From Alphaproteobacteria bacterium (GTDB lineage: Bacteria > Pseudomonadota > Alphaproteobacteria > RF32 > CAG-239), in contig JAGAJR010000023.1 in NCBI GenBank assembly GCA_017626035.1, positions 1 through 64,000 of the forward strand: DNA of 64,000 nt. The letters are read 5' to 3'. The position numbers and the translations under genes are program-made. Shown here piece after piece: positions 1 to 64,000 of the stretch. Under the pieces are notes generated by a model. The model saw only the letters and a list, made by a program, of their open reading frames with translations. It was not told where the DNA came from and made no database searches. Numbering within the stretch: the stretch's first letter is position 1; each line of letters starts with the position of its first letter.

Positions 1-1
1 A

Positions 2-172
2 GAAGAAGAACCGATATGGGTTTCCTCTCAAGGATGGGATGGGTCTCAGTGTTATGCTGACGGAACAAGCAAAGCATACGCAAGTCAGGCTAATCCTAAC
101 ACCTCCATGACGTCTTATATGTTCATCCATTATCGGGATTTTGTTACCCTGGCACAAGAATATCAGCAATAA
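2..172 (+). CDS. C-terminal end of an unrecognised protein (5' cut by window edge)
   Basis: An open frame runs from the window edge to a TAA at 170-172 and encodes about 56 residues, ending in FVTLAQEYQQ. No family is recognised from this tail. The codon pattern is coding-like and a strong terminator hairpin follows 18 bases later, so this is very likely the end of a real gene rather than a chance frame. A purine-rich AAAAGGAGG sits directly on the stop codon, but no start codon with an open frame follows it before the terminator. Confidence 0.6.
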   Translation, partial: EEEPIWVSSQGWDGSQCYADGTSKAYASQANPNTSMTSYMFIHYRDFVTLAQEYQQ

Positions 173-190
173 AAGGAGGTATAAATTTAA

Positions 191-218
191 GCCCCTCAAT
201 TGAGGGGCTTTACTTTTA
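191..218 (+). terminator. Rho-independent terminator, bidirectional
   Basis: A perfect palindrome GCCCCTCAATTGAGGGGC is followed by TTTACTTTTAT. It can end the partial gene on the left and the ABC transporter gene arriving on the minus strand at 222. Nearly the same stem recurs at 24541 and 59869. Confidence 0.85.
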
Positions 219-221
219 TAT

Positions 222-1979
222 TTATTTTTCAATCTGAAGAAATCCTGAAGACTGCATATTATAAAAATTATAATACATTCCTTTTTTCCGAATCAGGGTT
301 TTATGCGTTCCTTTCTCCACTATCTCTCCTTTATCCATTACAACCAGCTTGTCCATTTCTTTTAATGTGGACAGACGATGAGCTATCGCAATGACGGTTT
401 TGCCTTTCATCAGTTCTTTCATGGAGTTTTGAATATATTTTTCGCTTTCGCTGTCTAAGGCGGAGGTGGCTTCGTCCAAAATTAAAATCGGAGCGTTTTT
501 CAAAATCGCCCGGGCAATGGCTATTCTCTGCCTTTCTCCTCCGGAAAGCATTACGCCTCTTTCCCCGACTTTGCTTTGATAAGCGTTCGGCAGCAGCATA
601 ATCGTCTCATGGATATAGGCTTTTTTGGCGGCTTCATAAACTTCTTCATCGCTTGCCCGTGTATTTCCGTAACGGATATTTTCCATAATCGTCCGGTTGA
701 AAAGGCTCGGGTCCTGAGGTATCATGGCGATGTTTTTGTGCAAGCTGTCTTGTGTAACCCCCTTCACATCCTGCCCGTCAATCAATACGGCTCCCTTCTG
801 GACGTCATAATAGCGGGACAACAGTTTTATCAAAGTAGACTTTCCGGAACCGGAACGCCCGACCAAACCTATTTTCTCTCCCGGTTTAATCTCCAGGCTA
901 AAATTTCGGAATAACGGCTGCGAAGATTTATAGTGGTAAGTTATTTTCTTAAAAGAAATGTTTCCGTCTTTCACTTCCAGCTTTTCAGCATTGGGAGAAT
1001 CTGTTATTTCGCACGGTTTGGACAACAATTTCAGCCCATCTCTGATGCCCCCGACCAACTGAGAAAACTCCGTTGCAAAAAAGCCGATGTTTCGCACCGC
1101 ATTTACCAACATTCCAATCAACGAAACCGCCAAAACAACGTCGGCAATGCTTAAATCAAACTTATACCAATACAAACTGACCAATAAATAAAACAACAAA
1201 TTCATCGTATCAAAAGACAATTTATTGAAGAAATCCAGAACGGCGATTTTAAACGTTTCTATCCGAAACGCTTTGGCGGCATTTTTTACCGAGCGGTAGT
1301 AATGTTGTTTTTCATACTGGAGATTGCCAAAATTCTTAACCAAGTCAGAATTGGTAATACTGTCAATCATAACACCGGTTGATTCCGAATTCAGCTTTGA
1401 ACGCCGTTCGGCATAAGACACAACTTTGCGTTTGAGTTTTACCATAATAAAAAGTGTCAGCAGATTTAAAGTCAGGAAACATCCGGCCAAAGAGACATTT
1501 ATAAAAAAGATAAAGCCCAAAATCATACTCATATTAATAACCGGATACATCAAGCCGTAAGTCAGGTGCATATATGCCCGCTCGGTATTATTCAATATCG
1601 TTTTAATCTTGCCGGAGACATTCCCGGCCATCTCTTCCGCAAAAAAAGAGGAAGAATGACGATGGGCAATGATAAACAAATCTTTGGAAACTTTACTCAT
1701 GTAATAAGGCATAAAACGGGCATCAAGCAGGCTTTTGCATGACTCCAGCGTGCTTTGGGAAATTAAAACGGCAAAGATAATAAAGGTATAGAGAATCGCT
1801 TTATGATATATTTCGGCGGATCTGCCTTCATCCGAGAAAAAACCGACAATTTGAGAAAAAAGATAATTGCGAAAGCTAAAGAGAAACGTGCTCAGGATAA
1901 TCAGAAGCAACAGTGCAAAAACAAACCATTTTAACTTACGGGCATATTTCCATAAAAATTTTGTAACAGACGGTTCCAT
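222..1979 (-). CDS. ABC exporter, fused membrane and ATPase domains (MsbA-like)
   Basis: This 585-aa half-transporter has an N-terminal exporter-type membrane domain (about residues 1-310, six predicted helices beginning near 19-45) and a C-terminal nucleotide-binding domain. The ATPase motifs are complete: Walker A GLVGRSGSGKST at 371-382, Q-loop Gln422, signature LSGGERQR at 478-485 and Walker B ILILDE ending at Glu503, followed by an IAHR switch histidine. A homodimer would couple ATP hydrolysis to export across the inner membrane. The substrate cannot be read from sequence; lipid, peptide or drug export are all seen in this family. The gene stands alone, with no adjacent transport partner, and ends at the shared terminator at 191-218. 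Confidence 0.93.
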   Translation of the reverse strand: MEPSVTKFLWKYARKLKWFVFALLLLIILSTFLFSFRNYLFSQIVGFFSDEGRSAEIYHKAILYTFIIFAVLISQSTLESCKSLLDARFMPYYMSKVSKDLFIIAHRHSSSFFAEEMAGNVSGKIKTILNNTERAYMHLTYGLMYPVINMSMILGFIFFINVSLAGCFLTLNLLTLFIMVKLKRKVVSYAERRSKLNSESTGVMIDSITNSDLVKNFGNLQYEKQHYYRSVKNAAKAFRIETFKIAVLDFFNKLSFDTMNLLFYLLVSLYWYKFDLSIADVVLAVSLIGMLVNAVRNIGFFATEFSQLVGGIRDGLKLLSKPCEITDSPNAEKLEVKDGNISFKKITYHYKSSQPLFRNFSLEIKPGEKIGLVGRSGSGKSTLIKLLSRYYDVQKGAVLIDGQDVKGVTQDSLHKNIAMIPQDPSLFNRTIMENIRYGNTRASDEEVYEAAKKAYIHETIMLLPNAYQSKVGERGVMLSGGERQRIAIARAILKNAPILILDEATSALDSESEKYIQNSMKELMKGKTVIAIAHRLSTLKEMDKLVVMDKGEIVEKGTHKTLIRKKGMYYNFYNMQSSGFLQIEK

Positions 1980-2287
1980 AACTACTCCGATATTTTAATA
2001 ATACGGGCGGAGTATAGCACATCATCAGGGATAAATAAACCCCTTAAATCGTTTTCGCCTTATCTAAAAACTTTCCCGTATTCAGCCGGATTTTCCATTC
2101 CTGTTTTGCCGTTGCAGATACCTCCGCAATAAAGTGTTACATTCGCTCCGATGTTTAAAACCAAGTTGCGAAATTTTTCGTTTTTCAGTAATTCCGTCCG
2201 TCAGGCAAAACAAGTTTTATTAAAAATTGACACTTTTCAGAAAACAGATATAGTAGTTTCAGGAAATTTACAAAACATAGATATATT
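1980..2287. other. Intergenic region with promoter and possible gene remnant
   Basis: This 308-bp gap separates divergent genes. It contains a good promoter for the rightward gene (2227-2254). On the minus strand it contains an open, coding-looking stretch of about 47 codons (2060-2200), including LYCGGICNGKTGMENPAEYG and ending in TAA. That stretch is preceded by a stop and lacks a start codon, so it may be a decayed gene end. Nothing else is recognised. Confidence 0.4.
2227..2254 (+). promoter_or_regulatory. Sigma70-type promoter
   Basis: TTGACA at 2227-2232, a 16-base spacer and TATAGT at 2249-2254 give a near-consensus promoter. It lies 34 bases upstream of the start codon at 2288. Confidence 0.7.
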
Positions 2288-2770
2288 ATGAACACATTAA
2301 AAGAATGTCTGCTGCTTTTAAATTATACATGGCAGCACAAAAAAGCCTTTCTGAAAACAGAGAAAAAAGTCCGCGGATTTAACTCGCTGAGAGGATATCT
2401 TCATGATACGGACAAGCTGTTTTTATACTGGCTGTTGCTCTTCGGAGTAAAAAAAGAGCAAATTCAAAAAATTCATCGCCGTTTTGCAACTCATCATGTT
2501 GAAAACTCAAAACCCAAAAACAAAAATGATTTGATTGAAATGGCGATTGATTGGGAATGTGCCCCGATTACAAAAACAGATAAACCGCTTCTTGCCTTCT
2601 CAACCATGATTGAGCATTATCCCAGTATGGAATCCGTGATTATGCCGATTATCGCAGAATTAGGCATGTTAAACGACGAAGCTGTTCATCAGGCTTTGCA
2701 ACGCAAGGTTTTTTCCGAAACAAAAATCAGAGAATTGGTTTTGCAATACCAAAACTATGCAAAACACTAA
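2288..2770 (+). CDS. DUF5662-like hypothetical protein
   Basis: The protein has 160 aa, is mostly helical and is predicted cytoplasmic. Charged/His motifs are spaced as in DUF5662-type proteins: HDTDK near residue 39, a THH pair near 68-69 and DWE near 88. This resembles a metal-binding helical bundle of the HD-like sort. The function of that family is not established, so no reaction is assigned. The gene has its own consensus-like promoter and a strong terminator, so it is monocistronic. The family call is from remembered motif layout and is tentative. Confidence 0.75.
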   Translation: MNTLKECLLLLNYTWQHKKAFLKTEKKVRGFNSLRGYLHDTDKLFLYWLLLFGVKKEQIQKIHRRFATHHVENSKPKNKNDLIEMAIDWECAPITKTDKPLLAFSTMIEHYPSMESVIMPIIAELGMLNDEAVHQALQRKVFSETKIRELVLQYQNYAKH

Positions 2771-2786
2771 TCTTAGCCGAAAGAAC

Positions 2787-2823
2787 AAAAAAGCGTTATC
2801 AAAACAGATAACGCTTTTTTGTT
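2787..2823. terminator. Bidirectional Rho-independent terminator
   Basis: The stem AAAAAAGCGTTATC / GATAACGCTTTTTT has a 6-base loop and lies between convergent genes ending at 2770 (+) and 2826 (-). The A and T runs on either side allow it to work in both directions. Confidence 0.9.
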
Positions 2824-2825
2824 TC

Positions 2826-3761
2826 TTATTTTGTCCCTTTTTTGCGATTTTTCAGCTTTGTTAATTTATCGCTGACAACAGAGGTATCCCGTCCCGTTTT
2901 GGCCAAACGTTCATACATTCGCTCAATTTCTTTTTCCAAATAGGCTTTTTCAATTTCATTGGACAATTCGTCCTGTTCTTCTTTGGAGCCATGATTGCAG
3001 ATATTCTGCATTTCAGAAATAATATCTTCTACATGGACGGAACTATCGACTTTCTTCTTAATAAAATAAGGCAGTTCATAAGCCAGTTGGCGGGCATAAG
3101 CATAGGCCTCTTTGGTCGTATTGCAACGATTGTACCGCAGTTTCAGCAAACGGAAAGCAATTTCCAGTTCCTCACTGTCATCCACCACGATAAACGGTAT
3201 CGGATCAGCAAATTTACGGGCGGAAAGTTCTTTCAGATATTCTAAAATATGATAGAAAAACCCGTTGATATTATAAATGATAAACGGTTTAATCTGAATA
3301 AAACCATCCTGCATGGCCACACAGTCATAAGCTAATTCGTCCAATGTTCCGACCCCGCCCGGAGCAAACACGATAATATCTGCTTCAAACAGTTTGTTCT
3401 TACGGTTTTCCAGAGTGTCGGTCAGGACAATATCGCTGATTTTTTGCAGAAGTTCGTCTTTCTCATAAAGTTCAAAATATTCTTGTGTCGTTACTCCGAC
3501 AATCGGACTGACATCGCCGTAATATTTTTCCTTCTTGCTTTCCCAGGTTTCAATCACACCGCGGGCAACGGCTCCCATAATACCGCTGTTGGAAAAACCA
3601 TAGTCCAGGCGAAACCCCATTTTGGCAATTTTAACGCCCATCTTATAAACTTCTTCCTGATACAGGGGGTCATTTCCCGGACGGGAACCACCCGACACGC
3701 ATACTCGCAAGTGCTGCGGGGTTTCAATCAAACATTGTGATTTATTGCTATCTTCTGCCAT
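2826..3761 (-). CDS. LOG-family (TIGR00730/lysine decarboxylase-like) nucleotide-binding protein
   Basis: The 311-aa protein has a Rossmann-like fold with the LOG-family signature PGGVGTLDE and an N-terminal GGSRPG loop. Characterised LOG members are cytokinin-nucleoside-monophosphate phosphoribohydrolases or nucleotide 5'-monophosphate nucleosidases; the true substrate here is unknown. The C-terminal ~90 residues are a charged helical extension beyond the usual ~190-220-aa core. The ATG at 3761 is preferred over an upstream in-frame start at 3812, because the latter would overlap tgt by 38 bases while 3761 leaves a short gap of 13 bases. It probably shares an mRNA with tgt. Confidence 0.85.
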   Translation of the reverse strand: MAEDSNKSQCLIETPQHLRVCVSGGSRPGNDPLYQEEVYKMGVKIAKMGFRLDYGFSNSGIMGAVARGVIETWESKKEKYYGDVSPIVGVTTQEYFELYEKDELLQKISDIVLTDTLENRKNKLFEADIIVFAPGGVGTLDELAYDCVAMQDGFIQIKPFIIYNINGFFYHILEYLKELSARKFADPIPFIVVDDSEELEIAFRLLKLRYNRCNTTKEAYAYARQLAYELPYFIKKKVDSSVHVEDIISEMQNICNHGSKEEQDELSNEIEKAYLEKEIERMYERLAKTGRDTSVVSDKLTKLKNRKKGTK

Positions 3762-3774
3762 GTAAATATTCTTT

Positions 3775-4965
<1,191 letters not shown>

Positions 4966-5058
4966 TTATTAATTGACAAGTTAGACAAAATGATAAATAG
5001 TTACATATTCTTTTTACATATTAATTTGCTATTACTAACATATTAAATATCTTTGCGT

Positions 5059-6315
5059 ATGAGTGCAAAAGTATCTGTTTTAGAAAACGGTTTGACGGTT
5101 ATTACCGAGTGCAAACCTTATACCAGAATGCTGAATATCGGCATTTGGGTTAAAGCCGGTTCTTTATATGAGACACCTGTTACCAGCGGGCTTTCTCATT
5201 TTACGGAACATATGCTGTTTAAGGGGACCAAACGCCGCAATGCCTGCCAGATTTCACAGCAAATTGCCGACCGGGGCGGAACAACCGACGCCTGGACATC
5301 TCTCGACCATACGGGATATTCCATGGAAGTCTTGATAGAGGACTGCGAATTTGCCATGGATATTCTGTCTGACATGATGATGAACCCGCAGTTTGACACC
5401 TCGGAAATAAATTTGGAACGAAAGGTTATTTTACAAGAGCAGGAAGACGAATCGCATGATCCGGAACTTATGCTCTCGGAAAGTTTCCATTCTCTTATTT
5501 ATCCCGGGCAGGCCATGAGCCGGAATATTCTCGGTTCTCGCCGCAACATCCAAAACGTTACCCGTAAGAAGCTTATGGCTTTTCATAAAAATTTCTATGT
5601 CGGGTCTAACTTGATTTTATCGGCAGTCGGAAACCTTGAACACGAAAAAATCGTTTCTCTGGCTCAAAGCTATTTCGGCTCCGTTCCCAAAGGGCAATGT
5701 CAGGAAACTGCTCCTATCCACTATGTCGGAGGCTTTAAACATATTAATAAAGACTGCGACAGAGTTATGCTTGGTCTGGGATTTGACATTCCCTACCGAA
5801 AAGAGCTGGAAACGGCTGTTATCCTGATGTCTCAAATTCTGGGCACCGGCGACACCGCCAGACTGTATACCGAAATCCGAGAGAAAAAAGGACTGGTTTA
5901 TGAGATTTCCGCCAATCTGCAAACCTGCAAAAAGGTTGGAATTCTGGATATTTTCGCCGAATGTAACGCCGCCAACGTGAATGAAATTCTCAAACTTATT
6001 ACTCTGGAGATTAATAAGCTGAGGCATATTCTTGTTGCAGAAGAAGAACTCAACCGCGTCAAAAAACAAATGCTGGTTGCCCTTATCCGAAATATGGAAC
6101 AAGGAGAGTTCGTCTGCGGAAGCAATGCCGAACAATTCATCAAGCTGGGACGACTTAAAACCTCCGAAGGGCTTATTACGAAAATCGAGCAGGTTACTCC
6201 GGAAAAAATCAGGGAGGCGGCAGAAGGTATTTTCAGTTCCAAGCTGACGTATATTGTGCACGGAAAAGTTTCCGCCTACACAACGTATGAACAGCTGCAA
6301 AAAATGCTGAACTGA
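5059..6315 (+). CDS. M16-family zinc protease (processing-peptidase-like)
   Basis: A 418-aa insulinase/mitochondrial-processing-peptidase-like protein. The inverted zinc motif HFTEH is at 47-51 and the third ligand Glu127 lies exactly 76 residues after it, the classic HxxEH-x76-E layout, so this is the catalytic rather than the regulatory half. Alphaproteobacterial homologues are the bacterial relatives of mitochondrial beta-MPP. There is no obvious signal peptide. A TTG two codons upstream (5053) is an alternative start; neither has a clear ribosome site, so the mRNA may have a very short leader. The gene ends at a terminator shared with the convergent response regulator. Confidence 0.93.
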   Translation: MSAKVSVLENGLTVITECKPYTRMLNIGIWVKAGSLYETPVTSGLSHFTEHMLFKGTKRRNACQISQQIADRGGTTDAWTSLDHTGYSMEVLIEDCEFAMDILSDMMMNPQFDTSEINLERKVILQEQEDESHDPELMLSESFHSLIYPGQAMSRNILGSRRNIQNVTRKKLMAFHKNFYVGSNLILSAVGNLEHEKIVSLAQSYFGSVPKGQCQETAPIHYVGGFKHINKDCDRVMLGLGFDIPYRKELETAVILMSQILGTGDTARLYTEIREKKGLVYEISANLQTCKKVGILDIFAECNAANVNEILKLITLEINKLRHILVAEEELNRVKKQMLVALIRNMEQGEFVCGSNAEQFIKLGRLKTSEGLITKIEQVTPEKIREAAEGIFSSKLTYIVHGKVSAYTTYEQLQKMLN

Positions 6316-6341
6316 GAAAACTTTATTATTTAAGCAAAAAC

Positions 6342-6375
6342 AAACAGGGAGATTTTACATCTCCCTGTTTGTTTA
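6342..6375. terminator. Bidirectional Rho-independent terminator
   Basis: The stem AAACAGGGAGAT / ATCTCCCTGTTT has a 5-base loop and lies between convergent ends at 6315 (+) and 6373 (-). T-rich sequence follows on the plus side, and an A-rich flank serves the minus side. Confidence 0.85.
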
Positions 6376-7086
6376 TTCTTCAACTTCTTCTCCGTCATCT
6401 CCGGTATGCAAATCTATGGCATAACCGGTGGCTCTTACCGTTCGGATATAATCCGGACCGAAATCATTTAAGGATTTCCGCAAACGGCGAATATGTACGT
6501 CAACCGTCCGGGATTCCACATAAATATTGTCTCCCCAGACCGTCTTTAATAAAAATTCCCTGGAAAATACTTTCCCCGGTTTTTCCAAAAGGGTTTTCAA
6601 CAGACGAAATTCCGTCGGCCCCAAATGAATATAATTTTCACCGCGAAAGACTTTTTTCTCGACCAAATCCATACGGATATCTTCAAACACAAACTCTTTT
6701 TGCTGCATCAATTCAGGTGCACGGCGAAGATTGGTTTTGACGCGGGCCATCAGTTCCGGCACGGAAAACGGTTTGGTAACATAGTCATCAGCCCCGGCGG
6801 AAAGCCCCTTTACTTTATCGTCTTCTTCACCTTTGGCCGTCAGAAGAATAATCGGAATATTTTTTATATCCGGTTTACTGCGAACCAATTTACAAATTTC
6901 CACCCCGGAGAGTTCCGGCAACATCCAATCCAGCAAGATTACCGACGGACAAAACTTTTCAATTTCGGACAATGCTTTATTGCCGCGGGACTCCCATAAA
7001 ACTTCGTATCCCTCTTTTTCAAGGTTATACTTCAGCAAAAGAGCCAAAGCCTCCTCGTCTTCGATAACCATTACTTTATATGCCAT
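6373..7086 (-). CDS. phoB: PhoB/OmpR-family response regulator
   Basis: A 237-aa two-component regulator with an N-terminal receiver domain (1-120) and a C-terminal winged-helix DNA-binding domain (about 135-230). The acidic pocket (IEDEE at 8-12), the phosphoacceptor Asp53, Thr83 and Lys105 are all present. The VESRTVDVHIRRLRKSL segment is the recognition-helix region typical of PhoB. No sensor kinase lies next to it, so the partner must be elsewhere and the phosphate-regulon identity is inferred from similarity. It may instead be another PhoB-like regulator such as the essential CtrA-unrelated OmpR types of this class. Confidence 0.85.
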   Translation of the reverse strand: MAYKVMVIEDEEALALLLKYNLEKEGYEVLWESRGNKALSEIEKFCPSVILLDWMLPELSGVEICKLVRSKPDIKNIPIILLTAKGEEDDKVKGLSAGADDYVTKPFSVPELMARVKTNLRRAPELMQQKEFVFEDIRMDLVEKKVFRGENYIHLGPTEFRLLKTLLEKPGKVFSREFLLKTVWGDNIYVESRTVDVHIRRLRKSLNDFGPDYIRTVRATGYAIDLHTGDDGEEVEE

Positions 7087-7143
7087 ATTTTACACTCCCG
7101 AGACATTACTTTATGAAAAATAATACAGCCGGGTATCTTAAAA

Positions 7144-7779
7144 TTACCTTAAAGCATCCATATTTTTCTTGTATTCCCCACCGGCAAATACTGATGTTCC
7201 GGCGACCAGAATATCTGCTCCGGCAGCAATACATTCGGCAGAAGTCATCGGATTAATTCCGCCGTCTACTTCAATTTTAATATCCCGGTCTCCAATCATG
7301 CTCTTTATCCGGGCGATTTTTTCCAATTGAGATTCTATAAAAGCCTGCCCGCCAAATCCCGGATTGACCGTCATAACCAAAATTAAATCCAACCTATCCA
7401 AAACATATTCAAGCACTTTTTCCGAAGTGGAGGGATTAAGCGACACGCCGGCCTTTTTGCCGCAATCTCGTATCAGGCTTAATGTTCTGTCCAGATGAGG
7501 GCAAACTTCGGCATGAACCGTAATAATATCGGCTCCCGCTCCCGAAAACCAGTTTATCATCTGATCCGGATTATCCACCATCAGGTGAACATCCAACGGA
7601 AGCGAAGTGTAAGGACGTATCTGGCGGACAATTCCCGGACCGAACGTCAAGTTAGGAACGTAATGCCCATCCATAACGTCAATATGTATCAAATCTGCTC
7701 CGGCCTCCGTTAAAGATACGATTTCTTTTTTTAAATTGCCGAAGTCGGCGGATAAAATGCTCGGGGCTATCAACACCAT
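7144..7779 (-). CDS. rpe: Ribulose-phosphate 3-epimerase
   Basis: The enzyme interconverts ribulose 5-phosphate and xylulose 5-phosphate in the pentose phosphate pathway. In this 211-aa TIM barrel the metal/catalytic residues are visible: His32 and Asp34 in HIDVMDGHYVPN, His65 in LDVHLMV, and the EVDGGI aspartate near 174. The MTVNPGFGGQ loop is also intact. The start is fixed by AAGGAGAG six bases upstream. It sits behind the response-regulator gene on the same strand and could be separately transcribed. Transketolase (22.5 kb) and aldolase (10.6 kb) in this window belong to the same central carbon network. Confidence 0.96.
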   Translation of the reverse strand: MVLIAPSILSADFGNLKKEIVSLTEAGADLIHIDVMDGHYVPNLTFGPGIVRQIRPYTSLPLDVHLMVDNPDQMINWFSGAGADIITVHAEVCPHLDRTLSLIRDCGKKAGVSLNPSTSEKVLEYVLDRLDLILVMTVNPGFGGQAFIESQLEKIARIKSMIGDRDIKIEVDGGINPMTSAECIAAGADILVAGTSVFAGGEYKKNMDALR

Positions 7780-7925
7780 CGTTTCTCTCCTTTTTTCTGT
7801 TTCCTATTATCATAAAACAAGCTCCTTCTAAATTCCAGTAAAATATAATTGCGGGCAACTTGTTTTTCCATCTTCGGGTATTATCTCAATAGTGATGACA
7901 AGATAAAACATTAAGGAGAAAAACT

Positions 7926-8438
7926 ATGGGACAAATGGCTGAAAAAATCAGTAAAGTCGATCATGAAGAGTTGTTGAAAATTTTGAATACCGCTTTTGCC
8001 GAAGAATGGCTGGCTTATTATCAATATTGGATTGGAGCACAGGTTGCAAAAGGCCCGATGCGTTCCACCATTGTCGCCGAATTTTTAAAACATGCCAATG
8101 AAGAATTGTCGCATGCCCAATTGCTCAGCGATCGTATCATCCAATTAGGCGGCACTCCGGTTATTGATCCGGCTGATTGGCAAAAACACGCTTTGTGCAA
8201 ATATGAAGCTCCGGCAGACGAATTTATTGTCGCTATTTTGGAACAGAATCTTGATGCCGAACGCTGTGCCATCAGCCGGTATCAGCAAATCTGCGAAATG
8301 ACGGGCGGAAAGGATTTTGAAACTTTCCATATGTCCAGACACATTTTGCAGGATGAACTGGAACACGAGCAGGATATTGAGGATTTCATGGAAGATATTA
8401 AAACAGCCATGGAACATGCCTGCAAGTGTGGCAAATAA
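7926..8438 (+). CDS. Ferritin-like (bacterioferritin/Dps-type) diiron protein
   Basis: A 170-aa four-helix bundle with two carboxylate/His helices. Candidate iron ligands are Glu26/27 (AEEWLAYY), Glu59/60 with His63 (EELSHAQ), Glu112 and Glu144 with His147 (DELEHEQD). This is the ferritin/bacterioferritin ferroxidase pattern, so iron storage or oxidative protection is likely, but no haem-binding Met or nanocage assignment can be made. The last residues (HACKCGK) add two cysteines beyond the bundle, which may bind metal. The start has an AAGGAGAAAA ribosome site. The gene is monocistronic, with a terminator at 8471. Confidence 0.88.
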   Translation: MGQMAEKISKVDHEELLKILNTAFAEEWLAYYQYWIGAQVAKGPMRSTIVAEFLKHANEELSHAQLLSDRIIQLGGTPVIDPADWQKHALCKYEAPADEFIVAILEQNLDAERCAISRYQQICEMTGGKDFETFHMSRHILQDELEHEQDIEDFMEDIKTAMEHACKCGK

Positions 8439-8470
8439 TTTTGTATTATTAGTTTACAGCACACCTCTAG

Positions 8471-8501
8471 CCGCCTGTTTTTACAGGCGGTTTATTTTTT
8501 C
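8471..8501 (+). terminator. Rho-independent terminator
   Basis: The stem CCGCCTGT / ACAGGCGG with a TTTT loop is followed by TTTATTTTTT. It lies 33 bases after the ferritin-like gene. Confidence 0.9.
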
Positions 8502-8578
8502 TCCAACAAAATATTGACAAATTTATTTAAATATTCCAAAATATGACAAAATTTTCCGCAATCGATTCAGGGGGAATT

Positions 8579-9973
8579 ATGCAAAAATATACTATGTCCA
8601 ATACAAGCGGTTTTAGCAACGAACAGGTTTCTTACAATACCGACGAGCAAAATCAAGAACCGCAAAAAATTTATTTATATCCCCCTCAACCGTTATCCCG
8701 CGAAGAATTCGGCGATATTGTCATCAGAGAAAACATCAGCCTGATGGATGATAACGAATTTGTTGAAACTTTTGGAAAAGACCGGCAGGAAATAGACGAT
8801 CCGTTTACTTATATCGCTCAACATCAAGAGCTTTCCGACAACATCGTCAACCAAAGCAATCTTCTGTTAGCCAACACAATGCACAAAGTATTAGATTTGG
8901 CTTTGGATAACCGGATTGCCGATGCTCAAAACATTCTTTTGAATTTATCCAGATTCAGCGAAGACGACCAACGTTATATTTCCGCAGTTGAAGGAGAAAA
9001 AGCTCCTTATGAACTCCCTAAATATATTAAGAGCCGTTTTGCCAATATTGAAGAAATCAGTGCCATCATCGGTTTTGTAGAGTCCCTTGAAGCGGCACAC
9101 ACCGCTGCCAATGCCGAAACCTCCGGCTTTACCCTTTATACGGCAGAAACAATCAACAGCGAATTTGAAAATTTTGAATTGAATTTATCCGAAGAACAAC
9201 AAGCCAAAATGTATTATCTGGCATCAAGGTTGTTCCGCAAAGCTAACTTTGTGCCGGGATGTTATACCGAACCGGCACCGGGTCCCGGAGAAATCGAAAG
9301 CCTGAAAAAGGTTTTGGATAAAACTTCGGACATAAAATTAATTGCCTGCTGCCGGACAAACCGCTTTAAGGCAGGAACTTTTGACGACAAAGCTCTGATT
9401 ATCGCCTATAAAAGAGCTTTGACTAATGAAAACCACCCATATCGCCGTTATAAAATTAATACCCAAATCGGCGATTTATATCGGGAACGCGTTAAAAACA
9501 ACAAAGTTTCTTTTAACCGCCATAATGCCGAAGACATAAAAAATCTGAGGAAAGCTGAATTATATTACATTACTGCCAAGGAAGAAGCTCCTGAAAATGA
9601 AAAACTAAATGCCCTAAAAAAAATCGCCGAACTGCAGAAGCTTCTCGGCAATAAGGCAAAATGGGCAGAAACTAAGGAGGAAATGGCATATTCTCCGCAA
9701 TTTACACCAACAGACAGATGTCAGGCTCTCATCAGTCTGGCCGTTGCCATGCAAGACGAAGCAGGATTTGTTTATATGGAGAAGGCTCTGAAAGAGATTA
9801 AAAAGTCAAAACTCAAAAAAGGTGAAAAAGACCGTTTGTTTGATTTGGCTTCCGAATCTGCTCAAGAGATGACTCGGAAGGAAGAAATTCTCTCGTCAGT
9901 AAACACAAGCATTGCGAACTATAAATTAACTCCAAATAAACAACGGGTTCGTAGGCAAACTGAACGGGAATAA
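8579..9973 (+). CDS. Unrecognised helical protein, possibly TPR-like
   Basis: A 464-aa protein of no recognised family, rich in Glu, Lys, Asn and Ala, with neither signal peptide nor membrane segment. The second half (about 270-460) has short amphipathic helix pairs such as AELYYITAKEEAPENEK followed by a second pair, reminiscent of tetratricopeptide repeats. The first ~60 residues look disordered. The ATG at 8579 is chosen because AGGGGGA lies directly upstream; an in-frame ATG at 8543 has no ribosome site. A TTGACA at 8514 may be its -35 element. With the gene at 12365 it forms a pair of large, uncharacterised, apparently soluble proteins with their own promoters and terminators. Confidence 0.8.
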   Translation: MQKYTMSNTSGFSNEQVSYNTDEQNQEPQKIYLYPPQPLSREEFGDIVIRENISLMDDNEFVETFGKDRQEIDDPFTYIAQHQELSDNIVNQSNLLLANTMHKVLDLALDNRIADAQNILLNLSRFSEDDQRYISAVEGEKAPYELPKYIKSRFANIEEISAIIGFVESLEAAHTAANAETSGFTLYTAETINSEFENFELNLSEEQQAKMYYLASRLFRKANFVPGCYTEPAPGPGEIESLKKVLDKTSDIKLIACCRTNRFKAGTFDDKALIIAYKRALTNENHPYRRYKINTQIGDLYRERVKNNKVSFNRHNAEDIKNLRKAELYYITAKEEAPENEKLNALKKIAELQKLLGNKAKWAETKEEMAYSPQFTPTDRCQALISLAVAMQDEAGFVYMEKALKEIKKSKLKKGEKDRLFDLASESAQEMTRKEEILSSVNTSIANYKLTPNKQRVRRQTERE

Positions 9974-10118
9974 CTTAACTCCGTCAGGTGTTAAGTTCAC
10001 AAAAAAGGATATGAAAGCCTAATATTTCATATCCTTTTTTAGTATAAATATCCCTTGTACGCAGGGGAACTGATAAAGAAAAGGTTCACAATCATTTGAT
10101 TGTGAACCTGTCTTTTTT
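9972..10118 (+). terminator. Cluster of three hairpins, two with T-runs
   Basis: AACTTAAC/GTTAAGTT (9972-9997) overlaps the stop codon. A strong terminator follows with stem AAAAAAGGATATGAAA/TTTCATATCCTTTTTT (10001-10040). A second perfect 13-bp stem, AGGTTCACAATCA/TGATTGTGAACCT (10082-10109), is then followed by GTCTTTTTTT. The last may also serve the convergent gene ending at 10137. Confidence 0.8.
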
Positions 10119-10136
10119 TCGTACCGCGGAGGATTG

Positions 10137-10502
10137 CTATTTTTTCTCCTCAAAGGCTATTTGAATTTTTTTGCCTTCTTGAGAAAGGAAGTAGACCTCA
10201 TAGAGAGGTTTGTCAGCGGCAACGTACATCCAGCGGCCGGGAACATCACGAACAACAACGGCCAGAGATGCAGTTTGCGTCTCCCACAGATAAACATGCT
10301 CTTCCTTGGTTTCGGCCTTCTGATCAGCAGCGGTAAACTGAGCCACGGCGGAGATGATATTTTCCCCTTTGGGATATTCAAAAACCAATGTGGTGTCAGC
10401 TTTGAGTTCAGTAACCATGTGAACTTTTTTGACGCTCTGGGCGGAAACGGTTCCTCCGCAAATCACAGCTATTGCTATGACGAGAAATTTTAATAATCTC
10501 AT
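10137..10502 (-). CDS. Small exported hypothetical protein
   Basis: A 121-aa protein with a clear Sec signal peptide (MRLLKFLVIAIAVICGGTVSA, cleavage near Ala21-Gln22 of the first segment), so it should be periplasmic or outer-membrane associated. The mature ~100 residues are predicted mostly beta strand and contain no recognised domain. The ATG at 10502 is preferred over a TTG two codons upstream. The gene appears monocistronic between two terminators. Confidence 0.75.
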   Translation of the reverse strand: MRLLKFLVIAIAVICGGTVSAQSVKKVHMVTELKADTTLVFEYPKGENIISAVAQFTAADQKAETKEEHVYLWETQTASLAVVVRDVPGRWMYVAADKPLYEVYFLSQEGKKIQIAFEEKK

Positions 10503-10600
10503 ATACAATTTAATTTAGGTGAAACAATTCTTATTTATTTGAATTGTAAAATACCATATTTTCGAAATTTTGTCCACAACAAAAATGCTACAAATTTAAA

Positions 10601-10632
10601 AATAAAGAAACCTCCCTTAGGGGAGGTTTCTT
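10601..10632 (-). terminator. Rho-independent terminator of the aldolase gene
   Basis: Read on the minus strand, GAAACCTCCC / GGGAGGTTTC with loop CTAA is followed by TTTATTTTTAAA. It lies 20 bases after the fba stop. Confidence 0.9.
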
Positions 10633-10649
10633 CAATCATATTGTAAGGC

Positions 10650-11699
10650 TTAGAGTTCGCCGTCGGCATAGCGTTTTGCCATAACAGACAACGGAATGGC
10701 CTTAATTTGGTCGGCATGGCCGGCAGCACCAAATGCAATATAACGGGCTTCGCAGACCTTCTGCATTTCTTCAATTGCCGGTTTCAGATATTTACGAGGG
10801 TCAAATTCCTTCGGCTGTTCGGCAAACAACTTGCGAATTGCACCGGTAATAGCCATACGGCAGTCCGTATCAACGTTTACTTTACGAACACCGGACTTAA
10901 TGCCGCGAACGATTTCTTCAACCGGAACACCGTAAGTTTGAGGGATTGCACCGCCATAGGCGTTAATTAAGTCTTGCAACTCCTGCGGAACGGAAGAAGA
11001 ACCGTGCATAACCAAGTGAGTATTCGGCAGTTTGGCATGAATTTTTTCAATAACGTCAATTGCCAAAATTTCTCCATCCGGCTTGCGGGTAAATTTATAA
11101 GCTCCGTGAGAAGTTCCGACGGCAACAGCCAAAGCGTCAACATTGGTCAGTTCCACAAACTTTTTGGCTTCATCCGGGTTGGTTACCAATTTATCTTTGG
11201 AGATAACACCTTCGGCACCATGTCCGTCTTCTTTATCGCCTTTACCGGTTTCCAAAGAGCCGATAACGCCGAGTTCGCCTTCAACGGAAGCACCGACAGC
11301 GTGGGCACGAGCAACAACTTCTTTGGTAACATTAACGTTGTATTCAAAAGTAGAAGGAGTTTTGCCGTCAGCGGCCAAAGAACCGTCCATCATAACGGAA
11401 GAATAGCCGTTAACAATAGCAGACTGACAAATGTTTACGGATGAACCGTGATCCTGGTGGATACAAACAGGAAGTTCCGGATACATTTCAATCGCAGCAG
11501 CAACCATATGGCGGATCATCGGATCGCCGGCAAACTTACGGGCACCTGTTGAAGTTTGCAAAATAACCGGTGCATTAACTTTTTTAGCGGCATTCATTAC
11601 GGCCAAAATCTGTTCCATATCATTGATATTGAAAGCAGGAACACCGTAATTGTTTTCTGCGGCATGGTCAAGAATCTGACGCATAGATACTAAAGGCAT
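10650..11699 (-). CDS. fba: Class II fructose-1,6-bisphosphate aldolase
   Basis: The enzyme cleaves fructose 1,6-bisphosphate to dihydroxyacetone phosphate and glyceraldehyde 3-phosphate in glycolysis/gluconeogenesis; it is zinc dependent and cytoplasmic. The 349-aa length and the motifs CIHQDHGSS (catalytic Asp and zinc His), [18 protein letters not shown] and VMHGSSSVP place it in the Calvin-cycle-type (B) subgroup common in Alphaproteobacteria. It has its own promoter (11741-11768) and an AAGGAGAAAAAT ribosome site, and ends at a strong terminator, so it is a single-gene unit. Its codon use looks biased, as expected for a highly expressed gene. Confidence 0.97.
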
Positions 11700-11740
11700 A
11701 TTTTTCTCCTTAATGTAATTTTATGTTTTCGCTATTGGCA

Positions 11741-11768
11741 AATATATTCCATTGGTTGTGCTTTGCAA
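11741..11768 (-). promoter_or_regulatory. Sigma70-type promoter of the aldolase gene
   Basis: On the minus strand, TTGCAA (11768-11763), a 16-base spacer and TATATT (11746-11741) lie about 42 bases before the fba start codon. Confidence 0.65.
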
Positions 11769-11815
11769 GTTTTTTTTAGGGAAGTTCTTAATTAAAACAT
11801 TAATCGTTAATAAAC

Positions 11816-11843
11816 TTGATTTTTATAAAAAACTATTTATACT
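11816..11843 (+). promoter_or_regulatory. Sigma70-type promoter
   Basis: TTGATT, a 16-base spacer and TATACT (11838-11843) lie upstream of the small membrane protein gene, divergent to the fba promoter. Confidence 0.6.
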
Positions 11844-11894
11844 CCGAAATACAAATTTGATATTTTTTTGTCTAACACAATAAATTTTACGATT

Positions 11895-12236
11895 ATGGTT
11901 GAATTTTTATTTTCCGGATTTATCGGAATGTTACTGGGTGTACTGTTTTTTGTTTCAGCAAAACGCTATGCCCACGAAGAGTATGAAACCTCATGGCTGT
12001 GGATGCTTCTTCTTTTCGCGGCCGCATCAGTTTTCGGTTTCCTGGATTTTTCCAAGCCGTTTCTGTTTACCTTTTTGGGCTGCACAGCTTTGACGGCATC
12101 GATTCTTACGGTCAGGAAAATCTTTTATCATCGCAGGAGCGTAAATCGTCGCCCCTTTGCTCAAAGATATGGAAATTGGCTGATTTACTTTTGGCTCATT
12201 TGGGCTGTAATCTTTACTCTCCGGATGCTTTTTTGA
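11895..12236 (+). CDS. Small multi-pass membrane protein, unknown
   Basis: A 113-aa hydrophobic protein with about four membrane segments (near 4-21, 33-50, 52-70 and 92-112) and a short basic loop (RKIFYHRRSVNRR) in the middle, which suggests an inner-membrane protein with a cytoplasmic basic loop. No family is recognised. The ATG at 11895 is used; a TTG at 11868 is an alternative, and neither has a good ribosome site, so the exact N terminus is uncertain. It has its own promoter and terminator. Confidence 0.7.
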   Translation: MVEFLFSGFIGMLLGVLFFVSAKRYAHEEYETSWLWMLLLFAAASVFGFLDFSKPFLFTFLGCTALTASILTVRKIFYHRRSVNRRPFAQRYGNWLIYFWLIWAVIFTLRMLF

Positions 12237-12255
12237 GGCATACCAAACATTTTTC

Positions 12256-12294
12256 AACCGCTTCGGATTTAATTTTCCGAAGCGGTTTTATTTT
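12256..12294 (+). terminator. Rho-independent terminator
   Basis: The stem AACCGCTTCGGA / TCCGAAGCGGTT has an 8-base loop and is followed by TTATTTTTAG. Confidence 0.9.
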
Positions 12295-12306
12295 TAGACA
12301 AAACCG

Positions 12307-12334
12307 ATGACAAATTTATATTTTATGGTATACT
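12307..12334 (+). promoter_or_regulatory. Sigma70-type promoter
   Basis: ATGACA (12307-12312), a 16-base spacer and TATACT (12329-12334) lie 31 bases upstream of the start at 12365. Confidence 0.6.
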
Positions 12335-12364
12335 CATAGTTAAATATTATATGAGGTTTTGTTT

Positions 12365-13708
12365 ATGAATATCTTTAAAATAGCAAATTCTTATCTGGTT
12401 TTGAAAGGAAAGTCTGTCCTTCCTTCCGAGAAAGAACGAGCTTTGAAATTAACTTTTGAAGGTTATGAAGCCGTCAACGGAGCAACATATCAATCTTTTG
12501 ACGCCGAACAATCGTTTGTTTTAGGAGCGGAACTTCCCCTCAGCGAATATAAATATGCTCCCAAAGAATACAGAAACGAGCTCAAAGATAAAAAAACTCA
12601 ACAAGAAGCTATCAACAAAAATCCCGGATATACTTTTATTTATGCCGATTTTACCGTAAACGACAAAGATGTTCCCGAGGGGTTTAAAAACATTGGCGGC
12701 AAAATTCATAACGAATGTATCGTTTACAAAATGAAGTATGACGAATCTTCGCAGAGTTTTATTCTTACAGATGAACAGGGACGCCCTTGCAGCCGTTACA
12801 AAAATCATGCGGAAAGCGATAAAGATTCTATCAAGATGTATTTGAATATGTATGCTTTTGAGAAAAAAGACTATCTCAGACTGCAAGCCATTCACAAAGC
12901 CCTTAACAACAAACGCATAACGCGAGCGGCTCTGGCTCCCAGAGACCGGGCATTGATAACCGCTTATGAAGAAACCGTAAAACGTGTTCAAAAAGAGCAG
13001 AAACAAAAGAAATTCACATTTCGCCATGAAATGACTCATATCCGCAACAGAATATGCAACAACAGCTTCAATCTGGCTCTCAACAGAGGAAAGCTCAGTC
13101 CGGAAAACCGATTTCGGCTTGCCCAATATGACGAAAAATCCGCTCATCTGGCAGAAAACCTTGAAGCTGTCCGGCAATATCTGAACAACGGCAACTTAAA
13201 TGATTTCAGTGTTTTTCCGGAAAAAAGCCAATGGCTGGTTGACAAGCTACAATCCGTTCCGGTTCATAAAAGGAAACTTTTGCTCAGCAATAAACAAATG
13301 CTTGTGGAAGGCACTTTTGCTTATTGGGACAAAGTACATTCAAAAAGCTATCTCTTCCAGTTTGAAAACATTGTTCGAAAATGGGCAAAAAAATCGCCTG
13401 TTTCTTTTATGGGAAATGATGACAAAGAATACCTCAAACGCCGTGCCAGAATGTTAACATTTAAAATGCTGAATCCGCTCACAATGAAAGAAGAACAAAT
13501 TGATTTTTCGGCGTTTATTCAAAAAGATATTCCGATTACGCCTCAAGTTCAAAAACAGGTTATTAATCCGGCCGAGGAAATTATACAAAAAAGAAAAGAC
13601 AAGCTTAACAAATATGGCATCACAAAGAAAATGGTTCATTATGTTCAGCAGTGCCATTGGAGAAATAACCTTACGCCTTTCCATAACGGCGGCAACGACG
13701 GACGATGA
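12365..13708 (+). CDS. Unrecognised 447-aa protein with HExxH motif (putative zincin)
   Basis: There is no signal peptide or membrane helix. The middle of the protein carries HEMTH (His221, Glu222, His225), the zinc-metallopeptidase HExxH pattern, on a predicted helix. About 30 residues later comes YDEKSAHLAE with Glu257, a plausible third ligand in the style of gluzincins. This is motif-level evidence only; the protein could be a peptidase with an unknown substrate or a non-catalytic relative. The N-terminal 200 residues are mixed alpha/beta and the C terminus is basic. The ATG at 12365 follows GAGG at good spacing. It is monocistronic, with a shared terminator against der. Confidence 0.78.
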   Translation: MNIFKIANSYLVLKGKSVLPSEKERALKLTFEGYEAVNGATYQSFDAEQSFVLGAELPLSEYKYAPKEYRNELKDKKTQQEAINKNPGYTFIYADFTVNDKDVPEGFKNIGGKIHNECIVYKMKYDESSQSFILTDEQGRPCSRYKNHAESDKDSIKMYLNMYAFEKKDYLRLQAIHKALNNKRITRAALAPRDRALITAYEETVKRVQKEQKQKKFTFRHEMTHIRNRICNNSFNLALNRGKLSPENRFRLAQYDEKSAHLAENLEAVRQYLNNGNLNDFSVFPEKSQWLVDKLQSVPVHKRKLLLSNKQMLVEGTFAYWDKVHSKSYLFQFENIVRKWAKKSPVSFMGNDDKEYLKRRARMLTFKMLNPLTMKEEQIDFSAFIQKDIPITPQVQKQVINPAEEIIQKRKDKLNKYGITKKMVHYVQQCHWRNNLTPFHNGGNDGR

Positions 13709-13712
13709 TTGC

Positions 13713-13742
13713 AAAAAAGCTCCGTTTAACGGAGCTTTTTTA
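13713..13742. terminator. Bidirectional Rho-independent terminator
   Basis: AAAAAAGCTCCG / CGGAGCTTTTTT with a short loop lies between convergent ends at 13708 (+) and 13743 (-). Confidence 0.9.
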
Positions 13743-15107
13743 TTAATCGGCATATGGGTTTCCGGTCTTGCGGACGGTAATGCGAATCGGAATTCCACCC
13801 AAATTAAACGTCTCCCGCAGATTATTAACCAGATACCGAAGATAAGCATCCGGCAAACCTTCCGGATTACTTGAAAAGATATAGAATGAAGGCGGACGGG
13901 TTTTCGCTTGTGTAATATAGCGAAGCTTAATCCTTCTTTTGTTTTTGCCGAGCGGCGGCGGATTATTGTCCAAAACATCCTGAAACCACTTATTCAGCGG
14001 AGCCGTCGGAATACGGACATTCCAACGGTCATATACTTTGAATACCGCACTCATCAGCTTGTCCAGCCCTTCTTTTTTAAGAGCGGAAACCGTAACCGTC
14101 GGGACACCTTCCACCTGCGTCAACGACGTCTGCAGCTTATCGTTCAATCTTTGCAAGGCCTCTTTGCGATTGGCAATATCCCACTTATTGACGGCAATGA
14201 CCAAAGCTCTTCCCTCATCAATTACCTGACGAGCAATTGTTAAATCCTGCTTGTCCAAAACGGCATCGGCATCTAACACAAGTATTACCACCTGAGCCAT
14301 AAAAGCCGCATGTTTGGTTGATGCCGCCGACATTTTTTCAAGAGAATCGGAAACGCGGGACTGTTTTCTCAATCCGGCCGTATCAACCAGATTGATTTTC
14401 CGTCCTTTCCACTCCCAAGCAACGGTAATCGCATCTCTGGTTACGCCGGCTTCAGGACCGGTCAGCATTCTTTCATCATTCAGCAAAGCATTCATTAAAG
14501 TTGATTTGCCTACATTCGGGCGACCGACAATTGCCAACTGAATCGGACGAGACTTGATTTTTTCTTCATCTTCCGTTTCGTCTTCTTCTGTTTCACGGAT
14601 TTCCTCTTCCGGCTTGGCCTCTTCAACTTCTTTCAGGGCATCATATAAATCAAGCAGCCCCAAACCATGCTCTGCCGAAAAAGGTATCGGTGTTCCCAAC
14701 CCCAGTTTATATGCCTCAAAAATGCCGTCTTCCTGGAGTTTTCCTTCACATTTATTCGCCAACAGAATAACCGGTTTCCCGCTTTGGCGGACTAAATCGG
14801 CAAAATGTTCGTCATACGGCTGAAGACCATCTCTGGCATCAAATAAAAATAAAGAAACATCGGCTTCTTCAATGGCTCGCCTGGTTTGGTCCCACATTCT
14901 CTTTTCCAGATTATCCTCATTGGAATATTCATATCCCGCCGTATCAATAATCAGCATTTTAATATCGCGAAGTTTGGCTTCTGCTTCTTTACGATCTCTG
15001 GTTACACCCGGCTGGTCGTGCACAATGGCCGTTTTTCTGCCCACCAAGCGGTTAAACAAAGTTGATTTTCCGACATTCGGGCGACCGATAATGGCTACTT
15101 TTAACAT
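13743..15107 (-). CDS. der: Ribosome-assembly GTPase Der (EngA)
   Basis: An essential tandem-GTPase factor for 50S subunit maturation. The 454-aa protein has two G domains, each with a GRPNVGKST P-loop (8-16 and again near 195), DTAG switch II and NKCE / NKWD specificity motifs. They are joined by an acidic linker rich in Glu and Asp, and a C-terminal KH-like domain follows. Length and order match the family. It lies 10 bases downstream of the bamB-like gene on the same strand, so the der-bamB-yfgM block is probably one operon, an arrangement known from many Proteobacteria. Confidence 0.98.
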   Translation of the reverse strand: MLKVAIIGRPNVGKSTLFNRLVGRKTAIVHDQPGVTRDRKEAEAKLRDIKMLIIDTAGYEYSNEDNLEKRMWDQTRRAIEEADVSLFLFDARDGLQPYDEHFADLVRQSGKPVILLANKCEGKLQEDGIFEAYKLGLGTPIPFSAEHGLGLLDLYDALKEVEEAKPEEEIRETEEDETEDEEKIKSRPIQLAIVGRPNVGKSTLMNALLNDERMLTGPEAGVTRDAITVAWEWKGRKINLVDTAGLRKQSRVSDSLEKMSAASTKHAAFMAQVVILVLDADAVLDKQDLTIARQVIDEGRALVIAVNKWDIANRKEALQRLNDKLQTSLTQVEGVPTVTVSALKKEGLDKLMSAVFKVYDRWNVRIPTAPLNKWFQDVLDNNPPPLGKNKRRIKLRYITQAKTRPPSFYIFSSNPEGLPDAYLRYLVNNLRETFNLGGIPIRITVRKTGNPYAD

Positions 15108-15117
15108 TCCGATATTC

Positions 15118-16449
15118 CTATTTATAAGCCAATAATTCAGCGTCTTTTGTAGTTAATACGGTATATCCGTATGCAACAGCCGGCGGCAGTTCCACTCCGT
15201 CATCCAAAGAAATAAAACTCAGGAATTTTCCCGTATACGGAGAAACCGCAAAAGCATATCCGTTAGATGTGGTTATCAGCAAACGGTTATCGGTTAAAAC
15301 CGGACCGGTTGCAAAAACGCCGACTTTGTCTTCAATTGAATTTCCGGTCGGAATTTTGGTGTTCCAGACAATTTTGCCGCTTGCCGTTTCGACCGCCAGC
15401 AAATCTAAATCATTGGACAGGACAAACAAATATTTTCCGGCAATCCACGGCTGATTAACGCCGCCGATTTCCAGTTCCCATATCCGGGCACCGCTTCGTA
15501 AATCTATTGCTGCCAGGACATTATTGTTTCCAACGGCATATACCCTATCTCCGTCAATTACCGGAGAGGCTTTAATCGCATTGATGTCTGTCAGAGAATT
15601 TTTCCGTTTTCCGGAAACCAGAATATCTGCCCATAACGGGGAACCCGTGGAAGCCTTAAACGCCCGCAATTCTCCGGTTGAAAAAGCAGCAATCACGACA
15701 TCTTGTTTCGGGCTGTAAGCCGGGCTGGCTCCACCGACCAATACTGTTGCTTCCTGAGATGACTTATAACGCCACAATTCCTCTCCCGTTTCAGGATTTA
15801 AAGCAATTAACAGATTATCTATGGTTTGAACAAGAACTTTGTCTTCTGCAACCGTCGGAGCTATGCGTATCGGGGTTTCGGCATCATATCTCCATATTTT
15901 TTTACTGCTGACCATATCCAAAGCAAATACGCCGCCGAATCCGGTGGTGGCATATACTTTTTTATTCATAACGGCGACACCGGCACCTTTCATGGAAATT
16001 GCCTTATCGTCCTTATTCAAAGGTTTCAACCTTCTTTTCCAGATTTTCTTGCCGTTATCCAGACGGAATGCGGAAACAACGGCTTCGGCATCAATCGTAA
16101 AAACAACCTTGTGGGCAATAACCGGAGAAGCAATCAGGAAATCCCGGCGGGAAGATCCTTCGCCGAAACCGCTGTCCCATTTGGCTTTCAATTTATTTCC
16201 GGTCAACAAATGTCCCATCAGGTGTTCGGAATTTCCGCCGTTTTGCGTCCACGAGGTATTGGCTTCCGGACGCGGCAGGACAATTTTAACCTCACCGGGA
16301 GCGTAATCCGGCTGAAGAGCGGATTCATTATCCAAAACGGAAATTCTTTCCCCGTCTAAAGCTATTTTATCCTTTTCAAACAAACTGCATGACGCCAGCA
16401 AGAGGCATAAGCCTGAAAATGCCAGTTTTTTATACATCGCCGAATCCAT
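15118..16449 (-). CDS. bamB: BamB-like PQQ-repeat outer-membrane lipoprotein
   Basis: A 443-aa lipoprotein: the N-terminal signal ends in lipobox LLAS-Cys21. The mature part is an eight-bladed beta-propeller of PQQ-like repeats, recognisable by recurring patterns such as ALDMVSSKKIWRY, ALNPETGEELWRY and AIDLRSGARIWELE. BamB is the scaffold lipoprotein of the BAM complex that inserts beta-barrel proteins into the outer membrane. The position between a YfgM-like gene and der is the classic neighbourhood and supports the call. The start at 16449 has GTGGGG upstream; an internal ATG four codons later is also possible. Confidence 0.92.
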   Translation of the reverse strand: MDSAMYKKLAFSGLCLLLASCSLFEKDKIALDGERISVLDNESALQPDYAPGEVKIVLPRPEANTSWTQNGGNSEHLMGHLLTGNKLKAKWDSGFGEGSSRRDFLIASPVIAHKVVFTIDAEAVVSAFRLDNGKKIWKRRLKPLNKDDKAISMKGAGVAVMNKKVYATTGFGGVFALDMVSSKKIWRYDAETPIRIAPTVAEDKVLVQTIDNLLIALNPETGEELWRYKSSQEATVLVGGASPAYSPKQDVVIAAFSTGELRAFKASTGSPLWADILVSGKRKNSLTDINAIKASPVIDGDRVYAVGNNNVLAAIDLRSGARIWELEIGGVNQPWIAGKYLFVLSNDLDLLAVETASGKIVWNTKIPTGNSIEDKVGVFATGPVLTDNRLLITTSNGYAFAVSPYTGKFLSFISLDDGVELPPAVAYGYTVLTTKDAELLAYK

Positions 16450-16472
16450 TTAAAACCCCACTGTGTTAAATA

Positions 16473-17150
16473 CTACTGTTCACTGTCCAGAATAGAAAGC
16501 ATATCCTGAACTCTGGCTTTTAAAGCTTCCGGAACATTATCCGTATTCAGGATATCCGTATACATTTTTTTGGCACCGTCGATGTCTTTGTCGCGGATAG
16601 CCAGCATTGCCAACATTTCCAAAGCGATATTTCTCCAACTGGTATTTTCATCGACGAGAGGACGAAGCAGTTCTTTTATTTCTTCGCTCGGAGCTGTATC
16701 TAACTTATAAGAAGCCAATTTGACGGCAGCCATATTGCGAAGTTTTCCGTTTACTTTTTTATCCTGAACCAAGATATTAAGAATATTCAAAGCCTCTTCC
16801 TGTTTACCTTGTTCAAAGAGAATATTGGCCGTTTGCAGTCTGGCAATATCGGCATAGATTCCGTGATTGGCCTGCTGCATTTTATCCAATACAACGATAC
16901 TTTCGTCATATTTGCCCTGATTTTGCAGGCTCAACGCATAAGAGTACGTATCAGCCCAAGTCTGATTGCGTTTCAGTTTCCAAGCCTTAAACGTTTCGAA
17001 ACTGACTGCGGCAGTCAAAACGACAGCCAAGGCAGCAATCATATACAGACCATATTGGTTCCAAAATTTTCTGATACTTTCATTTTTAACTTCTTCGCTT
17101 ACTTCTCTGAAGAAAGTTTCATCAGCGTCCATTCCGTCTCTTTTTTTCAT
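16473..17150 (-). CDS. YfgM-like membrane-anchored TPR protein
   Basis: A 225-aa protein with a short cytoplasmic N terminus, one membrane segment (about 32-52) and a periplasmic tetratricopeptide-like region made of helix pairs (SYALSLQNQGKYDESIVVLD, LFEQGKQEEALNILNIL). This is the architecture of the YfgM/ancillary SecYEG translocon TPR family, thought to link translocation to periplasmic chaperones. Its place directly before the bamB-like gene and der matches the conserved gene order. The start has AGAGAAC upstream. Confidence 0.88.
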   Translation of the reverse strand: MKKRDGMDADETFFREVSEEVKNESIRKFWNQYGLYMIAALAVVLTAAVSFETFKAWKLKRNQTWADTYSYALSLQNQGKYDESIVVLDKMQQANHGIYADIARLQTANILFEQGKQEEALNILNILVQDKKVNGKLRNMAAVKLASYKLDTAPSEEIKELLRPLVDENTSWRNIALEMLAMLAIRDKDIDGAKKMYTDILNTDNVPEALKARVQDMLSILDSEQ

Positions 17151-17245
17151 ATTGTTCTCTCTTTAGAATCTTAAATTAACACATTGTTATATTTATAACC
17201 TAAAAGCACCGGTTAGCAAATTATTTATTCCAACAACCACCAAAT

Positions 17246-18421
17246 TTATTTAATAACCTCATTAATCAGGAATTTTTTAACCCACCGCAAATCGTCTATC
17301 GGCAGTTTCTTTCCGAAAACAAGCGTTTTTTCATCCGAAGCAATTGCCACAAAATAGCGTTCTGTCGCCGGATTAAACGTTACATCAATCGCTTCTATCT
17401 TATCCTTGCGAAGTTCATCCTTCTTTCTGGAGAAAAGCATAAACTTGTGAACGATAATGATTTTTTCACACTTAATAACGATTTTATCTTTGCGGAAAAG
17501 AGAATAAACCAGAGCCAGAACAAATAAAATTCCTGCCGCATATCCGCTCAAAACCCAAGGATTACGCTCCTGCTCCTGATTCAAATAGGATGTCAGGGCC
17601 ATAATAAAAGCACTGCCTAAAACAAAAATGCAAAACCACATAATTAAATTATAGGCATCCCAGCGGATTTTTCGAGCCTTAATAACCGTTTTGTCTGCTT
17701 TTCTGACATAAGCGATTGTCGGCGGAAGCGGAGCCCTGTCATCAAACTGATTGGCCAAATGCCATTTTTCCGCCATTTCTTTAATGGACTTATTCAAATC
17801 CTCAATATCTCTGCTGACCATTCCCTCATCAGTCATAATCAATGTCGGCATGTTCAGCATTCGGGCATAATATTCCCATTTTTTGCGGATATATTTGCCG
17901 CTGGTACTGATATACAGAGGTATCGTCTTAAAAGAATTCTTATGATAAAGTTCAATGATATATTTGTTTTTATTCAGCATACCGAACTGAAAAAACTCTA
18001 TCCGGAGACGCACTCCTTCATAATTCTTTATCTTATCCTTATAAGTTTTTTTCTCACCGAAAACCGGACGATGAACAACAATGACGTTTCCTTTGTCGTC
18101 AAGGGCAACTTTTTTGTAGCGAATGTATGAAAAAATCAGGGAAATAATTATTCCCAGCCCTACCATCGTAACCACGGCATCAAAAAAATACGGATTAATC
18201 AGAGATTCATAAACCGGTTCGTCGGTAACATTTTCTCCGAAAATATTTATTTTGGCAGGGAAACCGTAAAAAAACTCATATACGCCCAAAATAACCAGGG
18301 CCATTCCGAGCAAAAGTCCCGGGTACAATATCCGCAAGGCGATACGATCCGATTTTTGGGTCGGACGGTGGTCCACTTTTAATTCATAGCTGTGGCTGAA
18401 GTGATCTGGAGCGTTATTCAT
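17246..18421 (-). CDS. Four-helix membrane protein of unknown function
   Basis: A 391-aa protein that looks like an internal duplication: membrane helix pair (about 28-50 and 76-98), a ~140-residue beta-rich soluble part, a second helix pair (about 258-280 and 287-305) and a second beta-rich tail. The soluble parts (KKVALDDKGNVIVVHR and KDKIVIKCEKIIIVHK) look like bacterial PH-type domains following transmembrane pairs, but this is an impression only. It is transcribed alone on the minus strand with AAAGGGGAA upstream of the start. It is upstream of the der operon and may feed into it, since no terminator is seen in the 95-base gap. Confidence 0.75.
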   Translation of the reverse strand: MNNAPDHFSHSYELKVDHRPTQKSDRIALRILYPGLLLGMALVILGVYEFFYGFPAKINIFGENVTDEPVYESLINPYFFDAVVTMVGLGIIISLIFSYIRYKKVALDDKGNVIVVHRPVFGEKKTYKDKIKNYEGVRLRIEFFQFGMLNKNKYIIELYHKNSFKTIPLYISTSGKYIRKKWEYYARMLNMPTLIMTDEGMVSRDIEDLNKSIKEMAEKWHLANQFDDRAPLPPTIAYVRKADKTVIKARKIRWDAYNLIMWFCIFVLGSAFIMALTSYLNQEQERNPWVLSGYAAGILFVLALVYSLFRKDKIVIKCEKIIIVHKFMLFSRKKDELRKDKIEAIDVTFNPATERYFVAIASDEKTLVFGKKLPIDDLRWVKKFLINEVIK

Positions 18422-18606
18422 TATAATATTCCCCTTTGTTTTAGGATAGATAATCAGTCTGACAAAGTTATGCTATATTATTTTTATTAAATAATCATCT
18501 TTTATTTTCAAAATATGTTTTTTTAGTTTTAACTTATTTTAATAATATATGTGTAATATAATATGCAAGTTATTAAAAATGTGTGATAGCAAAAGGATAT
18601 ATTATA

Positions 18607-20823
18607 ATGGGAAGTTTCGAAATTTTTACCAACCCGACACATTTAGCCATTACTTTAACCGCATTGGCTATTTTGTTCATTGCCGTCAAATTCAGTAACA
18701 GCGACGATTTGAATATCGGCAAAGGAATCTGGTTTTTGATGTTTGGCCTGGGCATTGAATTCCTTTCCTCCTGGCTGAGTTTCAAAACATCCGAATATTA
18801 CGCCCAAGGCGTTTCGATTACCCTGCTTGTGGCCATGGAACTGCTTTTGCTTTTGGTGGCCATGGTTTTTCTGGCCATTGCCGCTTCCCAGATTTTAATT
18901 AATAATCTTCCCAATCTGCCGGTTGTCGCCCTCTTGACCGGCGTTGGTTTGCTGGCCATTATTTATTTTGTCTTCATTTCTCCCGACGGCAATATGGTTA
19001 TCAGTATGCGGCAGATTTTCCCGATTGCCGGATTTGCTTATATCTCGGCAAGTTTCTGGTCAAAAAGCTTTATCCGCAATCACGGAGGATATTTGCTGGC
19101 TGCCCTTACCACCGGATGCGTTACCGTTGTTCTGGCTCTAAGACTTCTCGGTTTTGAATATTTTCAAAACGAAAGCTGGTATGTTTCTGCCTTAACCTAT
19201 GTTTCTCTGGGCATGGCCGTTTTAATGATAAAAACGGAATGGGTCAGAAAAAAACTTGATGACGCCAAACTGGAAATTGAAAAATACAATACCCGAATTG
19301 AAGAAATCATCAAATCTTCACCTTTCCCGATTATCATCTCCCGCTTAAGCGATGACAAACTTATTCTTGCCAATAACAATGCCGTAAAACTGTTTGGTAT
19401 TGAGGCATCCGAGTTAGACCGTTACCGTCTGAAAGATTTTTTTGCGGATTCAGAAAACAGAAAATTATTAAACGAACGCTTGGAAAGAGAACGGGAAGTT
19501 CAGGATTTTGAAATTCTGGTTAAAACACCGACCGGAAATTCTCCGTTCTGGCTTTTGACTTCGGCCAATATCATCGACTACAACTACGATATTGCCATTT
19601 ATGCCGCTTTTCAGGATATTACTTCCCGCAAAAACAGAGAAGCCCTGTTGAAAAATCAGGCAACCAGAGATCCGTTGACTTCACTGTTTAACCGCCGTTA
19701 TTTTGAAGAAGAAGTCAGCAAACGTATTGCGTTATCTCGTATGAACGGAACAAATTTCAGCGTTTTGATGATTGACGCCGACCACTTTAAGCGGGTTAAC
19801 GACACCTACGGGCATAAAGTGGGCGACAAGGTTTTGATAGAACTTGCCTCTACTTGCGAGCGGGCTCTCCGGGACGATGACATAGTTGCCCGTTACGGCG
19901 GAGAGGAATTTGTGATTTATCTGGCAAAAGTCAATGCCGAAAAAGCCAAAACCGTTGCCGACCGTCTCAGAGAAACGATTTCCAAGATTGTGGTTTACTC
20001 TGAAATCGGCGAACCTATTCATTTTACCGTCAGTATCGGTATTTCTTCCTCAAATATTTCCGATAATATCGACACTTTAATCAAAACTGCCGACGAAGCT
20101 TTGTACAAGGCCAAAGAAAGCGGTCGAAACCGTTGTGAAATCTTTACGCCTGACGACATGAAAAGCTTTAACAGCGAAGAGAAAAAAGAACATAAAGACG
20201 AGAGTTTGAACCGGCACCCTATTTTTGACAAAGAAGAAACCGAAGAAATTTCGTTACTTGACGGGATTGCCGCCAACCACATTCTTGATACGCAAACAAC
20301 GATTGAAGCTGTTCAACCGCAGACTTCTCCAACCGTAACGGAAAACATTCCCGAGCCGATTTTATCGCATCCGGCGATGACTTCTCCGTTTACACAACAG
20401 CCGCAGCCTCAGGCTCAAGCGGTTCCGACACCGCAGCCGGCTCCAACTCCGGCAGCTCAGCCACCGGCTCAACAACATCCGGAGCCAACTCCTCAGGTTC
20501 CGCATCCGGCTGAAGTTCAACAACCCAAACCGGTACAACCGGCACCACAACCCCAGCCGCAAATGGCGACTCCGGCTATACCGCAACCACAGCGGCCAGT
20601 CCCTCCGGTTGCCCAGCCACAACCTGCTCAAGCCCCTCGTCCGGTTCCGCCGACACAACCGGTTCCGAATCCGGCTTCTGTTCCAAGTGCTCCGGTTCAG
20701 CAAGTTCAACAAACTCCGCCTGCTCCTCAGCAGCCTGTTGCTCCGGTACCGTCCGCTCCGCAAACAAAAGAAAAGGAAGAGGAATATTTCCCGATTTTAG
20801 GCATAGACAACGAGGATTTATAA
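18607..20823 (+). CDS. Membrane diguanylate cyclase (7TM-like, PAS, GGDEF) with Pro/Gln-rich tail
   Basis: A 738-aa c-di-GMP synthase. About seven hydrophobic segments fill residues 1-205, a PAS domain lies near 225-345 and a GGDEF domain near 350-510. The active site reads GGEEF (431-435), a functional variant, and an inhibitory I-site RxxD (Arg422-Asp425) sits five residues before it, so product feedback is likely. The last ~140 residues (597-725) are an unusual low-complexity tail of Pro, Gln, Ala and Val, ending in an acidic motif (EEEYFPILGIDNEDL). The start at 18607 follows AAAAGGA. The methyltransferase gene begins six bases downstream, so the two are co-transcribed. Confidence 0.93.
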   Translation: MGSFEIFTNPTHLAITLTALAILFIAVKFSNSDDLNIGKGIWFLMFGLGIEFLSSWLSFKTSEYYAQGVSITLLVAMELLLLLVAMVFLAIAASQILINNLPNLPVVALLTGVGLLAIIYFVFISPDGNMVISMRQIFPIAGFAYISASFWSKSFIRNHGGYLLAALTTGCVTVVLALRLLGFEYFQNESWYVSALTYVSLGMAVLMIKTEWVRKKLDDAKLEIEKYNTRIEEIIKSSPFPIIISRLSDDKLILANNNAVKLFGIEASELDRYRLKDFFADSENRKLLNERLEREREVQDFEILVKTPTGNSPFWLLTSANIIDYNYDIAIYAAFQDITSRKNREALLKNQATRDPLTSLFNRRYFEEEVSKRIALSRMNGTNFSVLMIDADHFKRVNDTYGHKVGDKVLIELASTCERALRDDDIVARYGGEEFVIYLAKVNAEKAKTVADRLRETISKIVVYSEIGEPIHFTVSIGISSSNISDNIDTLIKTADEALYKAKESGRNRCEIFTPDDMKSFNSEEKKEHKDESLNRHPIFDKEETEEISLLDGIAANHILDTQTTIEAVQPQTSPTVTENIPEPILSHPAMTSPFTQQPQPQAQAVPTPQPAPTPAAQPPAQQHPEPTPQVPHPAEVQQPKPVQPAPQPQPQMATPAIPQPQRPVPPVAQPQPAQAPRPVPPTQPVPNPASVPSAPVQQVQQTPPAPQQPVAPVPSAPQTKEKEEEYFPILGIDNEDL

Positions 20824-20829
20824 AAAACG

Positions 20830-21957
20830 ATGACCTGCCTTGTAAGTGAAATCTGCGGAGGATGCCGTTTTCGGAATTTGGATGAAACGGCTTACCGGCA
20901 AAAAAAAATAACCGCTTTTGAGCAAATGCTTAAAAATATTCACCAGGAGAATATTCCTCAGGGACAGCCGGTTTTTATTCCCGACGGATGCCGTCGAAGA
21001 GCCGGATTGGCTTTTCAATACAGAAAAGGCTCTCTTATCCTCGGTTTCAACGAAGCCCGCAGCGAAAATATTATCAATATTACCTCCTGTTCCTTGCTCA
21101 CGGAAAAGCTTAATGCCGTCCTGACCGACATCCGGCAGCTTTTGACTGAAATTTGTACCGTTCCTTTTGTGGAAGGAAAAGGCAAAAAGCAAAAAACATC
21201 TTACCTTAATACGGGCGATGTCTTTATTTGCGAAGCAGATAACGGCATTGACGTGGTTTTGGAATTTGATAAAGCTCTTGCTCTGGAACAACGGATGATT
21301 ATTTTTGAAACCGTTCAAAACACCAACGGCATTATCAGGATTTCCCACCGCCGCAAAGCCGATACATTTCCCGAACCGATTGCCGAAAAAGTCAAGCCAA
21401 TCATTAATATTGCCGGATATGACATTTATATTCCGGCCGGAACATTTTTGCAGCCGTCCAAAGCCGGTGAACAGGCTTTAACGGATTTGGTCATAAAATA
21501 TCTCGGAACCACGGAAGGAAAAATTGCCGATTTGTTTTGCGGGGTCGGAACTTTCTCTTATCCGCTTTCCCGCAACATCAACAATAAAATATTTGCCATT
21601 GACTCTTCAGCCGAGTTATTGGAAGGGTTTCGCACCTCTGTTAACAAAAATATGATTTCCAATATTACGATTGCCGCAAAAAATCTCTTTAAATATCCGT
21701 TGGATGAACAAGAATTAAAGGGATTTTCCGCCATTGTCTTTGATCCGCCGCGATCCGGTGCCGCCGCCCAAGTCAAAAAAATCGCCGAGATGGCGGAGAA
21801 GCCGGAAAAAATCATTGCCGTTTCATGCAATCCCAATACCTTTTTCAATGACGCCAATACATTAATTTCCGCCGGATATAAAATAAGCGAGATTACTTTG
21901 GTCGACCAATTTATTTATTCTAACCACAGCGAACTTGTTGCTCTGTTTACAAAATAA
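20830..21957 (+). CDS. RNA uracil-5 methyltransferase (RlmD/TrmA family)
   Basis: A 375-aa SAM-dependent m5U methyltransferase. The N terminus has the iron-sulfur cysteine pattern of RlmD-type enzymes (Cys3, Cys9, Cys12 in CLVSEICGGC), with no TRAM domain in front. The Rossmann part shows the SAM loop LFCGVGTFSYPL, the FDPPRSGA motif, the catalytic cysteine in VSCNPNTF and the HSELVALF end. The target could be 23S rRNA (U1939/U747) or tRNA U54; subgroup assignment needs a tree. The likely operon partner is the preceding diguanylate cyclase. Confidence 0.93.
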   Translation: MTCLVSEICGGCRFRNLDETAYRQKKITAFEQMLKNIHQENIPQGQPVFIPDGCRRRAGLAFQYRKGSLILGFNEARSENIINITSCSLLTEKLNAVLTDIRQLLTEICTVPFVEGKGKKQKTSYLNTGDVFICEADNGIDVVLEFDKALALEQRMIIFETVQNTNGIIRISHRRKADTFPEPIAEKVKPIINIAGYDIYIPAGTFLQPSKAGEQALTDLVIKYLGTTEGKIADLFCGVGTFSYPLSRNINNKIFAIDSSAELLEGFRTSVNKNMISNITIAAKNLFKYPLDEQELKGFSAIVFDPPRSGAAAQVKKIAEMAEKPEKIIAVSCNPNTFFNDANTLISAGYKISEITLVDQFIYSNHSELVALFTK

Positions 21958-22004
21958 CCGCAACGTTTTATAGTTAAAGCATCTTTTTGAATAGGACCTT
22001 TCAA

Positions 22005-22526
22005 ATGCTAAAAAAAATTATCGCTTTTCTTTCAGTTGTCTTTATTTCTTCCTGTTCTTATTGGCAGTCCGGCGATTATAACATTTGTCCCAGAGTGCAA
22101 ATCAATCGGGATAATGCTTACCTGACGCAAGTCGTCAATTATAAAGAGCAGTTTCAAATCAGCCTTATCGGGCATGAAGGTTTTTGTTATTTTGATGCAA
22201 AAACCAATCAACATAAGGCCAGAATCTCCGCTTTGTTTGAAATAAAACGCCTGCGTCCGAGCGATGAAACCGCCGTTGACTTTGCTTATTATACTTCTGC
22301 GGTTAAAGGCCCTAAAGAATTTTTGGGCAAGAAAACCTATTACGAACATGTTCAAATTCCGGCAGACGAAAAACTGGTCGAATACAAAAGCCGTCCTGTT
22401 GACGTTCGTATTCCGGAAAGTATGAAATATTCTTTTGACATAACTCTCGGAATGGTCATCAGCCCGGAAGAATTTAAATATAACAAACGAACTTTTGATA
22501 TTAATTACAAATATTACAATAATTAG
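22005..22526 (+). CDS. Predicted lipoprotein, unknown function
   Basis: A 173-aa protein beginning MLKKIIAFLSVVFISSC, a lipoprotein signal with Cys17 as lipidation site. The mature part is beta-rich with no recognised domain. It contains CPRVQINRDNAYLTQV and ends in a Tyr/Asn-rich tail, and is reminiscent of small alphaproteobacterial lipoproteins that carry a paired beta-sandwich, though no family is claimed. The ATG at 22005 follows AGGA; an in-frame TTG at 21987 is unlikely. It lies between the methyltransferase and transketolase genes with short gaps. Confidence 0.8.
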   Translation: MLKKIIAFLSVVFISSCSYWQSGDYNICPRVQINRDNAYLTQVVNYKEQFQISLIGHEGFCYFDAKTNQHKARISALFEIKRLRPSDETAVDFAYYTSAVKGPKEFLGKKTYYEHVQIPADEKLVEYKSRPVDVRIPESMKYSFDITLGMVISPEEFKYNKRTFDINYKYYNN

Positions 22527-22547
22527 AAAACAACAGGAGTATGTATA

Positions 22548-24533
22548 ATGTGTTTTTGCAAATGTAAGAAACAAGCCCGCGATATGGCCAATGCCATTCG
22601 TTTTCTGAGTGCCGACGCTATTGAAAAATCAAAATCCGGACACCCGGGAATGCCTTTGGGTATGGCTGACGTCGCCACTGTTTTGTTTACAAAATACATT
22701 AAGCTCAATCCGAAAACGCCGCACTGGTTTGACCGCGACCGTTTTGTTCTTTCCGCCGGACACGGCTCCATGCTGATGTATTCCCTGCTTTATCTGTTGG
22801 GATATGAAGATATCAGCATTGACGATATTCGCAACTTCCGCCAACTCGGGGCAAAAACAGCCGGGCATCCGGAATACGGGCATCTTGTCGGTATTGATAT
22901 GACAACAGGCCCTTTGGGACAAGGAATTTCCTCTTCCGTCGGCATGGCATTGGCAGAAAGAATCCTGAATGCAAAATTCGGCGATGACGTATGCAGCCAC
23001 TATACTTATGTGATTGCCGGGGACGGCTGTCTGATGGAAGGTATTTCCGAAGAGGCTATTTCTTTGGCCGGTCATCTCGGCCTCAACAAGCTGATTGTTT
23101 TCTGGGACAACAACAACATTACCATCGACGGCAATGTTACCGCGGCTAACTCAACCAACCAGATTAAGCGTTTTCAGGCTGTGGGCTGGAATACTATTGA
23201 AATTGACGGGCATAATTATAACCAAATCGACAAAGCGATTAAAAAGGCTCAAAAATCCTCCAAGCCGACATTAATCGCCTGCAAAACCAAAATCGGCTTC
23301 GGTGCTCCGACAAAATGCGGCACATCCAAATGCCACGGGTCTCCTCTGGGAGCGGAAGAAGTTGCCGCAATGAGACAAGCTCTGAATTGGAATTATGATC
23401 CGTTTGTCGTTCCCGATGAAATACTTACCGCTTGGAGAACAGCCGGAAAAAGAAACGAAGCTGAATATAAATCTTGGGAACAAAGAGCAAAAGCAAAAGG
23501 CAAAGAATTTTTGGATACGATTGCCGACAAACTTCCTCGCGGTTGGGACAAAGATTTAAAAGAACTCAAGAAAAAAGCCATTGCAGAAAAAACAAAAGTC
23601 GCCACTCGCAAAGCTTCCCAACTCTGTCTGGAAGCCATTGTTCCGAATGTTCCCGAAATTGTCGGCGGTTCCGCTGATTTGGCTGCCTCAAACTTAACCT
23701 TTGTCAACGGAATGAAAACCGTGGTTAAAGGCGATTATAACGGTAATAACGTTATGTACGGCATTCGCGAACACGTTATGGGAGCCGTGATGAACGGGAT
23801 GTCCCTGCATGGCGGCATTATTCCTTACGGCGGCACATTCTTTGTTTTCTCAGATTATATGCGTCCGGCTCAAAGACTGGCTGCTTTAATGGGAATCCGA
23901 GCCATCTATGTTTTGACTCACGATTCAATCGGCGTCGGCGAAGACGGTCCGACCCATCAACCGATAGAACATTTGGCATCTTACCGTTGTATGCCGAATA
24001 TTCTGACTTTCAGACCTTGTGATGTGGTTGAAACTGCCGAAGCATGGCAGATTGCCATTGAGACGGACAACAAACCAAGCATCTTGGCTTTGACACGGCA
24101 AAATCTTCCGCTCTTGAGAACTTCTGCCGACAGTAACCTGACCGCCCGCGGCGGATATGTTATCTCCGATACGACTAAAGGCAAAAAACGTCAAGCTACT
24201 TTGATTGCCACCGGTTCCGAGGTTTCTCTGGCTGTTGAAGCTCAGGAAAAACTCAGAGAAGAAGGTATTGAAACGGCTGTCGTTTCCATGCCTTGCACCG
24301 AACTGTTTGATGCTCAGGATTTAACCTATCAGGAAGAAATTCTCGGTTCGGCTCCGCGTATTGCCATTGAAGCTGCTTCCAAATTCGGTTGGGAAAAATA
24401 TGTCGGCTTAAAAGGCGATATTATCGGTATGGACGGTTTCGGAGCTTCCGGTCCGGCTGAAGAATTATACAAATACTTCGGCATTACGGTCGAAGAAGTT
24501 ATCGACAGCGTTAAAAACTGTCTGAAAGATTAA
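22548..24533 (+). CDS. tkt: Transketolase
   Basis: A thiamine-diphosphate enzyme of the non-oxidative pentose phosphate pathway that transfers two-carbon units between sugar phosphates. The 661-aa protein has the usual three domains. GHPGMPLG near 25 and TGPLGQGIS are substrate/cofactor contacts, GDGCLMEG…NN is the ThDP motif, and the pyrimidine domain carries the IREH and GEDGPTHQP motifs. The N terminus begins MCFCKCKK, three closely spaced cysteines not normally seen in this enzyme. AGGAG lies about 10 bases upstream. The gene ends at a strong terminator. Confidence 0.97.
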   Translation: MCFCKCKKQARDMANAIRFLSADAIEKSKSGHPGMPLGMADVATVLFTKYIKLNPKTPHWFDRDRFVLSAGHGSMLMYSLLYLLGYEDISIDDIRNFRQLGAKTAGHPEYGHLVGIDMTTGPLGQGISSSVGMALAERILNAKFGDDVCSHYTYVIAGDGCLMEGISEEAISLAGHLGLNKLIVFWDNNNITIDGNVTAANSTNQIKRFQAVGWNTIEIDGHNYNQIDKAIKKAQKSSKPTLIACKTKIGFGAPTKCGTSKCHGSPLGAEEVAAMRQALNWNYDPFVVPDEILTAWRTAGKRNEAEYKSWEQRAKAKGKEFLDTIADKLPRGWDKDLKELKKKAIAEKTKVATRKASQLCLEAIVPNVPEIVGGSADLAASNLTFVNGMKTVVKGDYNGNNVMYGIREHVMGAVMNGMSLHGGIIPYGGTFFVFSDYMRPAQRLAALMGIRAIYVLTHDSIGVGEDGPTHQPIEHLASYRCMPNILTFRPCDVVETAEAWQIAIETDNKPSILALTRQNLPLLRTSADSNLTARGGYVISDTTKGKKRQATLIATGSEVSLAVEAQEKLREEGIETAVVSMPCTELFDAQDLTYQEEILGSAPRIAIEAASKFGWEKYVGLKGDIIGMDGFGASGPAEELYKYFGITVEEVIDSVKNCLKD

Positions 24534-24540
24534 AATAAAA

Positions 24541-24568
24541 AAGCCCCTCAACCGAGGGGCTTTTTTTA
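24541..24568. terminator. Bidirectional Rho-independent terminator
   Basis: AAGCCCCTC / GAGGGGCTT with loop AACC is followed by TTTTTTT. It lies between tkt (+) and the serine dehydratase gene (-) and touches the latter's stop codon. Confidence 0.92.
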
Positions 24569-25948
24569 ACAGTAAGAAACATTTACCGCCAACCCGGCCA
24601 GTGATGTTTCCTTATATTTATTATTCATATCAATTCCGGTATCAAACATGGTTTTAATAACGCTGTCCAAAGAAACGATATGATCTCCGTCGCCTTTCAA
24701 AGCGATACGAGCCGCATTAACGGCCTTAACAGCCCCCATGGCATTTCTTTCAATACACGGAACCTGAACCAATCCGCCTATCGGGTCGCAAGTCAGTCCC
24801 AAATTATGTTCCATGGCAATTTCAGCGGCATTTTCAACTTGTTTATTGGTTCCGCCCATTGCCGCAGCCAAGCCTCCGGCAGCCATTGAGCAAGCCACGC
24901 CGACTTCACCCTGGCAACCGACTTCGGCTCCGGAAATTGAGGCGTTTGTTCGATACAGGCTGCAAATTGCCGAAGCGGTCAACAAAAACTTCCAAATGCC
25001 TTCTTCAACCGTATACGGAGATTTCTGGGAAGCAAAACGTTCATAATACCGCAACACTGCCGGAATAATCCCCGCCGAACCCATGGTCGGAGCAGTTACA
25101 ATTTGTCCGCCGGCAGCGTTTTCTTCCGCCACGGCAAACCCCCACAAATTAATCCAGTCTATCATCAACAGAGGATCATAATCATTATTACGGAATTTTT
25201 CTTCCAGACGTTCGTAAATCTCCGGAGCCCGGCGTTTGATATTTAATCCCCCCGGAAGGTTGCCCTTGGACTTCATTCCCCGGTCAATGGCGTTTTGCAT
25301 AATGCCGTGAATTTTTAAAACCCCGGCTATCACGTCTTCCTGTTTTCTTAACGTACATTCATTTTGAAAAACAAGATTTGCTATTGATTTATCATGTTTT
25401 TCACACAAGGCGATAAGTTCATTGCAGGTACTGAAATCATACGGAACTTTATACGGTTCCCGCTCAATCCTGTTGTTCATTTCATCCTGACGGGCAATGG
25501 TTCCGCCGCCGACGGAAAAATAAACTTCTTCCAAAAGGCATTTTCCTTTGCCGTCAAAAGCTTCAAACTTCATCCCGTTAGAGTGTTCCGGCAGAAAAAT
25601 CTCTTTTTCAAACACTACGTCTTTATCCAAGTCGAACTTTATCGGCTTTTCCTGAGACAAGTGCAAGAGACCGTCTCTCTGAACAGCCACGACATAAGGT
25701 TTTTCCGGATCAATCGCTTCCGCTTCCAAACCCATCAGACCATAAATGACGGCTTTGACGGTTCCGTGTCCGACCCCGGTCAGTGCCAAAGAACCGTATA
25801 AGGTTATCTTAACCCGCTCCACTTCCGAAAAACAGCCTTTGGCGTGAAGGTTGTCAATATAACGTTTGGCCGCACGCATCGGGCCGACAGTATGTGAACT
25901 CGAAGGGCCGACGCCTATCGAGAAAATCTCAAAGAAACTGTAATACAT
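24566..25948 (-). CDS. sdaA: L-serine ammonia-lyase, iron-sulfur dependent, single chain
   Basis: The enzyme deaminates L-serine to pyruvate and ammonia through a [4Fe-4S] cluster. The 460-aa length and [13 protein letters not shown] near 14-26 fit the single-chain type. Cys345, Cys387 and Cys398 have the family spacing (x41, x10) and Cys460 is the very last residue. In Legionella serine dehydratase the C-terminal cysteine folds back as the fourth cluster ligand ('tail in mouth'), and this protein keeps that arrangement. It is the third gene of a minus-strand run after the MEMO fusion and M49-like genes, with an 11-base gap to the latter, so the three may be co-transcribed. Confidence 0.96.
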
Positions 25949-25959
25949 TCATCACTCTC

Positions 25960-27672
25960 TTAAAAATATGTCCGGATATCCTTATAAGGTTTGATACCCA
26001 GCTCTTTTTGGACTTTTGCAATATGTTCCGAAATATCGCTCCAAGTTGAATATCTGTCAATGAAAGCTTTAGCTTTTTCCGGAGATTTTGACAATTGAAT
26101 TGCTATTGTTTCATCCAAAATTTTGTGCATAGCCTCGTTCATTTTATCAAAATGAATAACCAGTTTGTTGTCTGCATCAAAAGAAATGGCTCCGTGTTCC
26201 CGCAAGAAATTGAAATGAATCAAATCTCCGACACGGTGCGGCTGAATCAACTGCGGTTTGGCTTTTAAGAACAAGCGGATAATCCAAGTTGCATAAACCT
26301 GTTTCAGAGTTTCTTCAGTGATAACTCCGGCTTTGACATATTCCGGCATAAAGGTTATGGAAACCACATCGGCCTTGTTTTCTTCAATCGTGTGTTTATA
26401 AACCCCCAAAGCATTCTGATATTCGCTGTTTGGTCCCAAAGAGTGTCCGTTTTCATGGCCGATAACAAAAATATGTTCCGCCTCCGGATTGAAATATTGA
26501 TGAAACTCTTTAGCCACCAAAGCATCTAACATTCTTTGCGTTTTTGCTTTGTCATGGCTTTGGCGAACCTGACGGTGGTACACGTTTCTTCTGCCACCGC
26601 CGGTTTTTACCGATAATTTATCATTGTTCGGCAAATTTTGAGCCGTGGTAATGGCTCCCCGGCACTGAGCATAATCTCCGGTCAAAGCAACCAAATCCGC
26701 GTCAACCATCGTTTGGTTTACATCTCCTCCTCCGGCTACGGACTGAACATAAGAATCGCTATAAGGCATTAACTTGGCCAATTTGCCCATTTGTTCCTTA
26801 AATTTCAAAATTAATTCCGTGCCTTTTTTGTTGACGATACCGACACGAATGCCCAACATATCCTTGGAAACGACTTCAATTCTCTTTTCTGCCAGACGGG
26901 AAGACAATTCAGCATTTTCGCAGATTGTCGGGGTCATTTCGTCGTCATAATTTTCACGGCTTACCGTAAATTCCAGATTAGTGTCCTGCATTTGTGCCCA
27001 ATGGCGGTCAGCCAGCATATCCATATCTTCATTATTCTGCAAAAACGCCTGAGCCTGCCAACCAAGATAATCTTTAAACAAATCATCCGTCGCATAATGA
27101 GCAGCAACTTCCAATTCATTTGCCATAGCAGAAAACTCTTTGGCAAAATATTCCGTGTAGTCTACGGCTTTCAATTCATTACCGCTGCGACGCACCATAG
27201 TTCTGGCACTGAGAATTTTTCTGACTTCGTCCGTTTTTCCTTCATCCAGCATTTTAGCGATGATTTTATGAAATTCTTCCACGCTTAAATCTGTCGGGTA
27301 AAAATTTCTGCCCTTATATCCCTCAACTCCGGCAAAGATTTTGACAGGTTCCTGATCCACCCCGTTCAAACCGGTTACCCCGTTCAGGGAATTGAATATT
27401 TTCAAAGCATTTGCGGCATATTCGCTTCCTTTGGCAGCTTCTTCCAATCCTTTTTTCAGGGTTCTGTTTAACGGATGATCCTGCTCCAGTGCGACGTCAT
27501 TCATTATTTTGGCTGCAGCCACCAAATGAGCCAACGCTTTTTTATCGCCTTCGGGAAGAGTTTTATAACCCTCAAATTCCATATTAACCATTTCAATCGG
27601 AAGCATTTCTTCCTGCACCATATGAGCCAGTTTTTCTTCCGGAATTGCAATTTCGTATCCGTTAATTTTCAT
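25960..27672 (-). CDS. M49-like (dipeptidyl-peptidase III family) zinc metallopeptidase
   Basis: A 570-aa soluble protein. The zinc site reads His406-Glu407-Asn-Gly-His410 (GHENGHSLGP), followed 20 residues later by EENKAD with Glu430/431 as third ligand. This is close to the HExxH-plus-EExxAD layout of the short-motif M49 relatives, such as the peptidase half of plant NUDT3-type proteins, rather than the HExxxH of animal DPP III. Dipeptide removal from peptides is a reasonable guess; the substrate is unknown. No signal peptide is present, so it is cytoplasmic. Its start overlaps the end of the MEMO-AMMECR1 gene by 11 bases, a sign of translational coupling. Confidence 0.85.
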   Translation of the reverse strand: MKINGYEIAIPEEKLAHMVQEEMLPIEMVNMEFEGYKTLPEGDKKALAHLVAAAKIMNDVALEQDHPLNRTLKKGLEEAAKGSEYAANALKIFNSLNGVTGLNGVDQEPVKIFAGVEGYKGRNFYPTDLSVEEFHKIIAKMLDEGKTDEVRKILSARTMVRRSGNELKAVDYTEYFAKEFSAMANELEVAAHYATDDLFKDYLGWQAQAFLQNNEDMDMLADRHWAQMQDTNLEFTVSRENYDDEMTPTICENAELSSRLAEKRIEVVSKDMLGIRVGIVNKKGTELILKFKEQMGKLAKLMPYSDSYVQSVAGGGDVNQTMVDADLVALTGDYAQCRGAITTAQNLPNNDKLSVKTGGGRRNVYHRQVRQSHDKAKTQRMLDALVAKEFHQYFNPEAEHIFVIGHENGHSLGPNSEYQNALGVYKHTIEENKADVVSITFMPEYVKAGVITEETLKQVYATWIIRLFLKAKPQLIQPHRVGDLIHFNFLREHGAISFDADNKLVIHFDKMNEAMHKILDETIAIQLSKSPEKAKAFIDRYSTWSDISEHIAKVQKELGIKPYKDIRTYF

Positions 27673-29230
27673 CTTTCTTTATCTCCACTGTTCTAAAACG
27701 ATATACTTTAATCTTGTTTGACCAATAGCTCGGGCTGATACCCGCCTTGATTTTCAAATTATTCAAAAATTCCTGTTTTTGGGGAAGCTGTTTCCAAACC
27801 GACGGCAAAAAGACACCTTGGCGGTTACCGTCGCGGAGGATAATGCCGTCAATGTCCTGATTAATTTTTGTCAGCAAATCAGCCTCATCCATATAACGTA
27901 TTCTCTCAAACCCGGTCAGAAAAGAAATGGAAATGTTCAAACCGTCCAATTCCTTTTCGCTTACCGGAGAAAAACGGTTATCTTCCATGGCTGCCCGATA
28001 AGCATTGCCGGCCACGTCTTTAGCAATCCCCTGATTAGGAACAATGGTTCCGATACACCCCCTAAGATCACCGTTTTTATCGGTTAAAGTTACGAACGCC
28101 GCCCCTTTGTCAAACAAAGCATTGTCATAATCATCCCTTGCCGGAGAGTATTTACGGTGTTCGATTACGGCTTCACGCACGCTTTGTTCCGCAATATTCA
28201 ACAGCGTTTCTCCATAATTTTCGGTAAATGATTTAAGATTGGCAACTTCTTTTTCCAACTCGGTTTGAGGTTCTGTCTCCTTGTTTTTTTCAAAACTCCA
28301 AGCCCCATAACCGACAACGCTGTCTTTATCGCCTGCCGTATCTCCGGAATTAATCATATCCAGCATTTCCGGACGAAAGTTGTTTTCTTTGGCCAAAATC
28401 AGAGCCGCATTTATCCCTATTGCTCCGCAAGACAAATGTTCGTCCACATCTGCCTCGTTTCGGGCGACCAAATCCGCAGTGATTTTATCAAGTGCTTTTG
28501 CCGTTTCATAATCGTAATAATGGGACAAATCAGCGGAAATAACAATGATTGTGTCTTCCCGATGCAAATAAGGATTCAAAACCTTCACCACTTCTTCTGC
28601 CCGAACATTTCCATATACCAGCGGAATGATTTTGAATTTCTTAAGCACTTTTTGCAAAAACGGAAGCTGAACTTCCAAAGAATGTTCTTGAGCATGGGCT
28701 TTATCCAAGATTCTCACACCAGATTGACTGTGCATTTCCTGAATAATTTCCCGATTTAAGGCAACACTGCCCAACGGCGTTTTGAAATAATCGACACTCG
28801 GAGCAGCCACGCCGTCAAAAGCAACCCGATGAGACGGCCCGACCAAAATGACATTGCGGATTTTATCCGAGAAATTTCGCAATGAGGCATAAGCCTTGGC
28901 CGCCGCCGTTGCCGAATAACGATATCCGGCATGAGGGACAATTAAAATCTGCGGCTGATAGCTGCTCATCCTATTTTCGGTTTTCAGGTAATTCTCGACA
29001 TCCTCAGACAAACTTTGGGCATCCGAGGAATAAAACAAACCGGCAACAACAGGATTGCGATACTTGGCCATTTCATCTTCCTTAGGCGAATAATTGTTAA
29101 TCAGAGCATTGTTTGAAGAAATATGCTCCTGAAAATTGCAGTAATTAAGCCACAACAAAGCTCCCGCCACGATGGCTATCAGTATATAATGCACAATTCT
29201 GCCGTAATCAATATCCGAATCTTTACCCAT
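27662..29230 (-). CDS. Membrane-anchored MEMO-AMMECR1 fusion protein
   Basis: A 522-aa protein with one N-terminal membrane helix (about 12-28). A MEMO domain (55-315) keeps the metal-site residues: His100 in PHAGY, His134 in GPSH and Cys268 in SCGA. An AMMECR1 domain (335-520) has the invariant LRGCIG at 389-394. Bacterial MEMO and AMMECR1 proteins form the AmmeMemoRadiSam set with a radical SAM enzyme; no such enzyme is present within this window. Fusion of the two halves is known, and the membrane tether is less usual. The function is unproven. MEMO folds resemble class III dioxygenases, and iron or copper binding is reported for the human protein. Confidence 0.9.
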   Translation of the reverse strand: MGKDSDIDYGRIVHYILIAIVAGALLWLNYCNFQEHISSNNALINNYSPKEDEMAKYRNPVVAGLFYSSDAQSLSEDVENYLKTENRMSSYQPQILIVPHAGYRYSATAAAKAYASLRNFSDKIRNVILVGPSHRVAFDGVAAPSVDYFKTPLGSVALNREIIQEMHSQSGVRILDKAHAQEHSLEVQLPFLQKVLKKFKIIPLVYGNVRAEEVVKVLNPYLHREDTIIVISADLSHYYDYETAKALDKITADLVARNEADVDEHLSCGAIGINAALILAKENNFRPEMLDMINSGDTAGDKDSVVGYGAWSFEKNKETEPQTELEKEVANLKSFTENYGETLLNIAEQSVREAVIEHRKYSPARDDYDNALFDKGAAFVTLTDKNGDLRGCIGTIVPNQGIAKDVAGNAYRAAMEDNRFSPVSEKELDGLNISISFLTGFERIRYMDEADLLTKINQDIDGIILRDGNRQGVFLPSVWKQLPQKQEFLNNLKIKAGISPSYWSNKIKVYRFRTVEIKKDEN

Positions 29231-29306
29231 GTTTCATCCATCATCAAACAATTTGCAAATAATGGAAAGCATACATTCCGGGTGCTTAAAATTTCGCTAA
29301 TTTTCT

Positions 29307-29978
29307 TTAAGAAATCAGGGCTTTGTAAAAATCGCAAAAAGTATCAAAATAAACAATATCCGGACACTTGTCCCCGTCATCGCCCCAAATCGGTTTTCCG
29401 ATGCGTATCGGCCGGGCCCGGACGGCCATGGCACAAGAACTGTCTTGCGGACTGTCGCCGACAACCCAGACGGTATCCGGGTTAATCTCTTCCGGTGCCA
29501 TAATGCCTTGAAGAGCATATAAAGCATGTTCCCCGTAAGGTTTGTCCCGCGGAGCTTCATGTCCGGCAACAATGCGGTCAAACATTTCCGCTTCAAAAAG
29601 CAATGGAAGTTCAAAATCAAGAAGCCGCCGGTCTTTATTGGTCATGATAATGATTTTTATTTGTTTTTTCCGCAAAAATTTCAGAACATCACTCACGCCC
29701 TCAAAGGTCGAAATTAAACGTGCCACGTTTTTCAGATATATTTTGGAATATTTATCATAGGCTTCTCCGGCCTTGTTCCCGAAAATACGAGGAAAATTGT
29801 CCCGAAAAGACAAATTATTATCCCGACGCTGTTTAACCACATTCCAATCCGGCAGGCCATATTCTTCCAACACCTTATTAACGGCATAAACCAACGGCGT
29901 CCGACTTTCCGCCAATGTGTTGTCCCAGTCAAACAAAACGGCTTTAAGTTTGGCAAGCGATAACTTTGTTTCAGGCAT
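29307..29978 (-). CDS. HAD-superfamily phosphatase (phosphoglycolate-phosphatase-like)
   Basis: A 223-aa hydrolase with the four HAD motifs: FDWDNTLAES (nucleophile Asp and acid/base Asp), TNKD as motif II, a lysine-bearing segment APRDKPYGE as motif III, and VVGDSPQDS as motif IV. A helical cap sits between motifs I and II, as in Gph/phosphoglycolate phosphatase relatives. The substrate is unknown. The DWDNT variant, with Trp after the nucleophile, is common in alphaproteobacterial members. It may share a transcript with the MEMO fusion gene 76 bases downstream. Confidence 0.88.
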   Translation of the reverse strand: MPETKLSLAKLKAVLFDWDNTLAESRTPLVYAVNKVLEEYGLPDWNVVKQRRDNNLSFRDNFPRIFGNKAGEAYDKYSKIYLKNVARLISTFEGVSDVLKFLRKKQIKIIIMTNKDRRLLDFELPLLFEAEMFDRIVAGHEAPRDKPYGEHALYALQGIMAPEEINPDTVWVVGDSPQDSSCAMAVRARPIRIGKPIWGDDGDKCPDIVYFDTFCDFYKALIS

Positions 29979-29997
29979 TTTTCCTCCGTTTTAAATT

Positions 29998-30028
29998 AAA
30001 AGGCCCGCATCGGCGAGCCTTTTATTCT
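29998..30028 (-). terminator. Rho-independent terminator of serS
   Basis: On the minus strand AAAGGCTCGC / GCGGGCCTTT has a CGAT loop and one G-T pair, and is followed by an A/T-rich run, just after the serS stop. Confidence 0.7.
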
Positions 30029-30034
30029 TCAGAA

Positions 30035-31318
30035 TTATTTGGTTCCTTTTCCGATGAATTCAACCCCACCCATGTAAGGACGCAGTTTGGCCGGAATACG
30101 GACTCTGCCGTCTGCCTGTTGATGGTTTTCGATGAACGGAACCAATGCTCGAGGTGTGGCGATACCGGTGTTGTTCAAAGTATGGACATATTTTACTTTA
30201 CCGTCGGCATTGTCGCGATAACGCAGATTGGTTCGGCGAGCCTGCCATTCGGTAATATTAGAGCAACTGTGGGTTTCACGATAGCAATTTTGAGAAGGAA
30301 CCCAAGCTTCCAAATCATACTGACGATATTTCGGAGCTCCCATATCCCCGGTGCAGACTTCCAAAACCTGATAAGGCAATTCCAAATCCTGTAAAACTTC
30401 TTCAGAAATTGCCAACAGTTTCTGATGCCATTTTTCACTTTCGGCAATGTCATTCTTGCAAATGACAAATTGTTCTGTTTTCATAAACTGGTGAACACGC
30501 ACCAATCCGCGGGTGTCCTTTCCGGCGGCTCCGGCTTCGCGGCGGAAACAAGGAGAGAATCCGGCATATAAAATCGGCAATTCATTTTCCTGCAAAATTT
30601 CATCCGCACGCAGAGAGTTCAGAATCAATTCCGCTGTTCCGGAAAGATAAATATCATCGGCCGGCATATAATAAATTTCATCCCGGGAGAAAGGAAGATA
30701 ACCCTGCCCATACAAAGGTTTTTCTTTGGAGATGGACGGGACGGTAATGACGGTAAAACCGTTATCACGCAGTTTGTCCAGAACAAGCATGTGCATTGCC
30801 AGTTCCAGCTTGGAAAGTTCGTTCTTAATCGCATAGGTGCGGGAACCGCTGACTTTGGCAATCCGTTCCATTTCGCTCCAATCATTGATTTCCATCAACT
30901 CAATATGATCACGCGGGGTAAAATCGAAATGAGGAATTTCACCGACCTTGCGGCGAACGACATTGGCAGAATCATCCGGACCAATCGGGCTTTCCGGACT
31001 TGGCATATTCGGCATCCGCAGCATAATGTCATCAAACTTTTCTTGTTCGGCAGCCAATTCATCCTGTTCTTTCTTCAGTTCCTCGCCCAAAGCTTTGCTT
31101 TTGGCAATAATTGCCGGACGTTCTTCAGCAGAAGCCGATTTAATGGAGTTGCTGAGTTTATTTTTCTCTTCGGCCAAAGCCTGCGAAGAGGTTTTTAATT
31201 TGGTGATACTTGAGTGCAAAGATATTAAATCATCAATATTTATGTTGGTGTAACCTTTCTTTTTCAACCCGTCTTTAATCAGTTCCTTATTTTCAACAAT
31301 AAATTTAATATCCAGCAT
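30035..31318 (-). CDS. serS: Seryl-tRNA synthetase
   Basis: The enzyme charges tRNA-Ser with serine. The 427-aa class II synthetase has an N-terminal coiled-coil arm (about 30-100) that grips the tRNA long variable arm. Class II motif 2 is FRREAGAAGKDTRGLVR, followed by the ETHSCSNITEWQARR serine/ATP segment and motif 3 near ENHQQADGRVRIPAKLRPY. Length is standard. AGGA sits eight bases before the start. It is transcribed divergently from trpS with a ~110-base shared upstream region; no T-box-like leader is seen. Confidence 0.98.
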   Translation of the reverse strand: MLDIKFIVENKELIKDGLKKKGYTNINIDDLISLHSSITKLKTSSQALAEEKNKLSNSIKSASAEERPAIIAKSKALGEELKKEQDELAAEQEKFDDIMLRMPNMPSPESPIGPDDSANVVRRKVGEIPHFDFTPRDHIELMEINDWSEMERIAKVSGSRTYAIKNELSKLELAMHMLVLDKLRDNGFTVITVPSISKEKPLYGQGYLPFSRDEIYYMPADDIYLSGTAELILNSLRADEILQENELPILYAGFSPCFRREAGAAGKDTRGLVRVHQFMKTEQFVICKNDIAESEKWHQKLLAISEEVLQDLELPYQVLEVCTGDMGAPKYRQYDLEAWVPSQNCYRETHSCSNITEWQARRTNLRYRDNADGKVKYVHTLNNTGIATPRALVPFIENHQQADGRVRIPAKLRPYMGGVEFIGKGTK

Positions 31319-31354
31319 TTTTAGTGTCCTATTATTAGTTTTTTATATTTTTAA

Positions 31355-31383
31355 TTGATTTTAACAGTAGGATAGAGTATCAA
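31355..31383 (+). promoter_or_regulatory. Possible trpS promoter
   Basis: TTGATT (31355-31360), a 17-base spacer and TATCAA (31378-31383) lie 45 bases before the trpS start. The match is moderate. Confidence 0.4.
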
Positions 31384-31427
31384 TTTTAGAAATAAATACA
31401 ATAAGAATTTGAAGGATACGCAACAAA

Positions 31428-32447
31428 ATGTTTGAAGGAAAAGTAATTTTAACCGGCGTTAAACCTACCGGCACCCCTCATCTGGGCAACTATCTCGGGG
31501 CAATCAAACCGGCCATCCAACTTGGTAAAGAAGCATTGGCCAAAGGCGGAAAACACTATATGTTTATTGCCGATTATCATGCGATTAACGCCGAAAAAGA
31601 CCCGGCCGTCCTGAACCAAAAGCTTAGGGAAATCGCTTGTATTTATCTGGCCGCCGGCTTGGATCCTTCCGTTTCTGTTTTTTATCGTCAATCCGATATT
31701 CCCGAAATCCACGAAATCACTACCATTTTGTATGCCTACACACCTAAAGGTTTTATGAACAAGGCTCACGCTTATAAAGCCGCCGTGGATAAAAACCGCG
31801 AAGCCGGAAAACCAGATGATGACAGTATCAATATGGGATTATACACCTATCCGACTTTAATGGCTTCTGATATTTTGGCTTATGATACCGACATTGTTCC
31901 CGTCGGGCGGGACCAAGTTCAACATGTGGAAATCGCCCGTGATATTGCCGGTGCATTTAATGCCCATTACAATGAAAAACTGCTTCATTTGCCGACTTAT
32001 TACATTGACGACCATGTTGCCGTCGTGCCGGGTGTGGACGGTCGGAAAATGAGTAAATCATACGGAAACGTTATTCCGCTGTTCGATGATGACAAAGCCA
32101 TTAAGAAGGCTATTTTTTCCATAAAAACAGACTCTCGTCCGATGGAAGAACCTAAAAATCCGGAAGAAATTCTGGTTTATGAAATCTACAAATCCATCGC
32201 TACGCCTGAGCAGTTACAGGAAATGGGCGACGGCTTGAGACAAGGAAAACTAGGTTACGGACATATTAAAAATATGCTGTTAGACGCGGTCATTACCGAA
32301 ATTAAAGACGCTCGGGAAAAATATAATTACTATATGGCACATTTCGACGAAGTGGAAAGATTTCTGCAAGAAGGAGCAGCCAAAGCCCGTCCGGTTGCAC
32401 AAGCAACATTAAAACGGTTGAAAGACACCGTGTTCGGAAACAGATAA
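31428..32447 (+). CDS. trpS: Tryptophanyl-tRNA synthetase
   Basis: The enzyme charges tRNA-Trp with tryptophan. The 339-aa class I synthetase has the HIGH-type loop PTGTPHLGNYLGA (about 13-25) and the KMSKS motif in GRKMSKSYGN. The MASDILAYD and PVGRDQVQHVE signatures of bacterial TrpRS are present. GAAGGA lies upstream of the start and a strong terminator follows the stop, so it is a single-gene unit divergent to serS. Confidence 0.98.
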   Translation: MFEGKVILTGVKPTGTPHLGNYLGAIKPAIQLGKEALAKGGKHYMFIADYHAINAEKDPAVLNQKLREIACIYLAAGLDPSVSVFYRQSDIPEIHEITTILYAYTPKGFMNKAHAYKAAVDKNREAGKPDDDSINMGLYTYPTLMASDILAYDTDIVPVGRDQVQHVEIARDIAGAFNAHYNEKLLHLPTYYIDDHVAVVPGVDGRKMSKSYGNVIPLFDDDKAIKKAIFSIKTDSRPMEEPKNPEEILVYEIYKSIATPEQLQEMGDGLRQGKLGYGHIKNMLLDAVITEIKDAREKYNYYMAHFDEVERFLQEGAAKARPVAQATLKRLKDTVFGNR

Positions 32448-32451
32448 AACA

Positions 32452-32483
32452 AAAACCCTCTCATTTGAGAGGGTTTTATTTTT
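32452..32483. terminator. Bidirectional Rho-independent terminator
   Basis: AAAACCCTCTC / GAGAGGGTTTT with an ATTT loop region is followed by ATTTTT. It lies between trpS (+) and the META-domain gene (-). Confidence 0.88.
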
Positions 32484-32497
32484 CTCAGAACAAGAAA

Positions 32498-33022
32498 TTA
32501 TTCTGCCGGTTGAGCCGGTGCCGGAGCTTGTTCCTGTGCAGGAACCATTTCCACTTCGGCTTCAGTTGTTTCTTCTGCTTCCCCTGTCAACACATCTGCG
32601 GAAGGAGCTTCTTCATTTTCGGTCATCGGAGCTTGCGGTTCTACTTCCTCAAACACAAGATTTTCACCGGAATTAGTTGTCAAAATCAATTTGCGGCCTT
32701 CTAATTTGAAACTTTGAACTCTGGTCAATGCCTGCAAAAAGGTATTTTCAGCATCCATCAATTCTTGAGGACCTGCCATCATGGTAACACCCATAGAGCT
32801 AAACGTTATGTTTTCTCCGTCAGACTGATAACTTCCCATATAACGGTTGATCGGAGCCTGTCCGGCAATTTTGGTTCCGGTCTCGTCAAAACTGATGGTT
32901 ACATAGGCATTGGACGGAGTATCCAAAAGCATAAATTCTTTTCCGTTCAACTTTACCGGTTCTGATTTTGAGCAGGCGGCCAAAAGAACAAGACCGCACA
33001 TCGCTGTTAAAAATTTTTTCAT
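32498..33022 (-). CDS. META-domain (HslJ-like) lipoprotein with acidic Pro/Ala tail
   Basis: A 174-aa lipoprotein: the signal ends LLAAC with Cys17 as the lipidated residue. Residues ~25-125 form a META/HslJ-type beta domain (LNGKEFMLLDTP, NRYMGSYQSDGENITFSSMGVTMMAGP). In HslJ relatives this domain is linked to envelope stress or drug tolerance, but the biochemistry is unclear. The last ~50 residues are a flexible tail rich in Glu, Ala and Pro. The tail is likely disordered and could reach across the periplasm. Confidence 0.87.
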   Translation of the reverse strand: MKKFLTAMCGLVLLAACSKSEPVKLNGKEFMLLDTPSNAYVTISFDETGTKIAGQAPINRYMGSYQSDGENITFSSMGVTMMAGPQELMDAENTFLQALTRVQSFKLEGRKLILTTNSGENLVFEEVEPQAPMTENEEAPSADVLTGEAEETTEAEVEMVPAQEQAPAPAQPAE

Positions 33023-33097
33023 TTTAAATCTCCTTGGTCTTTTTAACTGTTTTTAATATAACAGCAAAAAATAAATAACCAAGTTTTAAAAACAGGA

Positions 33098-33128
33098 AAG
33101 CCTCCAGATGTTTATAATCTGAAGGCCC
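33098..33128 (-). terminator. Terminator-like hairpin
   Basis: On the minus strand GCCTTCAGAT / ATCTGGAGGC with one mismatch and a TATAAAC loop is followed by TTTCCTGTTTTT. It lies 30 bases after the small gene ending at 33159. Confidence 0.65.
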
Positions 33129-33158
33129 TTTGGGTTGTTCCTGAAGAGAACAGCGATG

Positions 33159-33410
33159 TTAATCAAATCCCCAATCCATGTCCATCTCAGCTTGAGCTTC
33201 TTTGATGAGGGTACGGAGAACGTTGATACGGAGCTGAACTTCATCTCGATCCAGTGAAGCAAGAAGGTTGTTGAGTTCGGTAGCCAGCTCAGAGAGCGTG
33301 AAACCTTCGTATTCCTCTAACATTTCTTCTTTCATCTGAGCGAGGCGTTCGCGTTTTGTAACTCGTTTTGCGTCTCTTTCTGCGGGGGTCATTTTTTGAT
33401 ACTTTGCCAT
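33159..33410 (-). CDS. Small helical protein, unknown
   Basis: An 83-aa, highly charged, almost entirely helical protein. The N-terminal third is strongly basic (AERDAKRVTKRERL) and the C-terminal two thirds are acidic coiled-coil-like, with Trp near the end (DMDWGFD). No family is recognised. It has a terminator and stands alone. The even spread of charged codons and the presence of a terminator support a real gene, but no ribosome site is obvious before the ATG. Confidence 0.65.
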   Translation of the reverse strand: MAKYQKMTPAERDAKRVTKRERLAQMKEEMLEEYEGFTLSELATELNNLLASLDRDEVQLRINVLRTLIKEAQAEMDMDWGFD

Positions 33411-33457
33411 AGCTTTACTTTATTTTTATTGTTTAACTTAGAGTGTTCAATACAAAT

Positions 33458-33529
33458 AAAGAGATTATTTTGACTATCAGAAAATTCCCACCGGAACATT
33501 TAACATCTAATAAACAAAATAATCTCTTT
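33458..33529. repeat. 15-bp perfect inverted repeat with 42-base centre
   Basis: AAAGAGATTATTTTG (33458-33472) is mirrored exactly by CAAAATAATCTCTTT (33515-33529). It lies in the gap before the tRNA gene, 48 bases upstream of the small minus-strand gene's start. It could be a protein-binding site or the ends of a tiny element; nothing coding lies inside. Confidence 0.6.
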
Positions 33530-33648
33530 GTATGAAATAAGGTATCATATTTTTGCTATCCCGGCAAGTTCTTTTTTAGACAAAATTATGACAATTGTGT
33601 TACAAAGGGCTTTTTGCAAGAAAAATGATTAAATCTTGAAAAATATAC

Positions 33649-33677
33649 TTGATTTTATTTAAATGCTTGGGTATGTT
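33649..33677 (+). promoter_or_regulatory. Promoter of the tRNA-Thr gene
   Basis: TTGATT (33649-33654), a 17-base spacer and TATGTT (33672-33677) lie 18 bases before the mature tRNA 5' end. Confidence 0.6.
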
Positions 33678-33695
33678 CTCATACAGTTAAATTAT

Positions 33696-33770
33696 GCCGC
33701 TATAGCTCAGTGGTAGAGCACACCCTTGGTAAGGGTGGGGTCGTAAGTCCGATTCTTACTAGCGGCACCA
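33696..33770 (+). tRNA. tRNA-Thr (anticodon GGT)
   Basis: A 75-base cloverleaf including an encoded CCA. The acceptor stem is GCCGCTA / TAGCGGC, the D-arm starts at AGCTC, and the anticodon stem CACCC / GGGTG encloses loop TTGGTAA with anticodon GGT, reading ACC and ACU. The T-arm is GTAAG TCCGATT CTTAC. A terminator follows four bases later. Confidence 0.97.
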
Positions 33771-33773
33771 TTA

Positions 33774-33803
33774 AAAAGCCCACCTTTATGGTGGGTTTTT
33801 TAA
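33774..33803 (+). terminator. Terminator of the tRNA-Thr gene
   Basis: AAAAAGCCCACC / GGTGGGTTTTTT with a TTTAT loop lies immediately downstream of the tRNA. Confidence 0.92.
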
Positions 33804-34197
33804 TGGTTTGATCAGCGGTTGAAATCAGACTTACGAAGTAATGTCCGGAGCGGATAGTCGGAGAAAACGAGCTGGCGAAGTTTGAACCTTACGACGCGAG
33901 GAGGACCTGCGATAGCGGGAGTACCCTTTCGCAATTAGCGGCACCATTTTTAAGAATTCCGCCATTTGTGCGGATTTTTTGTTTTTAAACAAGCATTTAT
34001 TTAGTCTGATTTTTGAGATTTGAAAAAGACAGATTTTAAACAAATTATCAGACTTCTTTTCTTCTCGGCACCACACTGGTGCTACTTTTTCCCCATCTTT
34101 TTCAATAGACAAAAATTTAAATATATGGCAATATATAATTATATTTTAACAATTTTATTTTAATTTAGAACAAAATATCACAAATGGGAGATAAGAG
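33804..34197. other. Gene-free stretch with tRNA 3'-end repeat (att-like)
   Basis: The first ~145 bases are noticeably GC-richer than the flanks. They contain an inverted near-copy of the tRNA T-arm (33821-33837, matching 33739-33755 on the opposite strand at 14 of 16 bases). They end in a direct repeat of the tRNA end, TAGCGGCACCATT at 33936-33948, which matches 33760-33772 exactly. This resembles an integration-site scar. The rest (33950-34197) is AT-rich with nothing recognised apart from the GGGAG ribosome site at the end. Confidence 0.55.
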
Positions 34198-35040
34198 ATG
34201 AGTGAAGACTCAAGTAAAAATCTAAAGCTAGAGGATGTTAAATCTAAATTATTACATTCTAAAGCTATAGAACGCCCATGGGAGAATATGTCTTATAAAG
34301 AAAATATTGAACAAATAGCCCTTTTATCTTGTTATGAAAATAGACCTATTAAAGCTGAAACTAATGCTCATGGAACATATGTAATTATTCCAGCAAAGTC
34401 AAATATCGTAGATGCAGAGCTAAGTTTTATAGAGCAACGTGATAAATTAACATCAGCAACAAATGAAAGCCTCTTAAAAAATTGGAAAGACGTTTGTGAA
34501 GAGCAAAAACAATTTGTTATTGGAGATGATTTCGAGATGTTAGCCATTTCTATAAGCAAAGAAATGTTTAAACGAAGTCCTGAGTTAAGAGAACAAGTAG
34601 ATTTGCCTCAAACACTTCGTTTATATAATGTTATTAAACAATCTCGCAATCCGGAAAATAAGAATCTCTTACCTGAAATTGAAAAAGATCTACAAATTAA
34701 AGCATGGCGTTATTTTGGTAGTGAAATAGAATATGGTGAAAATCCTAAGAAATTTCGTTCTACACCATATAGTGTCTCTTGCATAGAAGAATTGAAAGAT
34801 TTTATGGTTAATAAAATGAACGCACCTGAGGATATTATTGATCCCAAATTAAAACATATTGAAACTTCTATGATGTCTAGCATCTCTATAGACACATTAC
34901 AAAGAGGATTAACACCAGATGCTAGAAATTTGGTTTATAATACCGCTTTAAAATATCCTAAACATGGCAGTAGCAGGAGAATTCTTGAAAATATTAATAT
35001 TGGTTGTTGCGATAAGAACCGTTCAAAGCAAGTTGAATAG
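34198..35040 (+). CDS. Unrecognised 280-aa protein of the accessory stretch
   Basis: A soluble, helical, charge-rich protein with no recognised family, no signal peptide and no membrane helix. It starts at ATG 34198 after GGGAGATAAGAG and ends before a good hairpin terminator (35092). Codon use is distinctly more AT-rich than in the core genes on either side, which suggests acquisition by transfer. The C-terminal INIGCCDKN holds two adjacent cysteines. It is the first gene after the tRNA-Thr repeat. Confidence 0.75.
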   Translation: MSEDSSKNLKLEDVKSKLLHSKAIERPWENMSYKENIEQIALLSCYENRPIKAETNAHGTYVIIPAKSNIVDAELSFIEQRDKLTSATNESLLKNWKDVCEEQKQFVIGDDFEMLAISISKEMFKRSPELREQVDLPQTLRLYNVIKQSRNPENKNLLPEIEKDLQIKAWRYFGSEIEYGENPKKFRSTPYSVSCIEELKDFMVNKMNAPEDIIDPKLKHIETSMMSSISIDTLQRGLTPDARNLVYNTALKYPKHGSSRRILENINIGCCDKNRSKQVE

Positions 35041-35091
35041 ATAATTACTTGAATTTTTGCATATTTTCAGTCCGATAGTTGCACAGTATGT

Positions 35092-35124
35092 AAAATTCTA
35101 TTGCTTTGCAATGGGATTTTTTCT
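35092..35124 (+). terminator. Rho-independent terminator
   Basis: AAAATTCTATTGC / GCAATGGGATTTT pairs fully if G-T pairs are allowed, with a 3-base loop and a T-run (TTTTTT). Confidence 0.7.
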
Positions 35125-35231
35125 AGGTGCTTTTTTGTTTATAAACCAATCCTTTCAACCAGTCTGATAGAGGTGTTATTTAAATAAGCTTTTAAAAATT
35201 TTTTTGCTAATTTATTCAAAAAATAGTCATT

Positions 35232-35972
35232 TCATTTTTCAATTGGTTGTGTAAACCTGCATTTTGGGTAGTTACTACATCCAAAGAAATCTCCATACTT
35301 TCCACTTCTAAAAACTAAATTGTGCCCACACCTCGGACAAATCCCTTGTTGTATCATTTGTTCTTTGGTCGCAATAATATTACGCACTTCTGAAATATGT
35401 TGTTTTCTTGCTTCAGAAGATACAATGTTAAGCGATGAAATTTTTTCATATAGCTTTTGGATATCGTTTTCCTGAAATTTTATATCTGTATATTCTTTTA
35501 TTAGCCTATTAATCTGAGTGGTGTAAATAATATTGTAAGTGGTATTTACTCTTAAATCAGCTCCATTTGAAAAGGCGATAATCGGTATAAAATTGCTAAG
35601 CTTTATTCCTAATTGTTTGTTTAGGGCTAAAATATGGGCTTTATTTTGTTTAATTGGATTATAAAATTTATATTTATTACCAAACATATTTTTAGTCCAA
35701 TATTCAGAATCGTCTGAACCTGTAATTCAACCTTTATAATTTTTTGTTTCAATAACAAATATTCCATAAATAGAAATAACAAGATGATCTATTTGGATAG
35801 TTCTGCCATTTGACTTAATCAGAATATCATTAATTATTTTATATCTATCAGAGGGAAGAAATGAAAGAATAGTTGCAACACTCTTCTCTCCTAAATACCC
35901 TTTAATTTTAGGCTGTATAACTCTGAATATTGCACTTGCAATAACAAAAAGTACAAATAAAAATATTTTCAT
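35232..35972 (-). pseudogene. NERD-domain / topoisomerase-type zinc-ribbon protein broken by one TGA
   Basis: Read in one frame this is a 246-codon gene interrupted by a single TGA at codon 82. The first 81 residues are a membrane helix followed by the start of a NERD (nuclease-related) domain (TIQIDHLVISIYGIFVIETKNYKG). After the TGA the same frame continues SDDSEYWTKN, the rest of the NERD domain, then a C4 zinc ribbon (CPRCGHNLVFRSGKYGDFFGC). NERD proteins usually have Trp right after NYKG, so TGG to TGA is the simplest change. Other genes in this window use TGA as a normal stop, so this is a recent nonsense mutation or a readthrough site. The lipoprotein gene lies three bases upstream. 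Confidence 0.8.
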
Positions 35973-35975
35973 ATT

Positions 35976-36611
35976 TTAATTTTTCATAAAATCAGGAATT
36001 TTACCACATTTCTTTTCTAGTCTTTTAGAAAATTCTTTTTCAAATTTTTCTTTATCTGTATCAGTCCTATCTTTTAAATTCATAAATTCATTTGTAATAA
36101 AATCAATAACACAATCACATTTACTTATACTTTCTTGTGTATTCTGTTTTTTATTTTTACTATTAGCTGCAGATAATTTACAGATATATCGAACATCTTC
36201 CATAGCATCCTGAAAACGAATTAAATCTTCCTCCTCTGAGACAGAACTAAATTCATACTCAAAACGAACTACAGGAACTGTTTTATGAATTTTCTTTTTG
36301 GTTTCATATTTATAAACACCATCTTGAACAGCACATTTATTATCAGGAGTAGAAACATACATCTCATCATAATACTCTATATTGCGTTGTGGAGTTAATA
36401 AAACAACGGCTCCATTACAATATGAAGAATCCCAATCTGAAGTACACGCATTTGCCAAAGCATAACTATCATCAAAAACTTGAAACACCTGAAAACGTCT
36501 CATATCCATACAATTTTTGTTATATTCTCTAGACACCGGTAGAACATTTGTATATGGCATTTGAGTACAGCCAAATAAAATAAGAATTGTAAATAAAATA
36601 TATTTTTTCAT
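35976..36611 (-). CDS. Predicted lipoprotein, unknown
   Basis: A 211-aa protein with lipoprotein signal MKKYILFTILILFGC (Cys15 lipidated). The mature part has seven to eight further cysteines (for example CNGAVVLLTP, CKLSAA, KCDCVID), suggesting disulfides in the periplasm, and a charged helical C terminus. No family is recognised. The start at 36611 follows GAGG. It is immediately upstream of the broken NERD gene, so both form one transcript. Base composition is as AT-rich as the rest of this accessory stretch. Confidence 0.78.
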   Translation of the reverse strand: MKKYILFTILILFGCTQMPYTNVLPVSREYNKNCMDMRRFQVFQVFDDSYALANACTSDWDSSYCNGAVVLLTPQRNIEYYDEMYVSTPDNKCAVQDGVYKYETKKKIHKTVPVVRFEYEFSSVSEEEDLIRFQDAMEDVRYICKLSAANSKNKKQNTQESISKCDCVIDFITNEFMNLKDRTDTDKEKFEKEFSKRLEKKCGKIPDFMKN

Positions 36612-36629
36612 AATAGCCTCGGCATTCAA

Positions 36630-36958
36630 ATTGTTTTTTTACAACTTTAAGCTAGTTATTTACAAAAATCAATCAATAACATTGAACTATCAGTTGTAGA
36701 CACTAATGTTTTTAGTGAGGATAATTTTATGGTCAAATAGAAAAAGGATGGATTAATAATGTCTACAAAAGTTAACAATGAGTCAGAGTAGTTTGAACAA
36801 ACCTATAAGACAAAAAGTACATTATTTTCTCCATCTTTATGACACAAAATTTGACAAATAAATTTCATTTTGTTATATTTGGGACTGTTGAAAAATTATT
36901 TTAGTTAAAAACTGAGGACACGGTCAAAATAAGCCTCGTTAAATATTCCGTTACTTTT
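36630..36958. other. AT-rich intergenic region with one promoter
   Basis: Apart from the promoter at 36851-36879 there is no open frame of note. Some short inverted words occur near 36690-36790, none strong enough to name. Confidence 0.5.
36851..36879 (+). promoter_or_regulatory. Consensus-like sigma70 promoter
   Basis: TTGACA (36851-36856), a 17-base spacer and TATATT (36874-36879) lie 80 bases before the exported-protein gene at 36959. Confidence 0.75.
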
Positions 36959-37564
36959 ATGAAAAAAATATTATTTATACTTTTTTTCTTTACAATGTGC
37001 GGTTCAGTTTCCGCTCAATTTCTGAAGGTTGCCAGAACTGAATTTTTTGATTCAAGGCTTTTTTCCACTTGGTTAAAGGTATATTTATCCAACGGAGAAA
37101 AGTTGATTATCTACAGCGATGGAAATTCTAGAGTTTTAGGAGGTCCAAACATTAAGACCAATTTTGTATATAACAAAAAATACCCCGTCGGCACGATTAT
37201 CTACAAATCAGGATACTCACATTCAGGATACTCATATAATGTTGTTTCCTTGAAAAAAGTAGGCATATATACCATCAAAAAGGCATTTGTACGGACAGTA
37301 AAGGCTGAATTTGAGGCCGATTTGAACGGAGATTTTTCCTACAGAGCTTTTGTTGCCGGAATAATCTACAACCCCAGAGCAAACGGTTCTGTTTCAGGAA
37401 AACTCAAAGGAGGAGAAAGCACTGTTGTAAATGTAATTTTTACTAATCAAAAAAGTATTACGATAAAAGCTGCCGAAGACCCTATCTGGCTGGAAGCACA
37501 AGAAGGACAAAAAGTCGAGCATTATAAACTCGGGCCGGCAGATATTTATAAACTGCTTTTTTGA
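36959..37564 (+). CDS. Exported hypothetical protein
   Basis: A 201-aa protein with a Sec signal peptide (MKKILFILFFFTMCGSVSA, cleavage before Gln20). The mature chain is predicted beta-rich, with repeated hydrophobic strands and Gly/Tyr-rich turns (SGYSHSGYSYNVVS). No domain is recognised. The promoter is strong, but no ribosome site is visible before the ATG. It ends in TGA and faces a convergent small membrane protein gene across a hairpin. Codon use is nearer to the core genes than that of the 34-36.6 kb genes. Confidence 0.75.
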   Translation: MKKILFILFFFTMCGSVSAQFLKVARTEFFDSRLFSTWLKVYLSNGEKLIIYSDGNSRVLGGPNIKTNFVYNKKYPVGTIIYKSGYSHSGYSYNVVSLKKVGIYTIKKAFVRTVKAEFEADLNGDFSYRAFVAGIIYNPRANGSVSGKLKGGESTVVNVIFTNQKSITIKAAEDPIWLEAQEGQKVEHYKLGPADIYKLLF

Positions 37565-37580
37565 TAACATGCATAATTTT

Positions 37581-37612
37581 AATCCCCTGTAACAATCAAG
37601 TTACAAGGGATT
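37581..37612. terminator. Hairpin between convergent genes
   Basis: AATCCCCTGTAAC / GTTACAAGGGATT has one mismatch and a 6-base loop. The T-run is weak on both sides. Confidence 0.55.
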
Positions 37613-37616
37613 TAAA

Positions 37617-37904
37617 TTATGAAACAAAAATTTTCGCAATGATTGTCAGTAACAAGACACTTGAAGCAACGACCGTCCATGCCAGTTTTTCTCTTTTTTG
37701 CTGTTCTGTTTTTTTCAATACAAACATTACAAAAAGCAGCATAATACCGCAATAAAGGCCAAAAATCAGCAAGACATCTTTTGACACCTCCGCTATTGGC
37801 GTTCTTAAATCTTTAACACCTACCAAATGCAAGGCTATCAACAAAGATAACAAACCCATGCTGGCAGGGGATTTTCTGAATAAATTAATGATACTTTTTT
37901 TCAT
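37617..37904 (-). CDS. Small three-helix membrane protein
   Basis: A 95-aa hydrophobic protein with a basic amphipathic start (MKKSIINLFRKSPASMG) and about three membrane segments (near 17-30, 43-62 and 75-93), the second pair separated by a basic loop (KKTEQQKREK). No family is recognised. The ATG at 37904 is chosen over a TTG at 37913. Confidence 0.65.
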   Translation of the reverse strand: MKKSIINLFRKSPASMGLLSLLIALHLVGVKDLRTPIAEVSKDVLLIFGLYCGIMLLFVMFVLKKTEQQKREKLAWTVVASSVLLLTIIAKIFVS

Positions 37905-38104
37905 ACGCAACAATTATTTAATGTTAATAATGCCAACTACATAATTACAAATTTCAATGGCTTTAGACTAAACCCAAAACAAACAGAGTCAAGAAAATTA
38001 TACAGACCGGCATATTGATTTTTAGTGTTGCTAATTTTGTATTTTAGAAAAAATAAAGATTTAAATGTTATTTCTGTTTTGACGAGATAAAAACTGAGCT
38101 TGTT

Positions 38105-38482
38105 ATGAAAAGATTATCGTTTTTGATATTTTTAATTTTGTGTATTGCCAGCAACTGGTCTGGAAATAAGACCGAAACGCCTTTTTTCGGCTATTGGCTG
38201 GAAGAAACCGGTGCTGACCAGAAATTTGTTCAGGGATTAATTTTGTATCCGGACGGAACAGCTTCATCAATCGGTATGGAAACCCTTAAATATGAAAAAT
38301 GGACAGTCCAAAATAACCGTCTTATTTTATCCGGAAAAAGCATCGGAAACAGGCAGACAATAGATTTTTCAGAAGAATGGCTTGTGATTGAAATCAGTCC
38401 TCGGACAATGAAACTAAAAACATCTGACAATTATTGGCGGCATTATCAGCGGACAGAAAAAATGCCTGATTTGAAAAAATAG
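38105..38482 (+). CDS. Lipocalin-like protein (Lipocalin_3 type)
   Basis: A 125-aa exported protein. After an N-terminal signal (hydrophobic to about residue 16, with a possible lipid-attachment Cys13) it has the compact lipocalin-like pattern: GYWLEE, then GTASSIGMETLKYEKW and LILSGKSIGNRQTIDF. This matches the short lipocalin family found mainly in Bacteroidota and gut bacteria. The ligand is unknown. It lies just upstream of the P-loop kinase-like gene (10-base gap), so the two are likely co-transcribed. Confidence 0.83.
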   Translation: MKRLSFLIFLILCIASNWSGNKTETPFFGYWLEETGADQKFVQGLILYPDGTASSIGMETLKYEKWTVQNNRLILSGKSIGNRQTIDFSEEWLVIEISPRTMKLKTSDNYWRHYQRTEKMPDLKK

Positions 38483-38492
38483 GGTTGCTGCC

Positions 38493-39014
38493 ATGAAAAT
38501 ATTGATAATAGGACCTTTAGGAGCCGGCAAATCATCCCTTGCATACGCTATTAACAAAAAATTTAATTTCAAGAGATTAAATTTGGACGAGGTTTGCAGA
38601 AACCCCAAAGACGGCAGTTACTACTCAAAAGAAGAACAATTTTTAAAACTGCAGACTTTTCTTAAGCAGAACGACTCCTGGGTCATGGAAGGCTGCCAAC
38701 GCTATTTATATGAAAAGGTCTTTCCCGATTTAATCATTGATATGCGTATTAACCGATTCATTGCTATATGGCGATTTACAACAAGGTTTATTAAAGCAAA
38801 AAAATTAATCGGCAAACAAATTGATAAAGATCTGCCGGTTCAAGCTTATCATTACCGCCCAATAACTTTGAAAAAAATCCGCGAATGGGATGCCGCAGGA
38901 CAACAAATCTCGGCCGAAATTACCGATTTTCTGAAAACGAACCCGACAAAAACCATAAAATGTCGAGGATATAAAGATTACAACAAAGTATTTGGTGAAA
39001 TACAAAAAAAATAA
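38493..39014 (+). CDS. P-loop nucleotide kinase-like protein (FlaR/AAA-type)
   Basis: A 173-aa protein with Walker A GPLGAGKSS at 7-15, an early Asp in LNLDEV as in adenylate-kinase-like folds, and WVMEGCQR and DLIIDMR strands. The overall layout is that of the 'DNA topology modulation' FlaR-like kinases and other small ATPases of the AAA_17/18 type. The substrate is unknown. No partner gene helps. It is the last gene of the accessory stretch before a ~270-base gap in which nothing is recognised. Confidence 0.8.
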   Translation: MKILIIGPLGAGKSSLAYAINKKFNFKRLNLDEVCRNPKDGSYYSKEEQFLKLQTFLKQNDSWVMEGCQRYLYEKVFPDLIIDMRINRFIAIWRFTTRFIKAKKLIGKQIDKDLPVQAYHYRPITLKKIREWDAAGQQISAEITDFLKTNPTKTIKCRGYKDYNKVFGEIQKK

Positions 39015-39287
39015 TATGTTTTTTATCTCGGGTGCACGAATTTTTCGATAGGTAGTATCCAAAAATTGGCTCTTGCTTAATTGTTTTTCGATATCTATAC
39101 TCTAGGCGAAAACTCTTTGGACTACAAAATTTCAAGTTTATCAGAGCCTTCAGAAGCTCAATGCATTGCCGCACAGTGCTGCTTAGTCCGAAAATGAATT
39201 TCCTGCTTTACGTCTTTTTTGTAAGGTCGGGGAGCTTTAACGAATGTACAGAAGCCTCTCGGCTTTAAAGGTTAAAGGATCATTTCA

Positions 39288-40304
39288 ATGCATTTGATTT
39301 CTGAACTCTCCGACCACCTTGAAATCCCGGAAAACGCAGTTTGTGAGGATAAAATGATTAACAAAAAAGATATGTCCATGTTGGAAAGTATCTTGTATCT
39401 CAGAGCCATTGAGCAATGTTCAGGAAAACGGAAAGCTTCCGAAACCTTGGGAACTTCCGTTGACACAATTAACAAGTATATTGATAACCTGGAAAATTAT
39501 TTCGGACTTAAACTTATTTCGACCAACGGCCGCGGCAGCGATTTGACCGAAACGGCCAAACGGATTGTCGACAAGACATCAAAAATCAAAGAAGTTCTTG
39601 ATGATATATATAACATCAAGCTGAATAATCAGGAAATTAAAGGCGAAGTCAGAGTTTTTATGTCTCTCGGCTATGCCTCATATATGGTGCCGCAGGATTT
39701 GTCCGCCTTATTTGACATTTTTCCGGGGCTTCACATTAACTCCATTACGGCTATGGATACTTCTTTTTTTAACATTAAAGATGTTGACATCGCCATTACA
39801 TATCAAGAAATCGACAATCAAGACACGGTTTTAATCTCTGAGAAAAAAGTGCACTGCGGCTTTTTTGCTTCTTCGCAATATCTTGCCCAAAAAGGATACC
39901 CTGTTGATTTGGACGATATGGTAAAAAACCACCGTCTCATTACCAAACATGACAGTTTGCTGGCACGCGTTCTTGGAGAAGAGCGTTTTAAAAAGGCTAA
40001 TATATGCTTTAAATCCAACAATACTTTAGCCTTAATCAACGCCTTGGAAAACAATACCGGTATCGGCATCATGCCATTGAGTTTTGCCTTACACGGTTTG
40101 GTTTGTCTGGACAACATTATATGCGATTGTCCCATTACCTATCATTTATATGCCAACAGGCTGACCAAAGACATTCCGAGAGTCCGCACTTTAATCAACT
40201 TTTACAAAGACATTATGAAAAAGCTTGAAAATCCGGTTCCCGTCCCGTCGCTCAAAGGAGAACCGCTGCCCATTCTGCGACAAAGCAGCAACAAAGCAAG
40301 CTAA
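39288..40304 (+). CDS. LysR-type transcriptional regulator (divergent)
   Basis: A 338-aa regulator. An N-terminal winged helix-turn-helix (about 28-92) carries the LysR pattern (LESILYLRAIEQCSGKRKAS, then TSVDTINKYIDNLE, LGLKLI-like FGLKLIS and LTETAKRI). A periplasmic-binding-protein-like effector domain (about 110-310) follows. The first ~27 residues are an acidic extension not typical of LysR proteins. The effector and targets are unknown; no divergent metabolic gene, the usual LysR target, is adjacent. AAAGGA lies upstream of the ATG. Confidence 0.85.
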   Translation: MHLISELSDHLEIPENAVCEDKMINKKDMSMLESILYLRAIEQCSGKRKASETLGTSVDTINKYIDNLENYFGLKLISTNGRGSDLTETAKRIVDKTSKIKEVLDDIYNIKLNNQEIKGEVRVFMSLGYASYMVPQDLSALFDIFPGLHINSITAMDTSFFNIKDVDIAITYQEIDNQDTVLISEKKVHCGFFASSQYLAQKGYPVDLDDMVKNHRLITKHDSLLARVLGEERFKKANICFKSNNTLALINALENNTGIGIMPLSFALHGLVCLDNIICDCPITYHLYANRLTKDIPRVRTLINFYKDIMKKLENPVPVPSLKGEPLPILRQSSNKAS

Positions 40305-40324
40305 CCGCTGAAACTGCCGAAATA

Positions 40325-40370
40325 TATCCGCTTTATCTGCCGATATTTAGGGATAAAGCGGATTTTTTTA
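40325..40370 (+). terminator. Rho-independent terminator
   Basis: ATCCGCTTTATC / GATAAAGCGGAT with a 14-base loop is followed by TTTTTTA, after the LysR-type gene. Confidence 0.85.
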
Positions 40371-40428
40371 TACCTGAATAAAATATTCCTTTTATAATGC
40401 TTTTTATATAGATATTAAGGAAATTAAC

Positions 40429-40569
40429 ATGACAGCGAACAAAAAACGCAGCGATATTCGTTTTGAAAAAGAGGCCAAAGCTCTGCAAAAAAATCTGGCA
40501 AAACGCAAAAAACAGCAGGAAGCCCGTGAAAAACTCAAACAAGCTGCAAAAAAAGAAAACAATAAATAA
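40429..40569 (+). CDS. Small basic protein preceding murA
   Basis: A 46-aa protein (MTANKKRSDIRFEKEAKAL…) made of one long Lys/Arg/Gln-rich helix ending KKENNK. AAGGA sits nine bases before the ATG and murA starts 14 bases after its stop, so they form one operon. Short basic proteins directly before murA occur in other Alphaproteobacteria, so this is probably a real conserved gene of unknown role. A TATAAT at 40393 may be the -10 element of the operon. Confidence 0.75.
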   Translation: MTANKKRSDIRFEKEAKALQKNLAKRKKQQEAREKLKQAAKKENNK

Positions 40570-40583
40570 GGACAACTGAAGTT

Positions 40584-41882
40584 ATGGATAAAATCAAAAT
40601 TATCGGCGGGAAAAAACTGGAAGGAAAAATTTTTATCAGCGGAGCCAAAAACGCTGCTTTGCCGCTTATCTGTGCCAGCCTGCTGACGGATGATACCGTT
40701 ACACTGACCAATATGCCGCAACTTTCCGACATTAAGTCAATGAACGCCTTATTGGAAACCATGGGAACAAAAATTGACGAGTTCAACGACTTTATGGATG
40801 GGCATGAAACCAAAACTTATTCTTATCGGACTCAAAAATTTGACAGCTTAGTTGCACCTTATGACTATGTGCGAAAGATGAGAGCCTCTTACTATGTTCT
40901 CGGCCCTGTTCTTGCCAGAAAAGGCCATGTTGAATTATCCCTGCCAGGAGGATGTGCCATCGGTGCCCGCCCGATGGATATTCATTTGACTTCTTTGGAA
41001 CAAATGGGGGCTAAAATTGAAATTAAAAACGGTTATGTTCATGCGGATATAGACGGACGATTAAAAGGAGCTCATATTATTTTTCCGTTGGCATCCGTCG
41101 GTGCCACCTGCAATATCTTAATGGCGGCCACTCTGGCCGAGGGGCAGACCATTATCGAAAATGCCGCAAAAGAACCAGAAATCGGCGATCTGATTACGCT
41201 TTTGAATAAAATGGGAGCCAAAATTGAAGGTATCAACACTTCTATTCTGAAAATTACCGGCGTTAAAAAATTAAACGGAGCCACCCATAAAGTAATTGCC
41301 GATAGAATCGAGGCAGGTTCTTATGCAATTGCCGCAGCCATTACCAAAGGCAAAATAGAATTAGTCAACGCTCAGCCGCAAACACTGCAGGTTCCGTTGA
41401 AAATTTTGAAAAGCATGGGCATTAAAATTGAGGAACGGGAAAATTCCATTATCGTCGACGCTCAAAATGTTAATTTTGAAGGAAAAGACATCATGACGGA
41501 TTATTATCCAGGGTTTCCGACTGATTTGCAAGCTCAGTTTATGGCTTTGATGACGGTTGCCGACGGAGCCTCTCTGGTTACCGAACAAATCTGGGAAAAT
41601 CGTTTTATGCATGTTCCCGAATTATTGCGAATGGGAGCCAATATTAACGTTCACGGCCATGCTTCCGCTATTGTCCGCGGAGTCAAAAGATTATCCGGAG
41701 CTCCGGTTATGGCAACAGATTTACGGGCTTCTTTCGCTCTGGTTCTGGCAGGGCTGGCAGCGGAAGGAGAAACAACCGTCAATCGTGTTTACCACCTTGA
41801 CCGCGGTTATGAAAAGCTGGATGAAAAACTTAAAGCCGTCGGTGCCGAGATCCGCCGCGTTTCCGAAGCAGAAGACGAATAA
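40584..41882 (+). CDS. murA: UDP-N-acetylglucosamine 1-carboxyvinyltransferase
   Basis: The enzyme transfers enolpyruvate from PEP to UDP-GlcNAc, the first committed step of peptidoglycan synthesis and the fosfomycin target. The 432-aa protein keeps Lys22-Asn23 (GAKNAALP) and the PEP-binding Cys124 in PGGCAIGARP, so it should be fosfomycin-sensitive. Later landmarks are DRIEAGSYAIAAA, TDYYPGFPTDLQAQ and DLRASFALVLAGL. It is cytoplasmic. It is the second gene of a small operon and ends at a hairpin. Confidence 0.98.
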   Translation: MDKIKIIGGKKLEGKIFISGAKNAALPLICASLLTDDTVTLTNMPQLSDIKSMNALLETMGTKIDEFNDFMDGHETKTYSYRTQKFDSLVAPYDYVRKMRASYYVLGPVLARKGHVELSLPGGCAIGARPMDIHLTSLEQMGAKIEIKNGYVHADIDGRLKGAHIIFPLASVGATCNILMAATLAEGQTIIENAAKEPEIGDLITLLNKMGAKIEGINTSILKITGVKKLNGATHKVIADRIEAGSYAIAAAITKGKIELVNAQPQTLQVPLKILKSMGIKIEERENSIIVDAQNVNFEGKDIMTDYYPGFPTDLQAQFMALMTVADGASLVTEQIWENRFMHVPELLRMGANINVHGHASAIVRGVKRLSGAPVMATDLRASFALVLAGLAAEGETTVNRVYHLDRGYEKLDEKLKAVGAEIRRVSEAEDE

Positions 41883-41886
41883 CAAC

Positions 41887-41966
41887 AAAATCCCTGACAT
41901 AATCAAATCAGGGATTTTCCGTAAAAAAAACATAATAAAAAAGGAGAGGAAATAAAATTCCTCTCC
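41887..41966. terminator. Two adjacent hairpins after murA
   Basis: AAAATCCCTGA / TCAGGGATTTT (41887-41918) and GGAGAGGA / TCCTCTCC (41943-41966). T-runs on the plus side are weak. The second may act on the minus strand, where TTTTTATTATG follows. The remaining ~190 bases to comF show nothing recognised. Confidence 0.55.
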
Positions 41967-42157
41967 CGCAAACTTTTGATGTTGTATGTAACAAGAGAAA
42001 GATAAATGAAATTATTTTTCTTCGCCACTATAAACACTAAAGCTTGTTTGTTTCACTCATAATGCTATTGGGAAAATTTATTTCAAAATATCATCATCGT
42101 GAACATTAAAGATATATTTCTTACATTCCCTTTTTCAATCAAGATAAGACTAATTAT

Positions 42158-42880
42158 CTATTTGCAGACCCGGGCAGCCGTTAATGTATCGACACTTACC
42201 GCTCCGGCTTTCTTTATAACCGAGGCACATTCTTTTAAGGTGGAACCCGTTGTCATGACATCATCAACCAATACCACTCTTTTTCCCTGAATTTGTTCCG
42301 GATGGCGGATACAAAAAGCCCCTTTGATGTTTTTTATTCGTTCTTTTCCGGAAAACTCCACTTGCGGACGCGTTTTTAAATGTCGAACAACTGAATTATA
42401 ATTAACGGGAATTCCCGTTAATTTTGACAACTCCGCACACAACAATGCCGATTGATTATATTTCCGTTTAATCAGCCGGGTATAATGCAGAGGAACAGGC
42501 ACCAAAACATCTACGCCTTCCGCCCAAATATCTTCCCCCGCGATTTTCATCCATTTTGCCAAAACGGCGGCATTTTCCGTCCTGTCCATAAATTTAAAAG
42601 ACAAGACCAGATTTTTTGAGTTATCATCATACCGCATTGCCGAACGGTTCATCCGAAACGGGCTTCTTTTTTCTTTAATACATTTCCCGCATAAAAGATT
42701 ATCGGAACGTTCTGCTTTTTCGAAAGGAATTCCGCATTTGGAACAATAAGGTTTTGAAATAAAATCTATCCGGTTAAAACATTCCGGACACAAACCGGGT
42801 TCCCCGTTGAGTATTTTTCCGCATTTAATACATCGGGGCGGCAAAACAGCATCTATTATCTTTTGAAAAAATGTTAACAT
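42158..42880 (-). CDS. comF: ComF-family phosphoribosyltransferase-like protein
   Basis: A 240-aa protein with an N-terminal pair of zinc-ribbon knuckles (CIKCGK, CPEC, CSKCG, CGKC, about 17-66) and a C-terminal PRTase fold with the signature VVLVDDVMTTGSTL. PVPLHYTRLIKRKYNQS in the middle is the other conserved ComF block. ComF proteins support DNA uptake or recombination of incoming single strands in competent bacteria. It overlaps the upstream sucD-like gene by 7 bases. Confidence 0.92.
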   Translation of the reverse strand: MLTFFQKIIDAVLPPRCIKCGKILNGEPGLCPECFNRIDFISKPYCSKCGIPFEKAERSDNLLCGKCIKEKRSPFRMNRSAMRYDDNSKNLVLSFKFMDRTENAAVLAKWMKIAGEDIWAEGVDVLVPVPLHYTRLIKRKYNQSALLCAELSKLTGIPVNYNSVVRHLKTRPQVEFSGKERIKNIKGAFCIRHPEQIQGKRVVLVDDVMTTGSTLKECASVIKKAGAVSVDTLTAARVCK

Positions 42881-43761
42881 CCGGCTGAAAAAAGCTTTTG
42901 AAGTTCCGTATGAATGGCATTGATATTATTAACCACAATCATGCCCGCATCCGCCATGGCATCCATTTTATCCTGAGCCGTTACATGGCCTTTGGTAATA
43001 ATATCTCCGGCATAACCCATTTTATGTCCGAAAGGAACTGCGTTTCCTGCAACAAAACCGATAACCGGCTTTTTATTCTTATCGCAAAGGTTTTTGTAAT
43101 ATCCGGCTCCGGCTTCCTCAAATGTTCCTCCCAGCTGCCCAATCATAACAACAGCCTCAGTATCTTTATCTGCCATAAATTGTTCCAGCGTTTCAACAAA
43201 ATCCATACCGATTAGGGTATCATCTCCAAGGCCGACAACCGTTGACTGTCCCAACCCTGCCCTGTTTATTTCAATAACCGCCTCATAGGTCAAAGAGGAA
43301 GAGCGGGAAACTACACCGATACGTCCCGGCCTATGAATGTTTTCAGGGGAAACTCCCAATCTGGCTTCTCCGGGAGTGATAATTCCCGGCGTATTCGGGC
43401 CGATAAGTTTTGTTTTGGAACCCTTAAGCATTGATTTTATTTCCAACATATCCTTAATCGGCACACCGTCGGCAATACAAACCGCCAAATCCAGTTCTCC
43501 TTCGACAGCTTCCTTTACCGCGTCCTTCACAAACCGAGCCGGCACAAACATTACTGACACATTGGCTCCCGTTTCCGCCACCGCCTCTTTTACCGTATCA
43601 AAAACTGGCAAATCCAAATGTGTTGTCCCGCCTTTACCCGGCGTTACGCCTCCGACAATTTGAGTTCCGTAATCCAAAGAGCGTTTGACATGGAATGAAG
43701 CCTGCGTACCGGTAATTCCCTGAACAATAACTTTTGTATCCTTATTAACCAGAATTGACAT
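42874..43761 (-). CDS. SucD-like acyl-CoA ligase alpha subunit lacking the phosphohistidine
   Basis: A 295-aa protein clearly homologous to succinyl-CoA synthetase alpha: N-terminal CoA-binding Rossmann domain (VIVQGITGTQASFH, GGVTPGKGG) and ligase domain (GPNTPGIITPGE, GRIGVVSRS). Two catalytic residues have changed. The phosphorylated histidine of the MGHAGAI motif is Tyr250 (MGYAGDI), and the active-site glutamate of the IGEIGG motif is Gln209 (IGQLGG). It therefore cannot use the normal phosphohistidine mechanism. It may be an inactive or regulatory paralogue, or may act by another mechanism. The SucC-like gene adjoins it end to start. Confidence 0.9.
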   Translation of the reverse strand: MSILVNKDTKVIVQGITGTQASFHVKRSLDYGTQIVGGVTPGKGGTTHLDLPVFDTVKEAVAETGANVSVMFVPARFVKDAVKEAVEGELDLAVCIADGVPIKDMLEIKSMLKGSKTKLIGPNTPGIITPGEARLGVSPENIHRPGRIGVVSRSSSLTYEAVIEINRAGLGQSTVVGLGDDTLIGMDFVETLEQFMADKDTEAVVMIGQLGGTFEEAGAGYYKNLCDKNKKPVIGFVAGNAVPFGHKMGYAGDIITKGHVTAQDKMDAMADAGMIVVNNINAIHTELQKLFSAGC

Positions 43762-44963
43762 CAGTCGCTTTCCTCCATTGCCTGCAAAAGCTTGTCAACA
43801 GACTCTTCCATTTCGTCCGCAATGATAATCGGCAGTTTGGAATTCTCCAAAATATCCTTGGCTTCGTCTTTATTTATTCCTTCAAAACGAACGACCAAAG
43901 GCACGTTCAACCCGACTTCGGAAGCAGCGGAAATAATTCCGTCGGCAATCAGATTACACCGGAGAAAACCGCCGACAATGTTTATCAGAATACCTTCCAC
44001 CCGCGGATTGGTCATAATGATTTTAATTCCCGCAGCAATTTTATCTTTATCGACACCGCCTTTGACATTCAAAAAACACGCCGTATCACTGCCTTTGGCT
44101 CGAATCAAATCCATCGCCGCCAAAGCGATACCGTCTCCATTGACAATACACCCAATAGAACCGTCAAACGAACTATACTGAAATCCGTATTTGGAAGCTT
44201 TGAGTTCCCGTTCTTCCGTTTCATATTCATCTAACAAAAGACTGATGTCTTTATGACGATACAAGGCGTTATCGTCAATTGTCAATTTGGCATCCAAGGC
44301 AATAATGCTTCCGTTCGGCAAAACACCGGCCGGATTAACTTCCAGCATAGCGGCATCATAATCTACAAAAGCCTGATGCAGGCCATTTACAAAAGTTTCC
44401 AAACTCTTGGCACTTTGCGGTTTTAATTTCAAAAATTCCAAAATCTGCTGAATTTGCTCAGGAGACGCTCCGGTCAGCAGGTCTAATTGAATACGCAGAA
44501 TTTTTTCCGGACAGGAAATGGCTAAATTGACAATTTCTTCATCTTTGGCATCTGCAATCAGCAGGGTAATTGCCGGAATCATCCGGTCAATCACCAAACC
44601 GGTATAAAAAATCTTCTTAACTTTTTTGAAGGCTTCCACATAAATCCGTCCGACCGATTTTCCTTTAGGTCCGGTTTGTACCGTTACCAAAGTGGAACCA
44701 AGCATTTTTTCCGCTTCCTGAACAATTTCCCGGCGACTTTTGACTAAACGGATACCGCCTTTTTTTCCGGCTTTTTTCTCAAGAAAATATCCCTGATTGC
44801 GGGCACCGGACTGAATTTGAGATTTCAACATCCACGGACCGCGGAAAGAAATTTCGGCAGCGGCCTTTTTGGCCTCAAGCGGAGTATAAGCGATGCAACC
44901 TTTGGGAATATTAATTCCGTATTGGCTGATTATCTTTTTGGCCTGATACTCGTGAATGTTCAT
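43761..44963 (-). CDS. SucC-like acyl-CoA ligase beta subunit (divergent)
   Basis: A 400-aa ATP-grasp protein with the SucC frame: MNIHEYQAKKI start, LVTVQTGPKG, LEVNPAG, DAKLTIDDNA and VNGDGIALAAMD. Several normally invariant stretches differ: the nucleotide loop HAGGRGKAGG has become QSGARNQGYFLEKKAGKKGG, and NIFGGIMRCD reads NIVGGFLRCN. It shares these oddities with its SucD-like partner, whose start codon overlaps its stop by one base, so the pair must be translated together. A role as ordinary TCA-cycle succinyl-CoA synthetase is doubtful. The sufE gene lies 14 bases upstream. Confidence 0.88.
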   Translation of the reverse strand: MNIHEYQAKKIISQYGINIPKGCIAYTPLEAKKAAAEISFRGPWMLKSQIQSGARNQGYFLEKKAGKKGGIRLVKSRREIVQEAEKMLGSTLVTVQTGPKGKSVGRIYVEAFKKVKKIFYTGLVIDRMIPAITLLIADAKDEEIVNLAISCPEKILRIQLDLLTGASPEQIQQILEFLKLKPQSAKSLETFVNGLHQAFVDYDAAMLEVNPAGVLPNGSIIALDAKLTIDDNALYRHKDISLLLDEYETEERELKASKYGFQYSSFDGSIGCIVNGDGIALAAMDLIRAKGSDTACFLNVKGGVDKDKIAAGIKIIMTNPRVEGILINIVGGFLRCNLIADGIISAASEVGLNVPLVVRFEGINKDEAKDILENSKLPIIIADEMEESVDKLLQAMEESD

Positions 44964-44977
44964 ATATTCAGAAACCC

Positions 44978-45376
44978 TTACATATTGTCGGCATAAAACC
45001 TTATTTTTTCAACCATTGACACCAAACCGTTTCTCCGGCTCGGACTTAAATGTTCTTCCAGACCCAGTTTAGCAAAAATATTTTCAACTGCAATTTCTTT
45101 AATCGCTTGTGCAGATTTATTTGAAAAAATCATCAGAACAATAGAGACAATCCCTTTAACGATTGCGGCGTCGCTGTCGCCCTTAAAGCTGATTACTCCG
45201 TTTTTTATTTCAGGCACGAGCCATACCTGCGACGTGCATCCCCGTACTTTCCATTCTTCAGTCTTGAACTTTTCATCCAAAGGGGGAAGTTTTTCGCCCA
45301 AATCAATAATATAACGGTATTTGTCTTCCCAGTCTTCCAACAGTTCGAAATTTTCCGTCAGCTCTTCAATATTCAT
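44978..45376 (-). CDS. sufE: Sulfur-acceptor protein SufE
   Basis: A 132-aa protein. Cys47 in KVRGCTSQVW is the sulfur-accepting cysteine that takes persulfide from SufS and passes it to SufBCD for Fe-S assembly. Length and fold pattern (IDLGEKLPPLDEKFK at the start) are standard. It is not in the main suf run but on the same strand 1.2 kb away, beyond an opposite M20 peptidase gene. It heads the run with the SucC/SucD-like pair and comF. Confidence 0.95.
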   Translation of the reverse strand: MNIEELTENFELLEDWEDKYRYIIDLGEKLPPLDEKFKTEEWKVRGCTSQVWLVPEIKNGVISFKGDSDAAIVKGIVSIVLMIFSNKSAQAIKEIAVENIFAKLGLEEHLSPSRRNGLVSMVEKIRFYADNM

Positions 45377-45455
45377 CTTAATTTCTCTTTATTTTTATGA
45401 AATTTTAATTTTTCCCAGAGTATAGCAATATATGTGTTTTTGTAAAGGATTATCA

Positions 45456-46550
45456 ATGGAAAGCGTTATTGAAACATTATTGGATTTAATCAAAATTCCC
45501 AGTATTTCAGGACACCAAAAAGAAATAAAAAAAATTTTGGCTTATGTGAAAAAGAATTTTGCCACACCATATTGCAAAATATTTGAATATGAAGGGGCTT
45601 CTCCGGTTATGCTTCTTTCCAACGGAGAAGAGAAAGATTTTGACCTGATTTTTATCGGGCATCTGGATGTTGTTCCCGCTGTTGACGAGTTGTTTATCCC
45701 GCAAATCCGGAACGGAAAAATTTATGCCCGCGGTGCTCTGGACATGAAAGCGGGCATTGCCGCTTCCCTCTATACGCTGATGTATATCATCAAGCAAAGC
45801 CTTCCTCTTAAAGCCGGCGTCTTAATTACCACCGATGAAGAAACCACGAGTGCCGGCATTAAAACTCTGGCCGCCAGAGACAAGATTAATGCCAAAATCG
45901 TTATGGATGTTGACGCAGGCTCCCTAAATACCATTATTGACAAATACAAACATCCGGTTTCGGTAAAACTTACCGCCGCCGGAAAAGCCGGACACAGTTC
46001 CCGCCCTTGGCACGGAGTGAATGCCGTTAACCAATTGATGAACTGCCTCAAAAAACTGGAAGAAAACTTTCCTTACTTTGATATTAATACGGCCAAACCG
46101 ACGTCCTGGTGCGACACAATGACCATTACCGGCATTTCTTCTCCCGTAACTTTAAACGTTATTCCGGCAGAAGCGGAAGCCCGTCTTAATTTCAGATTAA
46201 CCGAAAAAACTTCGCTTTCCGAATTGGAAAAAATCTTAAATGCAGCCTGTGCCGCCAATAACTGTTCTTATGAAGTTTTGTTGTCCAGCAACGGCGTATA
46301 TATGGATGCAAACCATCCGACAATTCAAGAATATAAAAATATTGTCGAACAGATAACCGGTCAAGACGTTGTAATTTCACAAATGCCGGGAGCAACGGAT
46401 TCACGCGTGTTTGCCGACAATTCCGTTATCATTATGCACGGCTGTAACGGCTCCGGCTGCCACAGCGATGATGAAAACGTTGAAATTGACAGTGTGATTA
46501 AATTGGCGGAAATTCAACAAAGATTTGCCGATAAACTGGCTAAAAAGTAA
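45456..46550 (+). CDS. M20-family metallopeptidase (DapE/ArgE-like)
   Basis: A 364-aa di-zinc amidohydrolase. The family metal and catalytic residues are visible: IGHLDVVPA, RGALDMKAGIA, the DEETTSAG glutamate pair, the dimer-domain histidine in AGHSSRPWHG, and the late HSDDE. This fits succinyl-diaminopimelate or acetylornithine deacylase relatives, but the substrate is open. The start at 45456 follows AAAGGA; a frame-compatible ATG at 45432 lacks a ribosome site. It is a lone plus-strand gene between minus-strand suf-related genes. Confidence 0.92.
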   Translation: MESVIETLLDLIKIPSISGHQKEIKKILAYVKKNFATPYCKIFEYEGASPVMLLSNGEEKDFDLIFIGHLDVVPAVDELFIPQIRNGKIYARGALDMKAGIAASLYTLMYIIKQSLPLKAGVLITTDEETTSAGIKTLAARDKINAKIVMDVDAGSLNTIIDKYKHPVSVKLTAAGKAGHSSRPWHGVNAVNQLMNCLKKLEENFPYFDINTAKPTSWCDTMTITGISSPVTLNVIPAEAEARLNFRLTEKTSLSELEKILNAACAANNCSYEVLLSSNGVYMDANHPTIQEYKNIVEQITGQDVVISQMPGATDSRVFADNSVIIMHGCNGSGCHSDDENVEIDSVIKLAEIQQRFADKLAKK

Positions 46551-46552
46551 AT

Positions 46553-46975
46553 TTAAAACATTTCAAACATCATTTTAGCTTCATCGCTCAAACGTTCAAA
46601 GCTCCAAGCAGGTTCCCAAACGAGTTTGACTTCCACTCGTCCGACCCCTTCCGCTTTTGACAGGGCATCGGCAACTTCCTGAGGAAGGGTTCCGGCAACC
46701 GGACAGGTCGGAGCCGTTACCGTCATATCAATAAACACATCGCCGTTTTCTTTCTGATCAATATTATAGATTAAACCCATATCATAAACATTAATCATAA
46801 TTTCAGGGTCTGATACGGTTTTTAAGACCTCAATAATATCTTCCATTGCAGCATTTGCTTCATCGGCAGGTTTTTCTTCTCCGGCTTTTGCAACATAGTC
46901 TTTGAGTTCTTCCTGTTTTTTCAGGGCTTCCATAAGCATCGCTTCATTTTCTTCAATTTGTTCCGGTTCAGACAT
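46553..46975 (-). CDS. sufT: SufT-like (DUF59/MIP18) Fe-S assembly protein
   Basis: A 140-aa protein. An acidic helical N-terminal extension (about 1-45) precedes a DUF59 domain with the signatures VSDPEIMINVYDMGLIY and TVTAPTCPVAG, whose cysteine is the conserved one. SufT helps Fe-S maturation of client proteins, particularly under high demand. It is the last gene of the suf operon, and its stop lies two bases from the end of the convergent M20 gene. Confidence 0.93.
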   Translation of the reverse strand: MSEPEQIEENEAMLMEALKKQEELKDYVAKAGEEKPADEANAAMEDIIEVLKTVSDPEIMINVYDMGLIYNIDQKENGDVFIDMTVTAPTCPVAGTLPQEVADALSKAEGVGRVEVKLVWEPAWSFERLSDEAKMMFEMF

Positions 46976-46986
46976 TCTCTCTTCCT

Positions 46987-47880
46987 CTACTCAACAATAA
47001 AAATCAGGCCGATGATTGAAATCAGCAGCAAGCTCAAAAATTTCGGATTAACCCTAGCATAATTCCCGATTTTGTGAAGTTTAAAATATACATTATTGCC
47101 TAACATAATCCAAACCGGATAACAATGGACAATTGCCGCAACATAAGCAGGGTTCGGCGTCAGATACATCGCATAAGTTTTTATGCCGGCAAACACTATG
47201 GCAAACAACATAAAAAACCAAGAATACCTCAGATTTTTTACGGCCACAATTTCTTTTAACTTCCGACCACCTTTCAAATAAAAACACAGATTACACGTTC
47301 CGGCAACCAATGAGGTCAGCAGCGTATAGTAAAATATTGCAGAAACAATATTCTCCGCTCCCAAATGTGTTGTTTCCTTATTGGTAATATCAATAAATAT
47401 CTCGCAGAGCATCCCGCCCGCCAAAAACAATAAGGCTTTCCGATTGGCTCTTGCCTTGCAAATCAGAATCATTGCGACGGTTACTCCGGCAAGGCACAGA
47501 ATGATTGCCCCGAAATGCAGAGGATGATTTAAGAACACATTCAATTCGGACGGATGCAGAACTATCCAAAACAAAAAGATGAAAGCAATGCTTAAAGGAT
47601 GAATCAAACTGGTAACTTCCGCTCCAAAAGTTTTGGCAGAATTAAGAATACGGTTATCTCCGTAAGAAATGACAAGCCCCTGCATCAAGCACAGGCCATA
47701 AAAACCCCAGTTGTGTATCGGAGCAAACAGAGGAATAAACGGCAGCATTATCAATGCCGTTCCCAATCCCCGATAAATCATCAGCAGAGAACCTTTTACC
47801 CGAATGAACTGGTTTAAGGAAACATAAGCCGTCATCATCAGGCTTAAACTTATTGCCAATACCCACCAATAGTTCTGCAT
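46987..47880 (-). CDS. DMT-superfamily (EamA-like) transporter
   Basis: A 297-aa membrane protein with about ten helices in two repeats of five, the drug/metabolite-transporter layout. The substrate is unknown. It sits between sufS and sufT with small gaps (14 and 11 bases), so it appears to be transcribed with the suf genes. A transporter here could move an amino acid such as cysteine, or a sulfur or iron-related metabolite, but nothing in the sequence proves that. Confidence 0.85.
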   Translation of the reverse strand: MQNYWWVLAISLSLMMTAYVSLNQFIRVKGSLLMIYRGLGTALIMLPFIPLFAPIHNWGFYGLCLMQGLVISYGDNRILNSAKTFGAEVTSLIHPLSIAFIFLFWIVLHPSELNVFLNHPLHFGAIILCLAGVTVAMILICKARANRKALLFLAGGMLCEIFIDITNKETTHLGAENIVSAIFYYTLLTSLVAGTCNLCFYLKGGRKLKEIVAVKNLRYSWFFMLFAIVFAGIKTYAMYLTPNPAYVAAIVHCYPVWIMLGNNVYFKLHKIGNYARVNPKFLSLLLISIIGLIFIVE

Positions 47881-47894
47881 CTGTTTTCAGCTTT

Positions 47895-49109
47895 CTAAAA
47901 AAACGTTTTGGCTTTTCTTATTGCTTTTACCAAAGCGTCAATATCTTCCTTAGTCGTATACAAGCCAAAAGTTGCTCGTGCCAAAGAAGAATATCCCATA
48001 CGGTTAACCAACGGTTCGGCACAGTGATGGCCGGTCCTTACCGACACCCCTTCTTTATCCAAAATAAAGGCCATATCCTGGGCATGAATCCCATCCACTG
48101 CAAAAGAAAAAACGCCGCCTTTATTTTTGGCCGTTCCCACAATTTTCAAGCCGTCAATTTTTGAAAGTTCCCAAGCGGCATACTCTGTCAATTCCTGCTC
48201 ATGAGCCGTAATGTTATCTATGCCAAGTTTCATCATATATTCCAAAGCTTCGCTTAAGCCTATCGCTTCAACGATTGCCGGCGTTCCTGCTTCAAAACGG
48301 GCCGGAGGTTCGTCAAAAGTCGTTTTTTCATAAGTTACATGAGCCACCATATCTCCGCCATATTGGTATGGAGGCATCGAATCCAATATATGATATTTGC
48401 CGTATAAAACGCCTATTCCGCTCGGACCGTATGTTTTATGTCCGGAAAAAGCCAGAAAATCACAGTCTATTTCTTGAACATCTGCTTTTTGATGCACAAC
48501 ATACTGACACGCATCAATTAAAACCAGTGCCCCACGGTTATGAGCCTCTTGAGTAATTTCCCGTATCGGAAAAATCGTTCCCAATACGTTGGACATTCCG
48601 GTTACTGCCACAAGCTTCGTTTTATCATTTAATTGCTTCAAAAATTCATCCCGGATGAAACTTCCGTCATCAGCGATTTTAAACACTTTCAATGTGCATC
48701 CGGTTTCATCCCTCAGAGCCTGCCACGGCACAAGGTTGGCATGGTGTTCAGCTTCGGAAATTAAAATTTCATCCCCCGGTTTGAGATTTTTTCTTCCCCA
48801 AGTTGCCGCAACCAGATTAATGGCTTCCGTCGCCGAGCGTGTAAACACGATTTCTTTTTCCGATTTGGCATTCAGGAATTTTTGCACTGTCTGCCGGGCT
48901 TTTTCATAATCGGACGTAATCAGTTCCGACAAATGGTATGATCCGCGGTGAACATTGGCGTATTCATGAGAATAGATGTCATTCATCCGCCTAATGACGC
49001 TTAAGGGTTTCTGGGCAGAAGCCCCCGAATCCAGAAAGACGTTCGGCTTGCCGTTTATCAGTTCGCCCAATACCGGAAAATCTTTTCTTATCTCATACAC
49101 ATCATACAT
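47895..49109 (-). CDS. sufS: Cysteine desulfurase SufS
   Basis: A 404-aa PLP enzyme that takes sulfur from cysteine for SUF Fe-S assembly. Lys225 in FSGHKTYGP binds PLP, His123 in EHHANLVPW stacks on it, and Cys363 in RTGHHCAEP is the persulfide cysteine. The short RTGHHC loop identifies group II desulfurases, which need SufE; sufE is present at 44978. It follows sufD by one base. Confidence 0.97.
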   Translation of the reverse strand: MYDVYEIRKDFPVLGELINGKPNVFLDSGASAQKPLSVIRRMNDIYSHEYANVHRGSYHLSELITSDYEKARQTVQKFLNAKSEKEIVFTRSATEAINLVAATWGRKNLKPGDEILISEAEHHANLVPWQALRDETGCTLKVFKIADDGSFIRDEFLKQLNDKTKLVAVTGMSNVLGTIFPIREITQEAHNRGALVLIDACQYVVHQKADVQEIDCDFLAFSGHKTYGPSGIGVLYGKYHILDSMPPYQYGGDMVAHVTYEKTTFDEPPARFEAGTPAIVEAIGLSEALEYMMKLGIDNITAHEQELTEYAAWELSKIDGLKIVGTAKNKGGVFSFAVDGIHAQDMAFILDKEGVSVRTGHHCAEPLVNRMGYSSLARATFGLYTTKEDIDALVKAIRKAKTFF

Positions 49110-49110
49110 T

Positions 49111-50361
49111 TTATTTGGCCTGTATGTTTTCCTTAAACCAGGATTTTATTTTTTCATTCGCAATATGGTTAACCACATCGTCCAGATAGGCGTCAATCAG
49201 CATCTGTTTGGCCTCTTCCCTGCCAATTCCGCGGGACTGCATATAAAACAGCTGTTCCTCATCCAACTCTCCGCTGGCCGCTCCATGAGAACATTTAACA
49301 TCGTCCGCAAAAATTTCAAGTTCCGGCTTACAATCTATCTCCGCCGTATCTGTCAACAAAAGAGCCTTATGCAACTGTCGGCCTTCTGTTTTCACCGCAT
49401 GGGGAGCAATGTGTATTTTTCCCTGAAAAACACCTTTTGCATCTCCGCCGACAACCCCCTTGACCAATTGTCCGGAATAAGTATACGGAGCCAAATGCTC
49501 CACATCCGTTGTTGTATCCAAGGTTGCCCAGCCGTTCATAATATACGCGGCATCAACATTCGTGCGAGCGTTTTCTTCTTTCAAAATCACACGGGTCTCG
49601 TTACGACCGATGTCTGCTCCTTTTTGCAGACAGAAACTGTTATATTCCCCGTCCCTCTTAACCTGAACCGTTGTCAAAGCAATATGATCGGATTTAAATG
49701 CCTCATTTTGCAATTTGTAATGGTTCAGCCTGCTGTTGCGGCCAATAAACACTTCGTTGACCACATTGGCAAAGTAACGGGACTTAACATCACCGGAATA
49801 GGTGTAATACTCGACAAATTCCGCTTCTGCCCCCTCTTCCAAAACTATCAGGTTACGCAAGTTGAAAAACAAATTCTTATTGCCGGACGTCGTATGGTTT
49901 ATCAATACCAACGGTTTTTTCAGGCTGACGTTTTTATCAATACGGATAAAGACGCCTTCATTCATATATGAACTGTTTAATGCGGCAAACGGATATTTCT
50001 CCACATCCGTCAACTTACCCAAAAACAACCTTGTTTCACTGTTAAACATAACCGCTTCAATCAGCGGCAAAACCTCCACTCCCTGCGGAAGTTTTGTTTG
50101 AGCCGGATTAAATATCCCGTTGGAAAAGCAAATACAATATCCGTCAAACGGAACTTTCGGGCAACTGTTTTTTTCATCCAAGGAAAATTCAATAACAAAA
50201 TCGTCCGTATTTAAATTTCTCGGTTTGGTATATTTCCACGCCTCAGTTTTTGCGGTTGGAATGCCCTGCCTTCCAAAAGCTTCCAAGCCGTTTTCCCGCA
50301 ATTGCCGAAACCAGAGAATCTCATTGCCGATAAGTTTTATGTCCTGAACCAAATTTGCCAT
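49111..50361 (-). CDS. sufD: SUF scaffold subunit SufD
   Basis: A 416-aa right-handed beta-helix protein of the SufBCD scaffold. The C-terminal landmarks CKPELEIFADDVKCSHGAASG and QLFYMQSRGI are those of the SufB/SufD family. SufB-type active cysteines are missing, as expected for SufD. It directly follows sufC (adjacent stop/start) and precedes sufS, the standard order. Confidence 0.96.
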   Translation of the reverse strand: MANLVQDIKLIGNEILWFRQLRENGLEAFGRQGIPTAKTEAWKYTKPRNLNTDDFVIEFSLDEKNSCPKVPFDGYCICFSNGIFNPAQTKLPQGVEVLPLIEAVMFNSETRLFLGKLTDVEKYPFAALNSSYMNEGVFIRIDKNVSLKKPLVLINHTTSGNKNLFFNLRNLIVLEEGAEAEFVEYYTYSGDVKSRYFANVVNEVFIGRNSRLNHYKLQNEAFKSDHIALTTVQVKRDGEYNSFCLQKGADIGRNETRVILKEENARTNVDAAYIMNGWATLDTTTDVEHLAPYTYSGQLVKGVVGGDAKGVFQGKIHIAPHAVKTEGRQLHKALLLTDTAEIDCKPELEIFADDVKCSHGAASGELDEEQLFYMQSRGIGREEAKQMLIDAYLDDVVNHIANEKIKSWFKENIQAK

Positions 50362-51120
50362 TTATTTTTCTCTCACAAACTCGGCATAGCCTTTTTCTTC
50401 CAGTTCAAGAGCTAGATTTTTATCTCCTGACTTCACGATGTGTCCGTCGGCAAAAACATGAACAAAATCAGGAACAATGTAGTTCAATAAACGCTGATAG
50501 TGGGTAATGACCAACATAGAACGCTTTTCATTGCGAAGGGCATTGACACCATCGGCAACAACTTTCAAGGCATCAATATCCAGCCCCGAATCCGCTTCAT
50601 CCAAAATGGCAAAATCAGGTTTGAGAATCGACATTTGAAAAGTTTCCATACGTTTCTTTTCTCCGCCCGAAAAACCGACATTAACCGGACGTTTGAGCAT
50701 TTCATTGTCAATCCCCAGCTTTTTGCCTTCTTCCCGAAGAAGCTTGATAAACTCCATTGTATCCAGTTCGGGAAGGTGGTGATGTTTGCGAACGGCATTG
50801 ACTGAATGTTTCAGGAAAGTAGATGTCGGCACACCCGGAATTTCGACCGGATACTGCATAATCAGAAAAACGCCTTCCCGGGCTCTTTCTTCCGGAGACA
50901 TTGCCAACAAATCTTTTCCCTTGAATTTTACGCTGCCGGAAATGATTTCATATCCCGGTTTTCCGGTCAAAACATACGAAAGCGTGGATTTTCCCGCTCC
51001 GTTCGGCCCCATTACGGCATGGACTTCCCCCTCATTAATTGTCAGGTTAAAGCCTTTGATAATTTCCTTATCGCCAACACGGGCATATAAATCTTCAATT
51101 TCCAACAACGGTATTTTCAT
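50362..51120 (-). CDS. sufC: SUF ATPase SufC
   Basis: A 252-aa ABC-type ATPase that drives conformational change of the SufBCD scaffold. Walker A is GPNGAGKST (38-46), the signature is FSGGEKKR, Walker B is FAILDEADSGLD and the switch His is in VITHYQRLL. The start at 51120 follows GAGGA; upstream in-frame codons to 51135 have no ribosome site. It is a cytoplasmic homologue of ABC domains, with no membrane part. Confidence 0.97.
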   Translation of the reverse strand: MKIPLLEIEDLYARVGDKEIIKGFNLTINEGEVHAVMGPNGAGKSTLSYVLTGKPGYEIISGSVKFKGKDLLAMSPEERAREGVFLIMQYPVEIPGVPTSTFLKHSVNAVRKHHHLPELDTMEFIKLLREEGKKLGIDNEMLKRPVNVGFSGGEKKRMETFQMSILKPDFAILDEADSGLDIDALKVVADGVNALRNEKRSMLVITHYQRLLNYIVPDFVHVFADGHIVKSGDKNLALELEEKGYAEFVREK

Positions 51121-51141
51121 CAATCGTTTCCTCAAACTGTC

Positions 51142-51312
51142 TCAGAGCTTGTATTCTTTCTTTAATTTATTCAGCAGCTTTTCGGCTTCATCAAACTTAT
51201 CAATGATTTTTCCGGCATTCTGCTTTCTTAAAAATTTACGGGCGGTTTCAGCCATTCCTTCTAAGATTCCAAGCATTTGTTCATTATTTTTCATACATTC
51301 TGTTTTAGTCAT
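51142..51312 (-). CDS. 56-aa helical protein in the suf operon
   Basis: MTKTECMKNNEQMLGILEG… is a short charged protein predicted to be one or two helices, ending KKEYKL. GAGGA lies six bases before the ATG, a textbook ribosome site, and the gene sits 22 bases from sufC and 24 from the MazG-like gene. It is not a recognised SUF component. A single Cys6 near the start is its only cysteine. Confidence 0.7.
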   Translation of the reverse strand: MTKTECMKNNEQMLGILEGMAETARKFLRKQNAGKIIDKFDEAEKLLNKLKKEYKL

Positions 51313-51335
51313 TTTAGTTCCTCTAAAATATATTA

Positions 51336-51623
51336 TTATATTGCTTTTTTATTGAACTCATCCAGACGAAGGCGAATCTTTTCAAGCTTTTGGCTTTTAT
51401 ATGCGGCTACCTCGTTTTCTATACCGTAACATTGTTTAAGCTGAGCCAGCATAATTTCGACATCCGCCGTCTCTTCAATGAGCTCGGGAATATTATTCCG
51501 GTTTCGGTTAATATTTTTTAAAATTTCTTTGGTTAATTCCGACATTTCTTCAATAACCTGCAACATTTGCGGCTCTTTGCCCCAAGTTTTCAGTGCCAAA
51601 GCGTAAATTTCCGTTTCTTTCAT
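51336..51623 (-). CDS. MazG-like nucleotide pyrophosphohydrolase fold protein
   Basis: A 95-aa all-helical protein with the metal-binding pattern of the MazG/all-alpha NTP-PPase superfamily: EEMSE in VIEEMSELTKEI, then EETAD in ELIEETADVEIML. Such proteins hydrolyse non-canonical or excess NTPs to NMP and pyrophosphate. It overlaps the sufB stop by one base, which points to translational coupling with the scaffold gene. That location is unusual. Confidence 0.8.
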   Translation of the reverse strand: MKETEIYALALKTWGKEPQMLQVIEEMSELTKEILKNINRNRNNIPELIEETADVEIMLAQLKQCYGIENEVAAYKSQKLEKIRLRLDEFNKKAI

Positions 51624-53101
51624 CAGCCGACACTCCCTTCCAAGCTGATATTAATCAGTTTGGCCGCTTCAATGGCGAATTCCATCGGCAAATGCTGCAT
51701 AACCTCTTTACAGAATCCGTTAACAATCAAACTGACAGCTTCTTCTTCGCCAATTCCTCTCTGCTGGCAGTAAAACAACTGTTCATCACTGATTTTTGAA
51801 GTTGTCGCTTCATGTTCAATCACCGCGGTTTTATTTCTGTTTTCAATATACGGAACTGTATGAGAACCGCAATTTTCACCGATTAACAGGCTGTCGCACT
51901 GTGAATAGTTTCTGGCTCCTCTGGCGTTCGGGCTGACTTTGACCAGTCCCCGGTAAGTCTGATTGGAGAATCCGGCGGAAATTCCCTTGGAAATAATTTT
52001 TGAACTGGTATTTTGGCCGATATGAATCATCTTTGTGCCGGTGTCGGCCTGCTGTTTGTTATTGGTAATGGCAACAGAATAAAACTCGCCAACAGAATTA
52101 TTTCCCTGAAGAACACAAGACGGATATTTCCAAGTTACGGCAGAGCCTGTCTCGACCTGTGTCCATGAGATTTTGGAATTATCCCCGCGGCAGGCCGCCC
52201 GTTTGGTTACAAAGTTATAGACTCCGCCTTTGCCGTCCTTATCGCCGGGATACCAGTTTTGAACCGTCGAATATTTTACTTCGGCGTTTTTCAAAACCAC
52301 GATTTCCACGATTGCGGCATGGAGCTGGTTTTCATCCCGCTGCGGAGCCGTACAGCCTTCCAAATAAGACACATAACTGTCATCTTCGGCAATAATCAAT
52401 GTTCTTTCAAACTGTCCGGTATTTTTAGCATTGATACGAAAATACGTAGACAATTCCATCGGGCAGCGGACACCTTTAGGAATAAATACAAAAGACCCGT
52501 CGGTAAATACTGCCGAATTCAGACAGGCAAAGAAATTATCCGTATAAGGCACAACCGACCCGAGATATTTTTTTACCAAATCAGGATGTTCTTTAACCGC
52601 TTCGGAAATAGAACAAAAAATAATTCCCTGCTCGGCCAGTTTAGCCCTGTAAGTCGTTGCCACAGAAACGCTGTCAAACACGGCGTCCACCGCGACAACT
52701 CCGGCCAAAGCTTCTTGTTCCTTCAAAGGAATACCTAATTTTTCATAAGTTTCCAGCAGTTCTTTATCCACTTCGTCCAAGCTTTTCGGAGCCGCTTTCT
52801 GCTTAGGAGCCGAATAATAGTATAAATCCTGATAGTCAATTTTGTCATAAACCAGTTTGGCCCACGTCGGTTCAGTCATTGTCTGCCAGAATTCAAACGC
52901 TTTCAATCGCCATTCCAACAGCCATTCCGGTTCGCCTTTTTTGGTTGAAATCAGACGAATGATGTCGGCATTCAAGCCCTTTGGAGCCGTATCCGCTTCA
53001 ATTTCGGTAACAAAGCCGTATTTATACTTATCGCCGCTTTCATCAATAATTTCCGGCTTTTCTTTTGCACCCATGTCTTTTTTATCTCCATTATTTGCCA
53101 T
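51623..53101 (-). CDS. sufB: SUF scaffold subunit SufB
   Basis: A 492-aa protein, the main Fe-S assembly scaffold. It has the family landmarks [37 protein letters not shown] and the conserved C-terminal cysteine region ([22 protein letters not shown]), whose cysteines receive sulfur. It is the first gene of the operon. The start is uncertain: ATG 53101 (used here) has no ribosome site; ATG 53074 has GGAG 11 bases ahead. A TTGCAT-16-TTAATT promoter-like pair just upstream would make either start possible. Confidence 0.95.
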
Positions 53102-53205
53102 AAAATTAAGATTTTTAAACCAAAAATGCAACCTCTATTTAACCAATATTTAGCTTTTATTACGATACTCTGATTTCTCCAGGGTTAATTTTACGGACAC
53201 TTATC

Positions 53206-54243
53206 ATGACACTGCCTTTAAGTCTGATTATTTTTCTTTTGGCCGCCTATATTGTTTTTTTGCACTTCAAGCTTCACAAAGCAAGACAGAATATTAAAGA
53301 ACTTCTGGTTGAGAACGATACCCAGACGACTCAGAACACTCAACACCCGCAAGGCGACGTTTATTTTAAAACCGACCTTGATTTTTTGATTACTTACGCC
53401 AACGAGGCCACTTTCAATCTTCTCGGATATTCTCAGGAGGAGCTCATCGGAAAACATGTGTTGGGAACCGTTTTTGAAAACGACGACGCCAATTTGAAAA
53501 CCCTTTTAAGCGATTTCGGAAAAGTCAGCAAAAAACAAGCCACCGTCAACACTGACCGGATTTTAATCAAAAAAGACGGAGAAAAGATTTTGATGAAATG
53601 CCGCGGAAGACCTCTGTTAAACGGCGTTTTAAAATGCGAGGGCATGAGTTTCATGTGCAAAGACATGAGCGAGGCAAACCGTTTGGAACAAAAGCTTCAA
53701 TCTCTGGCCGACAAGGATATTTTAGTTACGGGAACACTTAATGAAGACGCTTTTATCAAACGTTTGGAACATGATTTCAGAGTCAGCAAACGTTACAACA
53801 ACGATTTTTCCCTGATTGTTATCGAGCTCTCCGACATCTACGAGTTTATCAATAAAGGAATCGACTTTGAGACCGGAGACAAACTCTTAAAATCCACTGC
53901 TGAGATATGTCTTGACACTGCCGGAAGAGACGCTTCCATAGGACGTTTTGATAAGACGAAATTCGGGATTATCTTAAACAAAACCAGCCGGGAACGAGCC
54001 GTGGAACTCAGCGGCAACCTCTATAACCTTATTGTGGAAAAAATCCGCACTTTAGGCGTTGACGAATATAATGCGGAAATGATTGTCATCTCCTATACCA
54101 ACCGCAAAAACATCAATGACACCGATGACGCCATGCTGGAAAGAGTCCGGAGACATATCCGCAATGCCTTGCGCAACCGCCAATACGGCATTATTTCTTC
54201 CGACTTACGCAGCAAACCATCTCAGCTTCCTGACAAACAGTAA
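53206..54243 (+). CDS. Membrane PAS protein with degenerate GGDEF domain
   Basis: A 345-aa protein with one N-terminal membrane helix (about 5-20), a PAS domain (50-160; TDLDFLITYANEATFNLLGY) and a GGDEF-like domain (170-325). Where the active GGDEF motif should be, the sequence reads DKTKF (249-253, in GRFDKTKFGIIL), so cyclase activity is almost certainly lost. No I-site is visible. It may be a c-di-GMP/GTP sensor or signalling scaffold. It is divergent to the suf operon. Confidence 0.85.
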   Translation: MTLPLSLIIFLLAAYIVFLHFKLHKARQNIKELLVENDTQTTQNTQHPQGDVYFKTDLDFLITYANEATFNLLGYSQEELIGKHVLGTVFENDDANLKTLLSDFGKVSKKQATVNTDRILIKKDGEKILMKCRGRPLLNGVLKCEGMSFMCKDMSEANRLEQKLQSLADKDILVTGTLNEDAFIKRLEHDFRVSKRYNNDFSLIVIELSDIYEFINKGIDFETGDKLLKSTAEICLDTAGRDASIGRFDKTKFGIILNKTSRERAVELSGNLYNLIVEKIRTLGVDEYNAEMIVISYTNRKNINDTDDAMLERVRRHIRNALRNRQYGIISSDLRSKPSQLPDKQ

Positions 54244-54311
54244 GAAAATATTAAACTAATTGCTGTTACGATATTTCCGATAAGTTAACTTAAAATCGGA
54301 TATAAAAACTG

Positions 54312-55253
54312 ATGTTTCGCAGGCTGCTTGCCATATTCCTGCTGCCGCTGCTCCTTTTAACAAACGGATGCACCTATTATAACGGTCGAATCCAACTTTA
54401 TAATTTCAGCAGCATGTTTAACAGCCATCCGGACAGGATTACCGTTCGGAAGGGAGATACGTTATATAGTATTTCCCGCCGTTACAATGTGCCTATCCGG
54501 GACATTGTCGAAGCTAACAGCCTCACACCTCCTTACACGCTCATTATCGGCAGGACACTGCGTCTCCCGAGTGCCAAATGCCATATTGTCGCCAAAGGAG
54601 ATACCTTATACAATATTTCAAAAAGATATGACGTCGATGTTACTTCGCTCAGCCGAATCAATCACATTGAAATGCCATACACGCTGAGAATCGGGCAGCG
54701 TCTGATTTTGCCTGGTTCCGTTACTTCAGCCGGCAGTTCTTACGCGTCTTCGACCTCCCAAACAACTTCGCAAAAATCAACAAGTTCTTTCAGTTTCTGG
54801 AAAAAATCCGCTCCGGCGGCCAGCACAACCAAAAAAACGGCCTCGTCCTCATCTTCCTACACTCCGCCGAAAAAACGCACCAGCAAATTTGCATGGCCGG
54901 TTCGCGGCACCATCATTTCCAAATACGGGACTATCGGCAAAGGACGGCATAATGACGGCATTAACATCAAAGCCCCGCTCGGAACGGCCGTTAAAGCCGC
55001 CGACGCAGGGAAAGTCGCTTATGCCGGAAACGAACTTAAAGGGTTCGGCAATTTGATTTTAATCAAACACAATGACGGCTGGGTAACCGCCTATGCCCAT
55101 AACGACCGGTTGTTTGTGAAAAAAGGCCAACAAGTCAAGAAAGGCGAAAAGATTGCCGCTGTCGGCAGCACCGGAGGCGTCAACACCCCGCAGCTGCATT
55201 TTGAAATACGAGCCGGCAAAAAGGCGGTTAACCCGTCCGCATACCTTCCGTAA
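54312..55253 (+). CDS. NlpD/DipM-like lipoprotein: two LysM domains and degenerate LytM domain
   Basis: A 313-aa lipoprotein. The signal ends LLTNG-Cys20, LysM domains lie at about 43-86 and 90-134, a Ser/Thr/Lys-rich linker follows, and a LytM/M23 domain covers 193-313. Zinc ligands are missing: the HxGxD motif reads NDGIN (214-218) and the HxH motif reads QLH (294-296). This is typical of NlpD/EnvC/DipM-type proteins, which activate amidases and cell separation rather than cut peptidoglycan themselves. Location is outer membrane, periplasmic side. Confidence 0.9.
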   Translation: MFRRLLAIFLLPLLLLTNGCTYYNGRIQLYNFSSMFNSHPDRITVRKGDTLYSISRRYNVPIRDIVEANSLTPPYTLIIGRTLRLPSAKCHIVAKGDTLYNISKRYDVDVTSLSRINHIEMPYTLRIGQRLILPGSVTSAGSSYASSTSQTTSQKSTSSFSFWKKSAPAASTTKKTASSSSSYTPPKKRTSKFAWPVRGTIISKYGTIGKGRHNDGINIKAPLGTAVKAADAGKVAYAGNELKGFGNLILIKHNDGWVTAYAHNDRLFVKKGQQVKKGEKIAAVGSTGGVNTPQLHFEIRAGKKAVNPSAYLP

Positions 55254-55289
55254 AATAAAAATACTTGTTTAATAAATATTTTTTTCTTA

Positions 55290-55317
55290 TTGTTATCACG
55301 CTATTTTGGTGTATATT
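55290..55317 (+). promoter_or_regulatory. Promoter of the yajC-secD-secF operon
   Basis: TTGTTA (55290-55295), a 16-base spacer and TATATT (55312-55317) lie 35 bases before the yajC start. Confidence 0.65.
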
Positions 55318-55351
55318 CGCCAGAGGTAAATATAGAAAATAGGAGAAAAAT

Positions 55352-55741
55352 ATGTTTATTAGTGAAGCTTTTGCACAAGCAGGCGGAGCAGCGGCACAAG
55401 GTTCTCTTTCCGGAACGCTTATCCAGCTCGGTTTAATCTTTGTGATTTTTTATTTTCTGCTCATTCGTCCGCAACAAAAGAAACTTAAACAACATGAGCA
55501 AATGCTTGACGCCGTTAAAAAAGGCGACAGAATCATTACCGGCGGCGGAATTTATGCCAAAGTTGTCAAAGCTGACAGCAATTCAGCCGAAATGGTTGTG
55601 GAAATCGCTTCCGGTGTGGAGGTTACCATTAACAGAGGAACCATCCGCGATGTCGTTTCCGACGAAGTAAAGGCTGATATTAAACCGGCAAAGGCTTCCA
55701 AAGCAAAAGCAGCTAATTCAAACAAAAAAGTAAAAGGCTAA
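55352..55741 (+). CDS. yajC: Preprotein translocase accessory subunit YajC
   Basis: A 129-aa protein with one membrane helix (about 25-40, ending LLIRPQQKKLKQH, the YajC hallmark) and a soluble beta domain (GDRIITGGGIYAKVVK). It associates with SecDF and YidC at the translocon. The Lys/Ala-rich tail is longer than in E. coli. It is followed by secD after three bases. Confidence 0.96.
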   Translation: MFISEAFAQAGGAAAQGSLSGTLIQLGLIFVIFYFLLIRPQQKKLKQHEQMLDAVKKGDRIITGGGIYAKVVKADSNSAEMVVEIASGVEVTINRGTIRDVVSDEVKADIKPAKASKAKAANSNKKVKG

Positions 55742-55744
55742 AAA

Positions 55745-57289
55745 ATGTATAAATTATCAAGATCCAGAATCTTTATTATCCTGGCTATCTGTTTAGTCGG
55801 CATTTTTTTCGCAATTCCGAATATGCTGAAAGATACCAGTAAACTTCCGTCCTGGTGGCAGCCGGTTAACCTCGGCCTTGACTTGCAAGGCGGCTCAAAC
55901 CTGCTCTTACAAGTTAAAATTGACGATGTTATGAAAGAAAGAATGTCTTCTCTGGAAGATTCCGCCCGTCAGGTTTTGCGTGAAAACAAAATCCGTTATC
56001 AGGCTTTAAGAGCCAATCCGGATACCGTTACCGTTAAAATCGAAAATGCGGGTTCCCGCAGCAAAGCCATGGCTCAATTCTTAAAAATGGACGATGGCCT
56101 TGAAGTTGAAGAAGGCGAAGACGGAACATTAACCATTAAATATTCGGACATAGCCTTAAATCAACTCAAATTAAAGGTGGTTGACCAGTCTATTGAAATT
56201 GTCCGCCGCCGTATCGACGAACTCGGAACAAAAGAACCTGTCATCCAAAGACAAGGTTCCGATCGTATTGTGGTTCAATTGCCGGGTCTGCAAAATCCGG
56301 AATATGTTAAAACCCTTCTCGGAAAGACCGCTAAAATGTCTTTCCACATGGTAGACAGCAGAACATCCGCCTCAGAAGCCCGCCGCGGAAAACTGAGCAC
56401 CTCATCCAGATTGGTTCCGGGAGCCGAAGGCGAATATTTCGTCATCAGCCGCAAACCGGTTGTCGGCGGAGAAAACCTCATTGACGCCCAACCTGCTTTT
56501 CAGGAAGGGCAAGCAGTCGTCAGCTTTAAGTTTAATGCTCTCGGCGGCAAAAAATTCGGTGAAGCCACAAAAAACAACATCGGCGAAAGACTGGCCATCG
56601 TTTTGGATAACGAAGTTATTTCCGCTCCGGTTATTCAAAGTGCCATTTTAGGCGGAAGCGGCGTTATCAGCGGAAGTTTCACGGTTAAATCAGCCAATGA
56701 TTTGGCACTGCTTCTGCGTTCAGGTGCATTGCCTGCCCCGTTGGAAGTTTTGGAAGAAAGAACCGTAGGTGCCGGTTTGGGTTCAGACTCAATCCGTGAA
56801 GGCGTGTTTGCCTCCATTATCGGTTTGATCGCCGTGGTCGTTTTCATGGTTGCCGCATACGGGTTATTTGGTATTTTTACGACGATTACCGTTTTCATGA
56901 ACTTGTTCCTTCTGCTCGGAGCTTTAAGCATTATGGGAGCAACTTTAACCCTGCCGGGTATTGCCGGTATTATCCTGACAATCGGTATGGCGGTTGATGC
57001 CAATGTGCTTATTTTTGAGCGTATGCGTGAAGAAGTTAAGAACGGGCGTTCCACAAAAGACGCTGCCGAAGCCGGATTTACCGAAGCATGGGCAACTATT
57101 CTTGACTCAAACCTGACAACTTTGGTTGCCGCATTTGTTCTGTTTTATTTCGGAACAGGTCCGGTAAGAGGTTTTGCCGTAACTTTGGCAATCGGTATCG
57201 CAACATCTATGTTTACATCCGTTACCGTTACCAGAGTTATGATTGCAGGATGGATTTCCCGCTACAAACCGACAAAACTGCCAATTTAA
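55745..57289 (+). CDS. secD: Protein translocase subunit SecD
   Basis: A 514-aa inner-membrane protein with six helices and a large periplasmic P1 domain. The LGLDLQGGSNLLLQV signature follows the first helix. The helix-4 region VDANVLIFERMREE carries the proton-pathway Asp. It pulls proteins across the membrane using proton-motive force. It is the central gene of the yajC-secD-secF operon. Confidence 0.98.
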   Translation: MYKLSRSRIFIILAICLVGIFFAIPNMLKDTSKLPSWWQPVNLGLDLQGGSNLLLQVKIDDVMKERMSSLEDSARQVLRENKIRYQALRANPDTVTVKIENAGSRSKAMAQFLKMDDGLEVEEGEDGTLTIKYSDIALNQLKLKVVDQSIEIVRRRIDELGTKEPVIQRQGSDRIVVQLPGLQNPEYVKTLLGKTAKMSFHMVDSRTSASEARRGKLSTSSRLVPGAEGEYFVISRKPVVGGENLIDAQPAFQEGQAVVSFKFNALGGKKFGEATKNNIGERLAIVLDNEVISAPVIQSAILGGSGVISGSFTVKSANDLALLLRSGALPAPLEVLEERTVGAGLGSDSIREGVFASIIGLIAVVVFMVAAYGLFGIFTTITVFMNLFLLLGALSIMGATLTLPGIAGIILTIGMAVDANVLIFERMREEVKNGRSTKDAAEAGFTEAWATILDSNLTTLVAAFVLFYFGTGPVRGFAVTLAIGIATSMFTSVTVTRVMIAGWISRYKPTKLPI

Positions 57290-57308
57290 TTTAATAAGGA
57301 ATAATAAA

Positions 57309-58244
57309 ATGAAACTTTTCAGTTGGGTAACAAAAGACACAAACATTGATTTTATGAAGGCAAGAAAGTTCACTTACGCCTTGTCTTTCCTTATGGTTAT
57401 TTTGTCATGCGTCTGCATTGCCGTTAAGGGATTTAATTACGGCATTGATTTTTCCGGCGGTATTTTGATGGAAATCAAAAGCGAAAACAAAATCGACCTG
57501 GAAAAAGTCCGTGCCCAATTGTCTGATGTTGATATTGACGAAGTCAACCTTCAGACAATCGGCGAAAACGGCGATGAAATTATGATCCGTGCACAGGCCA
57601 GAGAACTGAACGAAAAAGAACAGATGGCCGTGGTAAACAAAATCAAAGCCCTTTTGGGAACTGATTATGAATACCGCAAAGTGGAACTGGTCGGCCCGCA
57701 AGTCGGCGACGAACTTAAAAAGGCCGGCATTATTGCTTCCGTCATCGCTATTTTGGCTATTTCGGTATATATCTGGTTCCGTTTCGAATGGCAATTTGCC
57801 CTCGGTGCCATGGTCGGTCTGATTCACGATATTCTAACCACGGTCGGATTGTTGTCGCTGTTCGGCTTTGATTTCAGCCTGACAACGGTTGCCGCCATTT
57901 TGACTTTAGCCGGTTATTCAGTCAACGATACGGTGGTTACTTATGACCGTATCCGCGAAAATCTCCGCAAATACAAAAAAATGCCGCAATACGAACTGTT
58001 GAACAAAAGTATTAACGACATTTTTTCCAGAACGATTTTAACCGGTTTGACAACAATGCTTGCCGCTTTGGCCTTGTTTATCTTTGGCGGCGACACTCTT
58101 CGCAGTTTCTCTTTCACCATTGTTTGGGGTATTATTGTCGGAACATATTCTTCAATTTATGTATCCGCCGTTTTCCTCAACTTGTTCGATTTGAGAAAAT
58201 CTCAGGAAGAAAAGGTTGTTAATCCTTTCGGAAACGTGGAATAA
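57309..58244 (+). CDS. secF: Protein translocase subunit SecF
   Basis: A 311-aa partner of SecD with six helices. NYGIDFSGGILMEI follows helix 1, and YSVNDTVVTYDRIREN in the helix-4 region is the SecF equivalent of the proton-path motif. The ATG at 57309 follows TAAGGA; an in-frame start at 57243 lies inside secD and is not used. The operon ends at the hairpin at 58251. Confidence 0.98.
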   Translation: MKLFSWVTKDTNIDFMKARKFTYALSFLMVILSCVCIAVKGFNYGIDFSGGILMEIKSENKIDLEKVRAQLSDVDIDEVNLQTIGENGDEIMIRAQARELNEKEQMAVVNKIKALLGTDYEYRKVELVGPQVGDELKKAGIIASVIAILAISVYIWFRFEWQFALGAMVGLIHDILTTVGLLSLFGFDFSLTTVAAILTLAGYSVNDTVVTYDRIRENLRKYKKMPQYELLNKSINDIFSRTILTGLTTMLAALALFIFGGDTLRSFSFTIVWGIIVGTYSSIYVSAVFLNLFDLRKSQEEKVVNPFGNVE

Positions 58245-58250
58245 GCCTTA

Positions 58251-58277
58251 AGCCTCCCTTCGGGGAGGCTTTTTTTA
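58251..58277 (+). terminator. Terminator of the secDF operon
   Basis: AGCCTCCC / GGGAGGCT with a TTCG-type loop is followed by TTTTTTT. Confidence 0.93.
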
Positions 58278-58412
58278 ACCGATTTTTAATTTCTGCTGTT
58301 ATAACCTGAAGTTAACAAGTAAATTTGCTGAGAATTATTACAGCTTACCACTTGCAAAATTAAGAATTGTGTGTTACATAATGCCTACGGAATAAATGAC
58401 GGATGTTTTATC

Positions 58413-58772
58413 ATGATTATTGATAGTAACAATAAAAAGCAGAGAAGCATTCTGACTAACAAATGTTTTTATCAAACGACCGCACAGATTATGCGGGACT
58501 TTGAAGAGAAAGGGTATGCCAATTCCGCTGATGAAACCGCAAAGGTTATCTCGGCATATCATGATTTGGTTAAAAAACGCACCAAGAACAATTACAATCA
58601 AGATTACAATCAAGCTTTCCAACGTATCGACAATGCCATCAAAACTCTGGCGAATCAGGTCTTTTATGACTGCGATAAGAAGAGTTATGATTATGCTTAT
58701 CATTCTTTTGAAGAATTTGACCACATTAATGCCATTGTCGGCCGCCAACACGTCAAAAAAGGTTCTTACTAG
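58413..58772 (+). CDS. Small hypothetical protein
   Basis: A 119-aa, soluble, mostly helical protein rich in Lys, Tyr, Asn and Asp, with no recognised domain. The ATG at 58413 is used; an in-frame GTG at 58371 would add 14 residues but has no ribosome site. Two cysteines (Cys18 and one near 86, in FYDCDKKSY) are present. It has no clear promoter or partner, lying 117 bases before the GpsA-like gene. Confidence 0.65.
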   Translation: MIIDSNNKKQRSILTNKCFYQTTAQIMRDFEEKGYANSADETAKVISAYHDLVKKRTKNNYNQDYNQAFQRIDNAIKTLANQVFYDCDKKSYDYAYHSFEEFDHINAIVGRQHVKKGSY

Positions 58773-58889
58773 AACATTTCCTCCCCACAAACGACAATCT
58801 GTGTGTTGTTGGACAATCTGCATTGCATTAAATTAAAACTTAAGCTACAAAAGATTTATTCTGATATAAATTTTATAAGAGGACTGATT

Positions 58890-59864
58890 ATGACAAATAT
58901 TTCACTTATCGGCTGCGGACGCTGGGGAACATTTCTCGGATATTACGCAGCAACGCATTTTGCTGATAAAGTCGATATGTATGATATTCCAACTTCTCCC
59001 AATTTTATTGAACTTAAAGAAACCCGCAAGAATCCATATTTGACGCTTGCCGACAACATGGAGCTTCACGCCGACATTGCCGAAGTTTTGAAAAATGACA
59101 TCATCATTATTTCTATCGGCTGTCAGCATTTCCGTTCCCTTTGCAAACAGCTGAACGGTTATAACCTCAGCGGAAAAACATTTTTACTGGCAATGAAAGG
59201 TTTGGAAGAGCCTAGTGCAAAAACTCTGTTTGAGGTTATGAGAGAAGAAGTTAAACAGGACATCCATATTGCCATTTTAGCAGGTCCGGGACATGTTCAA
59301 GATTATATGAAAGGCGTTCCGTCCTGTGCTGTTATCGACAGCGATGAGGATGAAGTAAAAGATCGTTTGATTAAACTGATGCAGAGCGAATTAATCCGTT
59401 TGTATTACGGGTCTGATTTAATCGGCAACCAAATCGGTGCCGCTCTTAAAAACGTTATCGGTATTGCTGCCGGTATTTTGGACGGTTTGGAGTGGTATGG
59501 CCTGAAAGGAGCCCTGATGGCTCGTGCTCCGGTTGAGGTCGGACGTTTTATCAAACATTTCGGCGGAAATCCGCACACGGCTTACGGTTTATCCCACCTC
59601 GGCGATTATGAAGCAACGTTATTCTCCAAATACAGCCATAACCGTACTTTCGGAGAACTGTTTGCTAAAGGGCAGGATTTCGGAAAACTGGCCGAAGGCG
59701 TTGCCACATTAAAAGCCGTCAAAATCATTGCCGACAAGGAAGGAATCGATATGCCGATTTGCCAGGCATTGTATAAAGGCGTTTATGAAAAGGCGGATAT
59801 CAAAAGTACCATCCGCAGCATGTTTGAACGCAATTTAAAACAAGAATTCGAATATATTGCTTAA
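58890..59864 (+). CDS. gpsA: NAD(P)-dependent glycerol-3-phosphate dehydrogenase-like protein
   Basis: A 324-aa Rossmann protein with nucleotide motif GCGRWGTFLG (8-17). The active-site lysine region ALKNVIGIAAGI and substrate loop near YGLSHLGDYEATLFSKYSHN match GpsA, which makes sn-glycerol 3-phosphate for phospholipids. Some GpsA landmarks differ: GCGRWG for GxGSWG, and the HTAYGLSHLGD substrate segment for the usual TFxGLAGLGD. It may be a divergent GpsA or a related dehydrogenase. The start at 58890 follows GAGGA. Confidence 0.85.
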   Translation: MTNISLIGCGRWGTFLGYYAATHFADKVDMYDIPTSPNFIELKETRKNPYLTLADNMELHADIAEVLKNDIIIISIGCQHFRSLCKQLNGYNLSGKTFLLAMKGLEEPSAKTLFEVMREEVKQDIHIAILAGPGHVQDYMKGVPSCAVIDSDEDEVKDRLIKLMQSELIRLYYGSDLIGNQIGAALKNVIGIAAGILDGLEWYGLKGALMARAPVEVGRFIKHFGGNPHTAYGLSHLGDYEATLFSKYSHNRTFGELFAKGQDFGKLAEGVATLKAVKIIADKEGIDMPICQALYKGVYEKADIKSTIRSMFERNLKQEFEYIA

Positions 59865-59868
59865 CCAA

Positions 59869-59897
59869 AAGCCCCTCGTTTGAGGGGCTTTTTTTAT
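59869..59897. terminator. Bidirectional terminator
   Basis: AAGCCCCTC / GAGGGGCTT with loop GTTT is followed by TTTTTATT. It separates the GpsA-like gene (+) from the zinc-ribbon gene (-). Confidence 0.93.
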
Positions 59898-60292
59898 TAT
59901 TGGTTCTTATTTAATAAATATTCTTTTTCAAATTTATCGAAATCTAATAATATACTATCTATCTCCGCTTGTAATGGTACAATATTTGTTGCATAAAATT
60001 CCTGCCATTGTCTTTGTAATTTTTTATTTTCTAAAACCATATTATCACCTAATGACGAAATTGCTTTAACTATTTTATCCAATTGTTCTTGTTTAACCTT
60101 TAATTGCCCATTAATATCCGTTAATTTTCTTAAAAATACGGCTAATGCATTCTCATGATATTGGCACTGCTCACAATAACGAACAACCTCTTTATTATGA
60201 TGTTCATCAATCCAATATCCAAAGGACAATGTGTGTCTTTGGCATTTTGGGCATTGTATAGCTTCTACATCTTCGTTTTTTGTAAAACTCAT
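59897..60292 (-). CDS. Zinc-ribbon coiled-coil protein, unknown
   Basis: A 131-aa protein. An N-terminal four-cysteine zinc ribbon (CPKC at 14-17, CEQC at 40-43) is followed by a long helical coiled-coil region (about 55-131). No family is recognised. It lies 28 bases downstream of the kinase fusion on the same strand, so it is probably the second gene of that transcript. Confidence 0.7.
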   Translation of the reverse strand: MSFTKNEDVEAIQCPKCQRHTLSFGYWIDEHHNKEVVRYCEQCQYHENALAVFLRKLTDINGQLKVKQEQLDKIVKAISSLGDNMVLENKKLQRQWQEFYATNIVPLQAEIDSILLDFDKFEKEYLLNKNQ

Positions 60293-60320
60293 TATATTTC
60301 TCCTCTACCATATAGTATTC

Positions 60321-62159
60321 TTACATATTCCTGATTTTTTTACGCCATGATTTCACGGGGATTATTCCAGAAACTAGTTTAACCGCTTTTTTCCGTGCTA
60401 TGATATACTTCCTTTTAGGAAAGCAGATACTGACTTTGCCTATGTTGGCTCTAATTGTATCCAGTACATTTTTTGTTTTATCAGAAACACCAATATTTTC
60501 AATCATTTTAGCGATAGAATACAAATCATCCCATTTTAATTTGCCGGGAGCATATTCACATCCCAGCCCTTCAACAATACGAAAATTCTTTCGAATCATT
60601 CTGGTCTCTTTATATTTAGTCGCATTAACAGTAAATTGGTTATCTATCAGTTTCAGCTTAAAATCCTTGGTTAAAATAAAGTTTGCCGGACGGACATCCC
60701 GATGAACAAATTTGCAGCTCAATAAAGTTTTTGCAATATCTCCCAGCTGCATAACGATTATGTCCTTCTGTGATTGTGTCAGATTGTTTTCCTTAATTAA
60801 ATTCTCCAAAGAGATTCCTTCTTCGTAGTTCATTGCAATAAACTTTTTATTACCATCGCACTTATAAAACCACGGTTTGATAAAATTATCTGGATTCATC
60901 TTGTAAAAAAGCTTTGTATAAACAAACTCGTTTTTACATGTATCTCCAAGACCATTCCATTTAACAAACAATTTCTGTTCGTCTTTATAGCCTTGAAAAT
61001 AAATATATCCAGATGCCCCGTAATGATTAATCATTATGGGTTCAACATTTGACAGAAAATAGTTTTGTTCCAGATATTCGGCAATGTCTTCGGAAAGAAT
61101 GACTGTTTCATTATAGTAAACTGATTTATCCAGCGGTTTAGTAAAAACATAATGCTGTCTATACATAAATTCTTTTAAGAGCTTAAAATAAGCGTCAAAG
61201 GCATACGGATAATTCTTTACCCGTACCGAAGAATCCAATTTAAGGCGTAAAAACATATCCTCCGCCTTTTGATGATAATCATCTGCAATTCTGCTTTTAT
61301 GAATAATTGAATGATAAATCAGCAAATAAAACCTGTTTTCCAAATCAGGAGAATAAAAGCCGTTTTGCAATACTTTATGCTGCAAAATGTCTTTTTCCCA
61401 CTTCTTATCATAGTAATTTTTGCCGGTTTCCCAAATATCAATTAAAACTTTTTTCGTGCCAACGAGCACCTCATAATGGGGACGATGAACATTAATTTTA
61501 GGGATGCCTTTAATAATGTATACCGTCTCGGCATATTCTTCGGCAAGAATATCTATATCTCCGTGCTGTTCTGACGTTTCAAAAGTTTCTACATTTTCCA
61601 GCCCCCTTAAAACAACGTAATTTATTGTGTTATTTAAGGTATAGAACAATTCTTTCAGGCTTTTCCAACCATTACACCCCACCAGATCCTGCTCCCGTTT
61701 CTGGCATTTCCCATTCCATTGCTTGGGAGCAGATTTCAAATAATCTTCATAACCGATACCCAATAACAATGTGATATCATGATTGGTTTCCGTTATGCTA
61801 TTGGTGGCATGTATTTTATGCCCGCCATTTGTCCAAGTGCGATATTTCTCTTTGAGCCGGAAAATGTTCCGGTTAACATATTCATATCCGCGGGAAGTTT
61901 CCGCAAAATCATATTCAGGATGTTCATCCCAAACCGTTATCAACAAAAAACTCCCGTTGCCGCATTCTTTTTCTTTAACGGAATTATTCTCAAGCTTTAT
62001 TCCGTAAAATCGGGTAAAATTCTCAGCAACATTATTTTTGTTCCAAGCAATATCATAACATTCCAGAATTTTCAGATGTTTTTGAATATCTTCTAAAATC
62101 TCTTTTTCTTTATATCTGGCCCTTTCCCAAAGGACAATAAGATGCAGTTCTCCTTTCAT
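60321..62159 (-). CDS. Putative nucleotidyltransferase-kinase fusion (surface-glycan type)
   Basis: A 612-aa protein with three visible parts. An N-terminal ~150 residues are of unknown type. A nucleotidyltransferase-like region near 185-265 carries a DxD pair (Asp201, Asp203 in HGDIDIL). A C-terminal eukaryotic-type/LPS kinase fold (380-560) has Lys400 in LFVKWNG, the catalytic loop HRDVRPANF (His486-Arg487-Asp488) and metal Asp506 in LIDNQF. The kinase looks active. Similar layouts occur next to glycan assembly genes, but the real substrate is unknown. The start at 62159 is fixed by GAGGAGGT. A structured leader lies directly upstream. Confidence 0.8.
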   Translation of the reverse strand: MKGELHLIVLWERARYKEKEILEDIQKHLKILECYDIAWNKNNVAENFTRFYGIKLENNSVKEKECGNGSFLLITVWDEHPEYDFAETSRGYEYVNRNIFRLKEKYRTWTNGGHKIHATNSITETNHDITLLLGIGYEDYLKSAPKQWNGKCQKREQDLVGCNGWKSLKELFYTLNNTINYVVLRGLENVETFETSEQHGDIDILAEEYAETVYIIKGIPKINVHRPHYEVLVGTKKVLIDIWETGKNYYDKKWEKDILQHKVLQNGFYSPDLENRFYLLIYHSIIHKSRIADDYHQKAEDMFLRLKLDSSVRVKNYPYAFDAYFKLLKEFMYRQHYVFTKPLDKSVYYNETVILSEDIAEYLEQNYFLSNVEPIMINHYGASGYIYFQGYKDEQKLFVKWNGLGDTCKNEFVYTKLFYKMNPDNFIKPWFYKCDGNKKFIAMNYEEGISLENLIKENNLTQSQKDIIVMQLGDIAKTLLSCKFVHRDVRPANFILTKDFKLKLIDNQFTVNATKYKETRMIRKNFRIVEGLGCEYAPGKLKWDDLYSIAKMIENIGVSDKTKNVLDTIRANIGKVSICFPKRKYIIARKKAVKLVSGIIPVKSWRKKIRNM

Positions 62160-62200
62160 CTTAAACCTCCTCGGCAAGCCAATGAAGCATATTTTATCAA
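62156..62200 (-). CDS. Possible 14-codon leader peptide
   Basis: A TTG six bases after GGAGG opens a short frame (MIKYASLACRGGLR) that ends in a TGA overlapping the kinase start codon (ATGA). It could couple translation to the downstream gene. It is very short and starts at TTG, so this is tentative. Confidence 0.3.
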   Translation of the reverse strand: MIKYASLACRGGLR

Positions 62201-62216
62201 ATCAACCTCCTATTAA

Positions 62217-62243
62217 CAAAAAAGCCGCCGGATGAGGGCGACT
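62217..62243 (-). terminator. Intrinsic terminator in the leader
   Basis: The stem AGTCGCC / GGCGGCT (one G-T pair) encloses loop CTCATCC and is followed by TTTTTTG. It lies 58 bases before the kinase start codon. Confidence 0.65.
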
Positions 62244-62400
62244 GGAAGTTGGTAACTATACTTGAATAGTGCGACATATTGACTGAAATAGCGTATTTTG
62301 CCGCCTTCCAGTCATTATTATAGACTTTCAGGCGTGCAAAAGTTTCGTCTTTACACAATAGACGTCAAGTAAGAGGTTACCACACCTCAGACAAGTTATC
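62217..62400 (-). ncRNA. Structured leader RNA / putative transcription attenuator
   Basis: On the minus strand, hairpins GAGGT/ACCTC and CGTCT/AGACG come first. A perfect 9-bp pair GACTGGAAG (62313-62305) / CTTCCAGTC (62248-62240) follows. An intrinsic terminator AGTCGCC / GGCGGCT with a 7-base loop (62243-62223) comes next, followed by six T's. The 3' arm of the 9-bp pair shares AGTC with the 5' arm of the terminator, so the two structures exclude each other, which is an attenuator arrangement. It could instead be an independent small RNA ending at this terminator. Confidence 0.55.
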
Positions 62401-62563
62401 ATCTTATCTGTTATAAGAGTAATTTAATTCTACTATTTTGCAAGCTATTTTGTGATAAAAATGAAAAGATAAGTCGAGTTATAAAAAGAGATATTTAAAG
62501 TAATAAAAAAAGATTTTGAGAGATGAAAAAGGTAATAACTAATTAATATAAATTTTTTTATTA

Positions 62564-63148
62564 TTAACATTTATCTCGAATTTTTTCTATTATTTGTACC
62601 AATTTTTCTTTTTCATCTCCCATATTATCATGCAATCTTTGAACTATTTCTTTGAATTTCTTTTGATTTTCTGGATTTTGTTGTATGTTTTGGAGTAAAT
62701 ATGAAAACTTAGGGTATATATTCTCTTCAATATCATTATTAAATGCTTTTTTAAATTCACTCTTAAAATGTTGATCTACATTTCCTAACTTATTTGCAAT
62801 GATATTAAAAATTGTAGTTACATCTTCTTGGATACCTTCTACCTTTTGGGTTATTTTATCTAGACCATCGTTTATAGTCATCTTTTGAAGAATATCAATA
62901 TTGACTGTAGCTTCATCCATTTTTTCCAATTGATTGACCAAAGTATTTATGTAGATTAAATGTTCAATATCTTTATGCCGTTTTAAATGTTTTTCAAAAT
63001 ATCCATATAAACTTAATAATGCAGCATACCATGCAATCCAATCTATGCTTTTTATAAATTTAATCTTAGAAACAAAAACAAAATCTGCGATAAAAGGAAT
63101 AAAAGCAGCAATTATTAAAAGCAATAATAGAAGTATAAACTTTATCAT
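62564..63148 (-). CDS. Membrane protein with coiled-coil cytoplasmic part
   Basis: A 194-aa protein with two N-terminal membrane helices (about 4-25 and 33-50) followed by a long charged helical region (60-194), probably a cytoplasmic coiled coil. No family is recognised. It starts with ATG 63148 overlapping the STAS-like gene's stop (ATGA), so the two are translationally coupled. It is the third gene of an operon entering from the right edge. Confidence 0.72.
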   Translation of the reverse strand: MIKFILLLLLLIIAAFIPFIADFVFVSKIKFIKSIDWIAWYAALLSLYGYFEKHLKRHKDIEHLIYINTLVNQLEKMDEATVNIDILQKMTINDGLDKITQKVEGIQEDVTTIFNIIANKLGNVDQHFKSEFKKAFNNDIEENIYPKFSYLLQNIQQNPENQKKFKEIVQRLHDNMGDEKEKLVQIIEKIRDKC

Positions 63149-63453
63149 CTTGCACATTTCCAATCATCTACGCCAGATAAAATTTGTTTTTGTATAATCT
63201 CTCTTGCATTTTTAAAATGGTACTTCAAAAAAAACTTTTCTTCACCTAGTGCATCTAAGCTTTTAGAAAACAATCCCAGAAAAAATGATGGAGTAAATGT
63301 TACTATATAATCAGGAATAAGAACATCAATACTATCCGCATTTTTATCAAGTTCATCCAAACCAAATTTCTCTCTAGCATCCGCTCCCTTAACCTTACTG
63401 CCTAGAACAGTTGTTCTTCCTTGTGTTAATATCTCTAGATTAATTATTGTCAT
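63145..63453 (-). CDS. STAS-like (DUF4325-type) protein
   Basis: A 102-aa alpha/beta protein. The IDVLIPDYIVTFTPSFFLGLFS core is of the type found in the STAS-like DUF4325 family, where a strand is followed by a helix at a hydrophobic surface. STAS-like proteins often bind or are regulated by GHKL ATPases, and the gene before it is GHKL-like. It overlaps the previous gene by 14 bases. The family call is made from pattern memory and is tentative. Confidence 0.65.
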   Translation of the reverse strand: MTIINLEILTQGRTTVLGSKVKGADAREKFGLDELDKNADSIDVLIPDYIVTFTPSFFLGLFSKSLDALGEEKFFLKYHFKNAREIIQKQILSGVDDWKCAR

Positions 63454-64000
63454 TGTTTTTTACCTTTTTTTGTAAAGATTCAGCGTCTAACATAAATCGT
63501 GTTGTTATTATAGTTCCTGGAAATGCTTTTTGCAATAAATAGGCATATTTTTTATCCGGTGCAATTTTTTTATCTTGTTTTAAATTAAACCACTGGTAAT
63601 TTCTCTTATCATTTAATTTTACTGCATTTCCATATTTATCAGAAAATTTGACATAGACATTTCCTGATATTATAGCAATTTGAGGTTTTTCCTCTGAAAT
63701 AAATGTATCTCCTATTTCATTAATAAACTTCACCATTCTTAACATACCTATTCCTCCTCTGCTATCTTTATAATTCTCTCTGGTAGAACCATCCTGCAGA
63801 GCATAGACTGTTGCCAATATTTTTTGTGATACATTTTTGTGCATTTTTATATATGCATCTAATTCTTGTTTTACGGAATTATTTGTTGTTGATAAAATTG
63901 ATTCACAAATTGGCATACCTGTATTAATAAAGGAAAGGCTGCAAAAGTATTTTCCTTCTCTATATTCCATAAATGAAGTCATATACCAATTTCCTTCCTC
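63440..64000 (-). CDS. GHKL ATPase-like protein (5' end outside window)
   Basis: The frame is open to the window edge; 186 residues of the C-terminal part are visible. CSLSFINTGMPICESI resembles the ATP-binding N/G1-like box of GHKL ATPases (strand then NxG), and SRGGIGMLRM the G2-type glycine loop, followed by strands IAIISGNVYVKFSD. There is no HisKA dimerisation domain in the visible part, so this is probably a GHKL protein of the anti-sigma/defence type rather than an ordinary sensor kinase. It heads a tightly overlapping three-gene operon with the STAS-like and membrane genes. Confidence 0.7.
   Translation of the reverse strand, partial: EEGNWYMTSFMEYREGKYFCSLSFINTGMPICESILSTTNNSVKQELDAYIKMHKNVSQKILATVYALQDGSTRENYKDSRGGIGMLRMVKFINEIGDTFISEEKPQIAIISGNVYVKFSDKYGNAVKLNDKRNYQWFNLKQDKKIAPDKKYAYLLQKAFPGTIITTRFMLDAESLQKKVKNNDNN

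Follow-up and report, generated by a model that had tools for sequence, protein, structure and literature searches.

A probable self-targeting antisense-RNA leader of the phage C4/sRNA-Xcc1 type upstream of a kinase-like gene in Alphaproteobacteria

The C4 RNA of phages P1 and P7 is processed by RNase P and owes its specificity to the segment a' (summarised in PMC5320573). In the annotated phage P1 genome the elements follow one another in the order a1, b1, C4, a2, b2, icd; its sequence has b' (CACTAAC) in the third hairpin's loop and a' (CTGTCAA) adjoining the closing stem, the same order and places as in the leader family described here. IsrK of the Gifsy-1 prophage switches its own mRNA on in trans (PMC4825925). 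sRNA-Xcc1 was published as a small RNA and not as part of a leader (PMC2996969), and in Xanthomonas integron cassettes it is found upstream of symE (PMC12444791). The leader analysed in this work is probably a self-targeting antisense-RNA module of the phage C4/sRNA-Xcc1 type that is used by the chromosome to control its own gene.

The window, a stretch of 64,000 nucleotides (contig JAGAJR010000023.1), contains an RNA leader at 62408-62204 on the minus strand, on which all features given below are located. In this leader a perfect 9-bp stem formed by GACTGGAAG (62313-62305) and CTTCCAGTC (62248-62240) competes with an intrinsic terminator composed of GTCGCC-CTCATCC-GGCGGC followed by T6 (62242-62217); GTC (62242-62240) is common to the 3' strand of the stem and the first arm of the terminator. 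The initial annotation had described a strong minus-strand terminator and an overlapping 9-bp pair, and both are present, with no second terminator-like site within 61000-64000. The fold of the leader beat 200 of 200 shuffled sequences (z = -3.2). The element extends beyond that description: it comprises a promoter-like site predicted from the sequence (62416-62443; -35 TTGCAA at 62443-62438, -10 TACTCT at 62421-62416, spacer of 16 nt), a 5' hairpin beginning at 62408, and a Shine-Dalgarno sequence at 62211-62204. Promoter-like sites of a similar kind are predicted ahead of most copies of the family.

The gene that the leader would control (60321-62159) encodes a protein of 612 amino acids with a kinase-like C-terminal domain (PF03109 above the cut-off; PF00069, E = 5.6e-7; NCBIfam kinase matches were weak). 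Of the nucleotidyltransferase-kinase fusion initially assigned, the kinase-like region was recovered, and the only basis for the nucleotidyltransferase part is an HGDIDIL-like motif. A candidate upstream ORF of 14 codons with a TTG start (62156-62200) can be read from the sequence; its TGA and the main gene's ATG overlap, an arrangement that suggests translational coupling (cf. orf45-anrP of Gifsy-1). Upstream of the leader (62564-63982), three small ORFs gave no convincing Pfam or NCBIfam match.

From its 5' end, the leader starts with hairpin P1 (GATAAG..CTTGTC, 62390-62408), which has counterparts of differing sequence at the same place in nearly all copies. Hairpin P2 (62373-62388), 100% paired in 35 copies, carries the predicted target site a1 (GGTAAC, 62381-62376) in its loop and is followed by the second target site b1 (TACTTGA, 62365-62371) and by hairpin P4 (CGTCT..AGACG, 62346-62364; 99% paired, with compensatory changes). 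The C4-like domain begins with the 5' strand of the 9-bp stem, hereafter P6 (GACTGGAAG, 62305-62313), which would act as anti-terminator and is flanked 5' by a predicted RNase P site. P6 is arranged around hairpins P7 (62271-62304; strands 62304-62299 and 62276-62271) and P8 (CTAT..ATAG, 62256-62269), each 99% paired. The antisense site b' (TCAAGTA, 62265-62259) lies in the P8 loop and pairs with b1, and a' (GTTACC, 62251-62256), just before the 3' strand of P6, pairs with a1; these two upstream target sites with their copy-specific code had been missed in the earlier reading. The segment AACTTCCAGTC (62240-62250) combines the 3' strand of P6 (62248-62240) with an anti-Shine-Dalgarno sequence AACTTCC (62250-62244) and overlaps the 5' arm of the terminator (GTCGCC..GGCGGCTTTTTT, 62217-62242), with covariation both in P6 and between anti-Shine-Dalgarno and Shine-Dalgarno. 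The latter, AGGAGGTT (62204-62211), is complementary to the former. A competing hairpin, P5 (TTTTGCACGCC..GGCGGCAAAA, 62296-62341; 84% paired), pairs upstream sequence with the 5' strands of P6 and P7 and excludes both.

A BLASTN search against 55 relatives retrieved the first homologues, and the whole leader was matched in many genomes, often several times per genome. A covariance model built from 35 aligned cores detected the element in 108 of the 126 genomes of the window's family (15 of 16 genera); two of these genomes held at least 25 copies each. The model also detected it in 31 members of a sample of 385 Alphaproteobacteria, from approximately 17 further families. The genome of the window itself contains at least six copies, the maximum was about 29 copies per genome (genome G016), and 175 unique cores were gathered in total. 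A phylum-wide draw added no further clade. In genome G052 (L116 5015-5416, L145 and L146) copies were arranged in tandem or had no close ORF, and free-standing or decaying copies may accordingly exist; tandem copies, two ahead of one lipoprotein gene, were also observed at L038 (3019-3412) and L051 (285-649). The motif could stand unnamed in earlier microbiome-wide lists of candidate RNA motifs, the literature covered being open-access.

Covariation strongly supports seven helices, including the 9-bp stem and the two long-range pairings, as judged from the aligned sequences. In the 35 cores, 94.8% of the cells were standard pairs and 24 of 37 pairs were changed on both sides; none of 500 shuffles reached the observed helix values, pair types being the exception with 5 of 500, and a partner shift by one to three columns abolished pairing. 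P6 was 100% paired across the 35 homologues with changes on both sides in four of nine pairs, which is the covariation that the initial annotation had set as its own check, and in P7 five of six pairs were changed on both sides. For P5 a covariation score of 0.322 was obtained versus 0.200 in shuffles, a value that may be partly induced by the columns that P5 has in common with P6 and P7. An intrinsic terminator in competition with a conserved upstream stem is the layout of a transcription attenuator, and the attenuator-like leader of the initial annotation is supported by this covariation.

Comparison of the copies shows the helices, the leader position, and that P6 overlaps terminator and anti-Shine-Dalgarno in a mutually exclusive way. 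Two exclusive folds are open to the leader. In the OFF fold, P5 would sequester the 5' strands of both P6 and P7, the freed 3' strand of P6 would build the terminator, and AACUUCC would mask the Shine-Dalgarno sequence; in the ON fold, P6 and P7 would form, the terminator would be broken, and the Shine-Dalgarno sequence would be free. Minimum-energy folds favoured the closed terminator state in most examples, and folds forced to contain P6 lay 4-14 kcal/mol above the minimum, the pseudoknot energy being left out. The two pseudoknot duplexes together amount to about -15 to -20 kcal/mol with no penalty counted, and the leader therefore looks poised between both states.

The pairings of a1 with a' and of b1 with b' are maintained despite rapid sequence change. 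The a1/a' sites occurred in 53 sequence combinations, nearly all of them complementary, and in distant copies found by a model lacking a1:a' in its structure 302 of 315 a1:a' base pairs formed (shuffled control: mean 200, maximum 220). Among 164 copies, the helix value of b1:b' was 7.48 for self versus 4.34 for cross pairings (z = 53.5), and that of a1:a' 5.84 versus 3.71 (z = 36.3). The 29 copies of genome G016 contained 24 distinct b1 and 13 distinct a1 sites; just 0.4% of the cross pairs matched in both codes, and copies with a common b1 were mostly set apart by a compensated a1. The 14 copies of genome G104 showed the same code behaviour. Nine of ten within-genome pairs with an identity of at least 0.88 outside the code differed in a or b, and the 157-nt cores of the orthologs L079 and L081 (97% protein identity) differed at nine positions, all in b1/b'. 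Hypervariable codes that are orthogonal among paralogs suggest a self-specific action in trans, although compensated changes may occur at a high rate even with no selection for orthogonality, since b1 also changes quickly in between-genome pairs.

In the proposed mechanism, a single transcript would contain the targets a1 (P2 loop) and b1 and, further downstream, the C4-like domain with P6 around P7 and P8. This domain would hold the antisense sites that match the targets, with b' in the loop of P8 and a' between P8 and P6. By analogy to phages P1 and P7, we infer a trimming of the C4-like RNA by RNase P, with the cut at the 5' end of P6; the sequence RCY follows P6 in 158 of 175 copies, which is compatible with such a cleavage. 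The trimmed RNA would then act in trans on a1 and b1 of transcripts with the same code only, and each gene would regulate itself. We slightly favour that the free C4-like RNA represses, as in phages P1 and P4, over the opposite sign, a trans activation as by IsrK.

An unlikely alternative is a purely intramolecular attenuator in which a1/b1 and a'/b' fold the leader in cis and another signal (translation, a protein or temperature) shifts the balance of P5 and P6, with no RNA acting in trans. Every pairing is possible within one transcript, and the unconstrained minimum-energy fold of most examples nests a1:a', b1:b', P5 and the terminator, in agreement with the higher energies of the P6-forced folds. 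Such an attenuator leaves unexplained, however, why paralogs carry orthogonal codes and why the code changes in an otherwise identical core, as in L079/L081; moreover, the homologous phage systems work in trans (PMC5320573, PMC4825925).

The position of the copies relative to genes bears on whether the element is a free-standing small RNA, or a mobile repeat, that lies before a gene incidentally. Of the 175 copies, 164 had an ORF start no more than 130 nt away (median 51.5 nt), and in 90% of the copies with an ORF the start was located 34-68 nt past the core; the choice of the downstream ORF was mechanical. The anti-Shine-Dalgarno segment was complementary to the region before the start with a z of 11.7 above cross-pairings, and where it differed from AACUUCC the complementarity was still at z = 8.5, as exemplified by AACATCC with GGATGTT. 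The P6 3' strand either builds the terminator or base-pairs with the Shine-Dalgarno sequence, in place of a2/b2; downstream targets a2/b2 as in phage P1 were not clearly present (z = 2.2 and 3.1 versus cross-pairings). The initial annotation had named a small RNA with its own terminator as the alternative, and indeed the leader holds a C4/sRNA-Xcc1-like antisense domain, possesses its own promoter-like site and terminator, and has a few copies that stand in tandem or lack a nearby ORF (L038, L051, L116, L145). The reading as a free-standing RNA or mobile repeat is nevertheless very improbable in view of the ORF spacing, the covariation of Shine-Dalgarno and anti-Shine-Dalgarno, and a search of viral contigs with the core pattern, which gave no exact match.

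The downstream proteins fell into 70 unrelated clusters. By simple heuristics, lipoprotein signals were assigned to 21% of the cluster representatives versus 3.4% of 648 control ORFs, and N-terminal hydrophobic segments to 57% versus 29% of the controls. The largest cluster (43) includes pilin-like proteins; in genome G016 (L039-L055, L206-L218) a large pilin-like family (GRSMIEMLGVLAIIGVLSV) was observed with the leader ahead of many members.

At the gathering scores of Rfam 15, the window contained only a tRNA; the leader matched no family, in agreement with the earlier statement that no known riboswitch or T-box was recognised, and the window copy matched neither RF02221 (sRNA-Xcc1) nor RF01695 (C4). 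Weak matches in the window to Plastid-rpl20, DUF3800-IX, DLEU2_5 and SraG were judged as chance. In sensitive mode, eight of 20 relative loci matched RF02221 at the start of P6 on the same strand, all below threshold: the gathering score of 53 bits compares with 40.7 bits for the best alphaproteobacterial copy and 38.5 bits for the best copy of the window's own genome. L160 was aligned over the full RF02221 model (E = 8e-6) and gave the sole C4 match (RF01695, E = 0.004, 27.4 bits versus a gathering score of 45 bits). None of the copies tested reached an Rfam threshold, and the link of the window copy to sRNA-Xcc1 and C4 would run via these relatives, all below gathering scores. The E-values of the family covariance model are rough: it did not detect c4 of phage P1 and, with filters off, gave a spurious phage P1 match at 6e-4, and its matches to phage loci at approximately 2e-4 are weak by themselves given that value.

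P6 surrounds the two hairpins P7 and P8 as in sRNA-Xcc1, and a1 followed by b1 lies upstream of, and complementary to, a' and b' as in the immI-type arrangement of phage P1, although a2/b2 were not found at the downstream ribosome-binding site. Five phage, prophage or plasmid RF02221 loci above threshold precede genes for BRO, ORF6N, Ant or KilA-N; L204, L205, L235 and L236 contain a1:a' and b1:b' helices plus downstream target copies, and several of them a hairpin in competition with the closing stem, whereas in the phage locus L237 a1/b1 were not clearly seen. In L205 (462-1608), an E. coli prophage, isrK-C4 precedes a Rha gene and sRNA-Xcc1 then precedes an ORF6N gene, and this double module suggests that isrK corresponds to the a1/b1 portion of a C4 module.

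A metabolite riboswitch with P2-P8 as aptamer is highly improbable, since its conserved unpaired bases (AAUA...AAUA) recur in sRNA-Xcc1, its long-range contacts are hypervariable and, for all its up to about 29 copies per genome ahead of many genes, the 70 unrelated downstream clusters point to no pathway; the metabolite sensing initially considered is left without support, and a second-messenger riboswitch, an idea derived from the many copies before surface genes, was dropped after the C4/sRNA-Xcc1 match and the variable codes.

The proposed self-targeting antisense module links C4 and sRNA-Xcc1, two Rfam families not in one clan, by one topology, and suggests that sRNA-Xcc1-type RNAs may be parts of self-regulating leaders instead of stand-alone small RNAs. 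It has spread over bacterial chromosomes ahead of many envelope genes. More tentatively, and with slightly less than even confidence, we propose that Alphaproteobacteria converted an RNA of phage immunity into up to approximately 30 mutually orthogonal, self-addressed switches across the genome. Each switch would silence or release its own gene alone, mainly a cell-envelope gene, and the codes would be under diversifying selection. Dozens of orthogonal antisense/target pairs per genome would represent a natural library to study and build specific RNA regulation.

Among the known systems, the Group 1 C4-like sRNAs of Acinetobacter baumannii resemble the family in their many chromosomal copies with variable a' (PMC5320573), but are treated as phage-derived sRNAs with targets not assigned, rather than as leaders that have cis targets and orthogonal codes. 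The CI RNA of phage P4 with seqA/seqC is alike by description, as a processed antisense RNA binds its own leader upstream and causes premature termination (PMC4825925). IsrK/anrP of Gifsy-1 (RF01394) shares a short terminated RNA plus a readthrough mRNA, two alternative folds, a trans action on its own mRNA (here inferred) and a coupled short upstream ORF (PMC4825925); in contrast, IsrK carries a terminator of its own ahead of the downstream part, is a single prophage locus, and activates an antirepressor-like gene. With sRNA-Xcc1 (RF02221) the family has in common P6 around P7/P8, conserved AAUA segments, the position upstream of an ORF and, as observed in four of the five phage or plasmid members examined, an upstream a1 followed by b1; phage members of sRNA-Xcc1 differ in having a2/b2 and in preceding antirepressor-type genes, whereas the leader family remains below the Rfam threshold and has no antirepressor gene downstream, its 70 clusters being other proteins (kinase-like in the window). 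C4 of P1/P7 (RF01695) presents the same series of promoter, a1, b1, C4 (b' in a loop, a' by the closing stem) and ORF, and likewise a hairpin competing with that stem's 5' strand; phage P1 differs, however, in its longer closing stem and in having a2/b2 at the icd ribosome-binding site, while in the leader family terminator and Shine-Dalgarno pairing replace a2/b2 and phage genes are absent. The layout of antisense RNA and own target in one leader is already known from phage immunity; in gut and other Alphaproteobacteria it is found here ahead of ordinary genes, mostly of the envelope, and every copy has a code to itself.
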